In this document: one piece after another, positions 1 through 64,000 of the stretch
Position numbering within the stretch: the stretch's first letter is position 1
Layout: each line of letters begins with the position of its first letter
Assembly: GCA_022844135.1 (NCBI GenBank)
Contig: JALHMG010000023.1
Coordinates: 1 to 64,000 of the forward strand
Length of the DNA stretch: 64,000 nt
Source of the DNA: Lysobacterales bacterium
GTDB lineage: Bacteria; Pseudomonadota; Gammaproteobacteria; Xanthomonadales; SZUA-5
Reading direction: 5' to 3'
Made by a program: the position numbers and the translations under genes
The notes under the pieces: generated by a model
What the model saw: the letters and a program-made list of their open reading frames with translations, nothing else
Told to the model about the DNA's origin: nothing
Database searches by the model: none

Positions 1-114
1 TCGCAGGCTCGTCGCCTTCCCCGCCGAATCGAGTTCGCATCACTACTACGGACCAAAGTTTCGCCTCGCGTTGCTCCCCACCCCGCCTCGCAGCGACGCA
101 GTTACGGTCAGCTA

Positions 115-177
115 CGGGGGCTTGGCATCCCCCGACACGGACTTGCACCGTGCTGTATCTGCGCCATCAAGGGCGCA
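115..177. repeat. Chain of three short hairpins
   Basis: Three perfect inverted repeats follow one another: CGGGGG/CCCCCG (115-134), CACGG/CCGTG (136-152) and TGCGCC/GGCGCA (160-177). No gene can be supported in the first 433 bases of the window. The chain runs directly into the REP palindromes that follow. I do not recognise the element; a folded intron or transposon end is possible but unproven. Confidence 0.5.
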
Positions 178-396
178 CGAACGCCGAGCTGCGCTCGGCA
201 TGCATGGGTTCGTGAGCCGAAGCGAAGAGCGCCGAGTGAAACTCGGCGTTCCGTTAAGTGCCGTGGCGTGTCGGGTTGCAGCGGCGTTGTGAAGTGCAGA
301 GCCTCGCAGCCTCAACGGAACGCCGAGCTGCGCTCGGCATGCAGAGACTCATGAGCCGAAACGAAGAGCGCCGAGTGAAACTCGGCGTTCCGTTAA
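178..396. repeat. Two REP palindrome pairs (BIME-like)
   Basis: Two copies (about 178-255 and 315-396) of a head-to-head palindrome pair. One arm is GCCGAG-CTGCG-CTCGGC and the other is CGCCGAGT-GAA-ACTCGGCG followed by TTCCGTTAAG. The outer ends read GAACGCCGAG and CTCGGCGTTC, so a whole pair is also an inverted repeat. A further pair lies at 26607-26701. Such bacterial interspersed mosaic elements are typically mobilised by RAYT transposases, and a RAYT gene lies 2 kb away, so the two are probably functionally linked. Confidence 0.8.
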
Positions 397-433
397 GCGC
401 CGTGGCGTGGTGGGTTGCAGTAGCGTTGTTACT

Positions 434-826
434 TGCATCCAGAAACGCGCCGAGGACTTAAGCAACGACCCAAGCAAGGCCAATGCGCCGCTGATTCCGA
501 TTGCTGGCGTTCGCTTGGGAATTGCCGTTTTCAAGAGCGACACCTTTGCGCGACTGGCGATGAGCAATCGCCAGTACATCGAGTTGGTGGACTTCACCGG
601 CCGCCAGATCAAGAAAGGCAAACGCGGCAAGATCGACGAGCGCGAGCCAACGGCGCTGCGAAAGCTTGGCCTCGAACCCGAACAATGGACCGGCCACGTC
701 AAAGGCATCGGCTCCGGTTACTGGCGCCTCGTCGCCAGCGTGGAAGCGCTGGAGGCCAAAGCCGCCGAGTGGAAGCGGCAGTGGCTCAAAGGCATCGGCT
801 ATGCCCGGAGTCTTGTGACCCGGTGA
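434..826 (+). pseudogene. 3' fragment of a REP-associated transposase
   Basis: The reading frame from the QKRAEDLSNDPSK stretch to the stop is almost identical to the last third of the intact transposase at 2250-3236 (QKRAEDLRNDPSK to GIGYARSLVTR). The catalytic N-terminal part with its HxH motif is missing, so this is a remnant and cannot be active. The homology continues about 60 bases past the stop, showing that a whole 3' end was duplicated. Upstream it abuts a REP palindrome. A longer frame shifted through the region has no protein support. Confidence 0.85.
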
Positions 827-893
827 AAACGATCACACGGGATTTTTGGCGCCACGGGGCGTCTGGGCGTGTTGGTTGTGCGCTGAAATCGCT

Positions 894-972
894 CTCCAGA
901 AACGTCCCACTAAGGCCGCAGGGACCGCTAGTCGAGTCGGCTCATGACTCACCATTCGATGGCTGTCCGATT
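894..972. repeat. Dispersed about 80-bp repeat, copy 1 of 4
   Basis: Begins CTCCAGAAACGTC and ends GATGGCTGTCCGATT, with the core AAGGCCGCAGGGACCGCTAG. Near-identical copies lie at 1691-1765, 3303-3386 and 3399-3477. Two of them follow RAYT 3' ends, so they probably belong to the mobile unit or its target. No coding function is seen. Confidence 0.7.
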
Positions 973-978
973 ATTCTG

Positions 979-1299
979 CAGAAACTGGGGATGTGTATCG
1001 CCATCGACGATTTCGGCACCGGCTACAGCTCGCTGTCGTACCTGAAGCATCTGCCCGTGGATACATTGAAGATCGACCGCAGCTTCGTCAAAGACATCGA
1101 CGCCGACGACGGCGCAGCCATCACCGGCGCCGTGATCGCGCTCGGCCAGCAGCTCAATCTCGATCTGCTCGCAGAAGGCGTGGAGACCCAAGCCCAGCTC
1201 GAATTCCTGCGCGCCCGCGGTTGCCAGTACTACCAAGGCTTCCTGCGCAGCCCCGCGCTCGCGCCTGAGGTGTTGGCGCAGACGTATGGGTTGACCTGA
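979..1299 (+). pseudogene. C-terminal fragment of an EAL-domain c-di-GMP phosphodiesterase
   Basis: From 979 the frame reads QKLGMCIAIDDFGTGYSS, then LKHLPVDTLKIDRSFV, then LLAEGVETQAQLEFL and QGF. These are the conserved C-terminal half of EAL domains (the DDFGTGYSS metal and loop-6 region, the KIDRSFV lysine, and the EGVET motif). The EAL signature itself, the domain start and any GGDEF or sensor part are absent; the upstream sequence is transposase remnant and repeat. The gene was therefore cut by insertion or rearrangement. It ends at a normal family position (TGA at 1297-1299). Confidence 0.85.
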
Positions 1300-1326
1300 G
1301 CGGCCGTGCATCGCGCCATCGCGGCG

Positions 1327-1690
1327 CGGACCCATGGTCCGCAGCTTTGGCTCCGGTACGCGAACCCACGGTCCGCAGCCTTGGCTCCAGTACGCGAACC
1401 CACGGTCCGCAGCTGTCGCTTCAGGTACGCGGACCCACGGTCCGCAGCTGTTGCTTCAGGTACGCGAACCCACGGTCCGCAGCTCTTGCTTCAGGTACGC
1501 GGACCCACGGTCCGCAGCTGTTGCTTCAGGTACGCGAACCCACGGTCCGCAGCTGTCGCTTCAGGTACGCGGACCCATGGTCCGCAGCTTTGGCTCCAGT
1601 ACGCGAACCCACGGTCCGCAGCTTTGGCTCCGGTACGCGGACCCATGGTCCGCAGCTTTGGCTCCAGTACGCGAACCCATGGTCCGCAGC
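1327..1690. repeat. Tandem array of 11 palindromic units (34-35 bp)
   Basis: Eleven units start at 1330, 1364, 1398, 1433, 1468, 1503, 1538, 1573, 1607, 1641 and 1675. Each carries the near-palindrome GCGGACCCATGGTCCGC or its variant with CACGG, joined by linkers such as AGCTTTGGCTCCGGTAC or AGCTGTTGCTTCAGGTAC. The same 25-bp core makes a second array at 24185-24486 in the opposite orientation with a different linker. Open frames across it (GPQLWLQYANPRSAA-type repeats) arise from the periodicity and are not genes. Confidence 0.9.
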
Positions 1691-1765
1691 CTCCAGAAAC
1701 GTCGCATTTTTGCCGCAAGGACCGCCAGTCGGCTCTTGACTCACAATTCGATGGCTGTCTGTTTC
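1691..1765. repeat. Dispersed about 80-bp repeat, copy 2 of 4
   Basis: Begins CTCCAGAAACGTCGCATTTT and ends ATTCGATGGCTGTCTG. It directly abuts the last unit of the tandem palindrome array. Confidence 0.7.
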
Positions 1766-1778
1766 TGACCTGTCATTT

Positions 1779-1940
1779 CTAATCTGTCCGCTTGAGGTTT
1801 AACACTAGGCACACTCCGGCGATCACTGAGGCGAGCATTAAAAACCTCAGCTCCACGTCGGGAATTAGATGAACCAAGCTCGCCGAATGAAACCCACACG
1901 GAACAGCAAAGAAAACGGCCGCGAGAAGGCGCTTATTCAT
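1779..1940 (-). CDS. Possible small membrane protein (53 aa)
   Basis: The minus-strand frame begins MNKRLLAAVFFAVPCGFHS and ends VLNLKRTD. It has two hydrophobic stretches (about residues 4-20 and 33-48) separated by a short polar loop, and positively charged ends, as in small two-span membrane proteins. No ribosome binding site is evident before the ATG, and a GTG/TTG start farther upstream is possible. I do not recognise a family. It lies between a tandem repeat array and the transposase, so it may be a chance frame. Confidence 0.35.
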   Translation of the reverse strand: MNKRLLAAVFFAVPCGFHSASLVHLIPDVELRFLMLASVIAGVCLVLNLKRTD

Positions 1941-2249
1941 AAGGATCGGAGCCGGGACACCCAGGGATTGACGGAGCATTCTGACACGAACTCACGCGTC
2001 GGTCCGACGGTCACGGCCTGGCAATGCGCGCGAGCCGAGTGCACTCAACCTCCGCTGCGCCTCCTCATGGTTCCCCAAATGCGCCCGCATCGGACAGGAA
2101 TCGCGGACAGCCAGGTAATCGCCCACGAATCGCAGCTACGCGGTGAACCACCCAAACGAGCCAGATCACGTTCGCTGTCAGAAAATTCCGACACAGTTTT
2201 CAGCGTTCGCCTGACAGACACACGCATCGGTGATCGCAATGATCGCCGC

Positions 2250-3236
2250 ATGACCCAAGCCCGCCACCTCACCGTCGCCGAAGGCCAGCAAGCCTTCTAC
2301 CACTGCGTTACGCGCTGTGTGCGGCGGGCTTGGCTGTGCGGGATCGATCCGATCACCAAGGTCGACTACGAACACCGCAAGCCGATGATCGCAGCGCGCA
2401 TTGTGCAACTGGCGAGCATCTTTGCTGTCGATGTTTACAGCTACGCGGTGATGAGCAATCACCTGCACGTGGTGCTCTCGGTCGAACCGAGTGCCGCGCG
2501 CGACTGGACGGAGGAGCAGGTTGCCGAGCGTTGGGTGCAGCTCTTTCCAGCGCGTGAGCCGGAGCAGAACGCGGCGAAGATCAGCGCATTGATCGCCGAT
2601 CAGGAAGCGCTTGAAGAGCGCCGTAAACGGCTCGCCAGTTTGTCCTGGTACATGCGCTGTCTCGACGAACACATCGCACGCAAGGCGAACGCCGAAGACG
2701 ACGTTACAGGGCGATTTTGGGAGGGCCGATTCAAGTGCCAACTGCTCGACGACGAAGCCGCACTGGCCGCCGCGATGACCTACGTCGATCTCAATCCAAT
2801 ACGTGCCGGCATCGCCAGCAACATCGACAGCAGCGATCACACCAGCGTCCAGAAGCGCGCCGAGGACTTACGCAACGATCCAAGCAAGGCCAATGCGCCG
2901 CTGATGCCGATTGCTGGCGTTCGTTTGGGAATTGCCATTTTCAAGAGCGACACCTTTGCGCGACTGGCGATGAGCAATCGCCAGTACATCGAGTTGGTCG
3001 ACTTCACCGGCCGACAGATCAAGCCTGGCAAGCGCGGCAAGATCGACGAGCGCGAACCATCCGCGCTGAGCAAGCTTGGGCTCGGTGCCGATCAATGGAC
3101 CGGGCACGTCAAAGGCATCGGCTCCGGCTATTGGCGCCTCGTTGCCAGCGTAGAAGCGCTGGAAGCCAAAGCCGCCGAGTGGAAGCGGCAGTGGCTCAAA
3201 GGCATCGGCTATGCCCGGAGCCTTGTGACCCGGTGA
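2250..3236 (+). CDS. REP-associated tyrosine transposase (RAYT, Y1/IS200-like)
   Basis: A 328-aa protein starting MTQARHLTV. It shows the Y1 transposase signature: FYHCVTRCVRRAWLCG near residue 15, the metal-binding HLHVV motif in VMSNHLHVVLS, and the helix with the catalytic tyrosine region AAMTYVDLNPIRAG about 190 residues in. RAYTs nick and rejoin REP palindromes, and such palindromes flank this gene at 178-396 and recur at 26607. The frame stays open upstream to 1869, but the family normally begins at this Met. The C-terminal third is duplicated at 434-826. No terminal inverted repeats of an ordinary insertion sequence are seen. Confidence 0.9.
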   Translation: MTQARHLTVAEGQQAFYHCVTRCVRRAWLCGIDPITKVDYEHRKPMIAARIVQLASIFAVDVYSYAVMSNHLHVVLSVEPSAARDWTEEQVAERWVQLFPAREPEQNAAKISALIADQEALEERRKRLASLSWYMRCLDEHIARKANAEDDVTGRFWEGRFKCQLLDDEAALAAAMTYVDLNPIRAGIASNIDSSDHTSVQKRAEDLRNDPSKANAPLMPIAGVRLGIAIFKSDTFARLAMSNRQYIELVDFTGRQIKPGKRGKIDEREPSALSKLGLGADQWTGHVKGIGSGYWRLVASVEALEAKAAEWKRQWLKGIGYARSLVTR

Positions 3237-3302
3237 GAGCCATCACACGGGATTCTTGACGCCGCGGGCGTCTGGGCGCGTTGGTTGCGTGCTGAAATCA
3301 TT

Positions 3303-3477
3303 CTCCAGAAACGTCGCATTTTTGCCGCAAGGACCGCTAGACGGCGCTTGACTCACAATTCGGTCGATTCGGTGGCTGTCCGCTTTCTGTCGCGGACTCT
3401 CCAGAAACGTCGCGCGAAGGCCGCAGGGACCGCTAGTCGAGTCGGCTCATGACTCACCATTCGATGGCTGTCCGATT
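3303..3477. repeat. Dispersed about 80-bp repeat, copies 3 and 4 in tandem
   Basis: Two copies (3303-3386 and 3399-3477) sit between the transposase stop and the distal end of the CRISPR array. Copy 4 is closest to copy 1 (894-972), sharing CGCTAGTCGAGTCGGCTCAT. Nothing else is seen in 3237-3510. Confidence 0.7.
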
Positions 3478-3510
3478 GTTCCCAGGGCCGCTGCGGCGAG
3501 AGCTGTATCC

Positions 3511-6500
3511 GTTTCAATCCGCGCGCGCTTCGAGTGAAGCGCGCGACACGGCCAAGAGCAGCTTTCTATCCGCATCATCGAGTTTCAATCCGCGCGCGCT
3601 TCGAGTGAAGCGCGCGACGCGTTTGGTCCGAGCCGCATGGGAGCGCGCGAAATGTTTCAATCCGCGCGCGCTTCGAGTGAAGCGCGCGACAGGGCGACAT
3701 CAGTTGTCACCCAGCGCGTCAGCGTTTCAATCCGCGCGCGCTTCGAGTGAAGCGCGCGACCCGCAGTTGCATGTGCGCCGTCATGCCGGCGAAATTGTTT
3801 CAATCCGCGCGCGCTTCGAGTGAAGCGCGCGACGAGCCGGTGTCGCAGTCGCGCCTGGCGCTGCATCGGTTTCAATCCGCGCGCGCTTCGAGTGAAGCGC
3901 GCGACCGGTTCTGCGACGGGAAAAAGTGTTCGCTACAATGTTTCAATCCGCGCGCGCTTCGAGTGAAGCGCGCGACCAAGCACATCTCGCCATCGAGCAT
4001 CTGCACCGCGTTTCAATCCGCGCGCGCTTCGAGTGAAGCGCGCGACGATGATCGTGGGATTGAGCAGCAGATCATGAAGATTGAGTTTCAATCCGCGCGC
4101 GCTTCGAGTGAAGCGCGCGACCAAGCCGCCGGCAGTGGTACCGCCGGCACGGCGCCGTTTCAATCCGCGCGCGCTTCGAGTGAAGCGCGCGACCTGTCGA
4201 ATACGCCGGCGGCGTTTTGTGGCAGTTTCAATCCGCGCGCGCTTCGAGTGAAGCGCGCGACTTGTTTAATGGCGTCGGGCGATGTGATCGCAAAGTTTCA
4301 ATCCGCGCGCGCTTCGAGTGAAGCGCGCGACTCGGCGGTCGGATTCGTGAGAACGCCAACGCTGATGTTTCAATCCGCGCGCGCTTCGAGTGAAGCGCGC
4401 GACCTTCGTGTCCGCTCCGATACCGACAGGCATAACCGTTGTTTCAATCCGCGCGCGCTTCGAGTGAAGCGCGCGACCATCGACGACGACTGGGTTGAGT
4501 CGCTGGAATGGGTTTCAATCCGCGCGCGCTTCGAGTGAAGCGCGCGACCCTACGGCGCGATCCTCAAAGCGTGCGGCTACAGCGTTTCAATCCGCGCGCG
4601 CTTCGAGTGAAGCGCGCGACAGAAAGATCGAGCTGAAGGTCTGGCCGGGCGAATGTTTCAATCCGCGCGCGCTTCGAGTGAAGCGCGCGACAGAAAGATC
4701 GAGCTGAAGGTCTGGCCGGGCGAATGTTTCAATCCGCGCGCGCTTCGAGTGAAGCGCGCGACGCAGGCCCGAGCGAATGCGCGGCCTGTGTTCGATGTTT
4801 CAATCCGCGCGCGCTTCGAGTGAAGCGCGCGACACGTTCCCGCGAATTTCTTTCTGCAGCACACCAAGTTTCAATCCGCGCGCGCTTCGAGTGAAGCGCG
4901 CGACCACTATTGGCGAGTTCATGCGCCAGATTAGGGAGGGTTTCAATCCGCGCGCGCTTCGAGTGAAGCGCGCGACACGGCCACTGCCAAAGCAGACCAC
5001 ATATCGCTACGTTTCAATCCGCGCGCGCTTCGAGTGAAGCGCGCGACCGTCTGAGTTCGAACTGCAGCTGGCCACCGAGCTGTTTCAATCCGCGCGCGCT
5101 TCGAGTGAAGCGCGCGACGCGGCGCTTCGACGACATCGAGACGGAAGTCGACGTTTCAATCCGCGCGCGCTTCGAGTGAAGCGCGCGACCCTTGATCGTG
5201 GCCACGGCAGTGACCAATCGACTGGTTTCAATCCGCGCGCGCTTCGAGTGAAGCGCGCGACCGTGCTGATTTCGACATCCACCGCAGAATCGAACCGTTT
5301 CAATCCGCGCGCGCTTCGAGTGAAGCGCGCGACGGCAGCGCCGCCGCGGGCGTTTAGCAGCGCGCCGTTTCAATCCGCGCGCGCTTCGAGTGAAGCGCGC
5401 GACCGCGAATTTGCGCGCCCAGCGTAGCCGCGAGCTGGTTTCAATCCGCGCGCGCTTCGAGTGAAGCGCGCGACCGATCTGGATCGACTCTTCTTCGGAG
5501 TGCTCGTAGTTTCAATCCGCGCGCGCTTCGAGTGAAGCGCGCGACCAACAGACGCCGCGAGTGCCGTTTCTCGCCTAAACGTTTCAATCCGCGCGCGCTT
5601 CGAGTGAAGCGCGCGACCTCCTCAAACGTAATCCCCTCTTCATCTGCGTTGTTTCAATCCGCGCGCGCTTCGAGTGAAGCGCGCGACGGTTACGTCAAGC
5701 CGCAGTATTTTGGCGCCATTTTGTTTCAATCCGCGCGCGCTTCGAGTGAAGCGCGCGACAAATCAGCCGGCAGCGTGTAGATGATGGCGTTCTTGTTTCA
5801 ATCCGCGCGCGCTTCGAGTGAAGCGCGCGACCATCGACAAGCGTGCGTTGCTGATGATCGTGCTGGTTTCAATCCGCGCGCGCTTCGAGTGAAGCGCGCG
5901 ACCATAGATGCGCACTTGCTCGACGGTTTCCTGGCCGTTTCAATCCGCGCGCGCTTCGAGTGAAGCGCGCGACAAAGTGGCAAACTTGATGCGGCCGTCC
6001 AGCGCCTCGTTTCAATCCGCGCGCGCTTCGAGTGAAGCGCGCGACACTCGATGCCTCGTGGTTCAAGGCGCCTCAGTCATGTTTCAATCCGCGCGCGCTT
6101 CGAGTGAAGCGCGCGACAGTCGATGGCGACGCCGATAGCAACGCCGCTGCCTTGTTTCAATCCGCGCGCGCTTCGAGTGAAGCGCGCGACACGCGCCCCG
6201 GCGCTGGTCTGGTTTGGCTATTTGCAGTTTCAATCCGCGCGCGCTTCGAGTGAAGCGCGCGACCCGATGCGTCGAACACCGAGCAGCCCAACCTCTCGTT
6301 TCAATCCGCGCGCGCTTCGAGTGAAGCGCGCGACGCAGAGCTTTGGAGGCGCGGCGTGATCACGAAGTTTCAATCCGCGCGCGCTTCGAGTGAAGCGCGC
6401 GACCCTCGGAGCCGAACACGACAAACCCGCCAGACTGCGTTTCAATCCGCGCGCGCTTCGAGTGAAGCGCGCGACCCTCGGAGCCGAACACGACAAACCC

Positions 6501-9500
6501 GCCAGACTGCGTTTCAATCCGCGCGCGCTTCGAGTGAAGCGCGCGACATCTCGCGCTGGCCAACTTCTTGGCGCGCCCACGTGTTTCAATCCGCGCGCGC
6601 TTCGAGTGAAGCGCGCGACTCTCGCGCTGGCCAACTTCTTGGCGCGCCCACGTGTTTCAATCCGCGCGCGCTTCGAGTGAAGCGCGCGACGTTCAGTCGT
6701 CGCAAGACTTGGCGCGGTATTACTCGTTTCAATCCGCGCGCGCTTCGAGTGAAGCGCGCGACCAGCTAGGCCAATTTCGACCGCCTGCTCCTCATCGTTT
6801 CAATCCGCGCGCGCTTCGAGTGAAGCGCGCGACCAAGGAAAGGCCGCCCGATCGATTCCCACCACGCATCGTTTCAATCCGCGCGCGCTTCGAGTGAAGC
6901 GCGCGACTATGACCGCGCCGTCCTTCGGCGCCGTTTCCATCGGTTTCAATCCGCGCGCGCTTCGAGTGAAGCGCGCGACGCACCTGAGCGCCATCAAACG
7001 GCGGCGGCCCGTAGTTTCAATCCGCGCGCGCTTCGAGTGAAGCGCGCGACATTTTCACGCGAACGGTTGCCCGGCGCTTCGGAAAGTTTCAATCCGCGCG
7101 CGCTTCGAGTGAAGCGCGCGACGCCCTGTCGTGATCGACAGAACATCGGAAATGTGGTTTCAATCCGCGCGCGCTTCGAGTGAAGCGCGCGACATGATGT
7201 TGGCCACGACGGCGCTGCCAAACGCCGCGTTTCAATCCGCGCGCGCTTCGAGTGAAGCGCGCGACTGCGGTACGCTGACACCTGGGCAGGTTGAGTTCAT
7301 GTTTCAATCCGCGCGCGCTTCGAGTGAAGCGCGCGACGTGGAAATGCTCGAAGCTCAGGCGCTGATTAAACGTTTCAATCCGCGCGCGCTTCGAGTGAAG
7401 CGCGCGACTCAAGCAGGGCGACGCAATCGACCGCGAGGCCGAGTTTCAATCCGCGCGCGCTTCGAGTGAAGCGCGCGACCTCTAGCGGATCGTTGAGGCG
7501 ACGCGCGCCAGAGTTGTTTCAATCCGCGCGCGCTTCGAGTGAAGCGCGCGACCAAAGGACGCACGAAAACACCGCACTGAAGCAGTGTTTCAATCCGCGC
7601 GCGCTTCGAGTGAAGCGCGCGACAGCTTGATTGTGATCACGCGATCGCGCCACGACTCGTTTCAATCCGCGCGCGCTTCGAGTGAAGCGCGCGACGCTAC
7701 TACCGGCAATTCGCTATACGCAAACGCTGGTTTCAATCCGCGCGCGCTTCGAGTGAAGCGCGCGACGTTGCGATGCCACTCGTAGTCACCGTCGAAAACC
7801 ATGTTTCAATCCGCGCGCGCTTCGAGTGAAGCGCGCGACTTGGGGTAATCGTTACGGGACAATCGCGCCGAAGTTTCAATCCGCGCGCGCTTCGAGTGAA
7901 GCGCGCGACGCAATCATCGACTCCGTGGCCGCGGTCAGAGCCTGTTTCAATCCGCGCGCGCTTCGAGTGAAGCGCGCGACGATAAGCCGTGGGACGTCGC
8001 TAGAACCTATTTTGAGTTTCAATCCGCGCGCGCTTCGAGTGAAGCGCGCGACTTAAGTTCGACTATTCGCCGTTTGACGTGATCGCAGTTTCAATCCGCG
8101 CGCGCTTCGAGTGAAGCGCGCGACCCACCACTGCGTTTGCGAACGCTTGCCGATAAGCGTTTCAATCCGCGCGCGCTTCGAGTGAAGCGCGCGACGGTCT
8201 ATTTCTCGGCGCGCATTCCCGCCAGAACGTTTCAATCCGCGCGCGCTTCGAGTGAAGCGCGCGACTGAATCGCCGATCGCCGAAGCGTCATGCGTTCAAT
8301 GTTTCAATCCGCGCGCGCTTCGAGTGAAGCGCGCGACTTTCTTGCTCCGGCTCCGGCTCTTCAATGGTCACGTTTCAATCCGCGCGCGCTTCGAGTGAAG
8401 CGCGCGACCCTGCGGCGCCTGCAAGCCGAGGGATTGATAGCGGTTTCAATCCGCGCGCGCTTCGAGTGAAGCGCGCGACTACCCAATACGCGAGCTGCAT
8501 CGAGCACATCAGCGTTTCAATCCGCGCGCGCTTCGAGTGAAGCGCGCGACCGTCTCCGCGCCAGTCATGTCAGGGCGCGTGCAGGTTTCAATCCGCGCGC
8601 GCTTCGAGTGAAGCGCGCGACCGTGACGGTCACCTGCGTGGCGCCGCCGACTGCTGGTTTCAATCCGCGCGCGCTTCGAGTGAAGCGCGCGACGCTGAAT
8701 AGACAGCGTTTGTCCCTTGCGGTAGTTGGTTTCAATCCGCGCGCGCTTCGAGTGAAGCGCGCGACAAGGCCATGTCGCGCAGGTTGCCGAGCACCGGCAT
8801 GTTTCAATCCGCGCGCGCTTCGAGTGAAGCGCGCGACATGGCCGCATCGGCTTCGTGCTCGACGAAAGCCTGTTTCAATCCGCGCGCGCTTCGAGTGAAG
8901 CGCGCGACCGGATTTTGCTGCGGCGTTGCGCATCTTGGAGCAGTTTCAATCCGCGCGCGCTTCGAGTGAAGCGCGCGACCGCCGAAACCGCAATCGACTA
9001 TCTGTTCGACGAAGTTTCAATCCGCGCGCGCTTCGAGTGAAGCGCGCGACAACGAACGACGCGATCTTGCGATTGCTGAATATGGTGTTTCAATCCGCGC
9101 GCGCTTCGAGTGAAGCGCGCGACGACTGCCGCCGCTCGAACAAGTGTGGCGCGAACGTGTTTCAATCCGCGCGCGCTTCGAGTGAAGCGCGCGACAACCA
9201 CGACCACACGCCAACCGAAGCTGAGCTATTGTTTCAATCCGCGCGCGCTTCGAGTGAAGCGCGCGACGGCAATATGCCGCACAATAGGCAAGGCAATAAC
9301 AGTTTCAATCCGCGCGCGCTTCGAGTGAAGCGCGCGACGACAAAATCGAGTGCGCCGACAGGGACGCCAGTTTCGAGTTTCAATCCGCGCGCGCTTCGAG
9401 TGAAGCGCGCGACTTTTCGATGCCGTCGAATCCGGTGAACAGTGCGCGTTTCAATCCGCGCGCGCTTCGAGTGAAGCGCGCGACGTGGCGGCGTACATCG

Positions 9501-10628
9501 AGACCCGGGCGCGCAGTGGTTTCAATCCGCGCGCGCTTCGAGTGAAGCGCGCGACGAGAGTTATGGTCGTCGAAAACCGCCGACACGACGTTTCAATCCG
9601 CGCGCGCTTCGAGTGAAGCGCGCGACTTCGTGATGTCGAACCGCCCGTAACGCGGATCGGTGTTTCAATCCGCGCGCGCTTCGAGTGAAGCGCGCGACCC
9701 ACGGGCGCGCACTGCAGGTACTCGGTCATCTCCGTTTCAATCCGCGCGCGCTTCGAGTGAAGCGCGCGACAATCAATCGACAAGTCATCTCGTCGCCAGC
9801 GGATTGTTTCAATCCGCGCGCGCTTCGAGTGAAGCGCGCGACGCTCTGAGATTTTCATGGTGTCTACATAATTGACGTTGTTTCAATCCGCGCGCGCTTC
9901 GAGTGAAGCGCGCGACCGCGCAAAGACAAGTGGTGGCTGCGCCGTCATCAGTTTCAATCCGCGCGCGCTTCGAGTGAAGCGCGCGACCCGTCGTCCATCC
10001 GCCGCCGTCGCGTCGCCAGCGGTTTCAATCCGCGCGCGCTTCGAGTGAAGCGCGCGACAAAAGCCCTTCCGCGAGCGCGTCGGCAGCAAAGGGTTTCAAT
10101 CCGCGCGCGCTTCGAGTGAAGCGCGCGACCCGGCATCTCAAACATGGCCGCCAGCATCATCGACGTTTCAATCCGCGCGCGCTTCGAGTGAAGCGCGCGA
10201 CGAGGCTCTGATTGCTGGCGGCGATGAGATCGCGCAGTTTCAATCCGCGCGCGCTTCGAGTGAAGCGCGCGACCAATACCTCAGCGGGGTAGTACACGGG
10301 GTCGCTAGTTTCAATCCGCGCGCGCTTCGAGTGAAGCGCGCGACCCCAACACGGGCGCTTATCGAGGTTGAAGTAGCAGTTTCAATCCGCGCGCGCTTCG
10401 AGTGAAGCGCGCGACTCGGCGCCGGAGACCATGCACTGATGTTCCATCTGTTTCAATCCGCGCGCGCTTCGAGTGAAGCGCGCGACCAGAACTTCCGAGC
10501 ACAGCACACCGGTAAAGCGCGTTTCAATCCGCGCGCGCTTCGAGTGAAGCGCGCGACGCATGTCTTCCGTGACATACCCATCAGGTAGCCGGTTTCAATC
10601 CGCGCGCGCTTCGAGTGAAGCGCGCGAC
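3511..10628 (-). CRISPR. Type I-C CRISPR array, 100 repeats and 99 spacers
   Basis: I count 100 copies of a 37-nt repeat at 70-75 nt intervals, with spacers of about 33-38 nt. In the transcribed (minus) sense the repeat starts GTCGCGCGCTTC, has loop ACTC, returns GAAGCGCGCG and ends CGGATTGAAAC. It has a perfect 10-bp stem (CGCGCGCTTC/GAAGCGCGCG in plus-strand sense). The GGATTGAAAC end is the usual type I-C handle. Orientation follows from that end and from the cas operon on the same strand upstream. Copies appear identical, even at the distal end (3511). Adjacent duplicated spacers occur at 4621/4692, 6404/6476 and 6548/6620. Confidence 0.98.
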
Positions 10629-10811
10629 TCCCGCCTCGCAAGTTCTTGATCCTGCTGACGGGAAACTCGGAGTTTCGCGGACGTTAGTTTTACCGATCGC
10701 TGAACGTACCGAGTGAGATGACCTTGCAACAACGAACTCTGTTTTTCAAGAGCTTGTCGTCCGCGCGGATGTCCTGGCGTTTCGCCAGCACTTTGGGTTC
10801 GCGCAGATCGG
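10629..10811 (-). promoter_or_regulatory. CRISPR leader
   Basis: This is the 183-bp non-coding stretch between the cas2 stop and the first (leader-proximal) repeat at 10592-10628, where the array promoter and integration signals should lie. It contains a short palindrome GAAACTC-G-GAGTTTC at 10662-10676, about 34 bp from the first repeat, which could be an integration-host or leader-anchoring element. I cannot pick out a convincing -35/-10 pair. Confidence 0.75.
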
Positions 10812-11105
10812 TCAGACCAGTAACGAATCGTTCTCGAAGTCGGTTGCACGGAACTTGCCGAATTCCTTGATGTGGATTTCAACGGGTTCAATGATGCGGT
10901 AGAAACGCAAGCAATCGCTCGCGGGATCGATGATCGCCAACAAATCGCGCTCGAGACTCTCGTATTGCGCCTTGTCCAGACGACATTCGAACACGGACTT
11001 CTGGACGCGTTGACCCACGCGCTCGCAGCGTTTCGCGACATTCCGCAAGCGGCGACGACCTGCGGCCGATTCTGTCGAAACGTCATAGCAGACGATGATG
11101 AGCAT
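10812..11105 (-). CDS. cas2: CRISPR-associated endoribonuclease-fold protein Cas2
   Basis: 97 aa, the usual size. It begins [11 protein letters not shown], the first ferredoxin-fold strand with the conserved Asp of Cas2, followed by [24 protein letters not shown], typical of the type I-C subgroup. Cas2 dimerises and bridges two Cas1 dimers to make the spacer-integration complex. It is the last gene of the operon, 3 bp after cas1 and directly before the leader. Confidence 0.96.
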
Positions 11106-11108
11106 GAG

Positions 11109-12155
11109 CTATCGATGCAGGTATGGCACGTAGTCTTGCAGCTCGCCGCGAATTCTTCGTGCCAGCAACCGTGCCTGGATTTGCGGCAACAGGCCGATCG
11201 GAACGTCAGCATCCAGCACAGGATGCCGAATGCTTTCGCGTTTACGTTCTTGATAGGCGGAAAGCACCAGCTTTCTGGCGTCGCCCAAGAGCTCCCACGC
11301 GCCGCCAGCGCTCGCATGCAAATCGCCGGGCTTGACCTGCCCGCGGTTGATGAGCTTCAGCGCGACGCGGTCGCCGAGCACGGCGCGAAACTCCTCGACA
11401 AGATCGAGGGCCAAGGCAGGTCGGCCTGGTCGCAGTGCGTGGAGGAAACCTACCTGGGGATCGAGGCCGACGCTTTCCAAGGCCGATCGGCAGTCGTGCG
11501 TGATCACCGCGTAAAGGTAAGACAACATGGCATTCATGGCATTTCGCGGCGGGCGCCGGCTGCGGCCGTCCAACGGGAACGTTGCCCGCAAATCGGGTCT
11601 GACAAAAAGCCCGAAGACGTTGAAGTAGGTCTTCGCTGCGTCGCCTTCGATGCCGCGAACTTCGTCAAGCTGTGTGGCGACTTTCAGCGATCTCAAGCTG
11701 GCATTCAGATGACGAGCGGCTGCCTCAATCGGAGCGCGGTCGGCTTGGGCGCTTGATTCCCGAAAGGCACGCATCAGAACGGTTCGCGCATTTCTGACTT
11801 TCCCAGCAACGAAGGATTTGGCGAGTGCTAGCGTGGTGGCTGAGTTATTCATTGCGGCGAACTGATCGCGCCGCAAATAAACGTTACCAGTCAGTGGGCC
11901 TTCGACTCGGGCCACGAATCGTCCGGAACGACTCAGTAGCGCGATGCCGATGCCACGCTCGGCACAACGCGCGATCAGCGCTGGCGTAACTAGGCCATCG
12001 CCGTGCACGACGATGCTTTGCAAGTGATGCAGCGGCACACGCAATTTGGTCTCTCGTTCGACGTCCACTCGAACGGTGTCGTTGTCCAGATGCAGCCAGC
12101 TCGGTTCGGCGAATACGTAGAGCGTATTGAGCAGCGTATACGACTGCGCGCTCAT
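11109..12155 (-). CDS. cas1: CRISPR adaptation integrase Cas1 (type I-C)
   Basis: 348 aa from MSAQSYTLLNTLYVFAEP. I chose this ATG because it overlaps the cas4 stop as ATGA (12152-12155) and gives the normal family length; the longer frame upstream is cas4 read in another frame. It shows the N-terminal beta-strand domain (LHLDNDTVRV) and the helical catalytic domain with the conserved Glu in VRGIEGDAAKTYF, His in GFLHALRPGRP and Asp in ALDLVEEFR. Cas1 performs the cleavage and strand transfer that insert new spacers at the leader end. Confidence 0.96.
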   Translation of the reverse strand: MSAQSYTLLNTLYVFAEPSWLHLDNDTVRVDVERETKLRVPLHHLQSIVVHGDGLVTPALIARCAERGIGIALLSRSGRFVARVEGPLTGNVYLRRDQFAAMNNSATTLALAKSFVAGKVRNARTVLMRAFRESSAQADRAPIEAAARHLNASLRSLKVATQLDEVRGIEGDAAKTYFNVFGLFVRPDLRATFPLDGRSRRPPRNAMNAMLSYLYAVITHDCRSALESVGLDPQVGFLHALRPGRPALALDLVEEFRAVLGDRVALKLINRGQVKPGDLHASAGGAWELLGDARKLVLSAYQERKRESIRHPVLDADVPIGLLPQIQARLLARRIRGELQDYVPYLHR

Positions 12156-12763
12156 GCCGAGTCCTCGAACAAGTCGCCGGCCGCTGCGGCGCTGGCCCGC
12201 GCAATTGCATCGAGATCGGGCTGGCAGAGTTCGACCAGCGAACAGGCGCGGCAACGGGCGTCGTTTGCGGGTGCCGGGAGACGATCGTCGCTGAGCAGCT
12301 TTCTCGTCTCCTGGATTGCATTGCGGGTGAGTTCGCGCAGCGCGGCATCGATGGTTACGACGCGGCGGCGACGGCTGGTGGCGTGGTAAACCGCGCCCTC
12401 TGGCACGCTGCGGCTCAGCATTTCTTCCAGGCACAGTGCCTGGGCACACAACTGAATATCGTCGTGGTTTTTCTTACGCCGCGGCCCATGTTTGTACTCC
12501 ACCGGATACGGCGTGCCGTCGGGCAGGAACTCGACTACATCGGCCTTGCCGATCAATCCGAAGCGCTCGCTCCAAAGCGGCATCGCGCGTTCGACACGCC
12601 TCCCTGGCAGCGTCTCGATCTCCGGAACATTGACGCGGCTGTGTACCGTCTGGCCCCGCAGCGTGTGCACGTTCTCGGCAAACTGCTGCTCAATGTGGAT
12701 CAGCGCGCACTGGCGCGGGCAGTAGCTCCAATGCTGCAAGGCCGAGATCGGCAGTTCGTCCAC
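12152..12763 (-). CDS. cas4: CRISPR-associated exonuclease Cas4
   Basis: About 203 aa if started at the GTG at 12763 (VDELPISALQHWSYCPRQC), 4 bp after the cas7 stop; an ATG at 12847 would overlap cas7 by 80 bp and add residues that do not look like Cas4. It has the N-terminal cysteine (SYCPRQCAL), the RecB nuclease motif (GKADVVEFL and PVEYKHGPR) and the C-terminal iron-sulphur cysteines (CRACSLVELC). In type I-C systems Cas4 works with Cas1-Cas2 to trim prespacers and fix PAM orientation. Confidence 0.93.
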   Translation of the reverse strand: MDELPISALQHWSYCPRQCALIHIEQQFAENVHTLRGQTVHSRVNVPEIETLPGRRVERAMPLWSERFGLIGKADVVEFLPDGTPYPVEYKHGPRRKKNHDDIQLCAQALCLEEMLSRSVPEGAVYHATSRRRRVVTIDAALRELTRNAIQETRKLLSDDRLPAPANDARCRACSLVELCQPDLDAIARASAAAAGDLFEDSA

Positions 12764-12767
12764 CGAG

Positions 12768-13694
12768 TCATCCCACGAGCCGATGTAGCCTGATGCCTGC
12801 GGGCAGATCGCTTTCCCGAACGTTGACGACATAGTCGGAAAAAGCACGCGGCGACGAGCCCGGTTCGCGCAGCGTTGCCGTCACACGATCGAACAGCTCA
12901 TGCGCTGGTGCGCTGCCCAGCGCCGATCCGTGCTCAAAAACGTAAAGGCCGCGCGTGCTCATCAAGCCGCGCGCAGCCGAGCGGTCATGCTCGAACATCA
13001 GCGCCAGCGCCTGCCAGACCAAACTGAGATCGTCTTGCGAAAATCCAGTTTGCTTGGCGAGGTGCGCTGAGACGAATCCGTGTGCGCGATAGAGGCCGTA
13101 GGGCACCGTGAACTTGCGGCCCATCGTGCGGTTGTCGCCCTGCTGCTTTTCGGCCTCCGCCTCTGTCGCCACAGCCATGCGAGTGATCGCGTGTTCTGCG
13201 GACACAATAGGATCAAGTGAGCGAGAAAAGGTCAGTTGCACTGGACCACGTACTTGGCCGCAGTTGACGCCGATCGACATCACCGCACCAAATGTGCGGA
13301 CGTCGAAGAAGTTCTTGCACATCCAGTCGCGCGCTTTGTCTACGTCGTTGCCGGATCCTTTGCGCTTTTCCTTCTTTGGTTTTTTGGCTGGCGTCTCATC
13401 GCTATCTTCAGCCGCTTCAACCTTGTTGAGCCCCAGCGCTTCGTATGCACGCTCATTCTGGTGATTGAGTACGGCCTTTTCCTGCACATAAATCTCAAGC
13501 CCGGACCGCGGCTGCGCTGCGTTGGACATGGTCACGAAGTTGCGGACTTTGCGCTTCAAGCAGACATCGGTTACCAATCCGTGGCCGGTTTCAGGATCGA
13601 GGCGCGGCAGGTTTCCGGCGTCTGGATCACCGTTGGGATTGCCATCCTTGACATCGAACAACAGCACAAAATCGTATCGACTCTGGATCGTCAT
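12768..13694 (-). CDS. cas7: Cascade backbone subunit Cas7 (Csd2), type I-C
   Basis: 308 aa starting [28 protein letters not shown], the diagnostic Csd2 opening with the conserved NGDPD motif. Further features are [15 protein letters not shown] and [13 protein letters not shown]. Cas7 subunits polymerise along the crRNA spacer and form the spine of the surveillance complex. A lysine-rich insert near residues 100-115 ([10 protein letters not shown]) is probably a variable loop. It lies 6 bp downstream of cas8c, within the operon. Confidence 0.97.
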
Positions 13695-13700
13695 GACTGC

Positions 13701-14069
13701 TCACTCCTTCGCTTTGAAATGCGACTGCTGTTGGTGGTAGTAACCGATGGCAAAAAGCCCCTGTTCTTGAAGCGGCAAGCGAAGCGGAAACGCTTCGATG
13801 CGATCCATGATTTCGCCCACTAGCTTGTTTGCCCAAGTCGAGGAATCGAGCTTGCCAAGGTGGTGGCGGCTGAGCCGGATCAGGATCGGGAATACCGTCG
13901 CAGGCGTGCTCGACGCGGAAGCGAAAAAGCGATCACGAATCGACGCGTTCAAGTTCCCTTGCGCGGCACCCTGGACTCGCTCCAACGCCGCAAACAAACG
14001 GCCCAAGTGATAAGCCGTTTCCGGCCTTTCTACATCGAGACTCACGGCAAGCTCCTTGCGGTTGGTCAT
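13701..14069 (-). CDS. cas11c: Candidate internally initiated Cas11c
   Basis: Type I-C systems are known to make a separate small subunit by internal translation start in cas8c. Here an in-frame ATG at 14069 (MTNRKELAVSLDVERPE) would yield a 122-aa protein, close to the size reported for Cas11c. No strong Shine-Dalgarno is visible before it, so the exact start is inferred. Cas11c would sit as a dimer on the belly of Cascade and stabilise the R-loop. Confidence 0.55.
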   Translation of the reverse strand: MTNRKELAVSLDVERPETAYHLGRLFAALERVQGAAQGNLNASIRDRFFASASSTPATVFPILIRLSRHHLGKLDSSTWANKLVGEIMDRIEAFPLRLPLQEQGLFAIGYYHQQQSHFKAKE

Positions 14070-15371
14070 TCGGTAATGTCGCGTCAGACAAGCCTTGATC
14101 AAGGCCGCGCGCGGATGAGGGATGGCCTGCTCGGCGCGCACGCGCCGGATGGCAGCGGACAGCAGTACGGCTGGATATTCGGCATCGCTCAGGATCGCCT
14201 GAGTGGTGGCGCCCGCCAGATTTGGCGGCACGCGATCCGACTTGCCCTGGATCGCAGTGCTTGCCAGTAGCAGCCAGAGCGGTAGGGCTTCTCGGTCGAA
14301 CGATGCCCGATCGATGTCGAGATCGCGAAAGTGCTGGACGATACGCTCGGCCATCTCGCCCACCGTGGCTTCCACCCAAAAGCGCACGCTGATCCGAGCG
14401 GCGTTGGGCGCCAGCCCGAGCACGTAAAAGGCTTGATCGGCGTCGTCGCCGACATATCGCCCTTGTTGGACAGCGGCGTACAGCTCGCGAACCGCATCGA
14501 TGCCGGCGTTGGGGCTGTCCGGTGGCGGCTCCGAGAAGAACAGCGGAAACTGTGTTTCGAGCGGCGTGGCGCGCGCCGACCAGTACACCATCGTGGCATC
14601 GCCGACGCGGGCGACGTTGCGCGAACCCGGCTTGAGCAAGGTGTTCAAAACCGTGCTGTATTGAAAGACAGCGGTTTCGCCGATGGGTGCGTTCTCGCCT
14701 TGCGACTTACCAAACGAGTTGAACGCGCTTAAGTTGAAGGACACCAAACTTGCGCCCGACGATTGGGCACCGCGCACGCCTTTGATCGAGGGATGAAGGC
14801 GTGCGATGCGATCCGATCGACCACTGATCGGGCAGAAACCTTGCACGCCATCCGGGTCTCTTCGCTCGTCGATCGCAGCGCGCACGCCTGGACGGTTGCA
14901 AACCAGCATGTCGGGCGAATCGTCGTCGATGCGAAACGCGACATTCGGATTATCGCCAACCACCAGCTCGCGGGCCGAAGTGACTGCATCGGCGTTCTCA
15001 AGGAACCACTTGAGAGCACTCACTCCGTCATCGTCGATCGCCAACGACGCGACGCGCTCCACGAAAGCGGCATGCTTACGCGCGGTCTTCTCGGGATCAC
15101 CTTCGCGCGGCATTGCGAGCGCGTATTCGGCTGTGTCCCATAGTAGATTGGGCACCACCTCAACGGTTCGCTTCTCCGATTGAGTGACCAGAAACGCTCG
15201 ACCTTTTTGCGCAACCGTACTGCGCGTGTCCTCAACTGAGAGCAGATTTCCCTGGCGATCCAGTACAACCACGAAAGGGATCGCCTTCCACTCAAAACCG
15301 AACGGCGCAAGATCGATCTCCGGATCGTTGAGTGCGCGTTCGTAGTAGCCCACCAACGCATTCAAGATCAT
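13701..15371 (-). CDS. cas8c: Cascade large subunit Cas8c (Csd1)
   Basis: 556 aa starting MILNALVGYYERALNDPE, the standard Csd1 N-terminus; family members are about 550-620 aa. It recognises the PAM (TTC in studied type I-C systems) and recruits Cas3. The start overlaps the cas5 stop (15368-15371, ATGA), so translation is probably coupled. The C-terminal 122 residues form the small-subunit-like helical bundle that type I-C genes also express separately as Cas11c. Confidence 0.96.
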   Translation of the reverse strand: MILNALVGYYERALNDPEIDLAPFGFEWKAIPFVVVLDRQGNLLSVEDTRSTVAQKGRAFLVTQSEKRTVEVVPNLLWDTAEYALAMPREGDPEKTARKHAAFVERVASLAIDDDGVSALKWFLENADAVTSARELVVGDNPNVAFRIDDDSPDMLVCNRPGVRAAIDERRDPDGVQGFCPISGRSDRIARLHPSIKGVRGAQSSGASLVSFNLSAFNSFGKSQGENAPIGETAVFQYSTVLNTLLKPGSRNVARVGDATMVYWSARATPLETQFPLFFSEPPPDSPNAGIDAVRELYAAVQQGRYVGDDADQAFYVLGLAPNAARISVRFWVEATVGEMAERIVQHFRDLDIDRASFDREALPLWLLLASTAIQGKSDRVPPNLAGATTQAILSDAEYPAVLLSAAIRRVRAEQAIPHPRAALIKACLTRHYRMTNRKELAVSLDVERPETAYHLGRLFAALERVQGAAQGNLNASIRDRFFASASSTPATVFPILIRLSRHHLGKLDSSTWANKLVGEIMDRIEAFPLRLPLQEQGLFAIGYYHQQQSHFKAKE

Positions 15372-16093
15372 CGCCGCACCTCCTCGCTATCCAAGCGCGG
15401 TACGTGGATCACGCCATCGTTCATTACCGCGCGGAACCAGCAGGGCTGCGGCTGCGCGTGGGGCGGCGGTCCGTAGTCCAGATCGAACAGCATGAAACCT
15501 AGATCACGCCGTCCTTCAAGGTCGGCCGGCACAGGGGCGCGCAACTCGGCAGGCTCAACAAGCCTGAAAGAACACGAGAATTCGCGCGTGCCAAGATAAG
15601 GTTGAGTGAAGCATTGGCCGCGACGCGCGCGGCGCTCGAACATGGCCGCATATTTGGCATCGGTTTCGGGCGCGGCGGACAAGTCTTCGTCCACATCCGA
15701 TGCGCCACGACGTGGCGTGATGCGCGCTTGGCGCAAGCGCTCAAAATGCGCGTGCAGACGATAACGCACATCGACCAACACGAGACTCGCGCGCTGCTGG
15801 CGATCCTCATCAGCATATAGCGCCAAATTGCCTTTGCCGGCCCTTTGCGTGGACAGCACCGAAGCGGTCGACAGAACGCTGCCGACTTCGTTGCGGCGAA
15901 TGGTTGTCCAGCGGATCGGGTTGAGCACCTCGATCTTATCCACATGCCACTGGATCGCGGGCTTCCACAGAATCGCCTCAAAAATCCCGCGCACGGCGCT
16001 GGGCGTTGGAACGTCGTAGCTGACCCTCTCGACCTTCATTTCGGGGCGAGTGAAGCAGGCGAACTCGCCCCAGACTTCGATGCAGAAGCTCAT
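15368..16093 (-). CDS. cas5: crRNA-processing Cascade subunit Cas5 (type I-C, Cas5d/c)
   Basis: 241 aa from MSFCIEVWGEFACFTRPEMKVERVSY, the usual type I-C Cas5 start; a TTG two codons upstream is less likely. In this subtype, which lacks Cas6, Cas5 cuts the repeat RNA and holds the 5' handle. Recognisable segments are DVPTPSAVRGIFEAILWKP, PIRWTTIRRNEVGSV and the glycine-rich GTREFSCSF region. The ATG overlaps the stop of the small membrane ORF upstream (ATGA, 16090-16093), and its own stop overlaps cas8c. Confidence 0.95.
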   Translation of the reverse strand: MSFCIEVWGEFACFTRPEMKVERVSYDVPTPSAVRGIFEAILWKPAIQWHVDKIEVLNPIRWTTIRRNEVGSVLSTASVLSTQRAGKGNLALYADEDRQQRASLVLVDVRYRLHAHFERLRQARITPRRGASDVDEDLSAAPETDAKYAAMFERRARRGQCFTQPYLGTREFSCSFRLVEPAELRAPVPADLEGRRDLGFMLFDLDYGPPPHAQPQPCWFRAVMNDGVIHVPRLDSEEVRR

Positions 16094-16269
16094 GACCAAC
16101 TCCAGGAGTAGTCAAAGACCGCCCATGAAACCAACACGATTAGCGCTACGATGGCGACAACGACAAGAGCAAATCTGAAAAACTTGACGACGAGCCGCAC
16201 CCTCTCGATCTCTGCTTCTTGGCAGAAAGCCATGAACCTGCAAAAAGCAAGTCGCCATTCTTTCGACAT
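16090..16269 (-). CDS. Small single-span membrane protein between cas3 and cas5 (59 aa)
   Basis: The frame starts MSKEWRLAFCRFMAFCQ and ends AVFDYSWSWS. An in-frame stop lies three codons upstream (16276-16278), so ATG 16269 is the longest Met start. AGGT lies 8 nt before it, a plausible ribosome binding site; a second Met at 16233 would give 47 aa. After a charged, partly amphipathic N-terminus comes a strong hydrophobic helix (FALVVVAIVALIVLVSWAVF, residues about 33-52). The stop overlaps the cas5 start as ATGA, the same coupling used elsewhere in this operon. I know no such subunit in type I-C operons. It could be a membrane anchor, a regulatory peptide or a toxin. Confidence 0.65.
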   Translation of the reverse strand: MSKEWRLAFCRFMAFCQEAEIERVRLVVKFFRFALVVVAIVALIVLVSWAVFDYSWSWS

Positions 16270-16287
16270 GTCGCACTACCTGACACC

Positions 16288-16316
16288 TTGTTGATCTCAT
16301 CGTACATTCCTATAAT
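16288..16316 (+). promoter_or_regulatory. Sigma-70-type promoter of the crRNA-like RNA
   Basis: TTGTTG (16288-16293) and a perfect TATAAT (16311-16316) are separated by exactly 17 bp and read on the plus strand, opposite to the cas operon. The predicted transcript start is near 16323, six bases before the degenerate repeat begins. This is the clearest -10 box I found in the cas region. Confidence 0.75.
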
Positions 16317-16327
16317 GGCAAATGCAA
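16307..16327 (+). promoter_or_regulatory. Self-target site with TTC PAM over the -10 box
   Basis: TTC at 16307-16309 is followed by CTATAATGGCAAATGCAA. The spacer-like segment of the downstream RNA (16355 onward) reads CTATAGTGGCAAACGCAA. Sixteen of 18 positions agree; the mismatches are positions 6 and 14, after which the match ends. TTC is the known type I-C PAM and position 6 is unpaired in type I R-loops. Cascade bound here would cover the -10 box and start site. Confidence 0.75.
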
Positions 16328-16405
16328 TGTCACCCTCTGGGTGTGGATTGAAATCTATAGTGGCAAACGCAACAGAACGGGAGGCTCAACCTCCCGTTTT
16401 GCTTT
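16323..16405 (+). ncRNA. CRISPR-repeat-like guide RNA (CreA/CreR-like candidate)
   Basis: The predicted RNA of about 80 nt has three parts. (1) A degenerate repeat at 16329-16354: GTCAC, a CACCC-TCT-GGGTG hairpin, then TGTGGATTGAAAT. It starts like the array repeat (GTCGC) and shares GGATTGAAA at the end, so the 11-nt handle TGGATTGAAAT is nearly canonical. (2) About 20 nt of spacer-like sequence from 16355 that partly matches the RNA's own promoter. (3) A terminator hairpin with a T-rich tail. In characterised type I systems such RNAs (CreA, CreR) load into Cascade and repress a promoter through a partial seed match. No toxin RNA fits between promoter and repeat, so autoregulation is the simplest reading. 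Confidence 0.7.
16376..16405 (+). terminator. Intrinsic terminator of the guide RNA, possibly bidirectional
   Basis: A perfect 9-bp stem AACGGGAGG-CTCAA-CCTCCCGTT (16376-16398) is followed by TTGCTTTT on the plus strand. It ends at the cas3 stop codon (16406). Read on the minus strand it directly follows cas3 and has a poorer T tract (TTCTGTTG), so it may also weaken read-through from cas3 into cas5. Confidence 0.8.
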
Positions 16406-18700
16406 TCAGACTTCCAGGAATTCCCCCGAGCTACCCATGGGTAACAACCCCAACATCGAGTCATAGCGAATCGGCAGACATGTCCAAATAGGCCCATCTT
16501 GAACCACGTCGCCCCCCGCAACCATGCGCTCGAATTCCTTCCGCCGCACGTTAACGGTGTAGCGTTGCAGCGCGCGATAGAGCCCGCGATTGCGTGGCTC
16601 GGCTTTGATCTTCTGAATGATCGGCAGCACAGGCGACGCATCCGAACTGCTGGGAACAAAGGACACAACAACCGCCTGCGTATCGTCGTCGATCAGATGG
16701 AACTGCTCGGCAACGGTGCGAAATGGGAATTCGAGCGCGTGCTCGTTGTTCTTCATCTGCTGGATGATTTTGCGTTCATCGAGGGAGTCGAACCGCGCGT
16801 AGTAGCGATCGAAGTAACTGACAAAATCCGTTGGACCAAGATCGCTTCCCGACCTATCCCGCAACACATCGAGCGTCGCATGCACCGCCTGCTTGATGTG
16901 ACCGATGAATTGGGGCGGGTTGAAGACCACAACTCTCCCTAGCTCAATTCGCCCCTCACGATTGCAACGCCCGGCCGCTTGAGCGATGGAGTCGAGTCCC
17001 GCCAGTGCGCGATAGACGACCGGGAAATCGACATCAACGCCTGCCTCAATCAGTTGCGTTGCGATCACGATCAGACCGTGCGATGCGGCATTCGTGCGCA
17101 CTTCGGTGAGTCGCGCCTTGATCCGATCGAGCACTTCTTTACGATGCTGGCCGCACATGGTCGCCGACAGGTGAAGCACTTCAGCACGATCTGTTCGTTG
17201 CTTGACCAGCGCATGCAAATTCGCCGCGTCGCCGCGCGTGTTGACAATGGCCAGAGCGCATCGCTCTTGCGAAATCTGGTCGGCGACCTCCGCCCATTCC
17301 CGGCGAGTTGTGATGGTTGACAGGCCCTCGAAGCGGACGCGTTTCAGCGAAGCGAACAAGTGATCGATCCGCGCACCATCGCCGGCGATCTCTGAGGCGT
17401 CGTCGATGCCGTCGAGCAGAAGCCGACCCGTCACCGAATGGCGTCGCGTGCGCAATTCCGGCTGCGTTGCCGTGCACAGCAGCACGCTAACGCCAAAGTT
17501 GCGCACCAGCACACGCAATGCCTGTGTGATTGGCGCCAGGAACGTCGGCGACAGGAGCTGTGCCTCATCGAGGACGATGACGCTGTTTGCGATGTTGTGC
17601 AGTTTCCGGCAGCGGCTGGTGCGCGCGGCGAACAGAGATTCGAATAACTGCACTGTTGTCGTGACGACCAGTAGCGTGTCCCAATTCTCCGCGGCCAACC
17701 GCGATTGCGCATCTTCGTCGCCCGGCGTGGTGTCCAGATTGCTGTGATGTTCCAGAACAACATCATTGCCCAGTTGCCCCAGGGCCTTTTTGAATTCCGA
17801 GGCGGTCTGCTCGATGATCGACGTGTAAGGGATCGCATAGATGACGCGGCGCTTGTTATGCGCAAGCGCGTGTTTCAGCGCGAAACTCAGCGACGACAGC
17901 GTTTTCCCGCCGCCGGTTGGGACCGTGAGAGTGAAGAATCCCGGCGGCTTCGCACTCGCCGCTCGGCACTCGCTCAAAACAGAGCGGCGCTGCCGATTGA
18001 CCTGCGTGTCGACAACGGAGTCGAATTTGCTGAGGTAGTTGTCGAGCGCTGCATCCACATCCAGAAGCGAGATGCTCGAGACGCGCTTGCTGGCCTTGTC
18101 GGCATCGAAGAACGCTTCGGTATCTAGGAAGTCAGCGTCCACGAGTGCCGAAAACAGCATTCTGATCCAATACGGAAGCGCCTCACCGCGCGCGAGTGAC
18201 GGAACGAGCGATTTGGGATCGATGTCGGGCTGCAATACGTCGGCCGGGATTGCCTCAGCCATTGCGTCGCGATACTCGTCTTGCGCACGCTTCGAAGCCA
18301 AGCGGTGCTTCAGGCAGCTTTCCGCCGAGTCACCGTCAGCGGGATGCCAGTCGGGCAGCCCGGTGTGATGCCCGGCGATCAGGTAAGCCAGCACCTTGCC
18401 TACACCCATCGTCGCAGGAGAGCCGAGCGCGTGCAGCGCTCCCGCATGCGAATGCGATAGGCGTTCGCCGTTGGTTTCGACGTGCGCGTTCTCGTCCGCC
18501 GTGATACCAAGACGGCCTTCCTGGAACTTCCGACGATACTTGCCCAAGTCGTGCCAGAGTCCAGCCAGATGACCCATTTGTGGCCCGAACGCAATGGCGA
18601 ACCGCCTGGCCAGTGCCGCCACGCCGTGGAGATGTTCGTCCAGCAGGTGCAGGCGACGATCGGCGCCTGTGCCCGAGCTGTGGGCGTAGTAGGCCTTCAT
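16406..18700 (-). CDS. cas3: CRISPR helicase-nuclease Cas3
   Basis: 764 aa, full length. The N-terminal HD nuclease domain has LAGLWHDLGKYRRKF (the HD pair), HSHAGALHAL and LIAGHHTGLPDW. The superfamily 2 helicase follows with Walker A TVPTGGGKT, AIPYTSIIEQTASEF, the DEAQ box in SVIVLDEAQLL, LLCTATQPELRT and motif VI region AQAAGRCNREGR. Recruited by Cas8c after target binding, it nicks and degrades DNA. It is first in the operon, starting at a clear ATG. The downstream genes are separated from it by the guide-RNA unit and may be transcribed separately. Confidence 0.97.
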   Translation of the reverse strand: MKAYYAHSSGTGADRRLHLLDEHLHGVAALARRFAIAFGPQMGHLAGLWHDLGKYRRKFQEGRLGITADENAHVETNGERLSHSHAGALHALGSPATMGVGKVLAYLIAGHHTGLPDWHPADGDSAESCLKHRLASKRAQDEYRDAMAEAIPADVLQPDIDPKSLVPSLARGEALPYWIRMLFSALVDADFLDTEAFFDADKASKRVSSISLLDVDAALDNYLSKFDSVVDTQVNRQRRSVLSECRAASAKPPGFFTLTVPTGGGKTLSSLSFALKHALAHNKRRVIYAIPYTSIIEQTASEFKKALGQLGNDVVLEHHSNLDTTPGDEDAQSRLAAENWDTLLVVTTTVQLFESLFAARTSRCRKLHNIANSVIVLDEAQLLSPTFLAPITQALRVLVRNFGVSVLLCTATQPELRTRRHSVTGRLLLDGIDDASEIAGDGARIDHLFASLKRVRFEGLSTITTRREWAEVADQISQERCALAIVNTRGDAANLHALVKQRTDRAEVLHLSATMCGQHRKEVLDRIKARLTEVRTNAASHGLIVIATQLIEAGVDVDFPVVYRALAGLDSIAQAAGRCNREGRIELGRVVVFNPPQFIGHIKQAVHATLDVLRDRSGSDLGPTDFVSYFDRYYARFDSLDERKIIQQMKNNEHALEFPFRTVAEQFHLIDDDTQAVVVSFVPSSSDASPVLPIIQKIKAEPRNRGLYRALQRYTVNVRRKEFERMVAGGDVVQDGPIWTCLPIRYDSMLGLLPMGSSGEFLEV

Positions 18701-19083
18701 GGTTTGCGGTTAACGCCCTACGGTTGTGCGCCAGACTCAACGAAGAAATACGCTCATTTGGAATCGGCGGGTCGCAGCAATCAGAATTTGCGAGATTTGC
18801 GGCGGCTAACGCGTTAGCGCTGCCTGGCTATGCCCATGGCTCGCCGCCAACACGCTGAGAGTGCTGCGCTCAGGCGCGTGATGAGGGTTGGATGCGCGGG
18901 GCGGCCGATTTTGCAAATGAACAACGGCAGCGGCAGGAAGCCGTCGGATGATGTTTCGGCCGCCGATGTGCAGGTGTGCGCGGTGTTGGTTGGCGCGGGC
19001 CTGCCGACAGGTTCCCGAGGTCGGTTGCGTGGTTTCGGCGGGCGCTTCATCGTCCCGCCGCTCGTGTGTTCGGAGCTATGGGC
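18701..19083. other. Non-coding gap upstream of cas3
   Basis: This 383-bp gap separates cas3 from the TerB-like gene. It must hold the cas3 promoter (minus strand, near 18701-18830), but I see no convincing -35/-10 pair. Short palindromes such as GCTAACGCGTTAGC at 18806-18819 are present. The frames crossing it look random. Confidence 0.5.
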
Positions 19084-19536
19084 TCAATTACCGATGCGCC
19101 GCTTCAGTGTATCGGCATCGATCCCAAGCCGCGTGCCGACGCGCGTCAGCCAGGATTTTTCTGGGATGCGCATGCGCCCGTCGGCGCGCGCCAGTGTGAG
19201 CAAGGCTTCGATCAATTGCTCCGAGTGCGTGGAGCTTTGCCGGAACACGGCGAGGAAGCGGTTCAACTCCGCCTCGACATTGAGTCCGCCGGCACGACCT
19301 CGCTCGAAGTTGGTGAACGCGAGTTTGCGGCCGGCTTTCGATAGCTGCATGCGATCGATCAGCTCTTCGCCGTGCGCGGCTTCTTCGGCGGTGACCACGC
19401 CATCGGCACGCGCGAGCGAACCGAGCAGCGCGAACAGCACCGAGATGAAGATTTCTTCTTTGGGATCGAGTTGCTCTTGCTTGAACAAGCCGCCGAGCGT
19501 GTCGCTGATCCAACTGAATGGTCCGGTTTCAGCCAT
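19084..19536 (-). CDS. TerB-family (tellurite resistance-like) protein
   Basis: 150 aa from MAETGPFSWISDTLGGLF; an ATG four codons upstream (19548) is also possible. The all-helical body contains LFALLGSLARADGVVTAEEAAHGEELIDRM-type and LLTLARADGRMRIPEKSWL repeats, the paired acidic ADG motifs of TerB/DjlA-N domains. No signal peptide or membrane segment is seen. Such domains are linked to stress or metal-related membrane complexes, but the precise role is unknown. It stands alone, convergent with nothing, downstream of the FKBP gene on the same strand. Confidence 0.75.
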   Translation of the reverse strand: MAETGPFSWISDTLGGLFKQEQLDPKEEIFISVLFALLGSLARADGVVTAEEAAHGEELIDRMQLSKAGRKLAFTNFERGRAGGLNVEAELNRFLAVFRQSSTHSEQLIEALLTLARADGRMRIPEKSWLTRVGTRLGIDADTLKRRIGN

Positions 19537-19667
19537 GTCGATCCCCATCGAATGTGACCGGCTCGAATGCTACGCAAAAAGGCGCGCGCCGGCACGGGGA
19601 TGACGCTGGTTCTTGATGCCTGGTGGGTGGATGCAGGTGCACCCTGCATCCACTCACCCGCTAGTGC

Positions 19668-20381
19668 TTACTTGACTTCCACCAGCTTGATGTCGAACAC
19701 CAGCGCTTGATTGGGGCCGATGGGGCGCGGGCCGCGCTCGCCATAGGCTTGTTCCGGCGGCAGGAAGATCGTCCAGTGATCGCCCACGCGCATCAACGGC
19801 AGCACTTCCTGCCAGCCTTTGAGCACCTGATCGACCTGGAACTTGGCCGGCACGCCGCGCGCGAACGACGAGTCGAACTCGAATCCATTCGGCAACGAGC
19901 CGCGGTAGTGCACGGTGACTTCGCTCTTGGCAGTGGGGCGTGCGCCGTTGCCTTCTTCGATGACGCGATACTGGATGCCCGAGGGCAGCGCAACGATGCC
20001 CTTCTTGGCGCGGTTCTCGGCCATGAACTTGTCGCTCGCGGCCTTGTTATCGGCGGAGAGCTTCTTGAACTTGGCTTCGGCTTCGGTGCGCAGCTTGTTT
20101 TCGAGGATGTCCATCTGCTCGGCAAGCTGCTCGCGCGGATAGGCCACTTCCTTGCCAGCGAAGCCGTCTTGCAGCGCGCGGATCACGCCGTTGATGTCGA
20201 TCTGTACACCGCGCTCCTTGAGATCGGCGCCGAACTGGTAGCCAACCGCGTAGGAGAGTTTGGTCTTGTCCAGTGGTGCGGTGGGCGCAGTCGGCGCAGC
20301 CGCGGGCGCAGCCGGCGTTTGCGCCAGGACCAGCGGAGACAAAACCAGGGCGACCGCGGCCGCCAAGCCGTGTAACTTCAT
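19668..20381 (-). CDS. FKBP-type peptidyl-prolyl isomerase, exported (FkpA/Mip-like)
   Basis: 237 aa with a signal peptide (MKLHGLAAAVALVLSPLVLAQ) and an Ala/Pro/Thr linker, then the N-terminal dimerisation domain (KTKLSYAVGYQFGADLKERG, long helix LRTEAEAKFKKL), and a C-terminal FKBP domain (VTVHYRGSLPNGFEFDSSF, GWQEVLPLMRVGDHW, PEQAYGERG, LVFDIKLVEV). It catalyses prolyl isomerisation and chaperones proteins in the periplasm. GGAGG lies 5 nt before the ATG. It is a single gene. Confidence 0.93.
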   Translation of the reverse strand: MKLHGLAAAVALVLSPLVLAQTPAAPAAAPTAPTAPLDKTKLSYAVGYQFGADLKERGVQIDINGVIRALQDGFAGKEVAYPREQLAEQMDILENKLRTEAEAKFKKLSADNKAASDKFMAENRAKKGIVALPSGIQYRVIEEGNGARPTAKSEVTVHYRGSLPNGFEFDSSFARGVPAKFQVDQVLKGWQEVLPLMRVGDHWTIFLPPEQAYGERGPRPIGPNQALVFDIKLVEVK

Positions 20382-20601
20382 CGAAACCTCCGGGAAAGAA
20401 GAAAACGCGCTGCCGTGACCGGGAGCGGCTCTTGGGCAACGCGAGCGCCGCGGATTCTAGGGCAATCGAAATTGATCGGTCACTCGGCGAGCCGGTGCTG
20501 GTCTGGCGAGTTCAGCACAAGTTTAGTGCTATTCGCTATTCGACGCCGATGCTGTGGCGAATGCGGTATCGTAAAGTGCTGAATATGAAAGTTTTTTCTT
20601 G

Positions 20602-20618
20602 TTGGCACGGCGCTTGAT
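20602..20618 (+). promoter_or_regulatory. Sigma-54 promoter of pspABC
   Basis: TTGGCAC (20602-20608), five bases, then TTGAT (20614-20618) fits the -24/-12 consensus TGGCAC-N5-TTGCW except for the last two bases. It lies about 46 bp before the pspA ATG. psp operons are classically sigma-54 dependent with PspF as activator; pspF is not in this window. Confidence 0.75.
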
Positions 20619-20663
20619 AGCAAACCCGTTACCCGATGAGGGTCTTCAGACAGGAGTAACGCA

Positions 20664-21335
20664 ATGGGTGTTTTTTCCCGCTTGTCCGACATCGTCAACG
20701 CCAATCTGAACTCGCTTTTGGACAAAGCTGAGGATCCGGAGAAGATTGTGCGGCTGATGATTCAGGAAATGGAGGACACGTTGGTAGAGGTCCGTTCCGC
20801 CGCCGCCAAAGTGATCGCCGAGCGCAAGGATCGCGAACGGCAGTTGGGTTTGCTGGCGCTCGAACAGAACGAATGGGAGCAAAAAGCAGAGCTGGCGCTG
20901 CGCAAGGATCGCGACGATCTGGCTGCCGCTGCGCTGACGCACAAAGCCAATCTGGCCGATCAGCACAAGGTGGTGGCACGCGATCTCGAATTGCTCGGCG
21001 AGAATCTGGCCAAGCTCAATGACGATATCGCCAAGCTGCAGGCGAAGTTGCAGGACGCCAAAGCTCGCCAACGTACGATCGTGATGCGCGCCCAAAATGC
21101 GCACACCTCGCTCAAAGCGCGCACGCAGATTCACTCGGCGAAGATCGACGACATGCTGAATCGCTTCGACTATGCCGAACGGCGCATTGACGCGGTCGAG
21201 GCACAGGCGGAAGCTTTAGATCTCGGTCGCGCCAAGAGCTTGAATCAGGCTTTTGCGGAGCTGGAAGCGCAAGACCGGATCAAGGGCGAACTGGAAGCGC
21301 TCAAAGCGCGCGTGCAGCAACAGCAGAAGGGGTAA
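20664..21335 (+). CDS. pspA: Phage shock protein A (membrane-repair ESCRT-III-like)
   Basis: 223 aa, standard size, starting MGVFSRLSDIVNANLNSLLDKAEDPEK, with the amphipathic N-terminal helix followed by long coiled coil (MIQEMEDTLVEVRSAAAKVIA through EAQDRIKGELEALKARVQQQQ). PspA senses and repairs inner membrane stress and in the resting state binds PspF. AGGAG lies upstream at a normal distance. It is followed by pspB and pspC in one operon. Confidence 0.96.
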   Translation: MGVFSRLSDIVNANLNSLLDKAEDPEKIVRLMIQEMEDTLVEVRSAAAKVIAERKDRERQLGLLALEQNEWEQKAELALRKDRDDLAAAALTHKANLADQHKVVARDLELLGENLAKLNDDIAKLQAKLQDAKARQRTIVMRAQNAHTSLKARTQIHSAKIDDMLNRFDYAERRIDAVEAQAEALDLGRAKSLNQAFAELEAQDRIKGELEALKARVQQQQKG

Positions 21336-21341
21336 GAGGCC

Positions 21342-21569
21342 ATGTGGGCGGTACTGGAAGCTCCGCTGATCGTGTTCATGGTGGTGGTGGTGCCGATCTG
21401 GCTTGTCCTGCACTACCGCAGCAAGCGGCCGCCAGGCGTCGCGGCGCCGTCCGCTCCCGAGAGCGACCAAGGCGAGTTGTGGATGACAGCGCGGCGCATG
21501 GAAGAACGGATCCGCACGTTGGAGCGAATCCTCGATGCTGATCATCCAACTTGGCGAGGACGCGCATGA
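21342..21569 (+). CDS. pspB: Phage shock protein B
   Basis: 75 aa: one N-terminal membrane helix (LIVFMVVVVPIWLVLHY), then a basic patch YRSKRPPG and a C-terminal coiled coil (RMEERIRTLERILDAD), exactly the PspB plan. With PspC it signals membrane stress to PspA. It begins 6 bp after pspA and its stop overlaps the pspC ATG. Confidence 0.93.
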   Translation: MWAVLEAPLIVFMVVVVPIWLVLHYRSKRPPGVAAPSAPESDQGELWMTARRMEERIRTLERILDADHPTWRGRA

Positions 21570-22024
21570 ACGCTTACTCTTATCGATACGATGTGGGGGC
21601 TGCAATGAGCTCAATGGATGCTCGCTACGAGGCGCGCAAGCTCTATCGCGACGTGGACAACCGCTGGCTGACCGGTGTGATGGCCGGATTGTCGGTGCAC
21701 TTTGGCTGGAATCTGACGGCGCTGCGCATCGTCGCATTGGCGGCCTGCCTCACTCCGCTCGTTCCGCTGGTGGTTCTGGTGTATGTGCTGATGGCGTTGT
21801 TTATCCCGGCGCGATCGGCGCGCTGGGCCACCGGGGAGCGCTGGAGCGGACATGAACGTTGGACCGCGCCGTATGCGGCACAACCGCCAGCGCCGCCGAT
21901 GCCCTCTCGCGAGGAACTGACCTACCGTTTGCGCGAGATGGAAGATCGATTGCGCGCCATGGAGGCCTATATGACCAGCACGCAGTATGAGATCGACCGC
22001 GAGCTGAAAAAGGGCCGCAACTAG
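21566..22024 (+). CDS. pspC: Phage shock protein C
   Basis: About 152 aa from the ATG that overlaps the pspB stop (ATGA at 21566-21569). A PspC domain is clear (KLYRDVDNRWLTGVMAGLSVHFG, then RIVALAACLTPLVPLVVLVYVLMALFIP), followed by a cytoplasmic tail and a coiled coil (YRLREMEDRLRAMEAYMTS). It anchors the stress-signalling complex in the inner membrane. An alternative Met at 21605 is closer to the domain. A terminator follows directly. Confidence 0.92.
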   Translation: MNAYSYRYDVGAAMSSMDARYEARKLYRDVDNRWLTGVMAGLSVHFGWNLTALRIVALAACLTPLVPLVVLVYVLMALFIPARSARWATGERWSGHERWTAPYAAQPPAPPMPSREELTYRLREMEDRLRAMEAYMTSTQYEIDRELKKGRN

Positions 22025-22031
22025 AGACGAC

Positions 22032-22062
22032 AGGAGCCCGCAATTGCGGGCTCCTTGGTTTT
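22032..22062 (+). terminator. Terminator after pspC
   Basis: GAGCCCGCAATTGCGGGCTC is a perfect palindrome, followed by CTTGGTTTTT. It closes the psp operon 8 bp after the pspC stop. Confidence 0.85.
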
Positions 22063-22205
22063 TGCGGGTTGCGTTGCGCCAGCAACTTCCGCAGGTCGGC
22101 TCCGCCCCAGCGATTGGTTCGTTTCTGGACGCCCTGCAACCGGCGAGCGGGGAAACCCGGTCTTCCAGTCGACTGCGATGCCGATCCCGAAGATTTGTCG
22201 CGCAA

Positions 22206-22233
22206 AAAAGAGCCCGCATGCGCGGGCTCTTTT
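22206..22233. terminator. Bidirectional terminator below the CsgG-like gene
   Basis: AAAAGAGCCCGC-ATGC-GCGGGCTCTTTT has T tracts in both directions. It lies 22 bp after the CsgG-like stop (minus strand) and can also stop read-through from psp. The 22063-22205 stretch between the two terminators has no gene. Confidence 0.85.
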
Positions 22234-22254
22234 GTGTTGCGCAATCCGCAGCGA

Positions 22255-22977
22255 TTACTCCAGATCAATCGCTCCACGCGTACGCTCGCGACGCGCGTCT
22301 TCCTTCGCTTCGTACTCGCTCATGCAACGATCCGTCTGCTTGACCATCACGCATTCCAGATAGTCGGTGATCTCAACCAGCGCGGCGCGGATGGCTTTGC
22401 CAGCCGGCGTTTTGTTCTGGCTTTCGAGCTGACCGCCGAAGCCGCCGCGATACAAGCCGATGCTCATGCCGCCGCCTTTGCTGGTGCCCTCGATGGTGCG
22501 CGAGAAATCGACCTCGCCCGTGGTGGCGTTGATCACGCGCAGATCGACCGCCAGATAGGCTTTCTCGCTGCTGCCGCCAAGCGATACGCCGCCGAAGCTG
22601 ATGCCGCCGCCGGTGCTCGCGGTTTCTTCCTCGTAGGCCGTCACTGTGCCGGTGACCAGGTATTGGGCGCCGGTGAGCTGACCGATCTTGGCGCCGGTGC
22701 CGGCCGCAACGCGACCAGATGCCGCCAGATTCTGCTCATCGAGCACGGCACGGATTTGCTCGCGCTCGAGGACTTTGAACGCGCCGGTGGCGTTCAACTC
22801 GTTGCTCAACATGCCCGCGAGCTCCCAGCCCACGCCGCCACGCCACCAACCCGCACCGGATTGGTTGTCGAACTCGGTCACTGCCACGGTGGGCTTGTCG
22901 CCTCGGGCCAGCACCACTTGCGGCGCAACGGCCACGATCGCCAGCACGGAAGCAGTCAGTAGTTTCATCGCGCGCAT
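22255..22977 (-). CDS. CsgG-family exported protein
   Basis: 240 aa from MRAMKLLTASVLAIVAVAPQ, chosen because GGAGG lies 7 nt before it; a longer frame has no such site. After a signal peptide ending near VLARG comes the CsgG-type fold: PTVAVTEFDNQSG, GGVGWELAGMLSNELN, FKVLEREQIRAVLDEQ, GAQYLVTGTVTAYEE and YLAVDLRVINATTGEV. CsgG proteins form outer membrane secretion pores for curli; many relatives, like this one without curli genes nearby, have unknown roles in envelope assembly. There is no lipobox Cys, so it is probably periplasmic. Confidence 0.85.
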   Translation of the reverse strand: MRAMKLLTASVLAIVAVAPQVVLARGDKPTVAVTEFDNQSGAGWWRGGVGWELAGMLSNELNATGAFKVLEREQIRAVLDEQNLAASGRVAAGTGAKIGQLTGAQYLVTGTVTAYEEETASTGGGISFGGVSLGGSSEKAYLAVDLRVINATTGEVDFSRTIEGTSKGGGMSIGLYRGGFGGQLESQNKTPAGKAIRAALVEITDYLECVMVKQTDRCMSEYEAKEDARRERTRGAIDLE

Positions 22978-23061
22978 CGAAGATCCTCCAGGTAAGGTGT
23001 GTGTCGAAAGTCTAACCGCTGTAAACGACAGGGTACGCAGTTTCGAACAGCGAAGGGCCAT

Positions 23062-23203
23062 TGGGGTTGTTGGTTGTTGGTTTCAGGCGCACACTCAATC
23101 CAAGAACCAACAATCGACAACCAAGAGCCGCGTCAATCCCGTTGTTGGTTCTGGGTTCTTGGTTTCAGGCACACTCAATCTAACAACCAACAACCAAGAA
23201 CCG
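23062..23203. repeat. CCAACAA-family repeat in inverted arrangement
   Basis: Copies of TTGTTGGTT/AACCAACAA words with the tail CCAAGAACCGC or its complement, in both orientations (for example TTGTTGGTTGTTGGTTTCAG near 23068 and AACAACCAACAACCAAGAAC near 23182). The same family forms long arrays before both bd oxidase genes (42586, 44098). The inverted copies can fold into hairpins just after the apaH stop. Confidence 0.7.
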
Positions 23204-23204
23204 C

Positions 23205-24068
23205 TTAATCCCGGTCGCCCATTTCATCGGCGCTGTCGCTGTCCTCGCCGTCGCGCCGGGTGCTCGGCACGGAGATGAACTCAGGTTGTGCGCCCAGCTT
23301 CAGAGCCGTCAGCGAGCCGCCCCACACGCAGCCGGTGTCGGTGCCGTATACGCCCATACCTTCGAAACGGCCCAACGCCGACCAGTGTCCGGTGACCACG
23401 CGGAAGTCGCGCGCCTTGTGGCCCGGGACTTCGAACCACGGGTAGTAACCCGGTGGCTGGGTGCCGGGTGCGCCTTTTGCGTCGAAATTGAGCTGTCCCT
23501 GCGTGTCGCAAAAACGCAGCCGCGTGAACACATTGATCGTTGCGCGGGTGCGATCCAGGCCCTTGAGGCGTCGGCTCCAGCCGCCCGGTTTGTCGCCATA
23601 CATGCGCAGCAGCACGTTCTTGAAATCTTTGTCGCGCAACTCGCGCTCGACGCGATCTGCCTCGCCGCGCGCACGCTCCAGGTTCCATTGCGGCGACAGG
23701 CCCGCATGGACCATGACGAAACGCAAGTCTGGGTCGTAATGCAGCAAAGGCCGGTGGCGCAGCCAGGTGATCAGCTCCTCGCCATCCGGGGCTTCGAGTA
23801 CGCGCCTCAAGTCGGCGTTTTTCTGCCGACGTTCAAGCGGTTTAACGCTCTCGGCGACCAGATGTAAATCGTGGTTACCGAGCACGGCAACAGCCGCTTC
23901 GCCCAAGCCCTTGATGTAGCGGAGCGTTTCCAGCGACTGCCCGCCGCGGTTGACGAGATCGCCGGTAAACCAGAAGCGGTCGCGCGTTGGGTCGAACGCC
24001 AGCCGCTCGACCAGCCGCTGCAGCGAGTCGTAGCACCCTTGCACATCACCAACGGCGTAAATGGTCAA
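23205..24068 (-). CDS. apaH: Symmetrical diadenosine tetraphosphatase ApaH
   Basis: About 287 aa from a TTG at 24068 (LTIYAVGDVQGCYDSLQRL); no ATG fits and the frame open farther upstream runs into the tandem repeat. Metallophosphoesterase motifs are GDVQGCYD, GDLVNRGGQS, GNHDLH, and VMVHAGLSPQW with GTDTGCVWGG at the end. It hydrolyses Ap4A to two ADP, and also removes Np4-type RNA caps. Nothing suggests an operon; the tandem array lies just upstream and may contain or displace its promoter. Confidence 0.93.
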   Translation of the reverse strand: MTIYAVGDVQGCYDSLQRLVERLAFDPTRDRFWFTGDLVNRGGQSLETLRYIKGLGEAAVAVLGNHDLHLVAESVKPLERRQKNADLRRVLEAPDGEELITWLRHRPLLHYDPDLRFVMVHAGLSPQWNLERARGEADRVERELRDKDFKNVLLRMYGDKPGGWSRRLKGLDRTRATINVFTRLRFCDTQGQLNFDAKGAPGTQPPGYYPWFEVPGHKARDFRVVTGHWSALGRFEGMGVYGTDTGCVWGGSLTALKLGAQPEFISVPSTRRDGEDSDSADEMGDRD

Positions 24069-24184
24069 CGGCGCGACTCGCGATGGTTCCAACGCGCTTA
24101 ATAGCGGGGGCCGACGCGGATGGCAATGAGGATGGTTGGCAGTTGCGGTCGTCAACGCATCGTAGGAGGGTCTCGATGCACAAA

Positions 24185-24486
24185 GGCAAAGCTGCGGACC
24201 ATGGGTCCGCGTACCTAGGAGCAAAGGCAAAGCTGCGGACCGTGGGTCCGCGTACCTAGGAGCAAAGGCAAAGCTGCGGACCATGGGTCCGCGTACCTTG
24301 GAGCAAAGGCAAAGCTGCGGACCGTGGGTCCGCGTACCTAGGAGCAAAGGCAAAGCTGCGGACCATGGGTCCGCGTACCTAGGAGCAGAGGCAAAGCTGC
24401 GGACCGTGGGTCCGCGTACCTAGGAGCAAAGGCAAAGCTGCGGCCGCCGCTTATTGGTACGCGGACCCATGGTCCGCAGCTTTGCC
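24185..24486. repeat. Tandem array of palindromic units (41 bp)
   Basis: Units begin at 24191, 24232, 24273, 24314, 24355 and 24396, with a partial one at 24437, then one inverted unit at about 24457-24486. The core GCTGCGGACCATGGGTCCGC plus GTACC is the reverse complement of the core at 1327-1690; the linker TAGGAGCAAAGGCAAA differs. Units alternate ACCATGGGT and ACCGTGGGT. It fills most of the 467-bp gap between apaH and nadA; the nadA promoter (GCATAATTCT region near 24510) follows it. Confidence 0.9.
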
Positions 24487-24535
24487 TTGACTTATTTATG
24501 CTCATAAGTAGCATAATTCTCCCAACTCGCCGCTC

Positions 24536-25540
24536 ATGGCCACTATGGACCGCCTCGACGTAGCTCCCGATGCTGATTTGACCAGCCATTACGCGCCGCT
24601 GTACGAGCGCGTTCAGCAGCGCATTTCGCCGCTCGATTGGCAACTGCATCTGCCCAGCATCGATGCGATTTCCCGCCTCAAGCGCGAGCGCAATGCGGTG
24701 ATCCTGGCGCACAACTATCAGGCGCCCGAAATCTTCAACACGGTGGCGGATATCACCGGCGATTCGCTGGCGCTGGCGCGACTGGCGATGGATGTGCAGG
24801 CCGATGTCATTGTCATGTGCGGCGTGCACTTCATGGCCGAGACGGCAAAGATATTGAATCCGACCAAGACCGTGCTGATTCCGGATCTGGCCGCCGGATG
24901 CTCGTTGTCCGAATCGATCACGGCGCGCGATATCGAGCTGTTGCGGCAGCAGTATCCAGGCGCGCCGGTGGTCACTTACGTCAATACGTCCGCGGCGGTC
25001 AAAGCCGCCTCCGACGTGTGCTGCACCTCCGCCAATGCTGTCGACATCGTCAATGCGCAGGACAGCGACACGGTGATTTTCCTGCCGGATCGTTATCTGG
25101 GCGCCTACGTTGCCGCCAGGACCGACAAGAAACTTGTGCTCTGGCACGGCGCGTGCGAAGTGCACGAGCGCTTTACGGGAGCCCAGATCCGCAGCCTGCG
25201 CGCGCCCGGCGTGCGCGTGCTGGCGCATCCGGAATGCCCGCCCGACGTGCTCTCGGAGGCCGATTTTGTCGGCTCCACCGCGGCGATGTCGGGCGACATT
25301 CGCGCCAGCGGCGCCACGCGCGTGCTGCTGATCACCGAGTGCTCGATGGCCGACAATCTGGCGGTAGAACTGCCCAACGTCGAATTCACTCGCCCGTGCA
25401 ATCTGTGTCCGCATATGCGCCGGATCACCTTGCCCAAGATCGAGCAGTGTTTGCGCGAGTTGAGCCCGGTGGTCGAGATCGATGCCGCCGTCATGGACGG
25501 CGCACGCCGGGCGTTGAAGCGCATGCTGGACGGCCGCTGA
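24536..25540 (+). CDS. nadA: Quinolinate synthase
   Basis: 334 aa. It condenses iminoaspartate with dihydroxyacetone phosphate to quinolinate in NAD synthesis, using a 4Fe-4S cluster. Cluster cysteines are in VIVMCGVHFMAETAK, TECSMADN and PCNLCPHM. Other family blocks are ILAHNYQAPE, PDLAAGCSLSES, VTYVNTSAAVKA, FLPDRYLGAYVA and HPECPPDV. It is monocistronic here; nadB and nadC are not in the window. Confidence 0.97.
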   Translation: MATMDRLDVAPDADLTSHYAPLYERVQQRISPLDWQLHLPSIDAISRLKRERNAVILAHNYQAPEIFNTVADITGDSLALARLAMDVQADVIVMCGVHFMAETAKILNPTKTVLIPDLAAGCSLSESITARDIELLRQQYPGAPVVTYVNTSAAVKAASDVCCTSANAVDIVNAQDSDTVIFLPDRYLGAYVAARTDKKLVLWHGACEVHERFTGAQIRSLRAPGVRVLAHPECPPDVLSEADFVGSTAAMSGDIRASGATRVLLITECSMADNLAVELPNVEFTRPCNLCPHMRRITLPKIEQCLRELSPVVEIDAAVMDGARRALKRMLDGR

Positions 25541-25644
25541 GGCAGCGGCCGAATCCGGCGCGAGCAACATCCGATATAGCGCGCTCGGCGCGGACATGAT
25601 CTAGTGTTGGCAGTCAACCCCGAAGTCGTTGCCGCCACTTTACG

Positions 25645-26589
25645 ATGTCCAGCAAACCCCACTACCGCCTGGTACAGACCGCAGCCGGCGTGCGCATGGT
25701 GCCGGCCAAAGCTGCGCCGCCACCGCCGCCGCCCTGGCGCGCCTATGCGCGGCTGATGCGCCTGGACAAGCCGGTGGGCATTTTGCTGCTGCTATGGCCG
25801 ACGCTGTGGGCACTGCTGCTGGCCGCAAACGGCGTGCCGCCGCTGGGCACGCTGGCGATCTTCGTCGCTGGCGTCGTGCTCACGCGCTCGGCGGGTTGTG
25901 TGATCAACGACTACGCCGATCGCTGGCTCGATCCCAACGTCGAGCGCACCAAATCGAGGCCACTGGCGACCGGCGAAGTCACGCCGCGCGGCGCGCTCAC
26001 GCTGTTTGCGATCCTGATGCTCACGGCGCTGTGCCTGGTGTTGCTGACCAATACGCTGACCATCGCGCTGGCCGTCGTCGCCGCTGTGCTGGCGGTGGTC
26101 TATCCCTTCTGCAAGCGTGTCATCGCTTTTCCACAGGTGATCCTCGGCGCCGCTTTCAGCATGGCCATCCCGATGGCGTACACGGCAGTGCGCGGGGAAA
26201 TCGATCCGGTCGCGGTGCTGGTGTTTTGCGCCAATCTGCTCTGGACCACGGCGTACGACACGCTTTACGCCATGGTCGATCGCGACGATGACATCCAGGC
26301 CGGCGCCAAGTCCACGGCCATCTTGTTCGGCGATCTGGATCTGGTTGCCACTGGCATCCTGCACGCCAGCGCGCTCGGCACTTTGGCGCTCGCCGGTCAC
26401 CGCGCTGAACTGGGTGGGCCGTACTACGTCGGCCTCGGATTCGCCGCCGCCCTGATGGCCTGGCAACTGTGGTACGCCCGAGATCGCGAACGCGAGGCCT
26501 GTTTTGCGGCGTTCAAGGCCAACAACTGGGTGGGATTGGCGATAACCGTTGGCTTGGCGGTTGCCTTGATCGCAGATACACAACCTTAA
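25645..26589 (+). CDS. ubiA: 4-hydroxybenzoate polyprenyltransferase
   Basis: 314 aa membrane enzyme of ubiquinone synthesis. After an Ala/Pro-rich N-terminus, RLDKPVGILLLLWPTLWAL opens a series of about eight membrane helices. The first Asp-rich motif is NDYADRWLD followed by RTKSRPLATGE; the second is YAMVDRDDDIQAGAKST. Both bind Mg-polyprenyl diphosphate. It transfers the polyprenyl tail to 4-hydroxybenzoate. The start is the ATG at 25645. Confidence 0.96.
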   Translation: MSSKPHYRLVQTAAGVRMVPAKAAPPPPPPWRAYARLMRLDKPVGILLLLWPTLWALLLAANGVPPLGTLAIFVAGVVLTRSAGCVINDYADRWLDPNVERTKSRPLATGEVTPRGALTLFAILMLTALCLVLLTNTLTIALAVVAAVLAVVYPFCKRVIAFPQVILGAAFSMAIPMAYTAVRGEIDPVAVLVFCANLLWTTAYDTLYAMVDRDDDIQAGAKSTAILFGDLDLVATGILHASALGTLALAGHRAELGGPYYVGLGFAAALMAWQLWYARDREREACFAAFKANNWVGLAITVGLAVALIADTQP

Positions 26590-26606
26590 GGAATCCGGCG
26601 CTTCAC

Positions 26607-26701
26607 GGAACGCCGAGTTTCACTCGGCGCTTTTGCTGTTGTTGTTTTGCTGCCGCCGGAGACGCGCCGGGCATGCCGGGCGCAGCTCGGCGTTCCGTTG
26701 A
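26607..26701. repeat. REP palindrome pair
   Basis: GGAACGCCGAGTTTCACTCGGCG at the left and GCGCAGCTCGGCGTTCCGTT at the right form the same mosaic pair as at 178-396, in inverted order. It lies between the convergent ubiA and trxC genes, a usual site for such elements, and could end both transcripts. Confidence 0.8.
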
Positions 26702-26734
26702 GGCTGGATCGGAGCGCGACGCGATCTGTCGCCG

Positions 26735-27184
26735 TCAACCTTTCGCGTAACGCGCAAAGGCCTCGCGCGCGAAACGCTCAATCTCCCCGGCTGAGATCGC
26801 GCCGGATTGCCGGGCAATCTCCTGGCCGCGGTGAAACAGCGCCAAGGTCGGAATACTGCGTATCGCAAAACGCGCACCGAGCTCGGGCTGCGCCTCGGTA
26901 TCGACTTTCGCCAGGCGAAACTGCGGTTCCATCGCGCGCGCCGCTGCCGCGAACGCCGGCGCCATCGCCCGGCACGGCGGGCACCAGGGCGCCCAGAAAT
27001 CGACCAGCAAGGGGATCTCGCTGCGCGTCGCGTGCGCATCGAAGCTGGCCGCAGTCAACGTCACGGGCTGCTGTTGAAACAGTGGCGAGCGGCATTTCCC
27101 GCAGCGCGGTGCATCGTACAGCCGGACACTCGGAATGCGGTTCAAACCCGAGCAATCGGGGCAGGCGAGGATGAGAGTGTCCAT
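26735..27184 (-). CDS. trxC: Thioredoxin 2
   Basis: 149 aa from MDTLILACPDCSGLNRIP. The N-terminal zinc ribbon (CPDC and CGKC pairs) and the thioredoxin domain with active site DFWAPWCPPCRAMAP define TrxC. The active site is CPPC instead of the more usual CGPC, which alters redox potential somewhat. IPTLALFHRGQEIARQSG completes the fold. Longer upstream frames overlap the next gene and lack homology. Confidence 0.93.
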   Translation of the reverse strand: MDTLILACPDCSGLNRIPSVRLYDAPRCGKCRSPLFQQQPVTLTAASFDAHATRSEIPLLVDFWAPWCPPCRAMAPAFAAAARAMEPQFRLAKVDTEAQPELGARFAIRSIPTLALFHRGQEIARQSGAISAGEIERFAREAFARYAKG

Positions 27185-27351
27185 GAAAAGATCCCAACAC
27201 GATGACCGATACCTGGGGCGGTCGAAGCGACTATTCAATAGTGGCCGCAGGCCGCCTGAAGGTCGCGGAACTGCGTTGAGGAATCTGCCGGACACCACAC
27301 TGAGCGTCATCCCAGTTATCGTTCGGCTCCCCGCACCAAGGACCCAATACG

Positions 27352-30336
27352 ATGACGCGCCTCGCTCTTTGTGCTGCATTGCTCGCCGCGTTGCCGGCGG
27401 CCGCCACCACTCGCACGGCACCGGCAGAGCGCTGGGCGGCTTGGGAGCGCCATCAGGCGCTGGAGCAATCCAGCCCTCTCAAAGGACTGACGTGGCGCTC
27501 GATCGGGCCCACCGTGCAGGGCGGGCGCATTGTGGATATCGAAGTGCACCCTAAGGATCCATATACGTTTTACGTGGCGTATGCCTCGGGTGGCGTGTGG
27601 AAAACCACCAATAACGGTGTCAGTTTCACGCCGCTGTCCGATGGTTTGCCGACGACGATCTCCGGGGACATCGCCCTCGATCCGAACGATCCGCAGGTCT
27701 TGTGGATCGGCACTGGCGAGCCGAATTCCTCGCGCTCGTCGTACTCCGGTTTAGGCGTGCTCGTCAGTCGCGATGGTGGCGCCACGTTTACGCCCAGCGG
27801 GCTGGACGACGCCGATCGGATCGCGCGCGTGCTGGTCGATCCCAACGACAGCAAGCGCATCTTCGTCGCCGTGCAAGGCGCGCTGTACACGCCCGGCGGA
27901 CGCCGCGGCGTATTCCGCAGCGACGATGGCGGCCAGACCTGGCAGCAGGTGCTCAAGGGCAGCGGCGAATGGACTGGCGCCATCGATTTGATCTTCGATC
28001 CGACGGACTCGAAAACCGTCTACGCGGCGCTTTGGGAGCGCTCGCGCAGCGCCTTCAACTTCACCGAGGGCGGCAAGGGCTCGGGTGTGTACAAGAGCCA
28101 GGATGGCGGCGACACCTGGACGCGTCTGCCAGGTTTTCCGCAAGGCGAACATATCGGTCGCATCGGTCTGGCGATTTCGAAGGCCGCACCGAATCGGGTT
28201 TATGCGGGCATCGATAATCAGGAGCCGCTGCCGGCCGACTTGCTCGACGCGGGCGATCGGCCATTGTCGCCGGCGCGGCTCAAAACGATGAGCAAAGAGG
28301 AGTTTCTGCGCCAGGACCCGGAGGAGATCGAAATCTTCATTCGCGGCGCGGACTTCGATCCAAGCATCGATGCCGCAGCGCTGACGGCGAAAATCGAAAA
28401 AGACGAGCTGACGATGGATCAGTTGCGCGCCAAACTGATCGATGGCAACGCGGCGCTGTTCAGCACCGATATTCGCGGCCTCGACATTTGGCGCAGCGAC
28501 GATGCTGGCGCGGCGTGGTCGCGGGTCAACGAGAAGCCGATTCGCGATTTCACCTACACCTACGGGTATTACTTCGGCGAGATTCGCGTCGCACCCGATA
28601 ACGCCGATCGCCTCTACGTGATGGGTGTGCCAACGGCGATCAGCGAAGACGGCGGCAAGACCTGGAGCGGGCGAATCAACCAGGCCGATGTGCATGTCGA
28701 CCATCATGCTTTCGAGATCGATCCGGCCGACCCCAGGCGTATCTTGAACGGCAACGACGGCGGCCTGGACGTGAGCTACGACGGCGGCGCGACGTGGCTC
28801 AAACTCGACCGTCAATCGGTGGGCCAGAGCTACGCGCTGACCGTGGACATGGAGAGCCCGTACAACGTCTATACCGGGATGCAGGACAATGGCACCTGGA
28901 AGGGTTCGAGCACGCTGGATCCATCGCGTCCGGGCGGCTTCTGGGAAGGCGGCGGCGATGGCTGGTCGTTCTTGAACGGCGGCGATGGCATGCAAATCCA
29001 GGTCGACCCGCGCGACTCTGGCGTGGTCTACACCGGCTACCAGTTCGGTTGGTATCAACGTAGCGGCAAGGACGGCGGCGAGGTTCGCCCGCGTCCCGGA
29101 TTGACCGACCCCGCGCTGCGCTACAACTGGAATACGCCGATCCTGCTGAGCCCGCACAGTCCGGACACGCTGTATTTCGGTGCCAACAAAATGTTTCGTT
29201 CGCTGGATCGCGGCCAGACGTGGCGTGCGATCTCGGACGATCTGACGCGCGACACGCGGCGCGGCGATGTACCGTATGCGACGATCACGACCATCAGCGA
29301 GTCGCCGCGCGAGTTTGGCCTGCTGGCGGCCGGCACCGACGATGGCCTGGTGTGGGTCTCCGAGGATGGCGGCGTCGAGTGGCGCGAAGTGACGCGCGGA
29401 TTGGCCAAGGGCCGTTGGATCAGTCGCGTGGTGTTGTCGGCGCACCAGCGCAACCGTTTGTTCGTCACCCAGACCGGCTATCGCCTGGACGACCAAACCG
29501 CGTATGTGTGGGTCAGCGAAGACCTGGGCCGCAGTTGGCGTTCGCTCGCCACGGGCTTGCCGAACGAACCGGTGAGCGTCATCGAAGAAGATCCGGTCAA
29601 CAGCGATTTGATCTACCTTGGGACCCAACGTGGCGTCTATGCCAGCTGGGATCGCGGTCAGGGCTGGATGGCTTTACAACAGGGTCTGCCGAACGTACCG
29701 GTGCACGACCTGGTGGTGCATCCGCGCGAGCGCGAGTTGGTTGCGGGTACGCACGGGCGCAGCGTGTGGATCGCCGATGTGCTGCCGTTGCAAGACTTGA
29801 CTGCCGAAGTCCGCGCCAAGCCGCTGCATGTGTTCTACGTACCTGAAGTCAGCGCCTCGCGCGGCTGGCGCAGCACCAGCAACCCGTGGTTCGCGCATAT
29901 CGATCAGCCGGACAAAGTCGTGTTTCATTTTTGGGCCAAGGAATCGGGACCGGTGGCCATCACGGTGGCCGACAGCGAAAAGCAGGCGGTGCGGAAAATG
30001 CAGGCGGAAGCGATCGCGGGCCTGAATCGCTTTGAATACGACCTCAAGGTCGATGGCGAGCTGGCGATACCGGCGGAAGCGGCGCGGGTCAAGAAGGCGG
30101 CGGAGAAGGCTGCCGCGGATGCGGACGCGAACGCGGCGCCGAGCAGCAAAGGCGAGCTGGCGAAATACCCGCTCGCCGAAAGCCAGCGCCTCGGCCATCC
30201 GCTGTACATCACCGCCGGCGACTACACGATCGCGTTGACGCAGGGCACTGCGAGCAGCGAAGCCAAGCTCAAGGTCAATGCACCCAAGGCCTTTGAGCCG
30301 CGACAGAAGCCGAAGTACAAACTGCGCGGCCGCTGA
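27352..30336 (+). CDS. Large exported beta-propeller (BNR/VPS10-like repeat) protein
   Basis: 994 aa with a signal peptide (MTRLALCAALLAALPAAATT). Many repeats carry Asp-box type turns such as SRDGGATF, SDDGGQTW, SQDGGDTW, SEDGGKTW, SYDGGATW, SEDGGVEW and SWDRGQGW spread over residues about 60-800, forming one or two propellers. A C-terminal beta domain follows (FHFWAKESGPVAITVADSE), then an Ala/Lys-rich linker. The family is annotated as glycosyl hydrolase-like or sortilin-like, but no catalytic residues can be assigned. It is probably periplasmic or cell-surface. Confidence 0.85.
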   Translation: MTRLALCAALLAALPAAATTRTAPAERWAAWERHQALEQSSPLKGLTWRSIGPTVQGGRIVDIEVHPKDPYTFYVAYASGGVWKTTNNGVSFTPLSDGLPTTISGDIALDPNDPQVLWIGTGEPNSSRSSYSGLGVLVSRDGGATFTPSGLDDADRIARVLVDPNDSKRIFVAVQGALYTPGGRRGVFRSDDGGQTWQQVLKGSGEWTGAIDLIFDPTDSKTVYAALWERSRSAFNFTEGGKGSGVYKSQDGGDTWTRLPGFPQGEHIGRIGLAISKAAPNRVYAGIDNQEPLPADLLDAGDRPLSPARLKTMSKEEFLRQDPEEIEIFIRGADFDPSIDAAALTAKIEKDELTMDQLRAKLIDGNAALFSTDIRGLDIWRSDDAGAAWSRVNEKPIRDFTYTYGYYFGEIRVAPDNADRLYVMGVPTAISEDGGKTWSGRINQADVHVDHHAFEIDPADPRRILNGNDGGLDVSYDGGATWLKLDRQSVGQSYALTVDMESPYNVYTGMQDNGTWKGSSTLDPSRPGGFWEGGGDGWSFLNGGDGMQIQVDPRDSGVVYTGYQFGWYQRSGKDGGEVRPRPGLTDPALRYNWNTPILLSPHSPDTLYFGANKMFRSLDRGQTWRAISDDLTRDTRRGDVPYATITTISESPREFGLLAAGTDDGLVWVSEDGGVEWREVTRGLAKGRWISRVVLSAHQRNRLFVTQTGYRLDDQTAYVWVSEDLGRSWRSLATGLPNEPVSVIEEDPVNSDLIYLGTQRGVYASWDRGQGWMALQQGLPNVPVHDLVVHPRERELVAGTHGRSVWIADVLPLQDLTAEVRAKPLHVFYVPEVSASRGWRSTSNPWFAHIDQPDKVVFHFWAKESGPVAITVADSEKQAVRKMQAEAIAGLNRFEYDLKVDGELAIPAEAARVKKAAEKAAADADANAAPSSKGELAKYPLAESQRLGHPLYITAGDYTIALTQGTASSEAKLKVNAPKAFEPRQKPKYKLRGR

Positions 30337-30349
30337 CATCGTCGGGTCG

Positions 30350-30425
30350 AAGTTTCCTGCGGAAACTTTGACCCGGTTTTAGGGCCACGTGCCAAAGTTT
30401 CCTGCGGAAACTTTGACCCGGTTTT
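30350..30425. repeat. Two direct copies of a hairpin repeat
   Basis: AAGTTTCC-TGC-GGAAACTT followed by TGACCCGGTTTT occurs at 30350-30380 and 30394-30425. Each is a 9-bp stem with a three-base loop and a TTTT tail 7 bases later, so it could act as a weak terminator after the propeller gene. The rest of the 30426-30662 gap shows no gene. Confidence 0.75.
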
Positions 30426-30662
30426 CAAGCAGGGCATACCCGCGGAGCGAAAACGTGGTTTTCGCTGCGCGAGTCGTTGGCCGCTTTGGCCCAGCAAATT
30501 CCTTCGGAAGCGAAAGACCGCACTTCACATGTCGCAACGAATCCCCTGCGAGTCAGCAACAGCGGGACAACCGACTGCAACCAAATCTTCAAATTCTGTT
30601 CATTGACACTGTGATCACGGATCGGCACAGTGCGCGACCTTTTTTCGGGTTGGGGAACGCGA

Positions 30663-32963
30663 ATGAACGGACGTGCCATGTTGCGGCGCGCGGGGATGTG
30701 CGGCCTGCTGTTTCTTTCGTCGGCGGCGAGCGCCGATGTTTTCATCAACGAGCTGCACTACGACAACAGCGGCACCGACGTGAACGAACGCGTCGAAATC
30801 CTCGGCAACGCCGGCACTAGTTTGAGCGGTTGGAAAGTGGTGCTGTACAACGGCGGCGACGGTCGCGCCTATAGCACGGTCAATCTCTCCGGCACGCTGC
30901 CCAATCAATGCGGCAACCACGGCACGCTGGCGTTCAACGTCACCGGCATCCAGAACGGCAATCCCGATGGCGTGGCGCTGATCAACGCCAGCAATGCGGT
31001 GGTGCAGTTCTTGAGTTACGGCGGTACGTTCACGGCCATCGATGGCCTTGCCTCGGGCCGCACCAGCAGCAACATCGGTGTCAGCGAATCGTCGTCGACG
31101 CTATCGACGCAATCGCTGCAACTGCGCGGCACCGGCACGGCCTATAGCCAGTTCACGTGGGCGGCACCATCCACCAGTTCCTTTGGCGCGTGCAATAGCG
31201 GCCAGACGCTGAGCGGCGGCAGCACCAACACACCACCATCCCTGCAGTCGTCCTCGCCTGCGAATGGCGCTACCGGCGTCGCCGTCAGCAGCAATATTGC
31301 GCTGACCTTCAGCGAGACGGTGACGTTGGCGAGCGGCTGGTTCACGCTCTCCTGCCCCAGCGGCGCGCGCACAGCGACGGTGTCCGGCAGCGGCGCCAGC
31401 TACACGCTCGATCCGGCGACCGATTTCGCCGCAGGCGAAACCTGCACGCTGACGCTCAACGCCGCCAACGTGCGCGATAGCGCGAATGCGACGATGACCA
31501 GCAACGCGACAGTGAGCTTTACCACCGCCGCCGCAACCGGCGGCACCGTGCTGCAGAACGGCGTTGCCGTGACCGGCATCGGCGGTAGCGCGAACACCGA
31601 ACGGCGCTACACGATGAACGTTCCCAGCGGCTCCACGAATCTGTCGTTCGTGACCAGCGGCGGAACCGGCGATGCGGACCTGTACGTGCGCTTCGGCAGC
31701 GCACCGACCACCAGCGCCTACGACTGCCGTCCGTATCTCGGCGGCAACGCCGAGTCCTGCACATTCGCCAGCCCGAGCGCGGGCACCTGGCACGTCATGG
31801 TGCGCATGTACAACACCGTTTCGGGCGTCAGCCTGACCGGTAGTTATTCGTCCGGGACCAGCGACGCTGCGCCGACGGTGAGCAGCACCTCGCCCGCGGC
31901 TGGCGCGAGCAATCACCCGACCAACGGCAACGTTGCCGTCAGCTTCTCCGAAGCCGTGACTTTGACCAGCGGGTGGCACACGCTGGTCTGCACGGCGAGC
32001 GGGAGCAAGGCGACCACCGTCAGCGGCTCGGGCGCGAGTTATACGATCGATCCCAGCGTCGACTTCACCGCGAACGAAAGCTGCACCTTGACCATCGTGG
32101 CAGCGAACGTGCGCGACATCGACGGCACGCCGACCGCGATGGCGTCGAACTTCTCGATGTCCTTCGGCGTTGCCGGAACGGGCAGCGGCTACTACGCATC
32201 GGTCAACGCCACAAGCGCGGCGAATCTGCGCGCGACCTTGCACCCGGTGATCGACGATCACACCAAGATCCCGTACTCGGGTGGCGGCGTGGATACCTGG
32301 TTTGTGCTCGAACGCGCCGATGAGGACCCGCTCAATGCGACGCGAATTCTGGACATCTACAAGAACCTGTCGCTGGCCAAAGTCGGTAGCGGCAACAACT
32401 TCTACAACCGCGAGCACACCTGGCCCAAATCGCTGGGCTTCCCGAACGACGGGCCAACCAACTACGCATACAGCGACACGCACATGCTGATGCTGTCGGA
32501 TATCAACCACAATGCCGCGCGTGGCAATCTGCCGTTCAACAACTGCCCGGCGGGCTCTGAAGAATTCACCACGCAAGCGTATTTCGGCCAGGGCGGCCCA
32601 GGCCAAAGCAACTACCGTTGCGGGAATTACTGGCAGGTATGGAACAAGCTCAAAGGCAACGTCGCACGCGCGATTTTCTACATGGACATCCGCTACGAGG
32701 GCGGCACGCATGGCGGCAGCGGCGCCAGCGAGCCCGATCTGCGCCTGACCGACAATGCCTCCTTGATCACGCAGAGCAACGGCAATGCGTCGGTGGCTTA
32801 TATGGGCCTGCTGGCGACGCTGTTGCAATGGCATCAGCAAGACCCGGTCGACGATCGCGAGCGTTTGCGCAACGAGGTGATCTTCAACTACCAGGGCAAC
32901 CGCAATCCCTTCGTCGACCGCCCCGAGTGGGTGGCGTGTCTGTATCAGGGCGTTTGCCCGTAG
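30663..32963 (+). CDS. Secreted multidomain endonuclease I
   Basis: 766 aa from MNGRAMLRRAGMCGLLFLSS (signal peptide), with GGGGAA-like sequence 5 bases upstream. Domains in order: a lamin-tail-like domain (DVFINELHYDNSGTDVNE, to about 170), an SbsA/Ig-like domain (PANGATGVAVSSNIALTFSE), a pre-peptidase C-terminal domain (DADLYVRFGSAPTT), a second Ig-like domain (about 385-490), and a C-terminal endonuclease I nuclease (NREHTWPKSLGF, DTHMLMLSDINHNAARGN, NYRCGNYWQVWNKLKGNVAR, RNEVIFNYQGNRNPFVDRPE). The His-Asn metal-site residues are intact. It probably degrades extracellular DNA. Confidence 0.9.
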   Translation: MNGRAMLRRAGMCGLLFLSSAASADVFINELHYDNSGTDVNERVEILGNAGTSLSGWKVVLYNGGDGRAYSTVNLSGTLPNQCGNHGTLAFNVTGIQNGNPDGVALINASNAVVQFLSYGGTFTAIDGLASGRTSSNIGVSESSSTLSTQSLQLRGTGTAYSQFTWAAPSTSSFGACNSGQTLSGGSTNTPPSLQSSSPANGATGVAVSSNIALTFSETVTLASGWFTLSCPSGARTATVSGSGASYTLDPATDFAAGETCTLTLNAANVRDSANATMTSNATVSFTTAAATGGTVLQNGVAVTGIGGSANTERRYTMNVPSGSTNLSFVTSGGTGDADLYVRFGSAPTTSAYDCRPYLGGNAESCTFASPSAGTWHVMVRMYNTVSGVSLTGSYSSGTSDAAPTVSSTSPAAGASNHPTNGNVAVSFSEAVTLTSGWHTLVCTASGSKATTVSGSGASYTIDPSVDFTANESCTLTIVAANVRDIDGTPTAMASNFSMSFGVAGTGSGYYASVNATSAANLRATLHPVIDDHTKIPYSGGGVDTWFVLERADEDPLNATRILDIYKNLSLAKVGSGNNFYNREHTWPKSLGFPNDGPTNYAYSDTHMLMLSDINHNAARGNLPFNNCPAGSEEFTTQAYFGQGGPGQSNYRCGNYWQVWNKLKGNVARAIFYMDIRYEGGTHGGSGASEPDLRLTDNASLITQSNGNASVAYMGLLATLLQWHQQDPVDDRERLRNEVIFNYQGNRNPFVDRPEWVACLYQGVCP

Positions 32964-32983
32964 TGGTAAGGCCTAGCACGATG

Positions 32984-33160
32984 TTGAGAAACGCACTTCC
33001 TGTGCGTTTCTCAAGTCGCGAGTCCGGCGCATGTCCGGACTCGCTCTCCATTGATCAAACACTTACGTGCTTGATCAATGTGCGAACCATCCATGGTTCG
33101 CGCTAGCAGGCTGTTTCTCAACGGCCTGCTAGGGCGCACGGCGCGTTTCGCGCCGTGCGC
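32984..33160. repeat. Chain of six hairpins (mosaic palindrome element, copy 1)
   Basis: Consecutive perfect stems: TTGAGAAACGCAC (13 bp, 32984-33014), GCGAGTCCGG (10 bp, 33018-33044), ATTGATCAA (9 bp, 33050-33079), GCGAACC (7 bp, 33082-33101), CTAGCAGGC (9 bp, 33103-33132) and GCGCACGGCGCG (12 bp, 33134-33160). The first five recur in inverted order at 38672-38830. The element occupies the gap between the nuclease gene and rloB. Confidence 0.9.
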
Positions 33161-33256
33161 TGGGAAGACGGGGCAAGTAAGGTCGGGCAGGGTCAGGCTC
33201 GACGCAAGGCGAAAAATGGGGGCAGTAGTCACGGGCCCTCGCCGACCGCTGCGACG

Positions 33257-33904
33257 CTACTTTCCAAGGTCCTGCAGATAACGAACCAGTGTGGGAACCA
33301 GCGTCGTCGGATCGTCAGTTTTCGCGGCGGCGGCGGCATTGTTGGCCCGATCGGCATTCGTGAGCGCCTGGCCGAGAAGTCCATGGGTTCTCTCATACCA
33401 CCCCTGGGCGCCTTTTTCGTAGGACTGAAAAAGCGCCTCTGACTTCATCGCCTTCTGGACATTGCTGCACCTGCGCATTGGCGCCGTTGTAAACCGGACA
33501 TGTAGCAGCAGCCAGAACTCGAAGCATGGTACAGAGGTGATGGCTTCGAACCTTGCGCTGCCAGCCGCCATGCCATTCTCAAAACGCCGCAGCCGGTGAT
33601 CGCGAATCGTGATCCGAGCCTCGTCGTATCTCGCATGACCGTCTTTGTCGAACACGCAGAAGACCGCATCGTAGGTGGGGTTGGCCGCAAATCGCTCGAT
33701 GGCATAGGCCACAACTGATTGCGGTGCGCTGCCACCGTCGCCGGTTACGACGACGTTCGCCGAGCTCAGTCGCAAATCGCGAACCAATGCCCTGAAGTAG
33801 TTGGGCTCGGTCTTCTCGCCTTCGCAAACGATCAGCACGAAGTCGTACGGCTCGCGAATCGGACCCCGTCGCTTAAGTGAGCGGGCGGTGCGGGAGCGAC
33901 CCAT
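33257..33904 (-). CDS. rloB: RloB/AbiLii-like Toprim-fold protein of a defence pair
   Basis: 215 aa. A basic N-terminus precedes FVLIVCEGEKTEPNYFRAL, the Toprim-type strand with the conserved Glu, followed by AVFCVFDKDGHARYDEA (acidic pair) and SVPCFEFWLLLH. This is the RloB family, paired with RloA-type ATPases in restriction islands and equivalent to the AbiLii half of AbiL abortive infection systems. The ATG overlaps the rloA stop (33904-33906), showing a two-gene operon. Its role as nuclease effector is inferred from the family. Confidence 0.87.
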   Translation of the reverse strand: MGRSRTARSLKRRGPIREPYDFVLIVCEGEKTEPNYFRALVRDLRLSSANVVVTGDGGSAPQSVVAYAIERFAANPTYDAVFCVFDKDGHARYDEARITIRDHRLRRFENGMAAGSARFEAITSVPCFEFWLLLHVRFTTAPMRRCSNVQKAMKSEALFQSYEKGAQGWYERTHGLLGQALTNADRANNAAAAAKTDDPTTLVPTLVRYLQDLGK

Positions 33905-35139
33905 CAGAGCCGAAACTCGCCCAAGAAGGGAACCGCGCCGTAGCGGCCCTGCAGATAGCCCTTCTCGAAGTTCTCGCCTTTGCGTGGACTAAAGTCGGTC
34001 AACGGATAAAGACGGCTCTGTTGCTGCTGATCTTTTTCCACAAACCAGATCTGGTCGCGCCGGAATAGCGTTGGGTCGAGTATCGAGGTGTCGTGCGTGG
34101 TGAAAACCAGCTGTGCGCCTTTGGTATTGATCTTGGGGTCATGGAACATCTGGACGATGTGTCGCGTGACAAAGGGGTGCAGGCTGGTGTCGAGCTCATC
34201 GGCGATGATGACGTGTCCGTGATCAAGGGCCTGAAGCCAGCGACTGGTGATCGCGAAGAGCTTGCGTGTCCCTCGCGATTCGTCGTCCAGCTCCAGCAGC
34301 ACCTGATTACCTGACGGAGTACGATGCGCGAACCGAGTGATCAGTCGAGGCTCGAGAAGACTTCGGAGACCCTTTCCAAATTGACCTAGCTCAGTTGCGT
34401 CGAAACTGAGGCCTTCGTGCCGAACTTGAACATCCTGGATTCCCAGATCAGACACTCGCAGAAAGCTTGCCACACGCTCCCGATCAATGTCGCTCTTTGC
34501 GCAAAACTCGGCCGATTGCCTGTCATGCAGGGCAAGTTCGCTTGATATCGTTGTGCACCGCGAGCCAAACCACTCAAACAACGGCGCAAGTTGCTCGGAA
34601 TTCAGTTGGGTTGCTGTCGAGAGAAATAGCGCGTTCGGCCTAGTCGCTGTCTTCCAGGAGTTCTTACTGCCTTTGAGGTGCGCACCAAAAGTGTAAAGAT
34701 CGCGCCGGCGGTCCAACCAACGCTGCGGGCGACCGCCGGGATACGCGACCAACCATTCGGCAATGACCTCCTCATTGGTGACATGGAACCCGTATTGATA
34801 GCGAACGCCGCCTTGCACAAACAGAATTTCGAACTCGCTCGGCTTTTCGCCGCTCTCGCCGAATCGAAACGGCATGACGCGGATCGGATCGCCCGCTTGC
34901 GACTCGCGCGCCGAGTTAAGGATGAAATCATCGACGAACTCAAACGCCGCCAACACATTACTCTTGCCGGCCGCATTCGCACCATAAATCACCGCCGATC
35001 GAACTAATTCGGGCGTCGAGGGGGCTGACGAGGGCATGACATTAGTTGCGCGCAGTTCACCGGCCGAGTCGGCAACCATGCTGAGCGTCTGACGCTCGTT
35101 GATCGAGCGGAAGTTGGCAACACTGAATTCGATGAGCAC
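33904..35139 (-). CDS. rloA: RloA/AbiLi-like AAA ATPase of a defence pair
   Basis: 411 aa ATPase of the SMC/ABC-like AAA_15/21 type. It begins MLIEFSVANFRSINERQTLSMVAD; Walker A is AVIYGANAAGKSNVLAAF; Walker B and surroundings are ADELDTSLHPFVTRHI, followed by LVFTTHDTSILD (H-loop). With RloB it probably senses phage infection and triggers an abortive response, as in AbiL and related PARIS-type pairs. A short AT-richer segment (35140-35238) upstream should hold its promoter. Confidence 0.9.
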   Translation of the reverse strand: MLIEFSVANFRSINERQTLSMVADSAGELRATNVMPSSAPSTPELVRSAVIYGANAAGKSNVLAAFEFVDDFILNSARESQAGDPIRVMPFRFGESGEKPSEFEILFVQGGVRYQYGFHVTNEEVIAEWLVAYPGGRPQRWLDRRRDLYTFGAHLKGSKNSWKTATRPNALFLSTATQLNSEQLAPLFEWFGSRCTTISSELALHDRQSAEFCAKSDIDRERVASFLRVSDLGIQDVQVRHEGLSFDATELGQFGKGLRSLLEPRLITRFAHRTPSGNQVLLELDDESRGTRKLFAITSRWLQALDHGHVIIADELDTSLHPFVTRHIVQMFHDPKINTKGAQLVFTTHDTSILDPTLFRRDQIWFVEKDQQQQSRLYPLTDFSPRKGENFEKGYLQGRYGAVPFLGEFRL

Positions 35140-35238
35140 GTCTTCTTCCTAATTTCGACGGCATTTTTGCGCGTTTCACGCGAAATTGCTATCGAAATGC
35201 GTCTCGATTCTAGACCTTAAGACTGTGCCCGCAACGCC

Positions 35239-37611
35239 TCAGCGCAACAGCAGCGCCGCAATATCGAGCTGCGCAGCGCGGCGGGCTGGCCACCAGATCG
35301 CTGCGAGCGCGGCGCTGGCGATGAGCGTCAATGCGGCGGCGAGTGTGGCCGGGTCGGTGGCGCTGACGCCGTACAGCACGTTGCCGAGTACATCGCGCAC
35401 CAGATAGAGAAGGCCGAGCGCGATCAGGCAGCCCAGGGCGATCGCGCGCGCCCCTTCGCCGAGCATGAGCGTTGTTGCTTTCGCTGGCGCCGCGCCGAGC
35501 GCCATGCGCAGGCCCAGCTCGCTGCGGCGTTGCTGCATGGCGAACGACACCACGCCGAAGACGCCCTGCAAGGCCAGCAGCACGGCGATCCCCGCAAACA
35601 GCGCGATCAGTTGCAGCATCAAGCGATCTTGGGCGAAGGCAAGCTCGGTCAGCGCTTGCAGGGTGCTCACCTCTCCTAACGGCACATTCGGCGCGCCGGC
35701 GGCGATCGCGCGTTGCAGTACCTGCGGGTAGTCCGCCATCTCGCCCCGAGTGCGCGCAACCAGCGTACCGAAGCGTATCCAGCTCGCCTCGCGTTGCAGA
35801 TACGGCGCGTACAGCGCCGGGCCTTCGTCTTCGCGCACGCCACCGCTGCGAACGTCGCCGACGATGCCGACAATGCGCATCCATTGCGGGCTCTCTTCCG
35901 GACCTGCCTCGCCTGGCGGGATCGCCACGCGCTCGCCAAGCGGATCGCGATCTTTGAAGAAGGCGGACGCAAAGGACTCATTGATCCAGGCAATGCGCTC
36001 GCCCTTCGCGTCGATATCGGCGCTGCCGACACCTGCTCGCACCTCTATACCCAGCGCCGCGAAGTAATCGCCGATGATCGGACGAAAGCGCGCCGAGCCT
36101 GACCTGCCGCCGTCGAACATCAGCGAGTGGCTGATGCCATCTGGAACCAGCGGCGGACCGACCACCAGCGCGGCGTGTTCGATGCCGGGGCTGTGTTGCA
36201 AGGTCTCGACCATTGCCGCGAACGCGGCTGACTGCGGATCCTTCTCCGAGTACTCGCCCTCCGGCAACACGACATTGGCGCCGATCACCTGGGACGGATT
36301 GAATCCCAGCGGTATGTTGGAGAGCGCCACAAAGCTCTGCGCCAGCAGCAGCGCCGCGCCGAGTAGCGCGCCGGCAAAAGCCACCTCAGCGACCATCATG
36401 GCGCGCAGCCCCCGGACGTGTTTGCGGCTGCCGGACACGCCGCTGCGCGAGCTCCCGGTCTGCTGTAACGACAGGGTGCTGATGGCCACGCCGATGCTCA
36501 GCGCGAGCACCGGCAGCGCGCCGATCAACCAAAGCGGAAACGCGGCGTTCGCGAGGCGCGGTATGGCGACACCCAACGCTGCCTGTAGCCCAGAAAACAG
36601 CGCCACCGCCGCTAAGGCGCCGACCGCCGCAGCGCCCAACGACAACAGGCAGCATTCGGCCAGCAACTGCGCGCGCAAGGCGCTCATCGACGCGCCGAGC
36701 GCGGCGCGCGTGCTCCATTCGGCCTCGCGGCGGCTGGTGCGTACGCGCAGCAAGGCCAGGACATTGGCGAGCACCAGCAGCAACATCAGGCCGACCGCGA
36801 CCAGCAGCACCCGCAGCGCCGGGCGCACGGGGGCCGTCAGCAATTCGATGAATGCGGTGGCATCGAGATTCTTCTTGTTGCCCTTGGAATTGGCGTAATC
36901 GGCGCTCACGGCTTGAAGCTGTGCGCGTGCAGCAGCCACCGAGGTGCCCTCGCGCACGCGACCGATCATTTCGAAGGTATTCGAGCCCGGCGAGCTCAGC
37001 GCCCACGGCGCGAATGGCGGGAACGGTGCGTAGATATCGATCCCGGCTTCGAACAAATCGGCGCTGTCGGGAACAACGCCGACAATTTCCGCAGCGACGC
37101 CCGAGACGGTGAGCGTACGTCCGATCGCGCTCGGATCGGCTTCGAAGGCGCGCCGCCAGAACGATTCACGGAGCACCGCCACCGGCGCTGCCCCAGCGAC
37201 ATCATCGCTGGCGCGTGTCAGCCGTCCGAGCAACGGAGCGACTTGCAACACCTCGAAGAAGTCGGCTTCGACCAGGCTGCCGCGCAATCGTATCGGGCCG
37301 TCGGGCGTCACCCAATCGAGCGCGAAATCCACATCGACCGTAGACAGCGCGGCGAATTCGCTCAGCCGCGGACGAAGCTCGATGGTATCGGGCAGGCTCA
37401 CGCTTGCCTGCGTCCAACCCAGACGCGTGATCGACACGATCCGTTCGCCTTCCGGCAGTGGCAGCGGCGCCTTTAGCACCGCATACGCAAGCGCGGCCAC
37501 CGTGGTCAGCGCGGCGATGCCGAGCGCCAGTGTCGCCAGCACCGTCAGCGCAAAGCGCGGCACACGCAACAACGATTGCAAGGCCGTGTTGAGCAGTTGC
37601 GTCAGGTGCAT
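35239..37611 (-). CDS. Orphan ABC transporter permease (ADOP/MacB-FtsX type)
   Basis: 790 aa with the duplicated MacB-FtsX plan: one N-terminal membrane helix (FALTVLATLALGIAALTTVAALAYAV), a periplasmic MacB_PCD domain, three helices around 270-370, then a second half with a helix (MMVAEVAFAGALLGAALLLAQS), another periplasmic domain, and three C-terminal helices. This matches the orphan permease family first noted in Acidobacteria. No ATPase partner lies nearby, so its role (export or mechanotransmission) is unclear. It reads the same way as rloA but 100 bp away and is probably separate. Confidence 0.87.
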   Translation of the reverse strand: MHLTQLLNTALQSLLRVPRFALTVLATLALGIAALTTVAALAYAVLKAPLPLPEGERIVSITRLGWTQASVSLPDTIELRPRLSEFAALSTVDVDFALDWVTPDGPIRLRGSLVEADFFEVLQVAPLLGRLTRASDDVAGAAPVAVLRESFWRRAFEADPSAIGRTLTVSGVAAEIVGVVPDSADLFEAGIDIYAPFPPFAPWALSSPGSNTFEMIGRVREGTSVAAARAQLQAVSADYANSKGNKKNLDATAFIELLTAPVRPALRVLLVAVGLMLLLVLANVLALLRVRTSRREAEWSTRAALGASMSALRAQLLAECCLLSLGAAAVGALAAVALFSGLQAALGVAIPRLANAAFPLWLIGALPVLALSIGVAISTLSLQQTGSSRSGVSGSRKHVRGLRAMMVAEVAFAGALLGAALLLAQSFVALSNIPLGFNPSQVIGANVVLPEGEYSEKDPQSAAFAAMVETLQHSPGIEHAALVVGPPLVPDGISHSLMFDGGRSGSARFRPIIGDYFAALGIEVRAGVGSADIDAKGERIAWINESFASAFFKDRDPLGERVAIPPGEAGPEESPQWMRIVGIVGDVRSGGVREDEGPALYAPYLQREASWIRFGTLVARTRGEMADYPQVLQRAIAAGAPNVPLGEVSTLQALTELAFAQDRLMLQLIALFAGIAVLLALQGVFGVVSFAMQQRRSELGLRMALGAAPAKATTLMLGEGARAIALGCLIALGLLYLVRDVLGNVLYGVSATDPATLAAALTLIASAALAAIWWPARRAAQLDIAALLLR

Positions 37612-37781
37612 GAGCGGGTCCGAGAACGAGCGTCACTGCCCGTATGCAAGCTGCGCGCCAGCGATCTGCGGAATCTAAACTATTGATTTTCATAGGATGG
37701 CAAACGCCGAGCCAGAACTTAACATCCGAAAGCGAACAGTCGCTATCGTCCGCGCTCCGTTATTGCTTGTCAGGCCTAGCC

Positions 37782-38675
37782 GTGCCGCATTCGCCCGCTG
37801 CCATTGCCGCCCTCGAATCGTTGGGTTTCACGCCGAAGTTTTTCACGCGCGATGGCCTCTCGCAGCATTACCTCGACGAGGGCAGCGGCGAGCCGGTTGT
37901 GATGGTGCATGGTAATCCGAGCTGGTGCTGGCTTTATCGCGACGTGATCGCGGCGCTCAAGCCCACGCATCGCTGCCTGGCGCTCGACCATATGGGCATG
38001 GGCCTGTCCGACCGCCCGGACGAGACGCGCTATCGCTACACGCTCGATTCGCGTGTGGCCGATCTGACGGCCTTTATCGACAAGATGGTGCCGGAGGAAC
38101 CGGTGACCTTGATTGTGCACGATTGGGGCGGCGCGATCGGTTGCGCGTGGGCGGTGCGCAATCCGCATCGCGTCAAGCGCCTCGTGGTTCTCAACACAGC
38201 CGCGTTCCCGATGCTCGCCGGCAAGTCCCTGCCTAATGTGCTCAAGTTCGTGCGCGGCTCGCGCATCGGCGCCTTCCTCGTCGAGCGCTTGAACGCATTT
38301 GCCGTTGGCACCGCGATCATCGGCAGCACGCGCAAACTCGATCCGGCAGTGAAGACGGGATACCTGGCACCTTACGACACGCCGCTGGCGCGTCGAGCCG
38401 TGCTGCGCTTCGTGCAGGACATTCCGCTCGATGCCAACGATCCGGCGTGGAACACGATCGTCGAGACCGGCGAAAAACTACACACGCTGGCCGACAAGCC
38501 GGTGATGATTCTCTGGGGCCTCAAGGATTTCGTGTTCGATCGCGACTACTTCAACGAATTCTGCCGCCGCTTCCCGCGTGCTGAAGCGATCGGCTTCGCC
38601 GACGCCGGTCACTACGTGCTTGAAGATGCCAAAGACACGATCATCCTGAAGCTGCAGGAGTTTTTGCGGCGTTAG
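37782..38675 (+). CDS. Alpha/beta hydrolase of the haloalkane dehalogenase/OleB group
   Basis: About 297 aa from the GTG at 37782; the frame runs open from 37644 but the homologous part begins around LGFTPKFFTRDGLSQHYLDEG. Motifs: oxyanion HGNPSWCW, nucleophile elbow VHDWGGAIG (catalytic Asp in place of Ser), halide/acid region MILWGLKDFVFD and catalytic His in FADAGHYVLED. An Asp nucleophile with this flanking marks the dehalogenase clan; OleB (beta-lactone decarboxylase of long-chain olefin synthesis) is the likelier function in this lineage, but oleA/C/D are not nearby. Confidence 0.8.
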   Translation: MPHSPAAIAALESLGFTPKFFTRDGLSQHYLDEGSGEPVVMVHGNPSWCWLYRDVIAALKPTHRCLALDHMGMGLSDRPDETRYRYTLDSRVADLTAFIDKMVPEEPVTLIVHDWGGAIGCAWAVRNPHRVKRLVVLNTAAFPMLAGKSLPNVLKFVRGSRIGAFLVERLNAFAVGTAIIGSTRKLDPAVKTGYLAPYDTPLARRAVLRFVQDIPLDANDPAWNTIVETGEKLHTLADKPVMILWGLKDFVFDRDYFNEFCRRFPRAEAIGFADAGHYVLEDAKDTIILKLQEFLRR

Positions 38676-38830
38676 CAGGCTGTTGAGAAACAGCCTGCTA
38701 GCGCGAACTATGGATGGTTCGCACATTGATCAAGCACGTAAGTGTTTGATCAATGGAGAGCGAGTCCGGACATGCGCCGGACTCGCGACTTGAGAAACGC
38801 ACAGGAAGTGCGTTTCTCAACATCGTGTTA
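38672..38830. repeat. Mosaic palindrome element, copy 2 (inverted)
   Basis: Reverse complement of copy 1 at 32984-33132: stems TAGCAGGCTG/CAGCCTGCTA, GCGAAC/GTTCGC, ATTGATCAA/TTGATCAAT, GCGAGTCCGG/CCGGACTCGC and TTGAGAAACGCAC/GTGCGTTTCTCAA, in that order. The first stem contains the hydrolase stop codon. Hairpins match copy 1 closely, with compensated changes in the first. Confidence 0.9.
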
Positions 38831-38849
38831 GAGTACCGATAGCCGCGCC

Positions 38850-38912
38850 GTGGGAGCGCCGACGTCCTCGTCGGCATACCGCTGATGCCGGCGGGGACGC
38901 CGGCGTTCCCAG
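38850..38912. repeat. Second palindrome type next to the mosaic element
   Basis: TGGGAGC..GTTCCCA ends enclose two stems, GCCGACG-TCCT-CGTCGGC and GCCGGCG-GGGA-CGCCGGC. This is another intergenic REP-like family, between the hydrolase and acyl-CoA dehydrogenase genes, which converge here. Confidence 0.7.
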
Positions 38913-38933
38913 GCCTGATCGCAATAGTCGCTG

Positions 38934-40133
38934 CTAACTGCGTTCCGCCTCCATGCGCGCCAGCGTCATGATGTGCACTTCATCGGGCCCGTCCGCGAGC
39001 CGCAGCGAGCGCGCGCCGGCGTAGGCGTGGGCCAGGAAATAATCGTCCGACAATCCCGCGCCGCCGTGGATCTGCATGGCGCGATCGATCACCGCGCAAG
39101 CCATGCGTGGCACCACGATCTTGATTTGCGCAACCCGATCGCGCGCGCCGCGCGTACCGTACTTGTCGAGCGCCCAGGCGGTCGCCAGCGTCAACAGTCG
39201 CGCTTGCTCGATCTCGCAGCGCGACAGCGCGATGGCTTCTTGCGCCATGCCGTGGCGCGCGATCGGCTGACCGAAAACGATGCGCGACGTAGCGCGCTCC
39301 ACCATCGCCTCTAAGGCGCGCTCGGCAAGTCCGATCAGTCGCATGCAGTGATGCACTCTGCCCGGGCCCAGTCGGCCTTGTGCGATTTCGAAACCTTTGC
39401 CCTCGCCGAAAATCAAGTGACTCAGCGGCACGCGCACGTCTTCGAAATGCACCTCGGCATGGCCGTGCGGCGCGTCGTCGTAACCAAATACCGTGAGCGG
39501 ACGGACGATGCGCACGCCCGGCGCGTCGCGCGGCACGATCACCATCGATTGGCGCGAATACGGCTTGGCATCCGGATCGGTTTCGCCCATGACGATGAAG
39601 AAGGCGCAGCGCGGGTCCATGGCGCCCGTGGTCCACCATTTCTTGCCGCTGATGCGGTACTGGTCGCCCTCGCGCAGGATGCGACAGCGGATGTTGGTGG
39701 CATCGGAGGAAGCGACCTCCGGTTCGGTCATCGCGAACGCCGAGCGAATCTCGCCCGCGAGCAGCGGATCGAGCCACTGACGCTTCTGCAGCTCATTGCC
39801 GTAAAGGTGCAGAACCTCCATGTTGCCGGTGTCGGGCGCGGAGCAGTTGAACACTTCTGAGGCGATCAGCGAGCGGCCCATCAACTCGGCCATGCGCGCG
39901 TAATCCAGGTTCGACAGGCCCGCGCCGTGGCGCGCGTCGGGCAAGAACAAATTCCACAAACCGGCGGCCTTGGCTTTGGCCTTCATCTCCTCCATCACTG
40001 GCGGAATCGTCCAGCGCTTGCCGGGCTGTGCGACATGTTCCACATAGCTGCGTTCGCCCGGTTCGACCACCTCCTTCAGGAATGCGATCAAACGGTCGCG
40101 GACGTCGTTGCCGCGCTGGGAGAATTCGAACAT
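38934..40133 (-). CDS. Acyl-CoA dehydrogenase family protein
   Basis: 399 aa from MFEFSQRGNDVRDRLIAFL; a longer frame starting at 40184 lacks support. Features: an N-terminal helical domain, FAMTEPEVASSDATNIRC (FAD-binding middle domain), GKKWWTTGAMDPRCAFFIVMG, and C-terminal VIDRAMQIHGGAGLSDDYFLAHAYAGARSLRLADGPDEVH-type signature. The sequence resembles the ACAD10/11-like group often annotated as medium/long-chain enzymes. It oxidises acyl-CoA with FAD and passes electrons to ETF. The substrate cannot be told. Confidence 0.92.
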   Translation of the reverse strand: MFEFSQRGNDVRDRLIAFLKEVVEPGERSYVEHVAQPGKRWTIPPVMEEMKAKAKAAGLWNLFLPDARHGAGLSNLDYARMAELMGRSLIASEVFNCSAPDTGNMEVLHLYGNELQKRQWLDPLLAGEIRSAFAMTEPEVASSDATNIRCRILREGDQYRISGKKWWTTGAMDPRCAFFIVMGETDPDAKPYSRQSMVIVPRDAPGVRIVRPLTVFGYDDAPHGHAEVHFEDVRVPLSHLIFGEGKGFEIAQGRLGPGRVHHCMRLIGLAERALEAMVERATSRIVFGQPIARHGMAQEAIALSRCEIEQARLLTLATAWALDKYGTRGARDRVAQIKIVVPRMACAVIDRAMQIHGGAGLSDDYFLAHAYAGARSLRLADGPDEVHIMTLARMEAERS

Positions 40134-40204
40134 GGCGGAGCCTCTTGGCGAATGAATCCAAGAGGCTACCGCGTCTTGCACCATCCGGTTGCAGTCGCCG
40201 CCAG

Positions 40205-40903
40205 TCAGGCAGCTGGGGTTAACACGGGTTTCGCACGCGCAGCTGACTTATTGCCATAGCGCCTGTCGAGGTACACGCCGGCAACGACGGCCACAAGGAT
40301 GGGCGCAAACCAAGGGAATAACTGCCACATCGGATCGAGCCCGCCAAAGACGCTGCGCATGCCGACGCCGATGAATGCCACATGGGTAGCGACACCATTG
40401 CCGAGCATTGCCCCGTAGTGTTCGATCAGCCACCAGTTGGCGGCATTCGGCACGTTCTTGCGCTTGCGCAGCATGCCGGTGCCGGTCAGGACGCCGAGCC
40501 AGCAAAAGCCCATCAGCAGCGGGTTCTTTACGCCAAGGCCAATGGCGAACACGATCAGGCCGGAGACGATGTTGAACCAGGCCACTGACGCGTAACGCGT
40601 ATCGAAGTACGAAGCGCGGTCGCGCTTCATCTGGATGGCGCGCCAACTGAGCCAGACGGCGGTGCCGGTGATTACCACGAGGTACGCAAAGAACACGCCG
40701 AATACCGTGCGGCCTTTGGCCAGGAACACCGCTGCCATCGGCAGCGACGTCAGCAAGATCCCGAGCATCGCCAGCAGATAGATCTTGCCCACCGCTTTGT
40801 GCAGCGGGCTACCCTTGCGCGCGATCGCCGCGGTCCAGAACGTCGCTAACGCAATCGCGCCCGAGGCGATATGGATGTAAACAAGCCATCGATAAGCATC
40901 CAT
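40205..40903 (-). CDS. Integral membrane protein (DUF2306-like)
   Basis: 232 aa from MDAYRWLVYIHIASGAIALATF. About seven hydrophobic helices alternate with short loops. Conserved-looking features are the early HIASGAIAL motif, SPLHKAVGKIYLLAML and WWLIEHYGAMLGNGVATHVAF with further His residues, as in DUF2306/heme-copper-like membrane families. Function is unknown. It follows the DUF2141 gene by 4 bp and probably shares its transcript. The frame upstream of this Met overlaps that gene and is discarded. Confidence 0.75.
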   Translation of the reverse strand: MDAYRWLVYIHIASGAIALATFWTAAIARKGSPLHKAVGKIYLLAMLGILLTSLPMAAVFLAKGRTVFGVFFAYLVVITGTAVWLSWRAIQMKRDRASYFDTRYASVAWFNIVSGLIVFAIGLGVKNPLLMGFCWLGVLTGTGMLRKRKNVPNAANWWLIEHYGAMLGNGVATHVAFIGVGMRSVFGGLDPMWQLFPWFAPILVAVVAGVYLDRRYGNKSAARAKPVLTPAA

Positions 40904-40907
40904 GGCC

Positions 40908-41336
40908 CTACTCCAGATCGACACGAATGGTCGCGCCGGAGGCCGGCACTTCAACCAAGGCATCGGCGAACGCCGGTGGTCCGAAGCTGCCGCCGCCTCG
41001 CGAGAAGCCGTAGGGTTCGCTCGGGATGCCGAACAAGCCGCGGTCGAGTTCGCCGTTTCCGTTCTCATCCACGTACACCGCGATCGCGTAGGCGCCGGGC
41101 GCCAGATCGGCAATGTCGACCGCTTGCGCGCGCTTCTGAACGGCGTCGGCGCCGACACGTCGATCGTTCGCGCCACTTGGGTCTTCGAGCCACTGCTCGG
41201 CGCTGCCGTAGGCCGCCACGCGCACGACGCTGTCGGGTTTCAATTTGCCGTGTACTTCTACTGTCAGCGGAGCGCCGATCGCTGTCGACGCCAGCAGCCA
41301 GCCGATCGCCACACCCGTTGCACTACGCTTGTTCAT
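40908..41336 (-). CDS. DUF2141-type periplasmic protein
   Basis: 142 aa with a signal peptide (MNKRSATGVAIGWLLASTAIGA) and a single beta-rich domain: LTVEVHGKLKPDSVVRVAAYG, ADLAPGAYAIAVYVDENGNGELDRGLFGIPSEPYGFSRG. The VYVDENGNGELD turn and GIPSEPYGFS are the DUF2141 signature. Its function is unknown; the pairing with a membrane protein gene suggests an envelope role. Confidence 0.85.
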   Translation of the reverse strand: MNKRSATGVAIGWLLASTAIGAPLTVEVHGKLKPDSVVRVAAYGSAEQWLEDPSGANDRRVGADAVQKRAQAVDIADLAPGAYAIAVYVDENGNGELDRGLFGIPSEPYGFSRGGGSFGPPAFADALVEVPASGATIRVDLE

Positions 41337-41442
41337 CGCTACTTCCTCCTTCTCTGGATGGTGTGTCCATCATCGAGAACGCGGTGCGAGCGTCGAAGTG
41401 CGAAAGCGCATCCAATCCGGGTGACAAAAGTCACCCGGTCGT

Positions 41443-41895
41443 TCACTGCATGGCAACTGGGATGTCGAAGTGCATCACATCCTCGCGAACGCCGAGTTTC
41501 GTATAGAGCGCGATCGCCGGTTCGTCGCCGTAGTCCGCTTGCACGTAGATCACGAAGGCGCCGCTGGCGGCGGCAATGCGCTGCAGCTCTTCGATAAGCG
41601 CGGTGGCGATGCCGCGACGGCGATGGCTTTCTGCCACCGCAAGATCGTAGATGTAAATCTCGCTGCGGGCCTGTTCGAACTTCATCAGCTCGTAAGCGCA
41701 CAGGCCGCCGATCGTCTGGTCGCCTTCGGTTGCGACGAGCGCGATGAACTCGCTGCGGGTCATCAGTTTCGCGAGATAAGCGCGGTCCGGGCGCGCCGAC
41801 GAGTAGTGTTCTGGATCTTCGAATGCGTCCGCAAACACGTCCAGTAGCGCCGACATCTGCTCGGCCCGCTCTGCCGTCAATCGCTCGATTCGCAT
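41443..41895 (-). CDS. GNAT acetyltransferase of the AAC(3)-I type
   Basis: 150 aa from MRIERLTAERAEQMSALLDVF, with GGAGGAG 7 nt before the ATG. The sequence follows aminoglycoside 3-N-acetyltransferase type I closely: ADAFEDPEHYSSARPDRAYL, FIALVATEGDQTIGGLCAYE, KFEQARSEIYIYDLAVAES, the acetyl-CoA loop HRRRGIATALIEEL, and DEPAIALYTKLGVREDVMHF. Acetylation of gentamicin or fortimicin is therefore plausible, but chromosomal relatives may have other substrates. It is divergent from gbsR, sharing a 67-bp control region beyond the leader. Confidence 0.87.
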   Translation of the reverse strand: MRIERLTAERAEQMSALLDVFADAFEDPEHYSSARPDRAYLAKLMTRSEFIALVATEGDQTIGGLCAYELMKFEQARSEIYIYDLAVAESHRRRGIATALIEELQRIAAASGAFVIYVQADYGDEPAIALYTKLGVREDVMHFDIPVAMQ

Positions 41896-41948
41896 GCCGA
41901 TCTCCTCCATTCTTCAGCAAAGCATCACATCATCTTGGACATACTGGC

Positions 41949-41968
41949 ATTTCAGAAACTTCTGAAAT
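41949..41968. promoter_or_regulatory. Palindromic operator between the acetyltransferase and gbsR
   Basis: ATTTCAGAA-AC-TTCTGAAAT is a perfect 9-bp inverted repeat with a 2-base centre, 10 bp before the gbsR ATG. The position suits autoregulation by the GbsR-type protein and possibly control of the divergent acetyltransferase. Confidence 0.65.
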
Positions 41969-41977
41969 CTGGCAACT

Positions 41978-42526
41978 ATGGAACTTCCACCGCTGATTCA
42001 ATCCTTCGTGCTGCACTTCGGCGAAATGGGATCGCGCTGGGGAATCAACCGCACGGTAGGCCAAATCTACGCGATGTTGTTTGTCGCCGATCGGCCGCTC
42101 AACGCCGACGATCTGGTCGAGAAGCTGGGCATGTCGCGTTCCAATGTATCGATGGGATTGAAGGAACTGGAGTCCTGGCGTCTGGTTCGACTCTCGCACC
42201 TGCCGGGCGATCGTCGCGAGTATTTCAGCGCGCCCGAGGATGTCTGGCAAATCTTTATGACCCTGGCGGACGAACGTTTGCGCCGCGAGGTCGAACCGAC
42301 ATTGACCACGCTGCGCGACGCAATCCTGGCCACGCCAATCAGCGCCGAGGAGCAACACGCGCAAGCGCGCATGCGGCAGATGCACGACCTGATCGATTTG
42401 TTGACGACCTGGTTCGCCGATGTGCGCAAGTTATCGCCAGCGACTTTGCAGCAGCTACTGAAGATGGGCGGCGCGGTGGTGCGATTGCTGGAGATCAAGG
42501 ACAAGGTGGTTGGGCGGAAGGCGTGA
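41978..42526 (+). CDS. GbsR/MarR-type transcriptional regulator
   Basis: 182 aa. A winged helix (TVGQIYAMLFVADRPLNADDLVEKLGMSRSNVSMGLKELESWRLV then LPGDRREYFSAPEDVW) sits in the N-terminal half, followed by dimer helices; the HFGEMGSRWGINRT opening is typical of the GbsR group. It lies directly upstream of the bd oxidase genes, which regulators of this family often precede, so it may control them. The palindrome before its ATG is its likely operator. Confidence 0.87.
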   Translation: MELPPLIQSFVLHFGEMGSRWGINRTVGQIYAMLFVADRPLNADDLVEKLGMSRSNVSMGLKELESWRLVRLSHLPGDRREYFSAPEDVWQIFMTLADERLRREVEPTLTTLRDAILATPISAEEQHAQARMRQMHDLIDLLTTWFADVRKLSPATLQQLLKMGGAVVRLLEIKDKVVGRKA

Positions 42527-42585
42527 GGGTTGCTGGTCCTTAGTCTGCGGGCGCAATGAATCGCGCCGCAAAGCAAAAGCGACCC

Positions 42586-42718
42586 CAACCGCCAACCGCC
42601 AACCGCCAACCAACAACCAACAACCAACAACCAATAACCAACAACCAACAACCAACAACCAACAACCAACAACCAACAACCAACAACCAACAACCAACAA
42701 CCAACAACCAACAGCCAA
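42586..42718. repeat. CCAACAA heptamer array before cydA
   Basis: About 18 tandem copies of a 7-bp unit: first CCAACCG variants, then CCAACAA with one CCAATAA, ending CCAACAGCCAAGAACCGC. The cydA ATG lies 8 bases after the array, which leaves no room for a normal ribosome binding site. The reading frame through the array is open and in frame with cydA (PTTNNQQ repeats) back to an ATG at 42556. A similar array precedes cydB. Confidence 0.95.
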
Positions 42719-42726
42719 GAACCGCA

Positions 42727-44079
42727 ATGGAAGCCCTGCTCCTCGCCCGCATTCAATTCGCTGCGAACATATCGTTCCACATACTGTTCCCGACGATCAC
42801 CATCGCGCTCGGCTGGGTGTTGTTGTTCTTCAAATGGCGCTTGCATCGCACCGGAAATGTAGCGTGGATGCAGGCTTACAAGCTGTGGGTGAAGGTGTTC
42901 GCGCTGAGCTTTGCGATGGGTGTGGTCAGCGGCATCGTGATGAGCTTTCAGTTCGGCACCAACTGGCCTGGCTTCATGGAGCGCGTCGGAAATATTGCCG
43001 GGCCGTTGCTCGCATACGAGGTGCTCACCGCGTTCTTCCTTGAGGCGGCCTTCCTCGGGATCATGTTGTTCGGCGCCGATCGCGTGTCGCCCCGCGTGCA
43101 CAATCTGGCGACCTTCCTGGTCGCGTTCGGTACGACGCTCTCGGCCTTCTGGATTCTGGCGTTGAATTCGTGGATGCATACGCCCGCGGGTTTCGAAATA
43201 CGTGACGGTGTGGCGCATGCGACCGACTGGTTCGCAGTGGTGATGAACCCCTCGTTCCCGTATCGATTGACGCACATGTTGCTCGCGTCTGGTTTGACTG
43301 TCGCCTTCCTGATCGCGGGTGTCTCGGCGTGGCGTTGGCTGAAGGGCGATCGCGGCGCGGAGGTGCGTTTGCAACTGCGCGTCGGCGTGACTCTGGGCGC
43401 GCTGCTCATCCCATTGCAAATACTCGCTGGCGATATGCATGGCCTCAATACCCTTGAGCATCAGCCAGCGAAGATCGCGGCCATGGAGGGTATTTGGGAG
43501 GACGAGCGCGGCGCCGCTCTGCGCTTGTTCGCGATCCCCGATGAGACTGAGCGCACCAATCATGCGGAGATCGAAATCCCCTACCTTGCAAGTTTGATAT
43601 TGACCCATTCGCTCGACGGCGAAATCAAAGGCCTGAACAGCTTCATCGGCGAACATCCACCCGTCGCACCGCTGTTCTACGGATTTCGTCTGATGGTCGG
43701 CATCGGCGTTTTGATGCTGCTCATCAGTTGGAGCGCGTGGTGGCTGATGCGGCGCAGGCGCAACGAGGGCGAACCGTTGCCGCGCTGGACGCTGCGCGCG
43801 ATGGTTGCGATGACCTTCTCCGGCTGGGTCGCCACACTCGCGGGTTGGTACGTCACCGAGATCGGTCGCCAGCCGTACCTGGTGTACGGCGTGCTGCGCA
43901 CGGCCGATGCCGCCTCCGCCGTGCCCGCGCCGATGATCGGGTTGAGTCTCGCGTTGTACCTCATCGTGTACGCCGCGCTGCTGGTCGCATTCGTGCGCGT
44001 GGTGTTTTTGCTCGCGAGCAAAGCGGGGCAGGGTGAACGCGACACGCGGAGCAGGGACGTTGTCGGCGTTCCGGCCTAG
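42727..44079 (+). CDS. cydA: Cytochrome bd-type (cyanide-insensitive) quinol oxidase subunit I
   Basis: 450 aa from MEALLLARIQFAANISFHILFP. It is a nine-helix haem protein: the haem ligand His in FHILFPTITIALG, AMGVVSGIVMSFQFGTNWPGF, the quinol-loop region KIAAMEGIWEDE, and GWYVTEIGRQPYLVYGVLRTADA. The short Q-loop (no long insert after residue 260) places it with CioA, the high-oxygen, cyanide-insensitive type. It reduces oxygen to water with quinol and lacks the proton-pump route. A frame extension through the heptamer array exists, but the family starts at this Met. Confidence 0.95.
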   Translation: MEALLLARIQFAANISFHILFPTITIALGWVLLFFKWRLHRTGNVAWMQAYKLWVKVFALSFAMGVVSGIVMSFQFGTNWPGFMERVGNIAGPLLAYEVLTAFFLEAAFLGIMLFGADRVSPRVHNLATFLVAFGTTLSAFWILALNSWMHTPAGFEIRDGVAHATDWFAVVMNPSFPYRLTHMLLASGLTVAFLIAGVSAWRWLKGDRGAEVRLQLRVGVTLGALLIPLQILAGDMHGLNTLEHQPAKIAAMEGIWEDERGAALRLFAIPDETERTNHAEIEIPYLASLILTHSLDGEIKGLNSFIGEHPPVAPLFYGFRLMVGIGVLMLLISWSAWWLMRRRRNEGEPLPRWTLRAMVAMTFSGWVATLAGWYVTEIGRQPYLVYGVLRTADAASAVPAPMIGLSLALYLIVYAALLVAFVRVVFLLASKAGQGERDTRSRDVVGVPA

Positions 44080-44097
44080 TCGCTGTCAGCCTCCACA

Positions 44098-44248
44098 ACC
44101 AGCAACCAACAGCCACCACCAACACCAACACCAACCACCAACCACCAACCAACCACCAACAACCAACCACCAACCACCAACCACCAACCAACCACCAACA
44201 ACCAACAACCAACAACCAACAACCAACAACCAACAACCAACAACTAAC
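44098..44248. repeat. CCAACAA/ACCACCAACC repeat array between cydA and cydB
   Basis: Irregular at first (ACCAACCACCAACC, with CACCAACA variants) and then about six regular CCAACAA units, ending CATCCAAGAACCCCA before the cydB ATG. As with cydA, the array ends right before the start codon with the word CAAGAACC, and no Shine-Dalgarno is visible. Confidence 0.9.
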
Positions 44249-44262
44249 ATCCAAGAACCCCA

Positions 44263-45270
44263 ATGGACCTGCCCCTGATCTTCCTTGCGCTAATGTCCAT
44301 CGCGATGCTTGCCTACGTCGTACTCGATGGCTACGACTTGGGCGTTGGCGTGCTGCTGCGCCGCGCGAGCGTTGAGCACAAAGACACGATGATCGCCGCG
44401 ATCGGCCCGTTCTGGGATGCGAACGAAACCTGGCTGGTGCTCGGCGTGGGTTTGTTGCTGGTCGCCTTTCCGATCGCGCACGGCGTCATCCTCGGCGCGC
44501 TCTACCTGCCTGTGACGCTGATGCTGATCGCGCTCATGCTGCGCGGTGTCGCCTTCGAACTCCGCGCCAAGGTGCAACCCGAGCGCAAGTTCGTCTGGGA
44601 TCGGGCGTTCTACGCAGGATCGCTCGGCGCCTCGCTTGCGCAGGGCTTCATGCTCGGCCATTACATCGTCGGCTTCGAGCAATCGCTGATCGCGTATCTG
44701 TTCGCGATGCTGATTGCGCCGTGCCTCACTGCCGGCTACGCGCTGCTCGGCGCGAGCTTTCTGATCATGAAAACCGAAGGCCTGCTGCAGCGTAGGGCGA
44801 TCGGCTGGGCGCGCGGCAGTCTGTGGCTTACCGCGCTCGGCGTGCTCGCTGTGTCGATCGCCACGCCGCTGGCATCTCCCAGCATTTTCGACAAGTGGTT
44901 TTCGATGCCCGAGTTGATTGCGTTGATGCCGATTCCGCTGATGACCTTGTTGCTGTTCGTCTTCGCGCACATCTTTTTGCGTCGCCTCGCGAGCGATGCG
45001 GCGAACGATAACGACCGCGGTCTGCAGCGCTGGGCGTGGGCACCTTTCGTGTGCGCGCTCGGCGTGTTCGTGTTCGCGTTCCTCGGCCTGGCCTACAGTC
45101 TTTATCCGTATCTGGTCATCGATCGCATCACCTATATCGACGCGGCCAGTTCCGGCGAAGCGCTGACCATCATTCTGATCGGCACTGCGATCACGCTGCC
45201 CGCCATCGTCGCGTACACCGTGTTCTCGTATCGCGTGTTCTGGGGCAAGGCGCGCAAGCTCTCGTACTGA
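44263..45270 (+). CDS. cydB: Cytochrome bd-type quinol oxidase subunit II
   Basis: 335 aa, eight helices. The opening (LPLIFLALMSIAMLAYVVLDGYDLGVGVLLRR) and AIGPFWDANETWLVLGVGLLLVAFP are the CydB hallmark, and ending KARKLSY is normal. It partners CydA and lacks haem itself. It is separated from cydA by 183 bp of mostly heptamer repeat, an unusually long gap for this pair. No CydX-type small subunit follows. Confidence 0.95.
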   Translation: MDLPLIFLALMSIAMLAYVVLDGYDLGVGVLLRRASVEHKDTMIAAIGPFWDANETWLVLGVGLLLVAFPIAHGVILGALYLPVTLMLIALMLRGVAFELRAKVQPERKFVWDRAFYAGSLGASLAQGFMLGHYIVGFEQSLIAYLFAMLIAPCLTAGYALLGASFLIMKTEGLLQRRAIGWARGSLWLTALGVLAVSIATPLASPSIFDKWFSMPELIALMPIPLMTLLLFVFAHIFLRRLASDAANDNDRGLQRWAWAPFVCALGVFVFAFLGLAYSLYPYLVIDRITYIDAASSGEALTIILIGTAITLPAIVAYTVFSYRVFWGKARKLSY

Positions 45271-45298
45271 TCGCGCGGTGCGCGATCAATGCGAGTTT
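45268..45298 (+). terminator. Hairpin at the cydB stop
   Basis: TGATCGCGC-GGT-GCGCGATCA starts in the stop codon and is followed by ATGCGAGTTTTGG, a modest terminator. In the remaining 45299-45560 gap I see one short TTGGTTGTTGG repeat word and the sucC promoter region, but no gene. Confidence 0.6.
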
Positions 45299-45560
45299 TG
45301 GGTGTTGGTTGTTGGAACAGCGCAGGCGATTTTCGCGATGCGAAAAATCTTCTGCATCGAGTTCTCAATCGTCGGAGCAAGAGCGCGCGTTGCGAAAACT
45401 GACAACGAACAACCGAGAAGCGCAAACAACCTGACTCGCTCCGCACTTTTATTGCAAATACCTCTTGGCTTTTGCGTACTGCTTTCATCACAATACGCGC
45501 CAATTTGCCAGAGCGATCTCAACGCTTGAGATCGACGCAAGAAACAGCGCAGGAGAACGG

Positions 45561-46727
45561 ATGAACTTTCACGAGTATCAGGCGAAGGACTTGTTCGCAC
45601 AGTTTGGAATTCCGGTGCCGCAAGGCATCGTCGCGAACACAGTCGACGCCGCAGTTGAAGCAGCGCGTCAAATCGGTGGCGATCAGTGGGTGGTCAAAGC
45701 GCAGATTCATGCGGGAGGTCGCGGCAAAGCCGGTGGCGTCAAGCTCGTAAAGTCCCTGACGCAAGTGCGCGATGCCGCCAGCAAGATGCTCGGCACGCGC
45801 ATGATCACGTATCAAAGCGCGGGTCGCGCGATGCCGGTGAATCAGGTACTCGTGACCGAAGCCACCGAAATCTCCAAAGAGCTGTACCTGAGCATGCTCG
45901 TCGATCGCACCGCACGCGCGGTGACTTTCATCGCATCGCCCATGGGCGGTGTCGATATCGAGCAAGTGGCGCGCGAACACCCTGAGAAGATTTTCACCGT
46001 CGAAGTGAACTTCATGCAGGGCTTGCAGGCTTATGAGTGCCGCAAGCTCGGTTTCGCGATGGGCCTCGGCGCCAAGCAAACGGCGCAGCTCGCGAAGATC
46101 ATGTTGGCCATGTTCCAGCTGTTCACGCAGCTCGACATGAGTCTCATCGAACTGAACCCGCTGGTGATCAATGGCGCTGGCGATCTGATGGCGCTCGATG
46201 GCAAATTGAACGCCGACGACAACGCGCTGTTCCGCCACGAGAAGCTGGCGGCGATGCGCGATGTGTCGCAGGACGATCCGCTGGAAGCGCAAGCGGCGAA
46301 GAACGATCTCAACTACGTCGCGCTCGACGGCAACATCGCGTGCATGGTCAATGGCGCGGGTCTGGCGATGGCGACGATGGACGTCATCAAGTTGTACGGC
46401 GGCGAGCCGGCGAACTTCCTGGACGTCGGCGGCGGCGCGACGACCGAGCGTGTCACCGAAGCGTTCAAGCTGATTCTCGGCAACGAGAAGGTCAAGGCGA
46501 TTCTGGTCAACATCTTCGGCGGCATCGTGCGCTGCGATTTGATTGCCGAAGGCATCATCGCTGCGGTCAAGGAGGTGGGGATCAGCATCCCCGTGGTGGT
46601 GCGTCTTGAGGGCACCAATGTCGAGAAGGGCCGCGAGATGTTGAAGGGCGGCAATCTCTCCATCATTCCGGCGAGCGATCTGGCCGACGGCGCGCAAAAA
46701 GCCGTCGCCGCTGCCGCCAAAGCCTAA
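45561..46727 (+). CDS. sucC: Succinyl-CoA ligase (ADP-forming) beta subunit
   Basis: 388 aa, identical in length to the family norm, starting [22 protein letters not shown], with GGAGAA upstream of the ATG. It contains the ATP-grasp domain ([21 protein letters not shown]), [17 protein letters not shown] (metal ligands), [16 protein letters not shown] and the CoA-ligase domain [14 protein letters not shown]. It forms succinate and ATP from succinyl-CoA in the TCA cycle with SucD. The operon continues with sucD 18 bp downstream. Confidence 0.98.
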
Positions 46728-46745
46728 AAGAAGGACAGCATTCCC

Positions 46746-48047
46746 ATGGCGGTATTGGTCAACAAAAAGACCCGAGTGATTTGCCAAGGCTTCACCGGCA
46801 CGCAGGGCACGTTCCATTCCGAGCAGGCGCTCGACTACGGCACCAAACTGGTCGGAGGCGTCACGCCGGGCAAGGCTGGCAAGGATCACATCGGTCTGCC
46901 AGTGTTCAACACGGTGCAAGACGCGGTGGAAGAAACCGGCGCCGAAGCGAGCATGATTTTCGTGCCGCCGCCGTTCGCGGCTGACGCGATTCTGGAGGCC
47001 GCGGACGCCGGCATCAAAGTGATCGTGGCGATCACCGAAGGCATTCCGGTGCTCGATATGCTGCGTGTCAAGCACGTGCTCACAACCTACTATCCGGGCA
47101 CGTACCTGATCGGCCCGAATTGCCCCGGCATTATCACGCCGGGCGAATGCAAGATTGGAATCATGCCGGGCTTCATCCACAAACCCGGCAAGATCGGCAT
47201 CGTGTCCCGCAGCGGCACGTTGACCTATGAAGCCGTGTATCAAACGACGAAAGTGGGCTTGGGACAAAGCACCTGTATCGGCATCGGTGGCGATCCGATT
47301 CACGGCATGAACTTCGTCGATTGCTTACGGCTTTACCAAGACGATCCGCAGACCGAAGGCATCATCATGGTCGGCGAGATCGGCGGCAATGCAGAAGAAG
47401 AAGCCGCAGAGTTTATTGCGGAATACGTGACCAAACCTGTGGTCGCTTACATCGCCGGCGTTGCTGCGCCGGCAGGTAAACGCATGGGTCACGCTGGCGC
47501 CATCATCGCCGGCGGCAAGGGCACGGCCGCAGCCAAATTTGAAGCGCTGGAGCGCGCCGGAGTGACGACGGTGCGATCCCCCACGGAATTGGGAGACGCG
47601 ATTCAAAAACGCCTATCGGGCGTCAAAACCAAATCGTCATCCTCGAAGGGGAGTGCCATCATGAAAACAGAAACCGTAGCACCCGCAGCACCGGCCGAAG
47701 CGCCGGCCAAGAAACCGGCCGCGAAGAAGGCTGCTGCCAAACCGGCAGCGAAGAAGGCTCCGGCAGCGAAAGCTGCGCCGGCGAAGAAGGCTGCACCGGC
47801 CAAGAAAGCGGCCGCTAAGCCCGCAGCAAAACCGGCTGCTAAAAAGCCGGCGGCGAAGGCTGCGCCAGCGAAGAAAGCCGCTGCGCCTGCCAAGAAGCCG
47901 GCAGCCAAGGCTGCTGCGCCAGCGAAGAAAGCCGCCGCGCCCGCCAAGAAGCCAGCTGCTAAAGCTGCGCCAGCGAAGAAAGCCGCTGCGCCAGCCAAGA
48001 AGGCCGCAGCACCAGCCAAGAAACCGGCTGCCAAGAAAGCCAAGTAA
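46746..48047 (+). CDS. sucD: Succinyl-CoA ligase alpha subunit fused to a histone H1-like tail
   Basis: 433 aa. Residues 1 to about 295 are ordinary Suc[22 protein letters not shown], the CoA pocket [19 protein letters not shown], and the phosphohistidine loop [20 protein letters not shown], ending [11 protein letters not shown]. Normal SucD stops near here (about 290 aa). This frame continues through [16 protein letters not shown] into about 120 residues of [14 protein letters not shown] repeats like AlgP or the histone H1-like proteins. No stop separates the two. An internal ATG with a good ribosome binding site begins the tail (47661), so lost-stop fusion or dual expression are both possible. 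Confidence 0.9.
47661..48047 (+). other. Possible separately translated histone H1-like protein inside sucD
   Basis: ATG at 47661 is in frame with sucD and is preceded by AAGGGGAG ending 7 nt before it. It would give a 128-aa protein, [19 protein letters not shown] then repeated PAKKAA units with more than 30 lysines. As a stand-alone gene it would resemble nucleoid-binding histone H1-like proteins. The translated 5' leader segment ([12 protein letters not shown]) looks like former untranslated sequence. Confidence 0.6.
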
Positions 48048-48090
48048 GACGATTCAAGGCGCCGGTTAACGGCGCCGCATTGATGAACTC

Positions 48091-48121
48091 GGGGCGGCCC
48101 AAAAGCCGCCCCCATTTTTTT
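48091..48121 (+). terminator. Terminator after sucCD
   Basis: GGGGCGGC-CCAAAA-GCCGCCCC is followed by CATTTTTTT. This strong intrinsic terminator ends 74 bp beyond the sucD stop. In the gap to the nitrite reductase (48122-48270) no gene is seen. Confidence 0.9.
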
Positions 48122-48270
48122 GCATGAGCGCAAACGGACTCGCTTTCGCTTGCGCCTCCGGGCCGCGATCAGGCCGGCCCGATTCTGCACATCAGCCGAA
48201 GCGTTCGTCCTCCAGCATGTGCCGCTGGCGTTCGTCGAAGCGGACTCGCTCTAAGCCGAAGTCTCGTCGC

Positions 48271-50443
<2,173 letters not shown>

Positions 50444-50558
50444 GCGAAGGCTAAGCCGAGACCGGCGCCCCTACCGGAGCGCGAAGTGCGCCCTGAAGAG
50501 GGCCGCGCTCCCACGCGGCTTGGCGGCTTTCGTTCAAATCCAGATGAGCCTCGCAAAT

Positions 50559-51317
50559 TCAGGGCGCGGCCACGATATTCAACCAGAATGACGAACTATC
50601 TAGCGATGCGCGGAATATCTCCATTGCATGGGTGCGTGCAGCGATTTCGGAACGAAGTTGCCTCTCCGCGGCGGTATCAATTCGCGCCCCGAGTATTATC
50701 CCATCTAACAATGGCTCCGGAAAGGCCACAACGCCTGGAGGATTCAAGTAGTCCACAATGCGCCATTCTTTTTCATAACTCCAGTAGTCTGCCTTGGTAA
50801 GGAGAGCGTTGCGCGTTTGATCGTCTCTCGAATTGTGAATTGGATCGACTTTAGGTCTGTCGATCTGATAATTAACTTGCTGAGCTCTTCCGAAGAATGG
50901 CGTGGATGACGAGGCTTTGAACCTAAGGCAGACTCCTTTATGCGAATCAGCGTAGTGCGCCCACATTAGTATGTTATCTCGAACTTCGGAAAGGCAGTAT
51001 ACCGCGAGCTTTGCTACCTCACTTCTCATTCCTTTGTCGAGATCGACCAGCAAAGCCTGCCGCTTCAATGGATTCGCTGCAAGTTTGGCTATTCGCCGTC
51101 GTTCGGCCCGGCCCATTCCCGGTGAACGCTGAGAGAACATTTGCATGAAGTACTTTCGGACCTCCGTTTCACCCCCTTTCAGGTCATAGATTGGGGCCGA
51201 GTCGAATGGGTCATTGAATTCTAGGACACTGCCAAATCTCAATGTGCTCTTGGAGATGGTTTCAGCAACCCAGTCAATGTTATTGCCAGCTAACGATCTA
51301 TATTTGTAGAGGTACAT
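50559..51317 (-). CDS. DUF2971 protein
   Basis: 252 aa from MYLYKYRSLAGNNIDWVAETI. DUF2971 features: an aromatic N-terminus, LEFNDPFDSAPIYD, VYCLSEVRDNILMWAHYADSHKGVCLRF and ADYWSYEKEWRIVDY. The molecular function is unknown; such genes are frequent in mobile and defence islands. The gene and flanks are clearly more AT-rich than the surroundings, with different codon use, suggesting recent transfer. It is convergent with nothing and lies between nirS and a frameshifted gene. Confidence 0.85.
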   Translation of the reverse strand: MYLYKYRSLAGNNIDWVAETISKSTLRFGSVLEFNDPFDSAPIYDLKGGETEVRKYFMQMFSQRSPGMGRAERRRIAKLAANPLKRQALLVDLDKGMRSEVAKLAVYCLSEVRDNILMWAHYADSHKGVCLRFKASSSTPFFGRAQQVNYQIDRPKVDPIHNSRDDQTRNALLTKADYWSYEKEWRIVDYLNPPGVVAFPEPLLDGIILGARIDTAAERQLRSEIAARTHAMEIFRASLDSSSFWLNIVAAP

Positions 51318-51548
51318 TCTAGTCCCAAGATATGAACTAATATCGCCGACGTGAAGGCTAGGCGAGGTGGATGTCTAGAGAAAGCTGTACCACTGATGGA
51401 CGAAGCCACTAACTTTCACCAATGAGAACCCCAGAATACTACTAACGACAAATATAACACCGACCTGCAGTTCAATCATGCCTTCGAGGCTTCCTCGAGT
51501 ACCAATACATGGCGTCAATCGCGCGTAACGAAGCTTCATTGGCCAAGC
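51318..51548. other. AT-richer non-coding gap
   Basis: Base composition here is like that of the DUF2971 gene. Apart from the likely promoter of that gene I see no gene, repeat or RNA; frames are short and broken. Confidence 0.5.
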
Positions 51549-51580
51549 TTGAAAAGAAAAAGCCGCCCATCGGCGGCTTT
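51549..51580 (-). terminator. Terminator facing the minus strand
   Basis: AAAGCCGCC-GATG-GGCGGCTTT followed by TTCTTTTC when read on the minus strand. It lies about 150 bp beyond the true end of the CoA-binding gene, which it probably serves. Confidence 0.75.
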
Positions 51581-51731
51581 GTGAAATACCTCAAATCAAC
51601 CAAACATCGCGAGGCCAGCGAAGCATCGCGAGCGATCTGTCAACCATCGCGACCGCGGCCTGGAGCGGCCAACCGGCGGTCGCCATAGCGAGCCAGCTCG
51701 CGAAGCGTTAGGCCGCACTGCCGGGATCACA

Positions 51732-52198
51732 CTAGCTCTGCACGCGGTGCATGAGTGCCAGGCACCAGCGGAAGATGCGTGTGCCGGGTCAAATGGCTGA
51801 CAGTACATGAGCGGGCACCCGCCTTCGATCGGCTCCACTCCGCCGGCGCGGCACAGTTGCAGCGCTTCCTCCGCAACGCTGCCCTGGCCAAAGGATCTGT
51901 GGAACCAGATGTGCCGAATGTTTCTGTCCAGCGCTTCTCTTGCGACCGCGATGGTGGCGGCGGGATGAGTGACGACCATCACTGCCTCAATCGCTTCCGG
52001 GATAGAGGCGAGGTTCGCGTAACAGGGCTTGCCCTCAAGTTGCGTGGAATTCGGATTGATCGCGAAAACCTCGTGCCCGGTCTCGGCCAGCCGTCGATAG
52101 ATGGCATTCGCAGGAGCGTTTCCCGTTCGCGACACACCTGCGACGGCGACGCGTTTGCACGCGAGGAAGCTGGCGACCAACGATGGCATTGGGGGCAT
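51732..52198 (-). pseudogene. CoA-binding (Rossmann) protein with a 3' frameshift
   Basis: From MPPMPSLVASFLACKRVAVAGVS the protein follows YccU-type CoA-binding domains: VAVAGVSRTGNAPANAIYRRL, HEVFAINPNSTQLEGKPCY, AVMVVTHPAATIAVAREAL, IWFHRSFGQGSVAEEAL and EGGCPLMYCQPFDPAH. Relatives end soon after with an FRW motif. Here that ending (TRIFRWCLALMHRVQS, stop at 51732-51734) is in another frame, so about one base was gained or lost near 51765-51780. Uncorrected, the frame runs on to 51596 with an unrelated Arg/Ser-rich tail. A sequencing error is possible. Confidence 0.7.
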
Positions 52199-52414
52199 GC
52201 GACGACCTCGAAACGGCTTGAGGCTTGAGTTGAGACGACCGCGGAGGCAGGCGCCGTCAGCTCGACCGAGATCATGCACCATGCGCCTAAAGCGAAGCTC
52301 ACTGCAATTACGCAGCGGGGTTGAGTCCGTCACACACGACTCCTCATCCCACTTCTCGGTATTTGATTCGAAGCGAATCGCGGGTCGGCTTTCCACGCAA
52401 CTCGCCCGCGCATC

Positions 52415-52428
52415 TTGACTTGCGTCAA
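52415..52428. promoter_or_regulatory. FNR/Dnr-type box 1 upstream of the TonB receptor
   Basis: TTGAC-TTGC-GTCAA, a perfect dyad centred 113 bp before the receptor ATG and exactly 50 bp from box 2. Confidence 0.75.
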
Positions 52429-52464
52429 GCAGGTGCCATCGCAGTGTGCCGACGCCTCTGGTCC

Positions 52465-52478
52465 TTGATTGGGATCAA
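52465..52478. promoter_or_regulatory. FNR box 2 upstream of the TonB receptor (perfect consensus)
   Basis: TTGAT-TGGG-ATCAA matches the FNR consensus at all ten positions, centred 63 bp before the receptor ATG, a suitable activating distance. It is the best FNR box in the window. Confidence 0.85.
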
Positions 52479-52534
52479 TCCGTTTCGCACGGGGCGATGT
52501 CGAGAATGGGTCATACCACTTCGTGGACTCGCCA

Positions 52535-54742
52535 ATGACTCGAACCCGACTCGCGCTCGCCATTGCTTTACTGCTGATCCCAGCGTCTGCGCGCTCTGAG
52601 GCCGCTGGCGAAACGGCGGCGGCGCGGTGGCTGGATGGTCTGGTGGTGGTCGCGAGCCGCCGGCCGCAGCCCACCGCTGAGGCGATCGGCAGCTTCTCGG
52701 TGCTCGACCGTCGAACCGTGGATCGGCTGCAGGCGCAGGACATTCGCGATCTGGTGCGCTACGAGCCGGGCGTGCATGTCACGGCGGACGCTACGCGCTT
52801 TGGGCTGGATGGGTTCAACATTCGCGGCGTGCAGGGCAACCGGGTGGCGCTGCGCATCGATGGCGTGCCGCTGTCGGATGGCTTTGCGGTGGGCAGTTTC
52901 TCCAACGCCGGTCGCGATCAGCTCGATCCGGAGCTGTTGGAAACCGTGGAGATCCTGCGCGGGCCGGCGTCGGCGCTTTACGGTTCCGACGCGCTCGGTG
53001 GCATCGTCAGTATTGCGACGCGCGACCCTGGCGATCTCACCGCTGGGAAGGGCAGCGGCGGGCGCGCGCGGATGTCGCTCGCGACTCGCGACCGCAGCCG
53101 GCGTGCCAGTGTGATCGCAGCGCTGCAGGGCGCAACGCATGGCGTGCTGTTGGGACACGCGGAGCGTCGCGGGCACGAACTCGACAATCGACCGCTCGCA
53201 GCGCCGGACAGCAATCCGGTCGACAGCGATCGCAGCACGAGCATCGGCAAATGGACGATCGATGGCGAGTCGGCGCGGCTCAAGTTCGCGTTCGAACGCT
53301 TCGAGGCCAACGTCGATACCGATGTGCGCACGCTGGTGAATGGTCCCGGTCAATTCGCGACCACCGAGCGCTTGCTTGCCGACGACGCCGAACGCCGCGA
53401 GCGGGCGTCGGCGGAACTGACGTTGGATGGTCTGTGGCAGCTCGATGAGCTGCGTTTGCTTGGTTTCTGGCAAGGCTCGCAAGCAGAGCAAAACACCTTG
53501 CAGCAACGCCGCGCCGCTCCGCCTGCCGTACGCTTTCCGACGTTGCGCGAGCGCCGGTTCGATCTTGAGCAGTGGCAGCAAGGCGTCGAGGCAGTAGCGC
53601 ACAAGCAAACGCAGTGGGGCGGGCAGACGCAGCAATGGGTGTTCGGCATCGAGGCCTTTCGCACTCGCATCAAGGAACAGCGCGATGGCCGCGAGATAAA
53701 CCTCAGCACCGGTGCGGCGACCAACGTGATCCTCGGCGAACGTCTGCCGGTGCGCGATTTCCCGAATTCGCGATTGCGCAGCGTCGGCGCTTTTGCGGCC
53801 GCCGAATTCCCGCTTTGGGAATCGAATTGGGTGCTGCTGCCAGGTTTGCGTTTCGATCGTTTTGCCGTCGATCCGACCGCCGATGCGCTGTTCGTCGAGG
53901 ACAATCCCGGGCGCAGTGTGGTCGCCAGCAGCGACCAGCGGTTGACGCCGAAACTCGGCTTGCGCTTCGATCTATCGGATCGGCAAAGCCTGTACGCAAT
54001 GCTCGCCGAAGGCTTTCGCGCGCCGCCGTTCTCGGATGTCAACATTGCGCTGGTGTTGCCGACATTCAATTACGTGGTGCTACCCAATCCCGATCTCAAA
54101 CCGGAGCGTTCGCGCGGTGTGGAGTTGGGCTGGTCGGGGTCGAGCGAGGCCATCGACTGGCGCATGGCGGCATTCCACAATCGCTACGACAACTTGATCG
54201 AGAGTCGCGTCAACCTGCGCAGCAACGCCAACGGCGCGACGGTGTTTCAGTCGGTCAATCGCACCCGCGCACGCATCTTTGGACTGGAGGCGAGCGCCGA
54301 GCTGGCGCTCGGCCGTTGGGACGCGCGCCTTGAGCCGTATTCGCTGCGTATGGCGCTGGCGCATGCGCGTGGCGACGATCGCTCGCGGCGCCAGCCGTTG
54401 AATACCGTGCAGCCGGATCGCCTGTTCGTTGAGCTGCAGCGCGCAGCGCAGCCCGGATGGCCACAGATCGCGGTGAGCGCCACGGCAGTACGGCGCGTCT
54501 CGCGCATCGACCGCAGCAGCGTCGATCTGTTTGCCCCGCCGGGGCATGTGCTGTGGGATGTTCGCTTAGGCAAGACCATCGCCGAGCGCTGGCGCATCGA
54601 CCTGGCGATCTACAACTTAGGCGACAAACGCCATTGGGATTACGCCAGCTTGCGCGGCGTCACGCGGCAAAATGTGCCCGATTCCAGTTACTACACCGGG
54701 CCGGGGCGGAGTGCGGCGCTGACCGTGGGATGGACGTGGTGA
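52535..54742 (+). CDS. TonB-dependent outer membrane receptor, haem/haemoglobin type
   Basis: 735 aa from MTRTRLALAIALLLIPASARS (signal peptide). The plug domain has VVVASRRPQPTAEAIGSFSVLDR, IRDLVRYEPGVHVTADATRFGLDGFNIRGVQGNRVALRIDGVPLSDG-type sequence (pieces FNIRGVQGNRVALRIDGVPL) and LYGSDALGGIV; the barrel ends in AALTVGWTW with the usual C-terminal aromatic. The plug resembles haemoglobin/haem receptors. Two FNR boxes and the position among NO genes suggest supply of haem or metal for anaerobic respiration, for example a NosA-like copper role. The substrate is not proven. Confidence 0.88.
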   Translation: MTRTRLALAIALLLIPASARSEAAGETAAARWLDGLVVVASRRPQPTAEAIGSFSVLDRRTVDRLQAQDIRDLVRYEPGVHVTADATRFGLDGFNIRGVQGNRVALRIDGVPLSDGFAVGSFSNAGRDQLDPELLETVEILRGPASALYGSDALGGIVSIATRDPGDLTAGKGSGGRARMSLATRDRSRRASVIAALQGATHGVLLGHAERRGHELDNRPLAAPDSNPVDSDRSTSIGKWTIDGESARLKFAFERFEANVDTDVRTLVNGPGQFATTERLLADDAERRERASAELTLDGLWQLDELRLLGFWQGSQAEQNTLQQRRAAPPAVRFPTLRERRFDLEQWQQGVEAVAHKQTQWGGQTQQWVFGIEAFRTRIKEQRDGREINLSTGAATNVILGERLPVRDFPNSRLRSVGAFAAAEFPLWESNWVLLPGLRFDRFAVDPTADALFVEDNPGRSVVASSDQRLTPKLGLRFDLSDRQSLYAMLAEGFRAPPFSDVNIALVLPTFNYVVLPNPDLKPERSRGVELGWSGSSEAIDWRMAAFHNRYDNLIESRVNLRSNANGATVFQSVNRTRARIFGLEASAELALGRWDARLEPYSLRMALAHARGDDRSRRQPLNTVQPDRLFVELQRAAQPGWPQIAVSATAVRRVSRIDRSSVDLFAPPGHVLWDVRLGKTIAERWRIDLAIYNLGDKRHWDYASLRGVTRQNVPDSSYYTGPGRSAALTVGWTW

Positions 54743-54854
54743 GTGGTACACACGCAGCCTCGAAGACACGAAGAACGAAAGGCTAGACCGGCTCGTTGCG
54801 GCGCAAATCCGTAGCTGCGCGACAGCGTGTGTGTTGGCGCTGACGCCTCGCCGC

Positions 54855-55274
54855 CTAAGCGCGCTGCTGCGAGCGCTGATGCGCTTGCACGCAGGGCGCG
54901 TACGCGCGGTCTTCGACCTGGATGTGCGTCGTCAGCCAGTTCTTCAAGAACGTGTGCACGTCGCTGGCAACGCTGGTGTCGCCGCGCGCGAAGCGCTGGC
55001 CGAAGTTGTCCAGCGTGCGACGAAAATGCTCGTGCTCATCGTGGTGATCGTTGAGTTGCGGATAGCGACTCACGCGCAGCAGGCTCTCCTCGAAGATGAA
55101 ATGCACGGCGACATAGGTGCCTAGAGATTTCAACACCTGCGCCAAAGTTGCCTGCCCGGCGCCGCGCTGGATCGCCGCATCCAAGGTGTTGATGCTGTCG
55201 ATCAGCATGCGGTGCTGGCGATCGATAGTGGGAATGCCCAAGCTTAAGGTCTCGTTCCACTCGATCGCGCTCAT
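54855..55274 (-). CDS. Bacteriohemerythrin
   Basis: 139 aa. All diiron ligands are visible: IDRQHRMLIDSIN, AVHFIFEESLL, LNDHHDEHEHFRRTLDNF and KNWLTTHIQVEDRAYAP. It binds oxygen reversibly; in denitrifiers hemerythrins of this kind are also linked to NO tolerance and di-iron repair. An FNR-type box lies 88 bp upstream, at the end of the preceding small gene, so it can be transcribed on its own or with the norB cluster. Confidence 0.93.
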   Translation of the reverse strand: MSAIEWNETLSLGIPTIDRQHRMLIDSINTLDAAIQRGAGQATLAQVLKSLGTYVAVHFIFEESLLRVSRYPQLNDHHDEHEHFRRTLDNFGQRFARGDTSVASDVHTFLKNWLTTHIQVEDRAYAPCVQAHQRSQQRA

Positions 55275-55355
55275 GTCGTCCCCTGTCGGTTAGCCGTGCG
55301 TCCGCCCGATCGGCCAACGCCCGCGCAACCATGGTCGGTTTGCGAAGACCACGCA

Positions 55356-55369
55356 TTGACGTTGGTCAA
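55356..55369. promoter_or_regulatory. FNR/Dnr-type box upstream of hemerythrin
   Basis: TTGAC-GTTG-GTCAA, a perfect dyad, partly inside the last codons of the 64-aa gene upstream and centred 88 bp from the hemerythrin ATG. Confidence 0.75.
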
Positions 55370-55560
55370 TCGCCGGGAGCATTTGCGTCATCGATTGCTA
55401 ACAGGAATCGCGCAGCGGCCTGACCGTGCATCGCTCGCAATCGCTCCAGCGCGTGCACCAGGGACGGATCGGGGTAGAGCGCCTGGGCTTGCGCAATCGC
55501 ATCGGCGGCGCACTCCAGGCGCTCGATATAGGTCTGCAACGGATCGCTTTCGCGGCTCAT
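55366..55560 (-). CDS. Small helical protein in the NO gene cluster (64 aa)
   Basis: MSRESDPLQTYIERLECAADAI to LLAIDDANAPGD. It is a soluble, probably all-helical peptide with no recognised family. Its ATG overlaps the stop of the SirB2-like gene (ATGA, 55557-55560), so it is probably translated by coupling and therefore real. Genes of this size between norB and hemerythrin are rarely annotated; a role in NO handling is only inferred from place. Confidence 0.65.
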   Translation of the reverse strand: MSRESDPLQTYIERLECAADAIAQAQALYPDPSLVHALERLRAMHGQAAARFLLAIDDANAPGD

Positions 55561-55976
55561 GCCCATCCCCACCAGCGCAACCAGCCGAGCGGATGGTGCG
55601 CGCGTGCGATGCCGGCCATCAGCAGGTAAACCACCAGTGCGACCGAATAGCTGACGAACCGCTGGCGCCACTCGCGAGCGCGCTTCATTGCCAGCGAGCC
55701 GAGCACGATGTAAAGCACGAGTAGAGCAAGCTTGACCGTCAGCCAGTCATGCGCGATCGGGTACACGTGCAGCATCGTCATCAGCATCAATGCGGCCGTC
55801 AGCAGCACACTATCGATGCTGTAGCTCAAGTATCGAAGCGGCGCACTCATCGGCCAGTGCTGGCCCGCCAATCCCGCAGCGCCGCGCATTGCGAACAATG
55901 CGCCGCTGGCGATGACGCTTGCGATATGCACCTGCTTGACGATGGGGTAGTACTCGATCACGGTCAGTAAACCCAA
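55557..55976 (-). CDS. SirB2-like membrane protein
   Basis: 139 aa with four membrane helices; the opening IEYYPIVKQVHIASVIASGALFAMRG and LRYLSYSIDSVLLTAALMLM match SirB family proteins. The start is uncertain: TTG at 55976 or GTG at 55961. It lies 12 bp after norB and overlaps the next small gene, so all three form an operon. The function of SirB2 is unknown, but it recurs beside NO and nitrite respiration genes. Confidence 0.8.
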   Translation of the reverse strand: MGLLTVIEYYPIVKQVHIASVIASGALFAMRGAAGLAGQHWPMSAPLRYLSYSIDSVLLTAALMLMTMLHVYPIAHDWLTVKLALLVLYIVLGSLAMKRAREWRQRFVSYSVALVVYLLMAGIARAHHPLGWLRWWGWA

Positions 55977-55988
55977 CGAACCGCCAAG

Positions 55989-58250
55989 TCAGGACGTCGC
56001 CGTTATCGCCAGCGATTGCGGTTCGCCCCGGCGCAGCCACAAGCCGGCGACAAACAGCGCCAGCGCCACCGCACCGATCGAGAAGATGGTGTCGCCGGGC
56101 ACGCGCATCCATACAAGTACCTCGATGATCGGTCGGCCCATGAACTCGGCGGACCGTGCGTACCAGTAGCCGTTCTCGAGCGCAGCGCTGAGTTGCAGCA
56201 AGCCGATCGGCAGCAGCGTCAGCAAGGCCATCAGGCTGAGCCCGATGTTCAACGTCCAGAAACTGGTTTTCAACAGGCCACCGTTCCAAACCGCATCGGG
56301 GCGCAAACCGCGCAGGCAGAACAGCATCAGGCCAATGCCGAGCATGCCGTAGACGCCGAACAACGCAGTGTGGCCATGTAACGGCGTCAGATTCAAGCCT
56401 TGCATGTAATAAAGCGCCAGCGGCGTGTTGATCAGAAAGCCGAACAGGCCGGCGCCGACAAGATTCCAGAACGACACGGCAATAAAAAACATGATCGGCC
56501 AGCGATAACGCGCCATCCACGGCGTCGCCTGGCTGTGCGTATAGGTCTCATAGGCTTCGATGCCGATGAACGCAAGTGGCACCACTTCCAAGGCTGAGAA
56601 CGAGGCGCCGAGCGCCACCACGGCGGTCGTGGTGCCAGTGAAATACAAGTGGTGGAAGGTGCCGAGTACGCCACCGGAGAGAAATACGACAGTCGCGAAC
56701 AGCACCGCGACCGTGGCGCTGCGGGCGCGCACCAGTCCCAGCTTGACGAACAAGAAGCTCATCACGGCGACAGCGAACACTTCGAAAAAGCCTTCGACCC
56801 ACAAGTGCACCACCCACCAGCGCCAGTACTCGACCATCGACAGATGCGTGTGTTCGCCCCACATCAGGCCGGCGCCGTAGAACAAACCGATCGCGACCGT
56901 GGAGAGAAACAACAATCCGACGATCGACGCCATCTCATCGCGTTGGCGCAATGCCGGCCACAGCGCGCGGCCCATCAACACCAGCCACAGCATCAAACCG
57001 ACGAACAGGAAGATTTGCCAGAAGCGACCGATGTCGACGTATTCCCATCCTTGGTGTCCGAACCAGAAGTTGTGCGCCAGCCCAAGCTTTTGCATGACCG
57101 CAAACCACTGTCCGGCAAAGGCGCCGACGACGATGATCAGCAGGCACAGGAACAGGAAGTTCACGCCCAGCCGCTGCAGCGGCGGCTCGTAACCGGAGAT
57201 CGCCGGCGCGATGTAAAGTCCGGTGCCGAGCCACGCGGTGGCGATCCACAGCACCGCCAGTTGCGTGTGCCAACTGCGAGTGAGCGAATACGGCAACACC
57301 TCGGCGAGCTTCAGTCCATACAACTCCTGGCCTTCTACCTGGTAATGCGCGGTGGTGGCGCCGAGCAGGATCTGCACCAGGAACAGCGCCATCACCACCC
57401 AGAAATACTTCTGCGTGGCGGCCATCGACGGCGTGATTTTTAGCGACAGCAAGGGGTCGGTCGCCGGCGGCGCAGGTGCCCGGTCTTTACCGTGGTAGAC
57501 CGCATAGTGCCAGCCCAAAAGGCCTATACCGGCGATCATGAACAGCACGCTGAAGACCGTCCACATGAACTCGCTGGTGGTCGGTTCGTTGCCAGCGAGC
57601 GGCTCGTACGGCCAGTTATTGGTGTACGAGGCCAGACTGTCGGGGCGGGCGGTCGAGGCGGCCCAGGAGGTCCAGAAGAAAAACGCTGCAAGCTGGCGGC
57701 GATGCTCTGGCGTATCGACCGTGGCGTCTTTCATCGCATAGCTTTCCCGCAAACGGGCGGTATCGAGGCCGGTGCCGAACAGGCTGTCGATGTGCGCCGC
57801 AACCGAGGCGATGGCTTGCGCGCGTTGTGCGGAGATCACGATCTCGCCGTTGGCGAACGTGTTGGCGCGCACCAGCGGCCGAAGTTCGGCTTCGAGCTTG
57901 GCGCGGTCGCCAACGCTCAGGTCGGCGTACGCCTTGCCGTGGACTGCCATCGCGCGCAAATCGAGCCACGCGATCAGCTCGCGGTGCAGCCAATCGGCGC
58001 TCCAATCGGGCGCCACCAACGCACCGTGACCCCAGATCGAACCCAACTGATGACCGCCGATGCTTTGCCAAACTACGCGGCCTTGCTCGATATCGGCGCG
58101 CGTGTAAACAACCTCGCCCGACTCGGTGACGACGCGCTCGGGCATCGGCGGCGCCAATCGATGGATTTCGGTGCCCATGAACAGCAGCACACCGAACGAG
58201 CAGACCAAAAGCAAGCCCAGACCCCACCACAACCGCTGCGTGGTTCGCAT
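55989..58250 (-). CDS. norB: Quinol-dependent nitric oxide reductase (qNOR)
   Basis: 753 aa from MRTTQRLWWGLGLLLVCSFG, with GGAGG 8 nt upstream; ATG 58265 lacks such a site. The long N-terminal extension (VWQSIGGHQLGSIWGHGALVAPDWSADWLHRE) fused to the 12-helix haem-copper-like core defines single-subunit qNOR. Core ligands are in SLTRSWHTQLAVLWIATAW, MWGEHTHLSMVEYWRWWVVHLWVEGFFEVFA-type regions (pieces VHLWVEGFFEVFAVAVMSF), GTFHHLYFTGTTTAV and PLHGHTALFGVYGMLGIG. It reduces 2 NO to N2O using quinol. An FNR box lies 65 bp before the start. Confidence 0.96.
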   Translation of the reverse strand: MRTTQRLWWGLGLLLVCSFGVLLFMGTEIHRLAPPMPERVVTESGEVVYTRADIEQGRVVWQSIGGHQLGSIWGHGALVAPDWSADWLHRELIAWLDLRAMAVHGKAYADLSVGDRAKLEAELRPLVRANTFANGEIVISAQRAQAIASVAAHIDSLFGTGLDTARLRESYAMKDATVDTPEHRRQLAAFFFWTSWAASTARPDSLASYTNNWPYEPLAGNEPTTSEFMWTVFSVLFMIAGIGLLGWHYAVYHGKDRAPAPPATDPLLSLKITPSMAATQKYFWVVMALFLVQILLGATTAHYQVEGQELYGLKLAEVLPYSLTRSWHTQLAVLWIATAWLGTGLYIAPAISGYEPPLQRLGVNFLFLCLLIIVVGAFAGQWFAVMQKLGLAHNFWFGHQGWEYVDIGRFWQIFLFVGLMLWLVLMGRALWPALRQRDEMASIVGLLFLSTVAIGLFYGAGLMWGEHTHLSMVEYWRWWVVHLWVEGFFEVFAVAVMSFLFVKLGLVRARSATVAVLFATVVFLSGGVLGTFHHLYFTGTTTAVVALGASFSALEVVPLAFIGIEAYETYTHSQATPWMARYRWPIMFFIAVSFWNLVGAGLFGFLINTPLALYYMQGLNLTPLHGHTALFGVYGMLGIGLMLFCLRGLRPDAVWNGGLLKTSFWTLNIGLSLMALLTLLPIGLLQLSAALENGYWYARSAEFMGRPIIEVLVWMRVPGDTIFSIGAVALALFVAGLWLRRGEPQSLAITATS

Positions 58251-58308
58251 CGCACCATCCTCCATTCACGGACGTTGGCGATGCTCCGGCCGGCGCACTC
58301 GGCGCGCC

Positions 58309-58322
58309 CTGATCTAGATCAG
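58309..58322. promoter_or_regulatory. FNR box upstream of norB
   Basis: CTGAT-CTAG-ATCAG, a fully symmetric 14-bp dyad differing from consensus only at its outermost bases. It overlaps the last codons of the fnr gene (stop at 58314-58316). Confidence 0.8.
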
Positions 58323-59066
58323 ACGCAATACACTCTTGCCTAACTCCTGTAGCCGCGAGCGATCGGCCAGCGCCATCTCGCGGCGCTCCACCGCGATCAG
58401 GCCGTCGTCCTGGAAGCGCCGCAGCACGCGACTGACGGTTTCGGGCGCGAGGCGCAAATAGCTGGCGATATCGGCGCGCGACATGACGAGGTGCAGATGC
58501 GTTGCCGAATAGCCGCGCTGCGCCTGGCGATCGGCCAAATCCAGCAGGAACGCGGCCAGCCGCTCATCGGCGCTGAAATCGCCCGAGAGCATCGAGGCCT
58601 TGCTGATGTCTTTGCTCATCAGCCGGAACAACTGTTGCTGCAGCGCGGGCATGCGCGTGGCAAGGGTTGCGATCGCCGGAAACGAGAAACGACACAACGT
58701 GGTGGTGTCGAGCGTTTGCGCGGCGCATGGGTAGCGGTTGCGATAAACGCCGTTCAATCCCACCAGCTCGCCGGGCAGAAAAAAGCCCAGCACCTGCTCG
58801 CGGCCGTGCTCATCGATGACAAACGTCTTGACTGCGCCGGCGCGCACGGCGTACACCGCTCCGAAGTTATCGCGGTCGCGAAATAGCGCGGTCGCCGCAG
58901 GAAATGGGCCGATATGTTCAATCAGGCAATGCAGCTCCGCCAGCTCCGGTTTCCCGTAACCATGCGGCAGGCACACGCTGGCGAAAGCGCAGGTGGTGCA
59001 AAAGCGTGTGCTGTCGCCGTCGCCGTCGAGTGATAGCGATCTTTCGACCGCCGTCATTACCGTCAT
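58314..59066 (-). CDS. fnr: FNR-type oxygen-sensing regulator
   Basis: 250 aa. N-terminal cysteines in the spacing CX2CX5C (CTTCAFASVC, residues 23-32) plus a later Cys (YPCAAQTL) can hold the 4Fe-4S oxygen-sensing cluster, as in FNR/Anr. A cyclic-nucleotide-type beta roll (FGAVYAVRAGAVKTFVIDEHG, VLGFFLPGELVGLNG) and a C-terminal helix-turn-helix (MSRADIASYLRLAPETVSRVLRRF, with the ExxSR recognition pattern) follow. It is the natural regulator of the five boxes nearby. A second Met at 59057 is an alternative start. Confidence 0.94.
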   Translation of the reverse strand: MTVMTAVERSLSLDGDGDSTRFCTTCAFASVCLPHGYGKPELAELHCLIEHIGPFPAATALFRDRDNFGAVYAVRAGAVKTFVIDEHGREQVLGFFLPGELVGLNGVYRNRYPCAAQTLDTTTLCRFSFPAIATLATRMPALQQQLFRLMSKDISKASMLSGDFSADERLAAFLLDLADRQAQRGYSATHLHLVMSRADIASYLRLAPETVSRVLRRFQDDGLIAVERREMALADRSRLQELGKSVLRLI

Positions 59067-59117
59067 GAGAGTGCCTTGGCTAACGCAGATGTTCGCGAGA
59101 TTCTATCGCCGCCGGCG

Positions 59118-60413
59118 CTAAGGCGCCGCCCCAGGCGCCAGCCGCGATGTGGGGAAGACGCAGCGGAAGGTGCTGCCTTTGCCGATGGTGCTTTCGATTT
59201 CGAGTCTCGCGCCGTGGGCGTTGAGCACGTGTTTGACGATGGCCAGACCCAGTCCGGTTCCGCCGCTATCGCGCGAGCGCGAGTTGGAGACCCGATAGAA
59301 GCGTTCGGTCAGTCGCGGCAGGTGCTGCGCGGGAATGCCCTGGCCGGTGTCGATCACGCTAAAGGCCGCACCCTCGCCGTGGGGTTCGTAGTGCAAACGA
59401 ATGCGCCCGCCGGCGGGCGTGTACCGCACGGCGTTGATCACCAGATTCGAGAACGCGCTGTGCAGGTCTTTGCCAGATCCGACGATGTCGAAGCTCGCAT
59501 CGCAGCATAGCTCGATGGTGTGCTGGCCCTGGCTCAGCGCATCGGCGTCGCGTTGGATGCGATCCAGCATCGGACAGATCGCCACCGGCTCATCGCGCGG
59601 CGCCGATTGCGCTTCGAGGCGCGACAGCGTGAGCAAATCCTCGACGATGTGCGACATGCGCCGGCTCTGCTCGCGCATTTCGACGAACAACGGCGCGAAG
59701 TCGTGCAACTCTTCCGGTTCGATCGCCTCCAGATACCCGGCGATGACCGTGAGCGGCGTGCGCAACTCGTGCGATACGTTGGCGACAAAATCGCGCCGCA
59801 CCTGCTCCAGCCGCATCAGATTGCTGACGTCGCGGACGATCAGCATGCGCAAGCCGGGCCGATAGGCGATGAGCCGATACAACAGGCGAACGCGCTCGTC
59901 TTCCGGCGCCGGCTGATCGATCAAGGGCTCGTCGAAGGTGCCTGACGCGATCCAGCGCACGAAGGCCGGTGCGCGCACGAGGTGATCGAGTCGTTGTCCG
60001 ACATCGGCGGGATAGCGCAGCCCCAGCAAACGTTTTGCGGACTTGTTGAACCAGTGGATTTCGTTGCCTTCGTCGATGGCGATAAGACCATCGGGCAAGG
60101 CGCGCGCGGCGTCGCGAAAGGATTCCAGTGCCACCAGCAGGCGCTTGCGCCGCTGGCGGTCCATCTTGCGGCGTCGTTCCAGCGCATCGAACACCGGTTG
60201 CCAGGCACCGAAACCCTCTGGCGCGTGCAGATCGCGCGAACCGAGCCAGCGCTGCAGGCGCAACAACTGGCGCAATTGCAGCAACGCAAACAGCAGCAGA
60301 CCTGCCGCTGCGCCCCATCCGGGTTGACCCACGAGCAAACCGAGGCCAGCTCCTGTGCCGGCCAGCGCCACCATCGCGACCAAGCTGCGCTCGGTAGCGC
60401 GCGGCGTCTTCAC
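59118..60413 (-). CDS. phoR: Phosphate-regulon sensor kinase PhoR
   Basis: 431 aa, starting at a GTG that overlaps the phoB stop (GTGA). It has two N-terminal helices ([33 protein letters not shown]), a PAS domain ([22 protein letters not shown]), the HisKA box [19 protein letters not shown], and an ATPase domain with [27 protein letters not shown] and [13 protein letters not shown]. It autophosphorylates under phosphate limitation and phosphorylates PhoB. Gene order phoB-phoR is standard. Confidence 0.93.
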
Positions 60414-61105
60414 ACCGTGGTGGAAAAGCGATAGCCAGCGCCGCGCACGGTTTGCACGTAGTCCTCCAGACCGAAGGGCTCCATGCTCTTGCGCAAGCGA
60501 CGAATGTGTACGTCCACCGTGCGTTCCTCCACGTACACGCCGCTGCCCCAGACGTTATCCAGCAATTGGCTGCGTGTGTAGACACGCTCTGGATGGGTCA
60601 TGAAGAAGCTCAAGAGCCGATACTCCGTCGGTCCGAGTTGCACCGGTTTGTCGCCAGCGAACACGCGATGGCTCAAGGTATCGAGCGTCAAACCGCCGAG
60701 CGAAATCGTTTGCCCCTCGCCGTGCGGTTGCGTGCGCCGCAATACCGCGCGAATGCGTGCGATCAGTTCGCGCGTCGAGAACGGCTTGACGATGTAGTCG
60801 TCGACGCCGGCGTCGAGGCCGATGACACGATCGTCCTCCTCGCCGCGCGCGGTGAGCATGATGATCGGGATTTCGCGCGTCAGCTCCTCGCGGCGCAGTC
60901 GCCGCGCGAATTCCAGACCGCTGGTGCCGGGCAGCATCCAGTCGAGCAAGATCAAGTCCGGGAGCTTGTCGGCGATCAGATGCTGCGCAATACGCGAGTC
61001 CTCAGCCAGCATCGGCACCAGGCTCGCGCGCTTCAGGGCAAACGCGATCATGTCGCGAATCGCCGACTCGTCTTCTACTACCAACACGCGCTGTTCCACC
61101 GGCAT
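60410..61105 (-). CDS. phoB: Phosphate-regulon response regulator PhoB
   Basis: 231 aa from [19 protein letters not shown], matching the normal length; Met at 61117 is an alternative. The receiver domain has the acidic pair VVEDE, phospho-acceptor Asp in [13 protein letters not shown], and [23 protein letters not shown]. The winged-helix output domain shows [25 protein letters not shown] and [14 protein letters not shown]. It activates phosphate uptake genes. A long inverted repeat precedes it (61139-61176). Confidence 0.95.
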
Positions 61106-61138
61106 CTCCGCTGCCATCAAAACCCGTACATTCAAAGA

Positions 61139-61176
61139 CGAAATTATGACCGGCGTGTGACGATGTCATAATTTCG
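61139..61176. promoter_or_regulatory. 12-bp inverted repeat between aquaporin and phoB
   Basis: CGAAATTATGAC and GTCATAATTTCG form a perfect inverted repeat separated by 14 bases; the right arm overlaps the aquaporin stop codon. GTCATAAT resembles half of a Pho box (CTGTCATA), but Pho boxes are direct repeats, so another regulator or a weak terminator is equally possible. Confidence 0.55.
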
Positions 61177-61822
61177 AGGATTTTCCGACAAACAACAGTG
61201 CGGCGACACTGGTTGCGGCCAGCTGAGCGAGTACAAATCCAGCGACGTCTTGGGGCCGGATCCCGGCGAAGGTATCGGTGAACGCTCGCGCCAAAGTGAC
61301 GGCCGGATTAGCAAACGAAGTGCTGGCGGTGAACCAGTACGCGGCAAAGATGTAGCCTGCGACGAGCTGTGGAATCTGCGTCGCAGCGTGGCGGCGGGCG
61401 ACGGCGATGGTCGCCAGCAATCCCGCCGTTGCGATGCACTCGCTCAACCACTGGGGCCCGCCGGTTCGCACCTGGGTGCCGATTTGCAGCAGTGTCTGGT
61501 CGAACATTGCGTGGGCGAGCAGCACGCCCGCTATCGCGCCCAGGACTTGCGCTATCACGTAACCCGTCGCCTGCAACACTCCGAGCTCTCGGCCGGCGAG
61601 CATCAACAAGGTTACGCACGGATTGAAGTGCGCGCCGCTGATCGGGCCTATGAGCGTTATCAGCACATAGAGCCCCGCAGCAGTGGCCGCAGCATTTGCC
61701 AGCAACGCGAGAGCCGGTAAACCGGGTGCGAGCATCTCACCCATGATCCCGGAGCCAACCACCACCGCCAGCAGCGCCATCGTGCCCAAAGCTTCGGCCA
61801 GCAATGCCTCAGGCCCGCGCAC
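61166..61822 (-). CDS. aqpS: Aquaglyceroporin of the arsenic operon
   Basis: About 218 aa from the GTG at 61822, overlapping the upstream gene by 14 bp; no ATG fits. It has the six-helix MIP fold with GAHFNPCVTLLML (first box NPC instead of NPA) and FANPAVTLARAFTDTFAGI (second box). AqpS proteins in ars operons let arsenite leave the cell after ArsC reduction, taking the place of an ArsB/Acr3 pump, and none is seen here. The name aqpS rests on context. Confidence 0.87.
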   Translation of the reverse strand: MRGPEALLAEALGTMALLAVVVGSGIMGEMLAPGLPALALLANAAATAAGLYVLITLIGPISGAHFNPCVTLLMLAGRELGVLQATGYVIAQVLGAIAGVLLAHAMFDQTLLQIGTQVRTGGPQWLSECIATAGLLATIAVARRHAATQIPQLVAGYIFAAYWFTASTSFANPAVTLARAFTDTFAGIRPQDVAGFVLAQLAATSVAALLFVGKSSKL

Positions 61823-62663
61823 AACACACTCCACAGGCAAGCAGCTGCCGCCAGTAGCCGGCCCGTGCCGGGTACTTGGCGCGGCTGCGAGCGAACAAGC
61901 CGATGTCGACGACGTGCCCCGGCCCACGCCAGGTGCCGAACACCTGATCCCAGATCGCCAGTGCATTGCCGTAATTCGCGTGGCCCACATGCGCGTCGGC
62001 CGCGTGATGCCAGCGATGCAGCTCATTGCTGCTGAAAACATGGTTCCAGAAGCCGTTGTGCAGATCGGCGTTGGCGTGCTGCAGCATCTGCACGGGCTGG
62101 GTCAGCGCGAGATAGCCAAACACGGCCTCGGGGGAAGCTCCCAGATACAGCGGCGGCAGCACGGCAAGACCGTTGATGAGGTAGTTCAGCGGATGGACCC
62201 GAAACCCGTTGACGGCGTTGAGCTTCTCGGGGCTATGGTGCATCGCGTGCAAGCACCACAGCGGCGCGAACTGGTGGTGCGCGCGGTGCGACAGGTATTT
62301 GCCGAGTTCGATCAGCAAGCTGACGACGAGGATTTCCGCGAACAACGGCCAGCTCGCCAGCGTTACTGCCGATGGATACAGCGCAACGGCCAGGATCGGC
62401 AGGGTCGACTTCAACAGCGGGTCGATTGCGAGGAGCACCACGCCGGCACTGCTCGCATCGTCGATCAGCTCGCGCCGGTCGGCGTGCCAATCGTCCCGAT
62501 AGGGCCAAAGACGCTCAGCCAGTATCGCCAAGCCGAGTGCGATCAGCGTACCGGCGAGCACCGCGGCAGCCAATGGAACGTCGGCCGCAAGCGCCAGGGC
62601 GAACAACAACAGGCTTTGCGCAACCGCAATCGGCAGCAGGCGGTTTCGTAGATAGGCTTTCAT
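61809..62663 (-). CDS. Fatty acid hydroxylase/sterol desaturase-type protein inside the ars operon
   Basis: 284 aa. Several membrane helices surround the His-rich diiron motifs KYLSHRAHHQF, HAMHHSPEKLNAVNG and ELHRWHHAADAHVGHANYGN, the full set for an active non-haem diiron hydroxylase. The ATG overlaps the arsC stop (ATGA, 62660-62663) and its end overlaps aqpS, so it is transcribed and translated with the arsenic genes. No arsenic role is known for this family; membrane lipid remodelling or arsenolipid chemistry is speculation. Confidence 0.88.
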   Translation of the reverse strand: MKAYLRNRLLPIAVAQSLLLFALALAADVPLAAAVLAGTLIALGLAILAERLWPYRDDWHADRRELIDDASSAGVVLLAIDPLLKSTLPILAVALYPSAVTLASWPLFAEILVVSLLIELGKYLSHRAHHQFAPLWCLHAMHHSPEKLNAVNGFRVHPLNYLINGLAVLPPLYLGASPEAVFGYLALTQPVQMLQHANADLHNGFWNHVFSSNELHRWHHAADAHVGHANYGNALAIWDQVFGTWRGPGHVVDIGLFARSRAKYPARAGYWRQLLACGVCCARA

Positions 62664-63046
62664 GGTAGTCGTTCCAACAAGGCGCGCACACGCCGCGCTA
62701 TGTCGTCGCGGATAACGCGGTATTCCTCGTCGCCCAGGTGTTTGGGGTCGCCCAGCGCCCAATCCTCGCGAATCCTCGCGGGCACCCACGGACAGCTGTC
62801 GCCGCAACCCATCGTAATCACCGCATCGAATTCGCCCGCGATCTCGTCGAGCGACTTTGAGCGCTGCGCCGAAAGATCGATGCCCAGCTCGGCCATGAAG
62901 CGCAGCGCTTTGGGATTGATGACGCCCGATGGCCGCGAGCCGGCGCTCAAGCTCTCGACGCCCGCACCGCCGAAATGCCGCGCGAATCCTTCGGCCATCT
63001 GGCTGCGATTGGCGTTTTCGACGCACACAAAGAGCACGCGCTTCAT
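62660..63046 (-). CDS. arsC: Arsenate reductase, thioredoxin-coupled type
   Basis: 128 aa of the low-molecular-weight phosphatase fold: P-loop CVENANRSQ (CX5R), AGSRPSGVINPKALRFM, and the second redox cysteine region ITMGCGDSCPWVPA. It reduces arsenate to arsenite for export. The ATG overlaps the arsI stop (63043-63046) and its own stop overlaps the next gene, showing tight coupling. Confidence 0.95.
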   Translation of the reverse strand: MKRVLFVCVENANRSQMAEGFARHFGGAGVESLSAGSRPSGVINPKALRFMAELGIDLSAQRSKSLDEIAGEFDAVITMGCGDSCPWVPARIREDWALGDPKHLGDEEYRVIRDDIARRVRALLERLP

Positions 63047-63612
63047 GCCACGCAACCGCACTGACGGTCGGTTGCGGCGTCCGCGCTCGGCGCTGCCGCA
63101 GCGCCCGATACGCAGGCTGACGCCGCGCATTGCTCGCCAGTCGCTCGTAACTGCTCGGGCGACAAGTGTTCGAGCACCGCGAACACTTCCCACTCGTTGC
63201 CGTCTGGATCGGCGAGCCAGAATTTGTCCTGTCGCGCATAACAGCAGCTGACGGCCATCTCATCGCGTGGCGCCATGCCCACAGCCAACGCGCGCTCGCG
63301 CAATCGCAATACCGCGGCACTGTCTGCAACCTGCAGACCCAGGTGCGATAGCGAACCGCCCGGCTGCGCATCGGCCATTTCGTTGAGCACGAAGTTCAGA
63401 GGCGGATCGTTGAGATCGAATTTCGCATAGCCAGTGCGCACGCGGCGGCTGTCTGCGCCGCTATCGTCCAGCAGCAGCGAATGCGTTTCCGTCCGGTCGT
63501 GATAGTGCTTGACCGGATCGACGCCGAATAGCGCACGATAGAAGTCGACGCTGGCATCGATGTTGCGGACATTCAGCGACAGGTGCGGTTTGAATCCAGT
63601 CACGGCGGACAT
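63043..63612 (-). CDS. arsI: ArsI-type vicinal oxygen chelate protein
   Basis: 189 aa from MSAVTGFKPHLSLNVRNIDAS. Two VOC modules with metal ligands (HLSLNV, LSHLGLQV, EWEVFAV). The adjacent cysteines in VSCCYARQDKFWLADPDGNEWE are those that bind trivalent organoarsenicals in ArsI C-As lyases. A Cys-containing tail (CAASACVSG, RQCGCVA) is additional. ArsI cleaves methylarsenite to arsenite with oxygen. The CadI name is also used for relatives. Confidence 0.9.
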   Translation of the reverse strand: MSAVTGFKPHLSLNVRNIDASVDFYRALFGVDPVKHYHDRTETHSLLLDDSGADSRRVRTGYAKFDLNDPPLNFVLNEMADAQPGGSLSHLGLQVADSAAVLRLRERALAVGMAPRDEMAVSCCYARQDKFWLADPDGNEWEVFAVLEHLSPEQLRATGEQCAASACVSGAAAAPSADAATDRQCGCVA

Positions 63613-63622
63613 AGCGGCTTCC

Positions 63623-63949
63623 TCAGCAAGGCTTTCCGGGCGCACAGGTCGGGGCAACCGCTGCGGCGCCCGCGCAGCAGTTCTCTGTCAGATAACTCAG
63701 CAATGCGTTCATGCGTGTGTAGTCGGCACGCACGCGAATCACGCGCCCTTCGCGCGTATCGAGCGCCAGCCCGGCGCCGCGCAATACGTTCAGATGCGCA
63801 GTCAGCGTTGCCGGTGGAAGGTCGAGCTTCTCACGCAATTCGCCGACCGACAGGCCATCAGGGCCGGCCTGGATCAAGGCACGAAATGCCGCGAGACGGC
63901 TGTCATGAGCGAGCGCGCGAAGTGCGTTGAGTGCGGTGATGGTGTCCAT
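63623..63949 (-). CDS. arsR: Arsenical-responsive repressor ArsR
   Basis: 108 aa winged helix: LAHDSRLAAFRALIQAGPDGLSVGELREKLDLPPATLTAHLNVLRGAGL. It lacks the classical N-terminal ELCVCDL site; cysteines cluster at the C-terminus (ENCCAGAAAVAPTCAPGKPC), as in ArsR types that sense arsenic there. First gene of the operon. A palindrome covers its start codon. Confidence 0.92.
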   Translation of the reverse strand: MDTITALNALRALAHDSRLAAFRALIQAGPDGLSVGELREKLDLPPATLTAHLNVLRGAGLALDTREGRVIRVRADYTRMNALLSYLTENCCAGAAAVAPTCAPGKPC

Positions 63950-63973
63950 AGTTCGATAATTCCAGAACTATGG
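63946..63973. promoter_or_regulatory. ArsR operator
   Basis: CCATAGTTC and GAACTATGG form a perfect 9-bp inverted repeat with a 10-bp centre, covering the arsR start codon. This suits autorepression of the whole ars operon. Confidence 0.75.
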
Positions 63974-64000
63974 AAGTGTGTCAATGGGCTCGCCGGTTGC

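Follow-up and report, generated by a model that had tools for sequence, protein, structure and literature searches.

A hydroxylase gene co-located with arsenic defense genes suggests membrane-lipid change as part of bacterial arsenic resistance

Bacterial arsenic resistance is usually described in terms of reduction, methylation, cleavage of C–As bonds, conjugation, and export. In the AqpS-type ars operon of Sinorhizobium meliloti, the gene order is arsR-aqpS-arsC-arsH. The role of AqpS has been described in a published survey that covered 685 ars operons; in it, none of the 18 operons with a MIP gene encoded a second type of transporter (PMC4435449). OlsE has been characterized as a head-group hydroxylase of ornithine lipids (PMC3972451). 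An FA_hydroxylase-family gene also occurs beside cadR and the gene for a metal P-type ATPase in the Pb/Cd cluster of pA81 and pENH91. Judging by its layout, we take this to be the pbt cluster of Achromobacter xylosoxidans A8, and its hydroxylase to be PbtY. The words hydroxylase and desaturase are absent from the main text of two ars-gene surveys (PMC4435449, PMC6205960), and we found nothing in the open-licence literature that describes such a hydroxylase in an ars operon, in agreement with the original prediction that no such enzyme is known in arsenic detoxification.

The window analyzed here is a stretch of 64,000 nucleotides from a Lysobacterales bacterium. Reading the minus strand in full from 63949 to 61166 gave a five-gene operon, arsR-arsI-arsC-hydroxylase-aquaglyceroporin (Table 1). 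All five genes are located as originally claimed and their families hold by profile, and the hydroxylase gene is embedded in an arsenic operon. The genes had also been described as joined by ATGA or overlapping ends. This is the case for arsI/arsC and arsC/hydroxylase, which overlap by ATGA, and for the hydroxylase and the aquaglyceroporin, whose start (GTG at 61834, 61825, or 61822) lies inside the hydroxylase 3′ end, but not for arsR and arsI, which are separated by a 10-bp gap with no ATGA. The tail of ArsI (63043–63130) is rich in Cys and ends in DRQCGCVA, and Cys residues are likewise abundant in the ArsR and hydroxylase tails. Directly downstream of the operon and on the same strand, the window carries phoB and phoR equivalogs (59118–61135), an arrangement also found in a congener (G004). 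An inverted repeat with 12-bp arms and, by eye, Pho-box-like direct repeats lie between the channel gene and phoB (61130–61185), with a similar arrangement in the congener; they are probably a PhoB autoregulatory site. Further along (55989–59066), a gene resembling single-subunit nitric oxide reductase and an FNR/DNR-like regulator were recognized by eye.

Table 1. Features of the ars operon and of related hydroxylase loci (window positions unless a locus is named)
Feature	Position	Strand	Details
arsR	63623..63949	minus	108 aa; Cys 91, 92, 102, 108; NF033788 55.2 bits vs cut-off 55
arsI, C–As lyase family	63043..63612	minus	189 aa; NF041414 135.6 bits vs cut-off 116
arsC, arsenate reductase, LMWPc fold	62660..63046	minus	128 aa; PF01451; best TIGR02689 99 bits, below cut-off 157.6
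FA_hydroxylase-family membrane hydroxylase (P0001)	61809..62663	minus	284 aa; PF04116 86.2 bits vs gathering score 31
Hydroxylase C-terminal CxxCC (C277, C280, C281)	61821..61835	minus	CC pair in final 30 residues
MIP channel, aquaglyceroporin-like	61166..61834	minus	PF00230 76 bits vs cut-off 25; NPC and NPA boxes
Inverted repeat across arsR start codon	63945..63974	minus	10-bp arms, 10-bp spacer; shuffle test
CDF-hydroxylase-DUF411 hydroxylases	L073 7869-8780; L075 7869-8783		
Metal/RND-linked plasmid loci			L020-L024, L072, L073, L075, L082, L083, L103-L106

Like the AqpS-type operon, this locus combines arsR and arsC with a MIP channel that substitutes for ArsB or Acr3; it differs from that operon in the added hydroxylase and arsI and in the first box of the channel. 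That this box reads NPC was confirmed in the sequence, and the second box is NPA. The channel is 67% identical to that of the congener, which also has NPC, and 69% identical to that of a third ars locus, in a genome from another family of the same order (G340). Because the G340 channel carries NPA as its first box, we regard NPC as a local variant. The operon encodes no ArsB or Acr3, and an Acr3 profile exceeded its cut-off in none of the five genomes searched. Hence, the pump noted as missing is truly absent from the operon, but the absence is no oddity, since it is shared by the 18 MIP operons in the survey cited previously (PMC4435449), and we dismissed it as an anomaly.

The only Pfam match of the hydroxylase, P0001, is FA_hydroxylase (PF04116), and its only NCBIfam match is OlsE (NF052566), with 132.3 bits against a cut-off of 475. 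The claim that all His motifs are kept was borne out: the nine core His residues (126, 130, 139, 142, 143, 196, 216, 219, and 220) are conserved in every one of the 51 relatives aligned. By these motifs, P0001 is predicted to be a His-box (diiron-type) integral membrane enzyme. Of 62 distinct hydroxylases, five have a CC pair among their final 30 residues, and each of the five belongs to the clade of P0001 defined later; the pair is absent from clade member G624. As a guess, As(III) may be sensed or bound by the enzyme directly through this clade-only Cys pair. Sequence searches of the PDB with P0001 and with an alignment (A3) gave no matches at E 1, and an AlphaFold2 model built from seven sequences was poor (pLDDT 55.4) and had no Foldseek match at E 0.001; for these reasons, we draw no structural claim.

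Phylogenetic analysis used a second tree of 51 rows, from which nine long-branched or distant sequences were left out (L054, L071, L074, L076, L077, L080, L081, L084, and L092); the fragment L091 was excluded from use. In this tree, P0001 belongs to a clade of six rows with support 100/100, comprising the proteins of its own genome (G000), G004, G340, G624, G539, and a phage. The own genome encodes four further relatives of the hydroxylase. An order-level search matched 3 of 398 genomes at E 1e-40, namely the own genome, G004, and G340, and a class sample matched 9 of 369 at E 1e-30, with G000, G624, and G539 as the clade members among them. No further member was found among relatives of G340 (2 of 148 matched, G340 and G004 themselves), in a phylum sample (2 of 398 at E 1e-34, the own genome and G1093, which lies outside the clade), among relatives of G624 (1 of 114), or in the order of G539 (1 of 109). 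A single-sequence scan of genome contigs returned one clade member, L013, which is the G004 locus of a Lysobacterales MAG; phage records gave two distant matches, and additional IMG/VR scans added nothing. In total, the clade was found in five species across 1,562 genomes, counted over overlapping samples, and in one phage lineage. Because the clade is this rare, most ars operons must do without the hydroxylase.

Three clade members lie in ars loci: those of the own genome, G004, and G340. In G004, the only congener searched, the order is arsR-arsC-hydroxylase-aquaporin, with no arsI and a hydroxylase 66% identical to P0001. In G340, arsR-arsC-arsC-aquaporin diverges from MarR-arsN1-flavin monooxygenase-hydroxylase, and the GTG start of the hydroxylase gene overlaps the TGA stop of the flavin monooxygenase gene that lies behind arsN1 (GTGA); by profile, ArsN1 scores 235 against a cut-off of 170, and the flavin enzyme scores 61, below the ArsO cut-off of 425. 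The phage member, found by an IMG/VR scan, is 40% identical to P0001 and forms a cassette in which arsR (L107, 561-887) overlaps the hydroxylase gene (884-1753) by ATGA. The cassette is present on two contigs (L107 and L108; 98.8% identical over 4,196 bp), both classed as viral by IMG/VR. It lies within a phage tail module: neighboring genes encode a tail terminator, a minor tail protein, a tape measure protein, and head decoration, and others belong to further phage families. By eye, a transposase-like gene of the IS110 type lies beside the cassette. In all four ArsR-linked loci, the hydroxylase start overlaps the stop of the preceding gene, and the partners differ.

The remaining two members, in G624 and G539, are encoded directly behind a MerR-type gene. 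The conserved promoter read between the two genes has TTGACT and TTAGTC or TTATAG, 19 bp apart, which is the spacing typical of MerR-activated promoters. Both MerR proteins are similar to CueR, CadR, and ZntR, with scores under the respective cut-offs, and no metal genes lie near either hydroxylase other than the MerR regulator and, by eye, a Mg-transporter-like gene in L039. A gene for ArsR, MerR, or ArsC is found no more than 5 kb from the hydroxylase in 6 of 6 clade loci versus 1 of 25 other chromosomal relatives (Fisher 9.5e-6, a value to be read knowing that the rows are related and that some seeds of the search models came from the same loci). The 25 control loci include near pairs (e.g., L016/L017 and L051/L055) and loci with short flanks (L016, L043, L046, and L047), and L041, with two hydroxylases, was counted as one locus. 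The sole control with a regulator, L050, has the order MerR-hydroxylase/DUF3703 fusion-CDF and belongs to the metal-linked clade described later. Thus, the clade has a recurring tie to ArsR or MerR regulators, and the outcome feared at the outset, an association seen in this genome only with orthologs in lipid or carotenoid loci, was absent from the loci surveyed. The hydroxylase genuinely belongs to the arsenic operon and, on our reading, to the arsenic regulon.

The inverted repeat at the arsR start was matched in arm length by none of 500 shuffles and is likely the ArsR operator. Its core, TTCYGGAAT..TCGAA..ATG, was also found by eye upstream of arsR in G004 and G340. The best repeat at arsR of G004 has 8 bp and was matched by 13 of 500 shuffles, and a search at G340 arsR gave no repeat of at least 7 bp. 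The phage arsR is preceded by an inverted repeat with 11-bp arms (0 of 500 shuffles). C91 and C92 are invariant in the four ArsR proteins of the ArsR-linked loci.

A related clade of 14 rows (support 100/97) contains 10 metal-linked rows, from Cd, Pb, Zn, and Cu resistance loci. It was sister to the P0001 clade in one tree (91/80), and the next tree gave no resolution. Thirty plasmid contexts were chosen, of which H1 carried no annotation and H25 repeated H24, leaving 28; annotated metal-resistance or RND efflux genes lie within 5 kb of the hydroxylase in 14 of these (Table 1), the RND genes of L023 carrying no metal-pump label. Five of the 14 came from hand-picked best matches (for H17, the DUF3703 label was part of the reason), four were the best by genus, and five came from a spread listing with one annotated row per genus. 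In that listing, 5 of 19 plasmid relatives had metal genes within 5 kb, and one more lay near a cation P-type ATPase of unspecified metal. A second metal-linked branch consists of a CDF-hydroxylase-DUF411 operon on Roseobacter-group plasmids of Sulfitobacter and Phaeobacter. Hydroxylase-DUF3703 fusions occur at the metal-efflux loci L021 (5848-7032) and L050 (7714-8907), and free-standing DUF3703 near the hydroxylases of L020, L103, and L106. The metal link is therefore frequent within one related clade and reappears in another branch but is not general to the superfamily. P0001 resembles the hydroxylase of pA81 and pENH91 in that an FA_hydroxylase-family gene sits within a metal-resistance cluster; it belongs, however, to another clade, the Pb/Cd cluster has no arsenic genes, and the DUF3703 domain fused in two metal-clade members is lacking in P0001.

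Could P0001 be an ordinary OlsE of the phosphate-starvation response, found beside ars genes since the locus adjoins phoBR? OlsE is its best curated model, and P0001 shares with the OlsE proteins of Rhizobium and Agrobacterium the superfamily, the nine-His core, a similar length, and approximately 32% identity to one that scores above the NF052566 cut-off. PhoB and PhoR are encoded directly downstream in the own genome and the congener, and in G340, the genes next after the hydroxylase and the channel are alkaline-phosphatase-like and PhoU-like, respectively. The score of P0001, however, is far below the cut-off, whereas true OlsE (544 bits) and a paralog from the own genome (G000:C3, 327 bits) form a separate clade (100/99). 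The paralog is the better candidate for the housekeeping OlsE-like enzyme. P0001 further differs from OlsE in its predicted ArsR/MerR control and C-terminal CC, and no pho genes were seen by eye at the phage locus or the two MerR loci. On score, tree, and the phage and MerR contexts, we rejected a pho-regulon OlsE as a very unlikely identity of P0001.

Another possibility is that the hydroxylase oxidizes lipophilic organoarsenicals (methyl or aryl) or arsenolipids for ArsI or the channel. Such a role would suit the presence of arsI in the same operon, the coupling of the G340 gene to an arsN1-flavin monooxygenase pair, and the clade-specific CC, a plausible As(III) ligand. Yet the congener operon has no arsI, the phage cassette has arsR only, and relatives with the same His core lie beside Cd, Pb, Zn, and Cu pumps, where such an organic substrate would not be expected; we regard it as unlikely. 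Related hydroxylases in Cd/Pb/Cu clusters also led us to drop an arsenolipid-specific enzyme as the first choice. Of the two targets suggested originally, membranes or arsenolipids, the membrane stands, as a general substrate favored by those relatives, and nothing speaks for the arsenolipid. The gene could also be a hitch-hiking lipid gene in a metal-resistance island, with no role in resistance, given that the clade is rare and patchy and that islands collect passengers. Against this speak the four ArsR-linked loci with differing partners and a metalloregulator always near, and the overlap of the hydroxylase start with the preceding stop in each of them, so that a passenger seems a rather weak candidate.

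The best reading, to which we give an even chance, is an ArsR-controlled membrane-lipid hydroxylase that toughens the envelope under arsenic. Arsenite from ArsC or ArsI would bind ArsR and open the operon, and the hydroxylase would then be produced together with the detoxification enzymes. Most likely, the enzyme would hydroxylate a membrane lipid, acting on an acyl chain or on an aminolipid (ornithine lipid, for example). The extra hydroxyls could form hydrogen bonds and tighten packing, making an envelope hit by a thiophilic toxicant less permeable or allowing its repair. The aquaglyceroporin would be the exit for arsenite, and with a tighter bilayer beside this open channel, the channel would stay the main route. 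Hydroxylated ornithine lipids have been tied to tolerance of heat and pH stress, and stronger hydrogen bonds together with reduced fluidity and permeability have been suggested (PMC3972451). An OlsB-type acyltransferase domain (PF13444) was found in six of seven genomes asked (82.5 bits in G000). Based on the ornithine-lipid stress data and the occurrence of this domain, the best fit is a lipid substrate and a role in barrier function or repair. G624 (88% complete) gave no PF13444 match, though it has the hydroxylase; therefore, the substrate may be something other than ornithine lipid. A general membrane substrate, independent of the toxicant, is favored because relatives occur at loci for Cd, Pb, Zn, and Cu.

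A broader idea, which we hold to be doubtful, is that membrane-lipid hydroxylation is an unrecognized and mobile form of resistance to metals and metalloids, with ArsR-hydroxylase and MerR-hydroxylase pairs as minimal cassettes, even phage-borne, and that the Cys pair of the arsenic branch binds As(III) and sets activity. That a hydroxylase gene shares its switch with arsenic defense genes suggests that membrane-lipid change is part of arsenic resistance. A co-regulated lipid hydroxylase would make the membrane itself a target of the arsenic response, and the occurrence of the same enzyme family in Cd, Pb, Zn, and Cu clusters makes this a question common to many metals.
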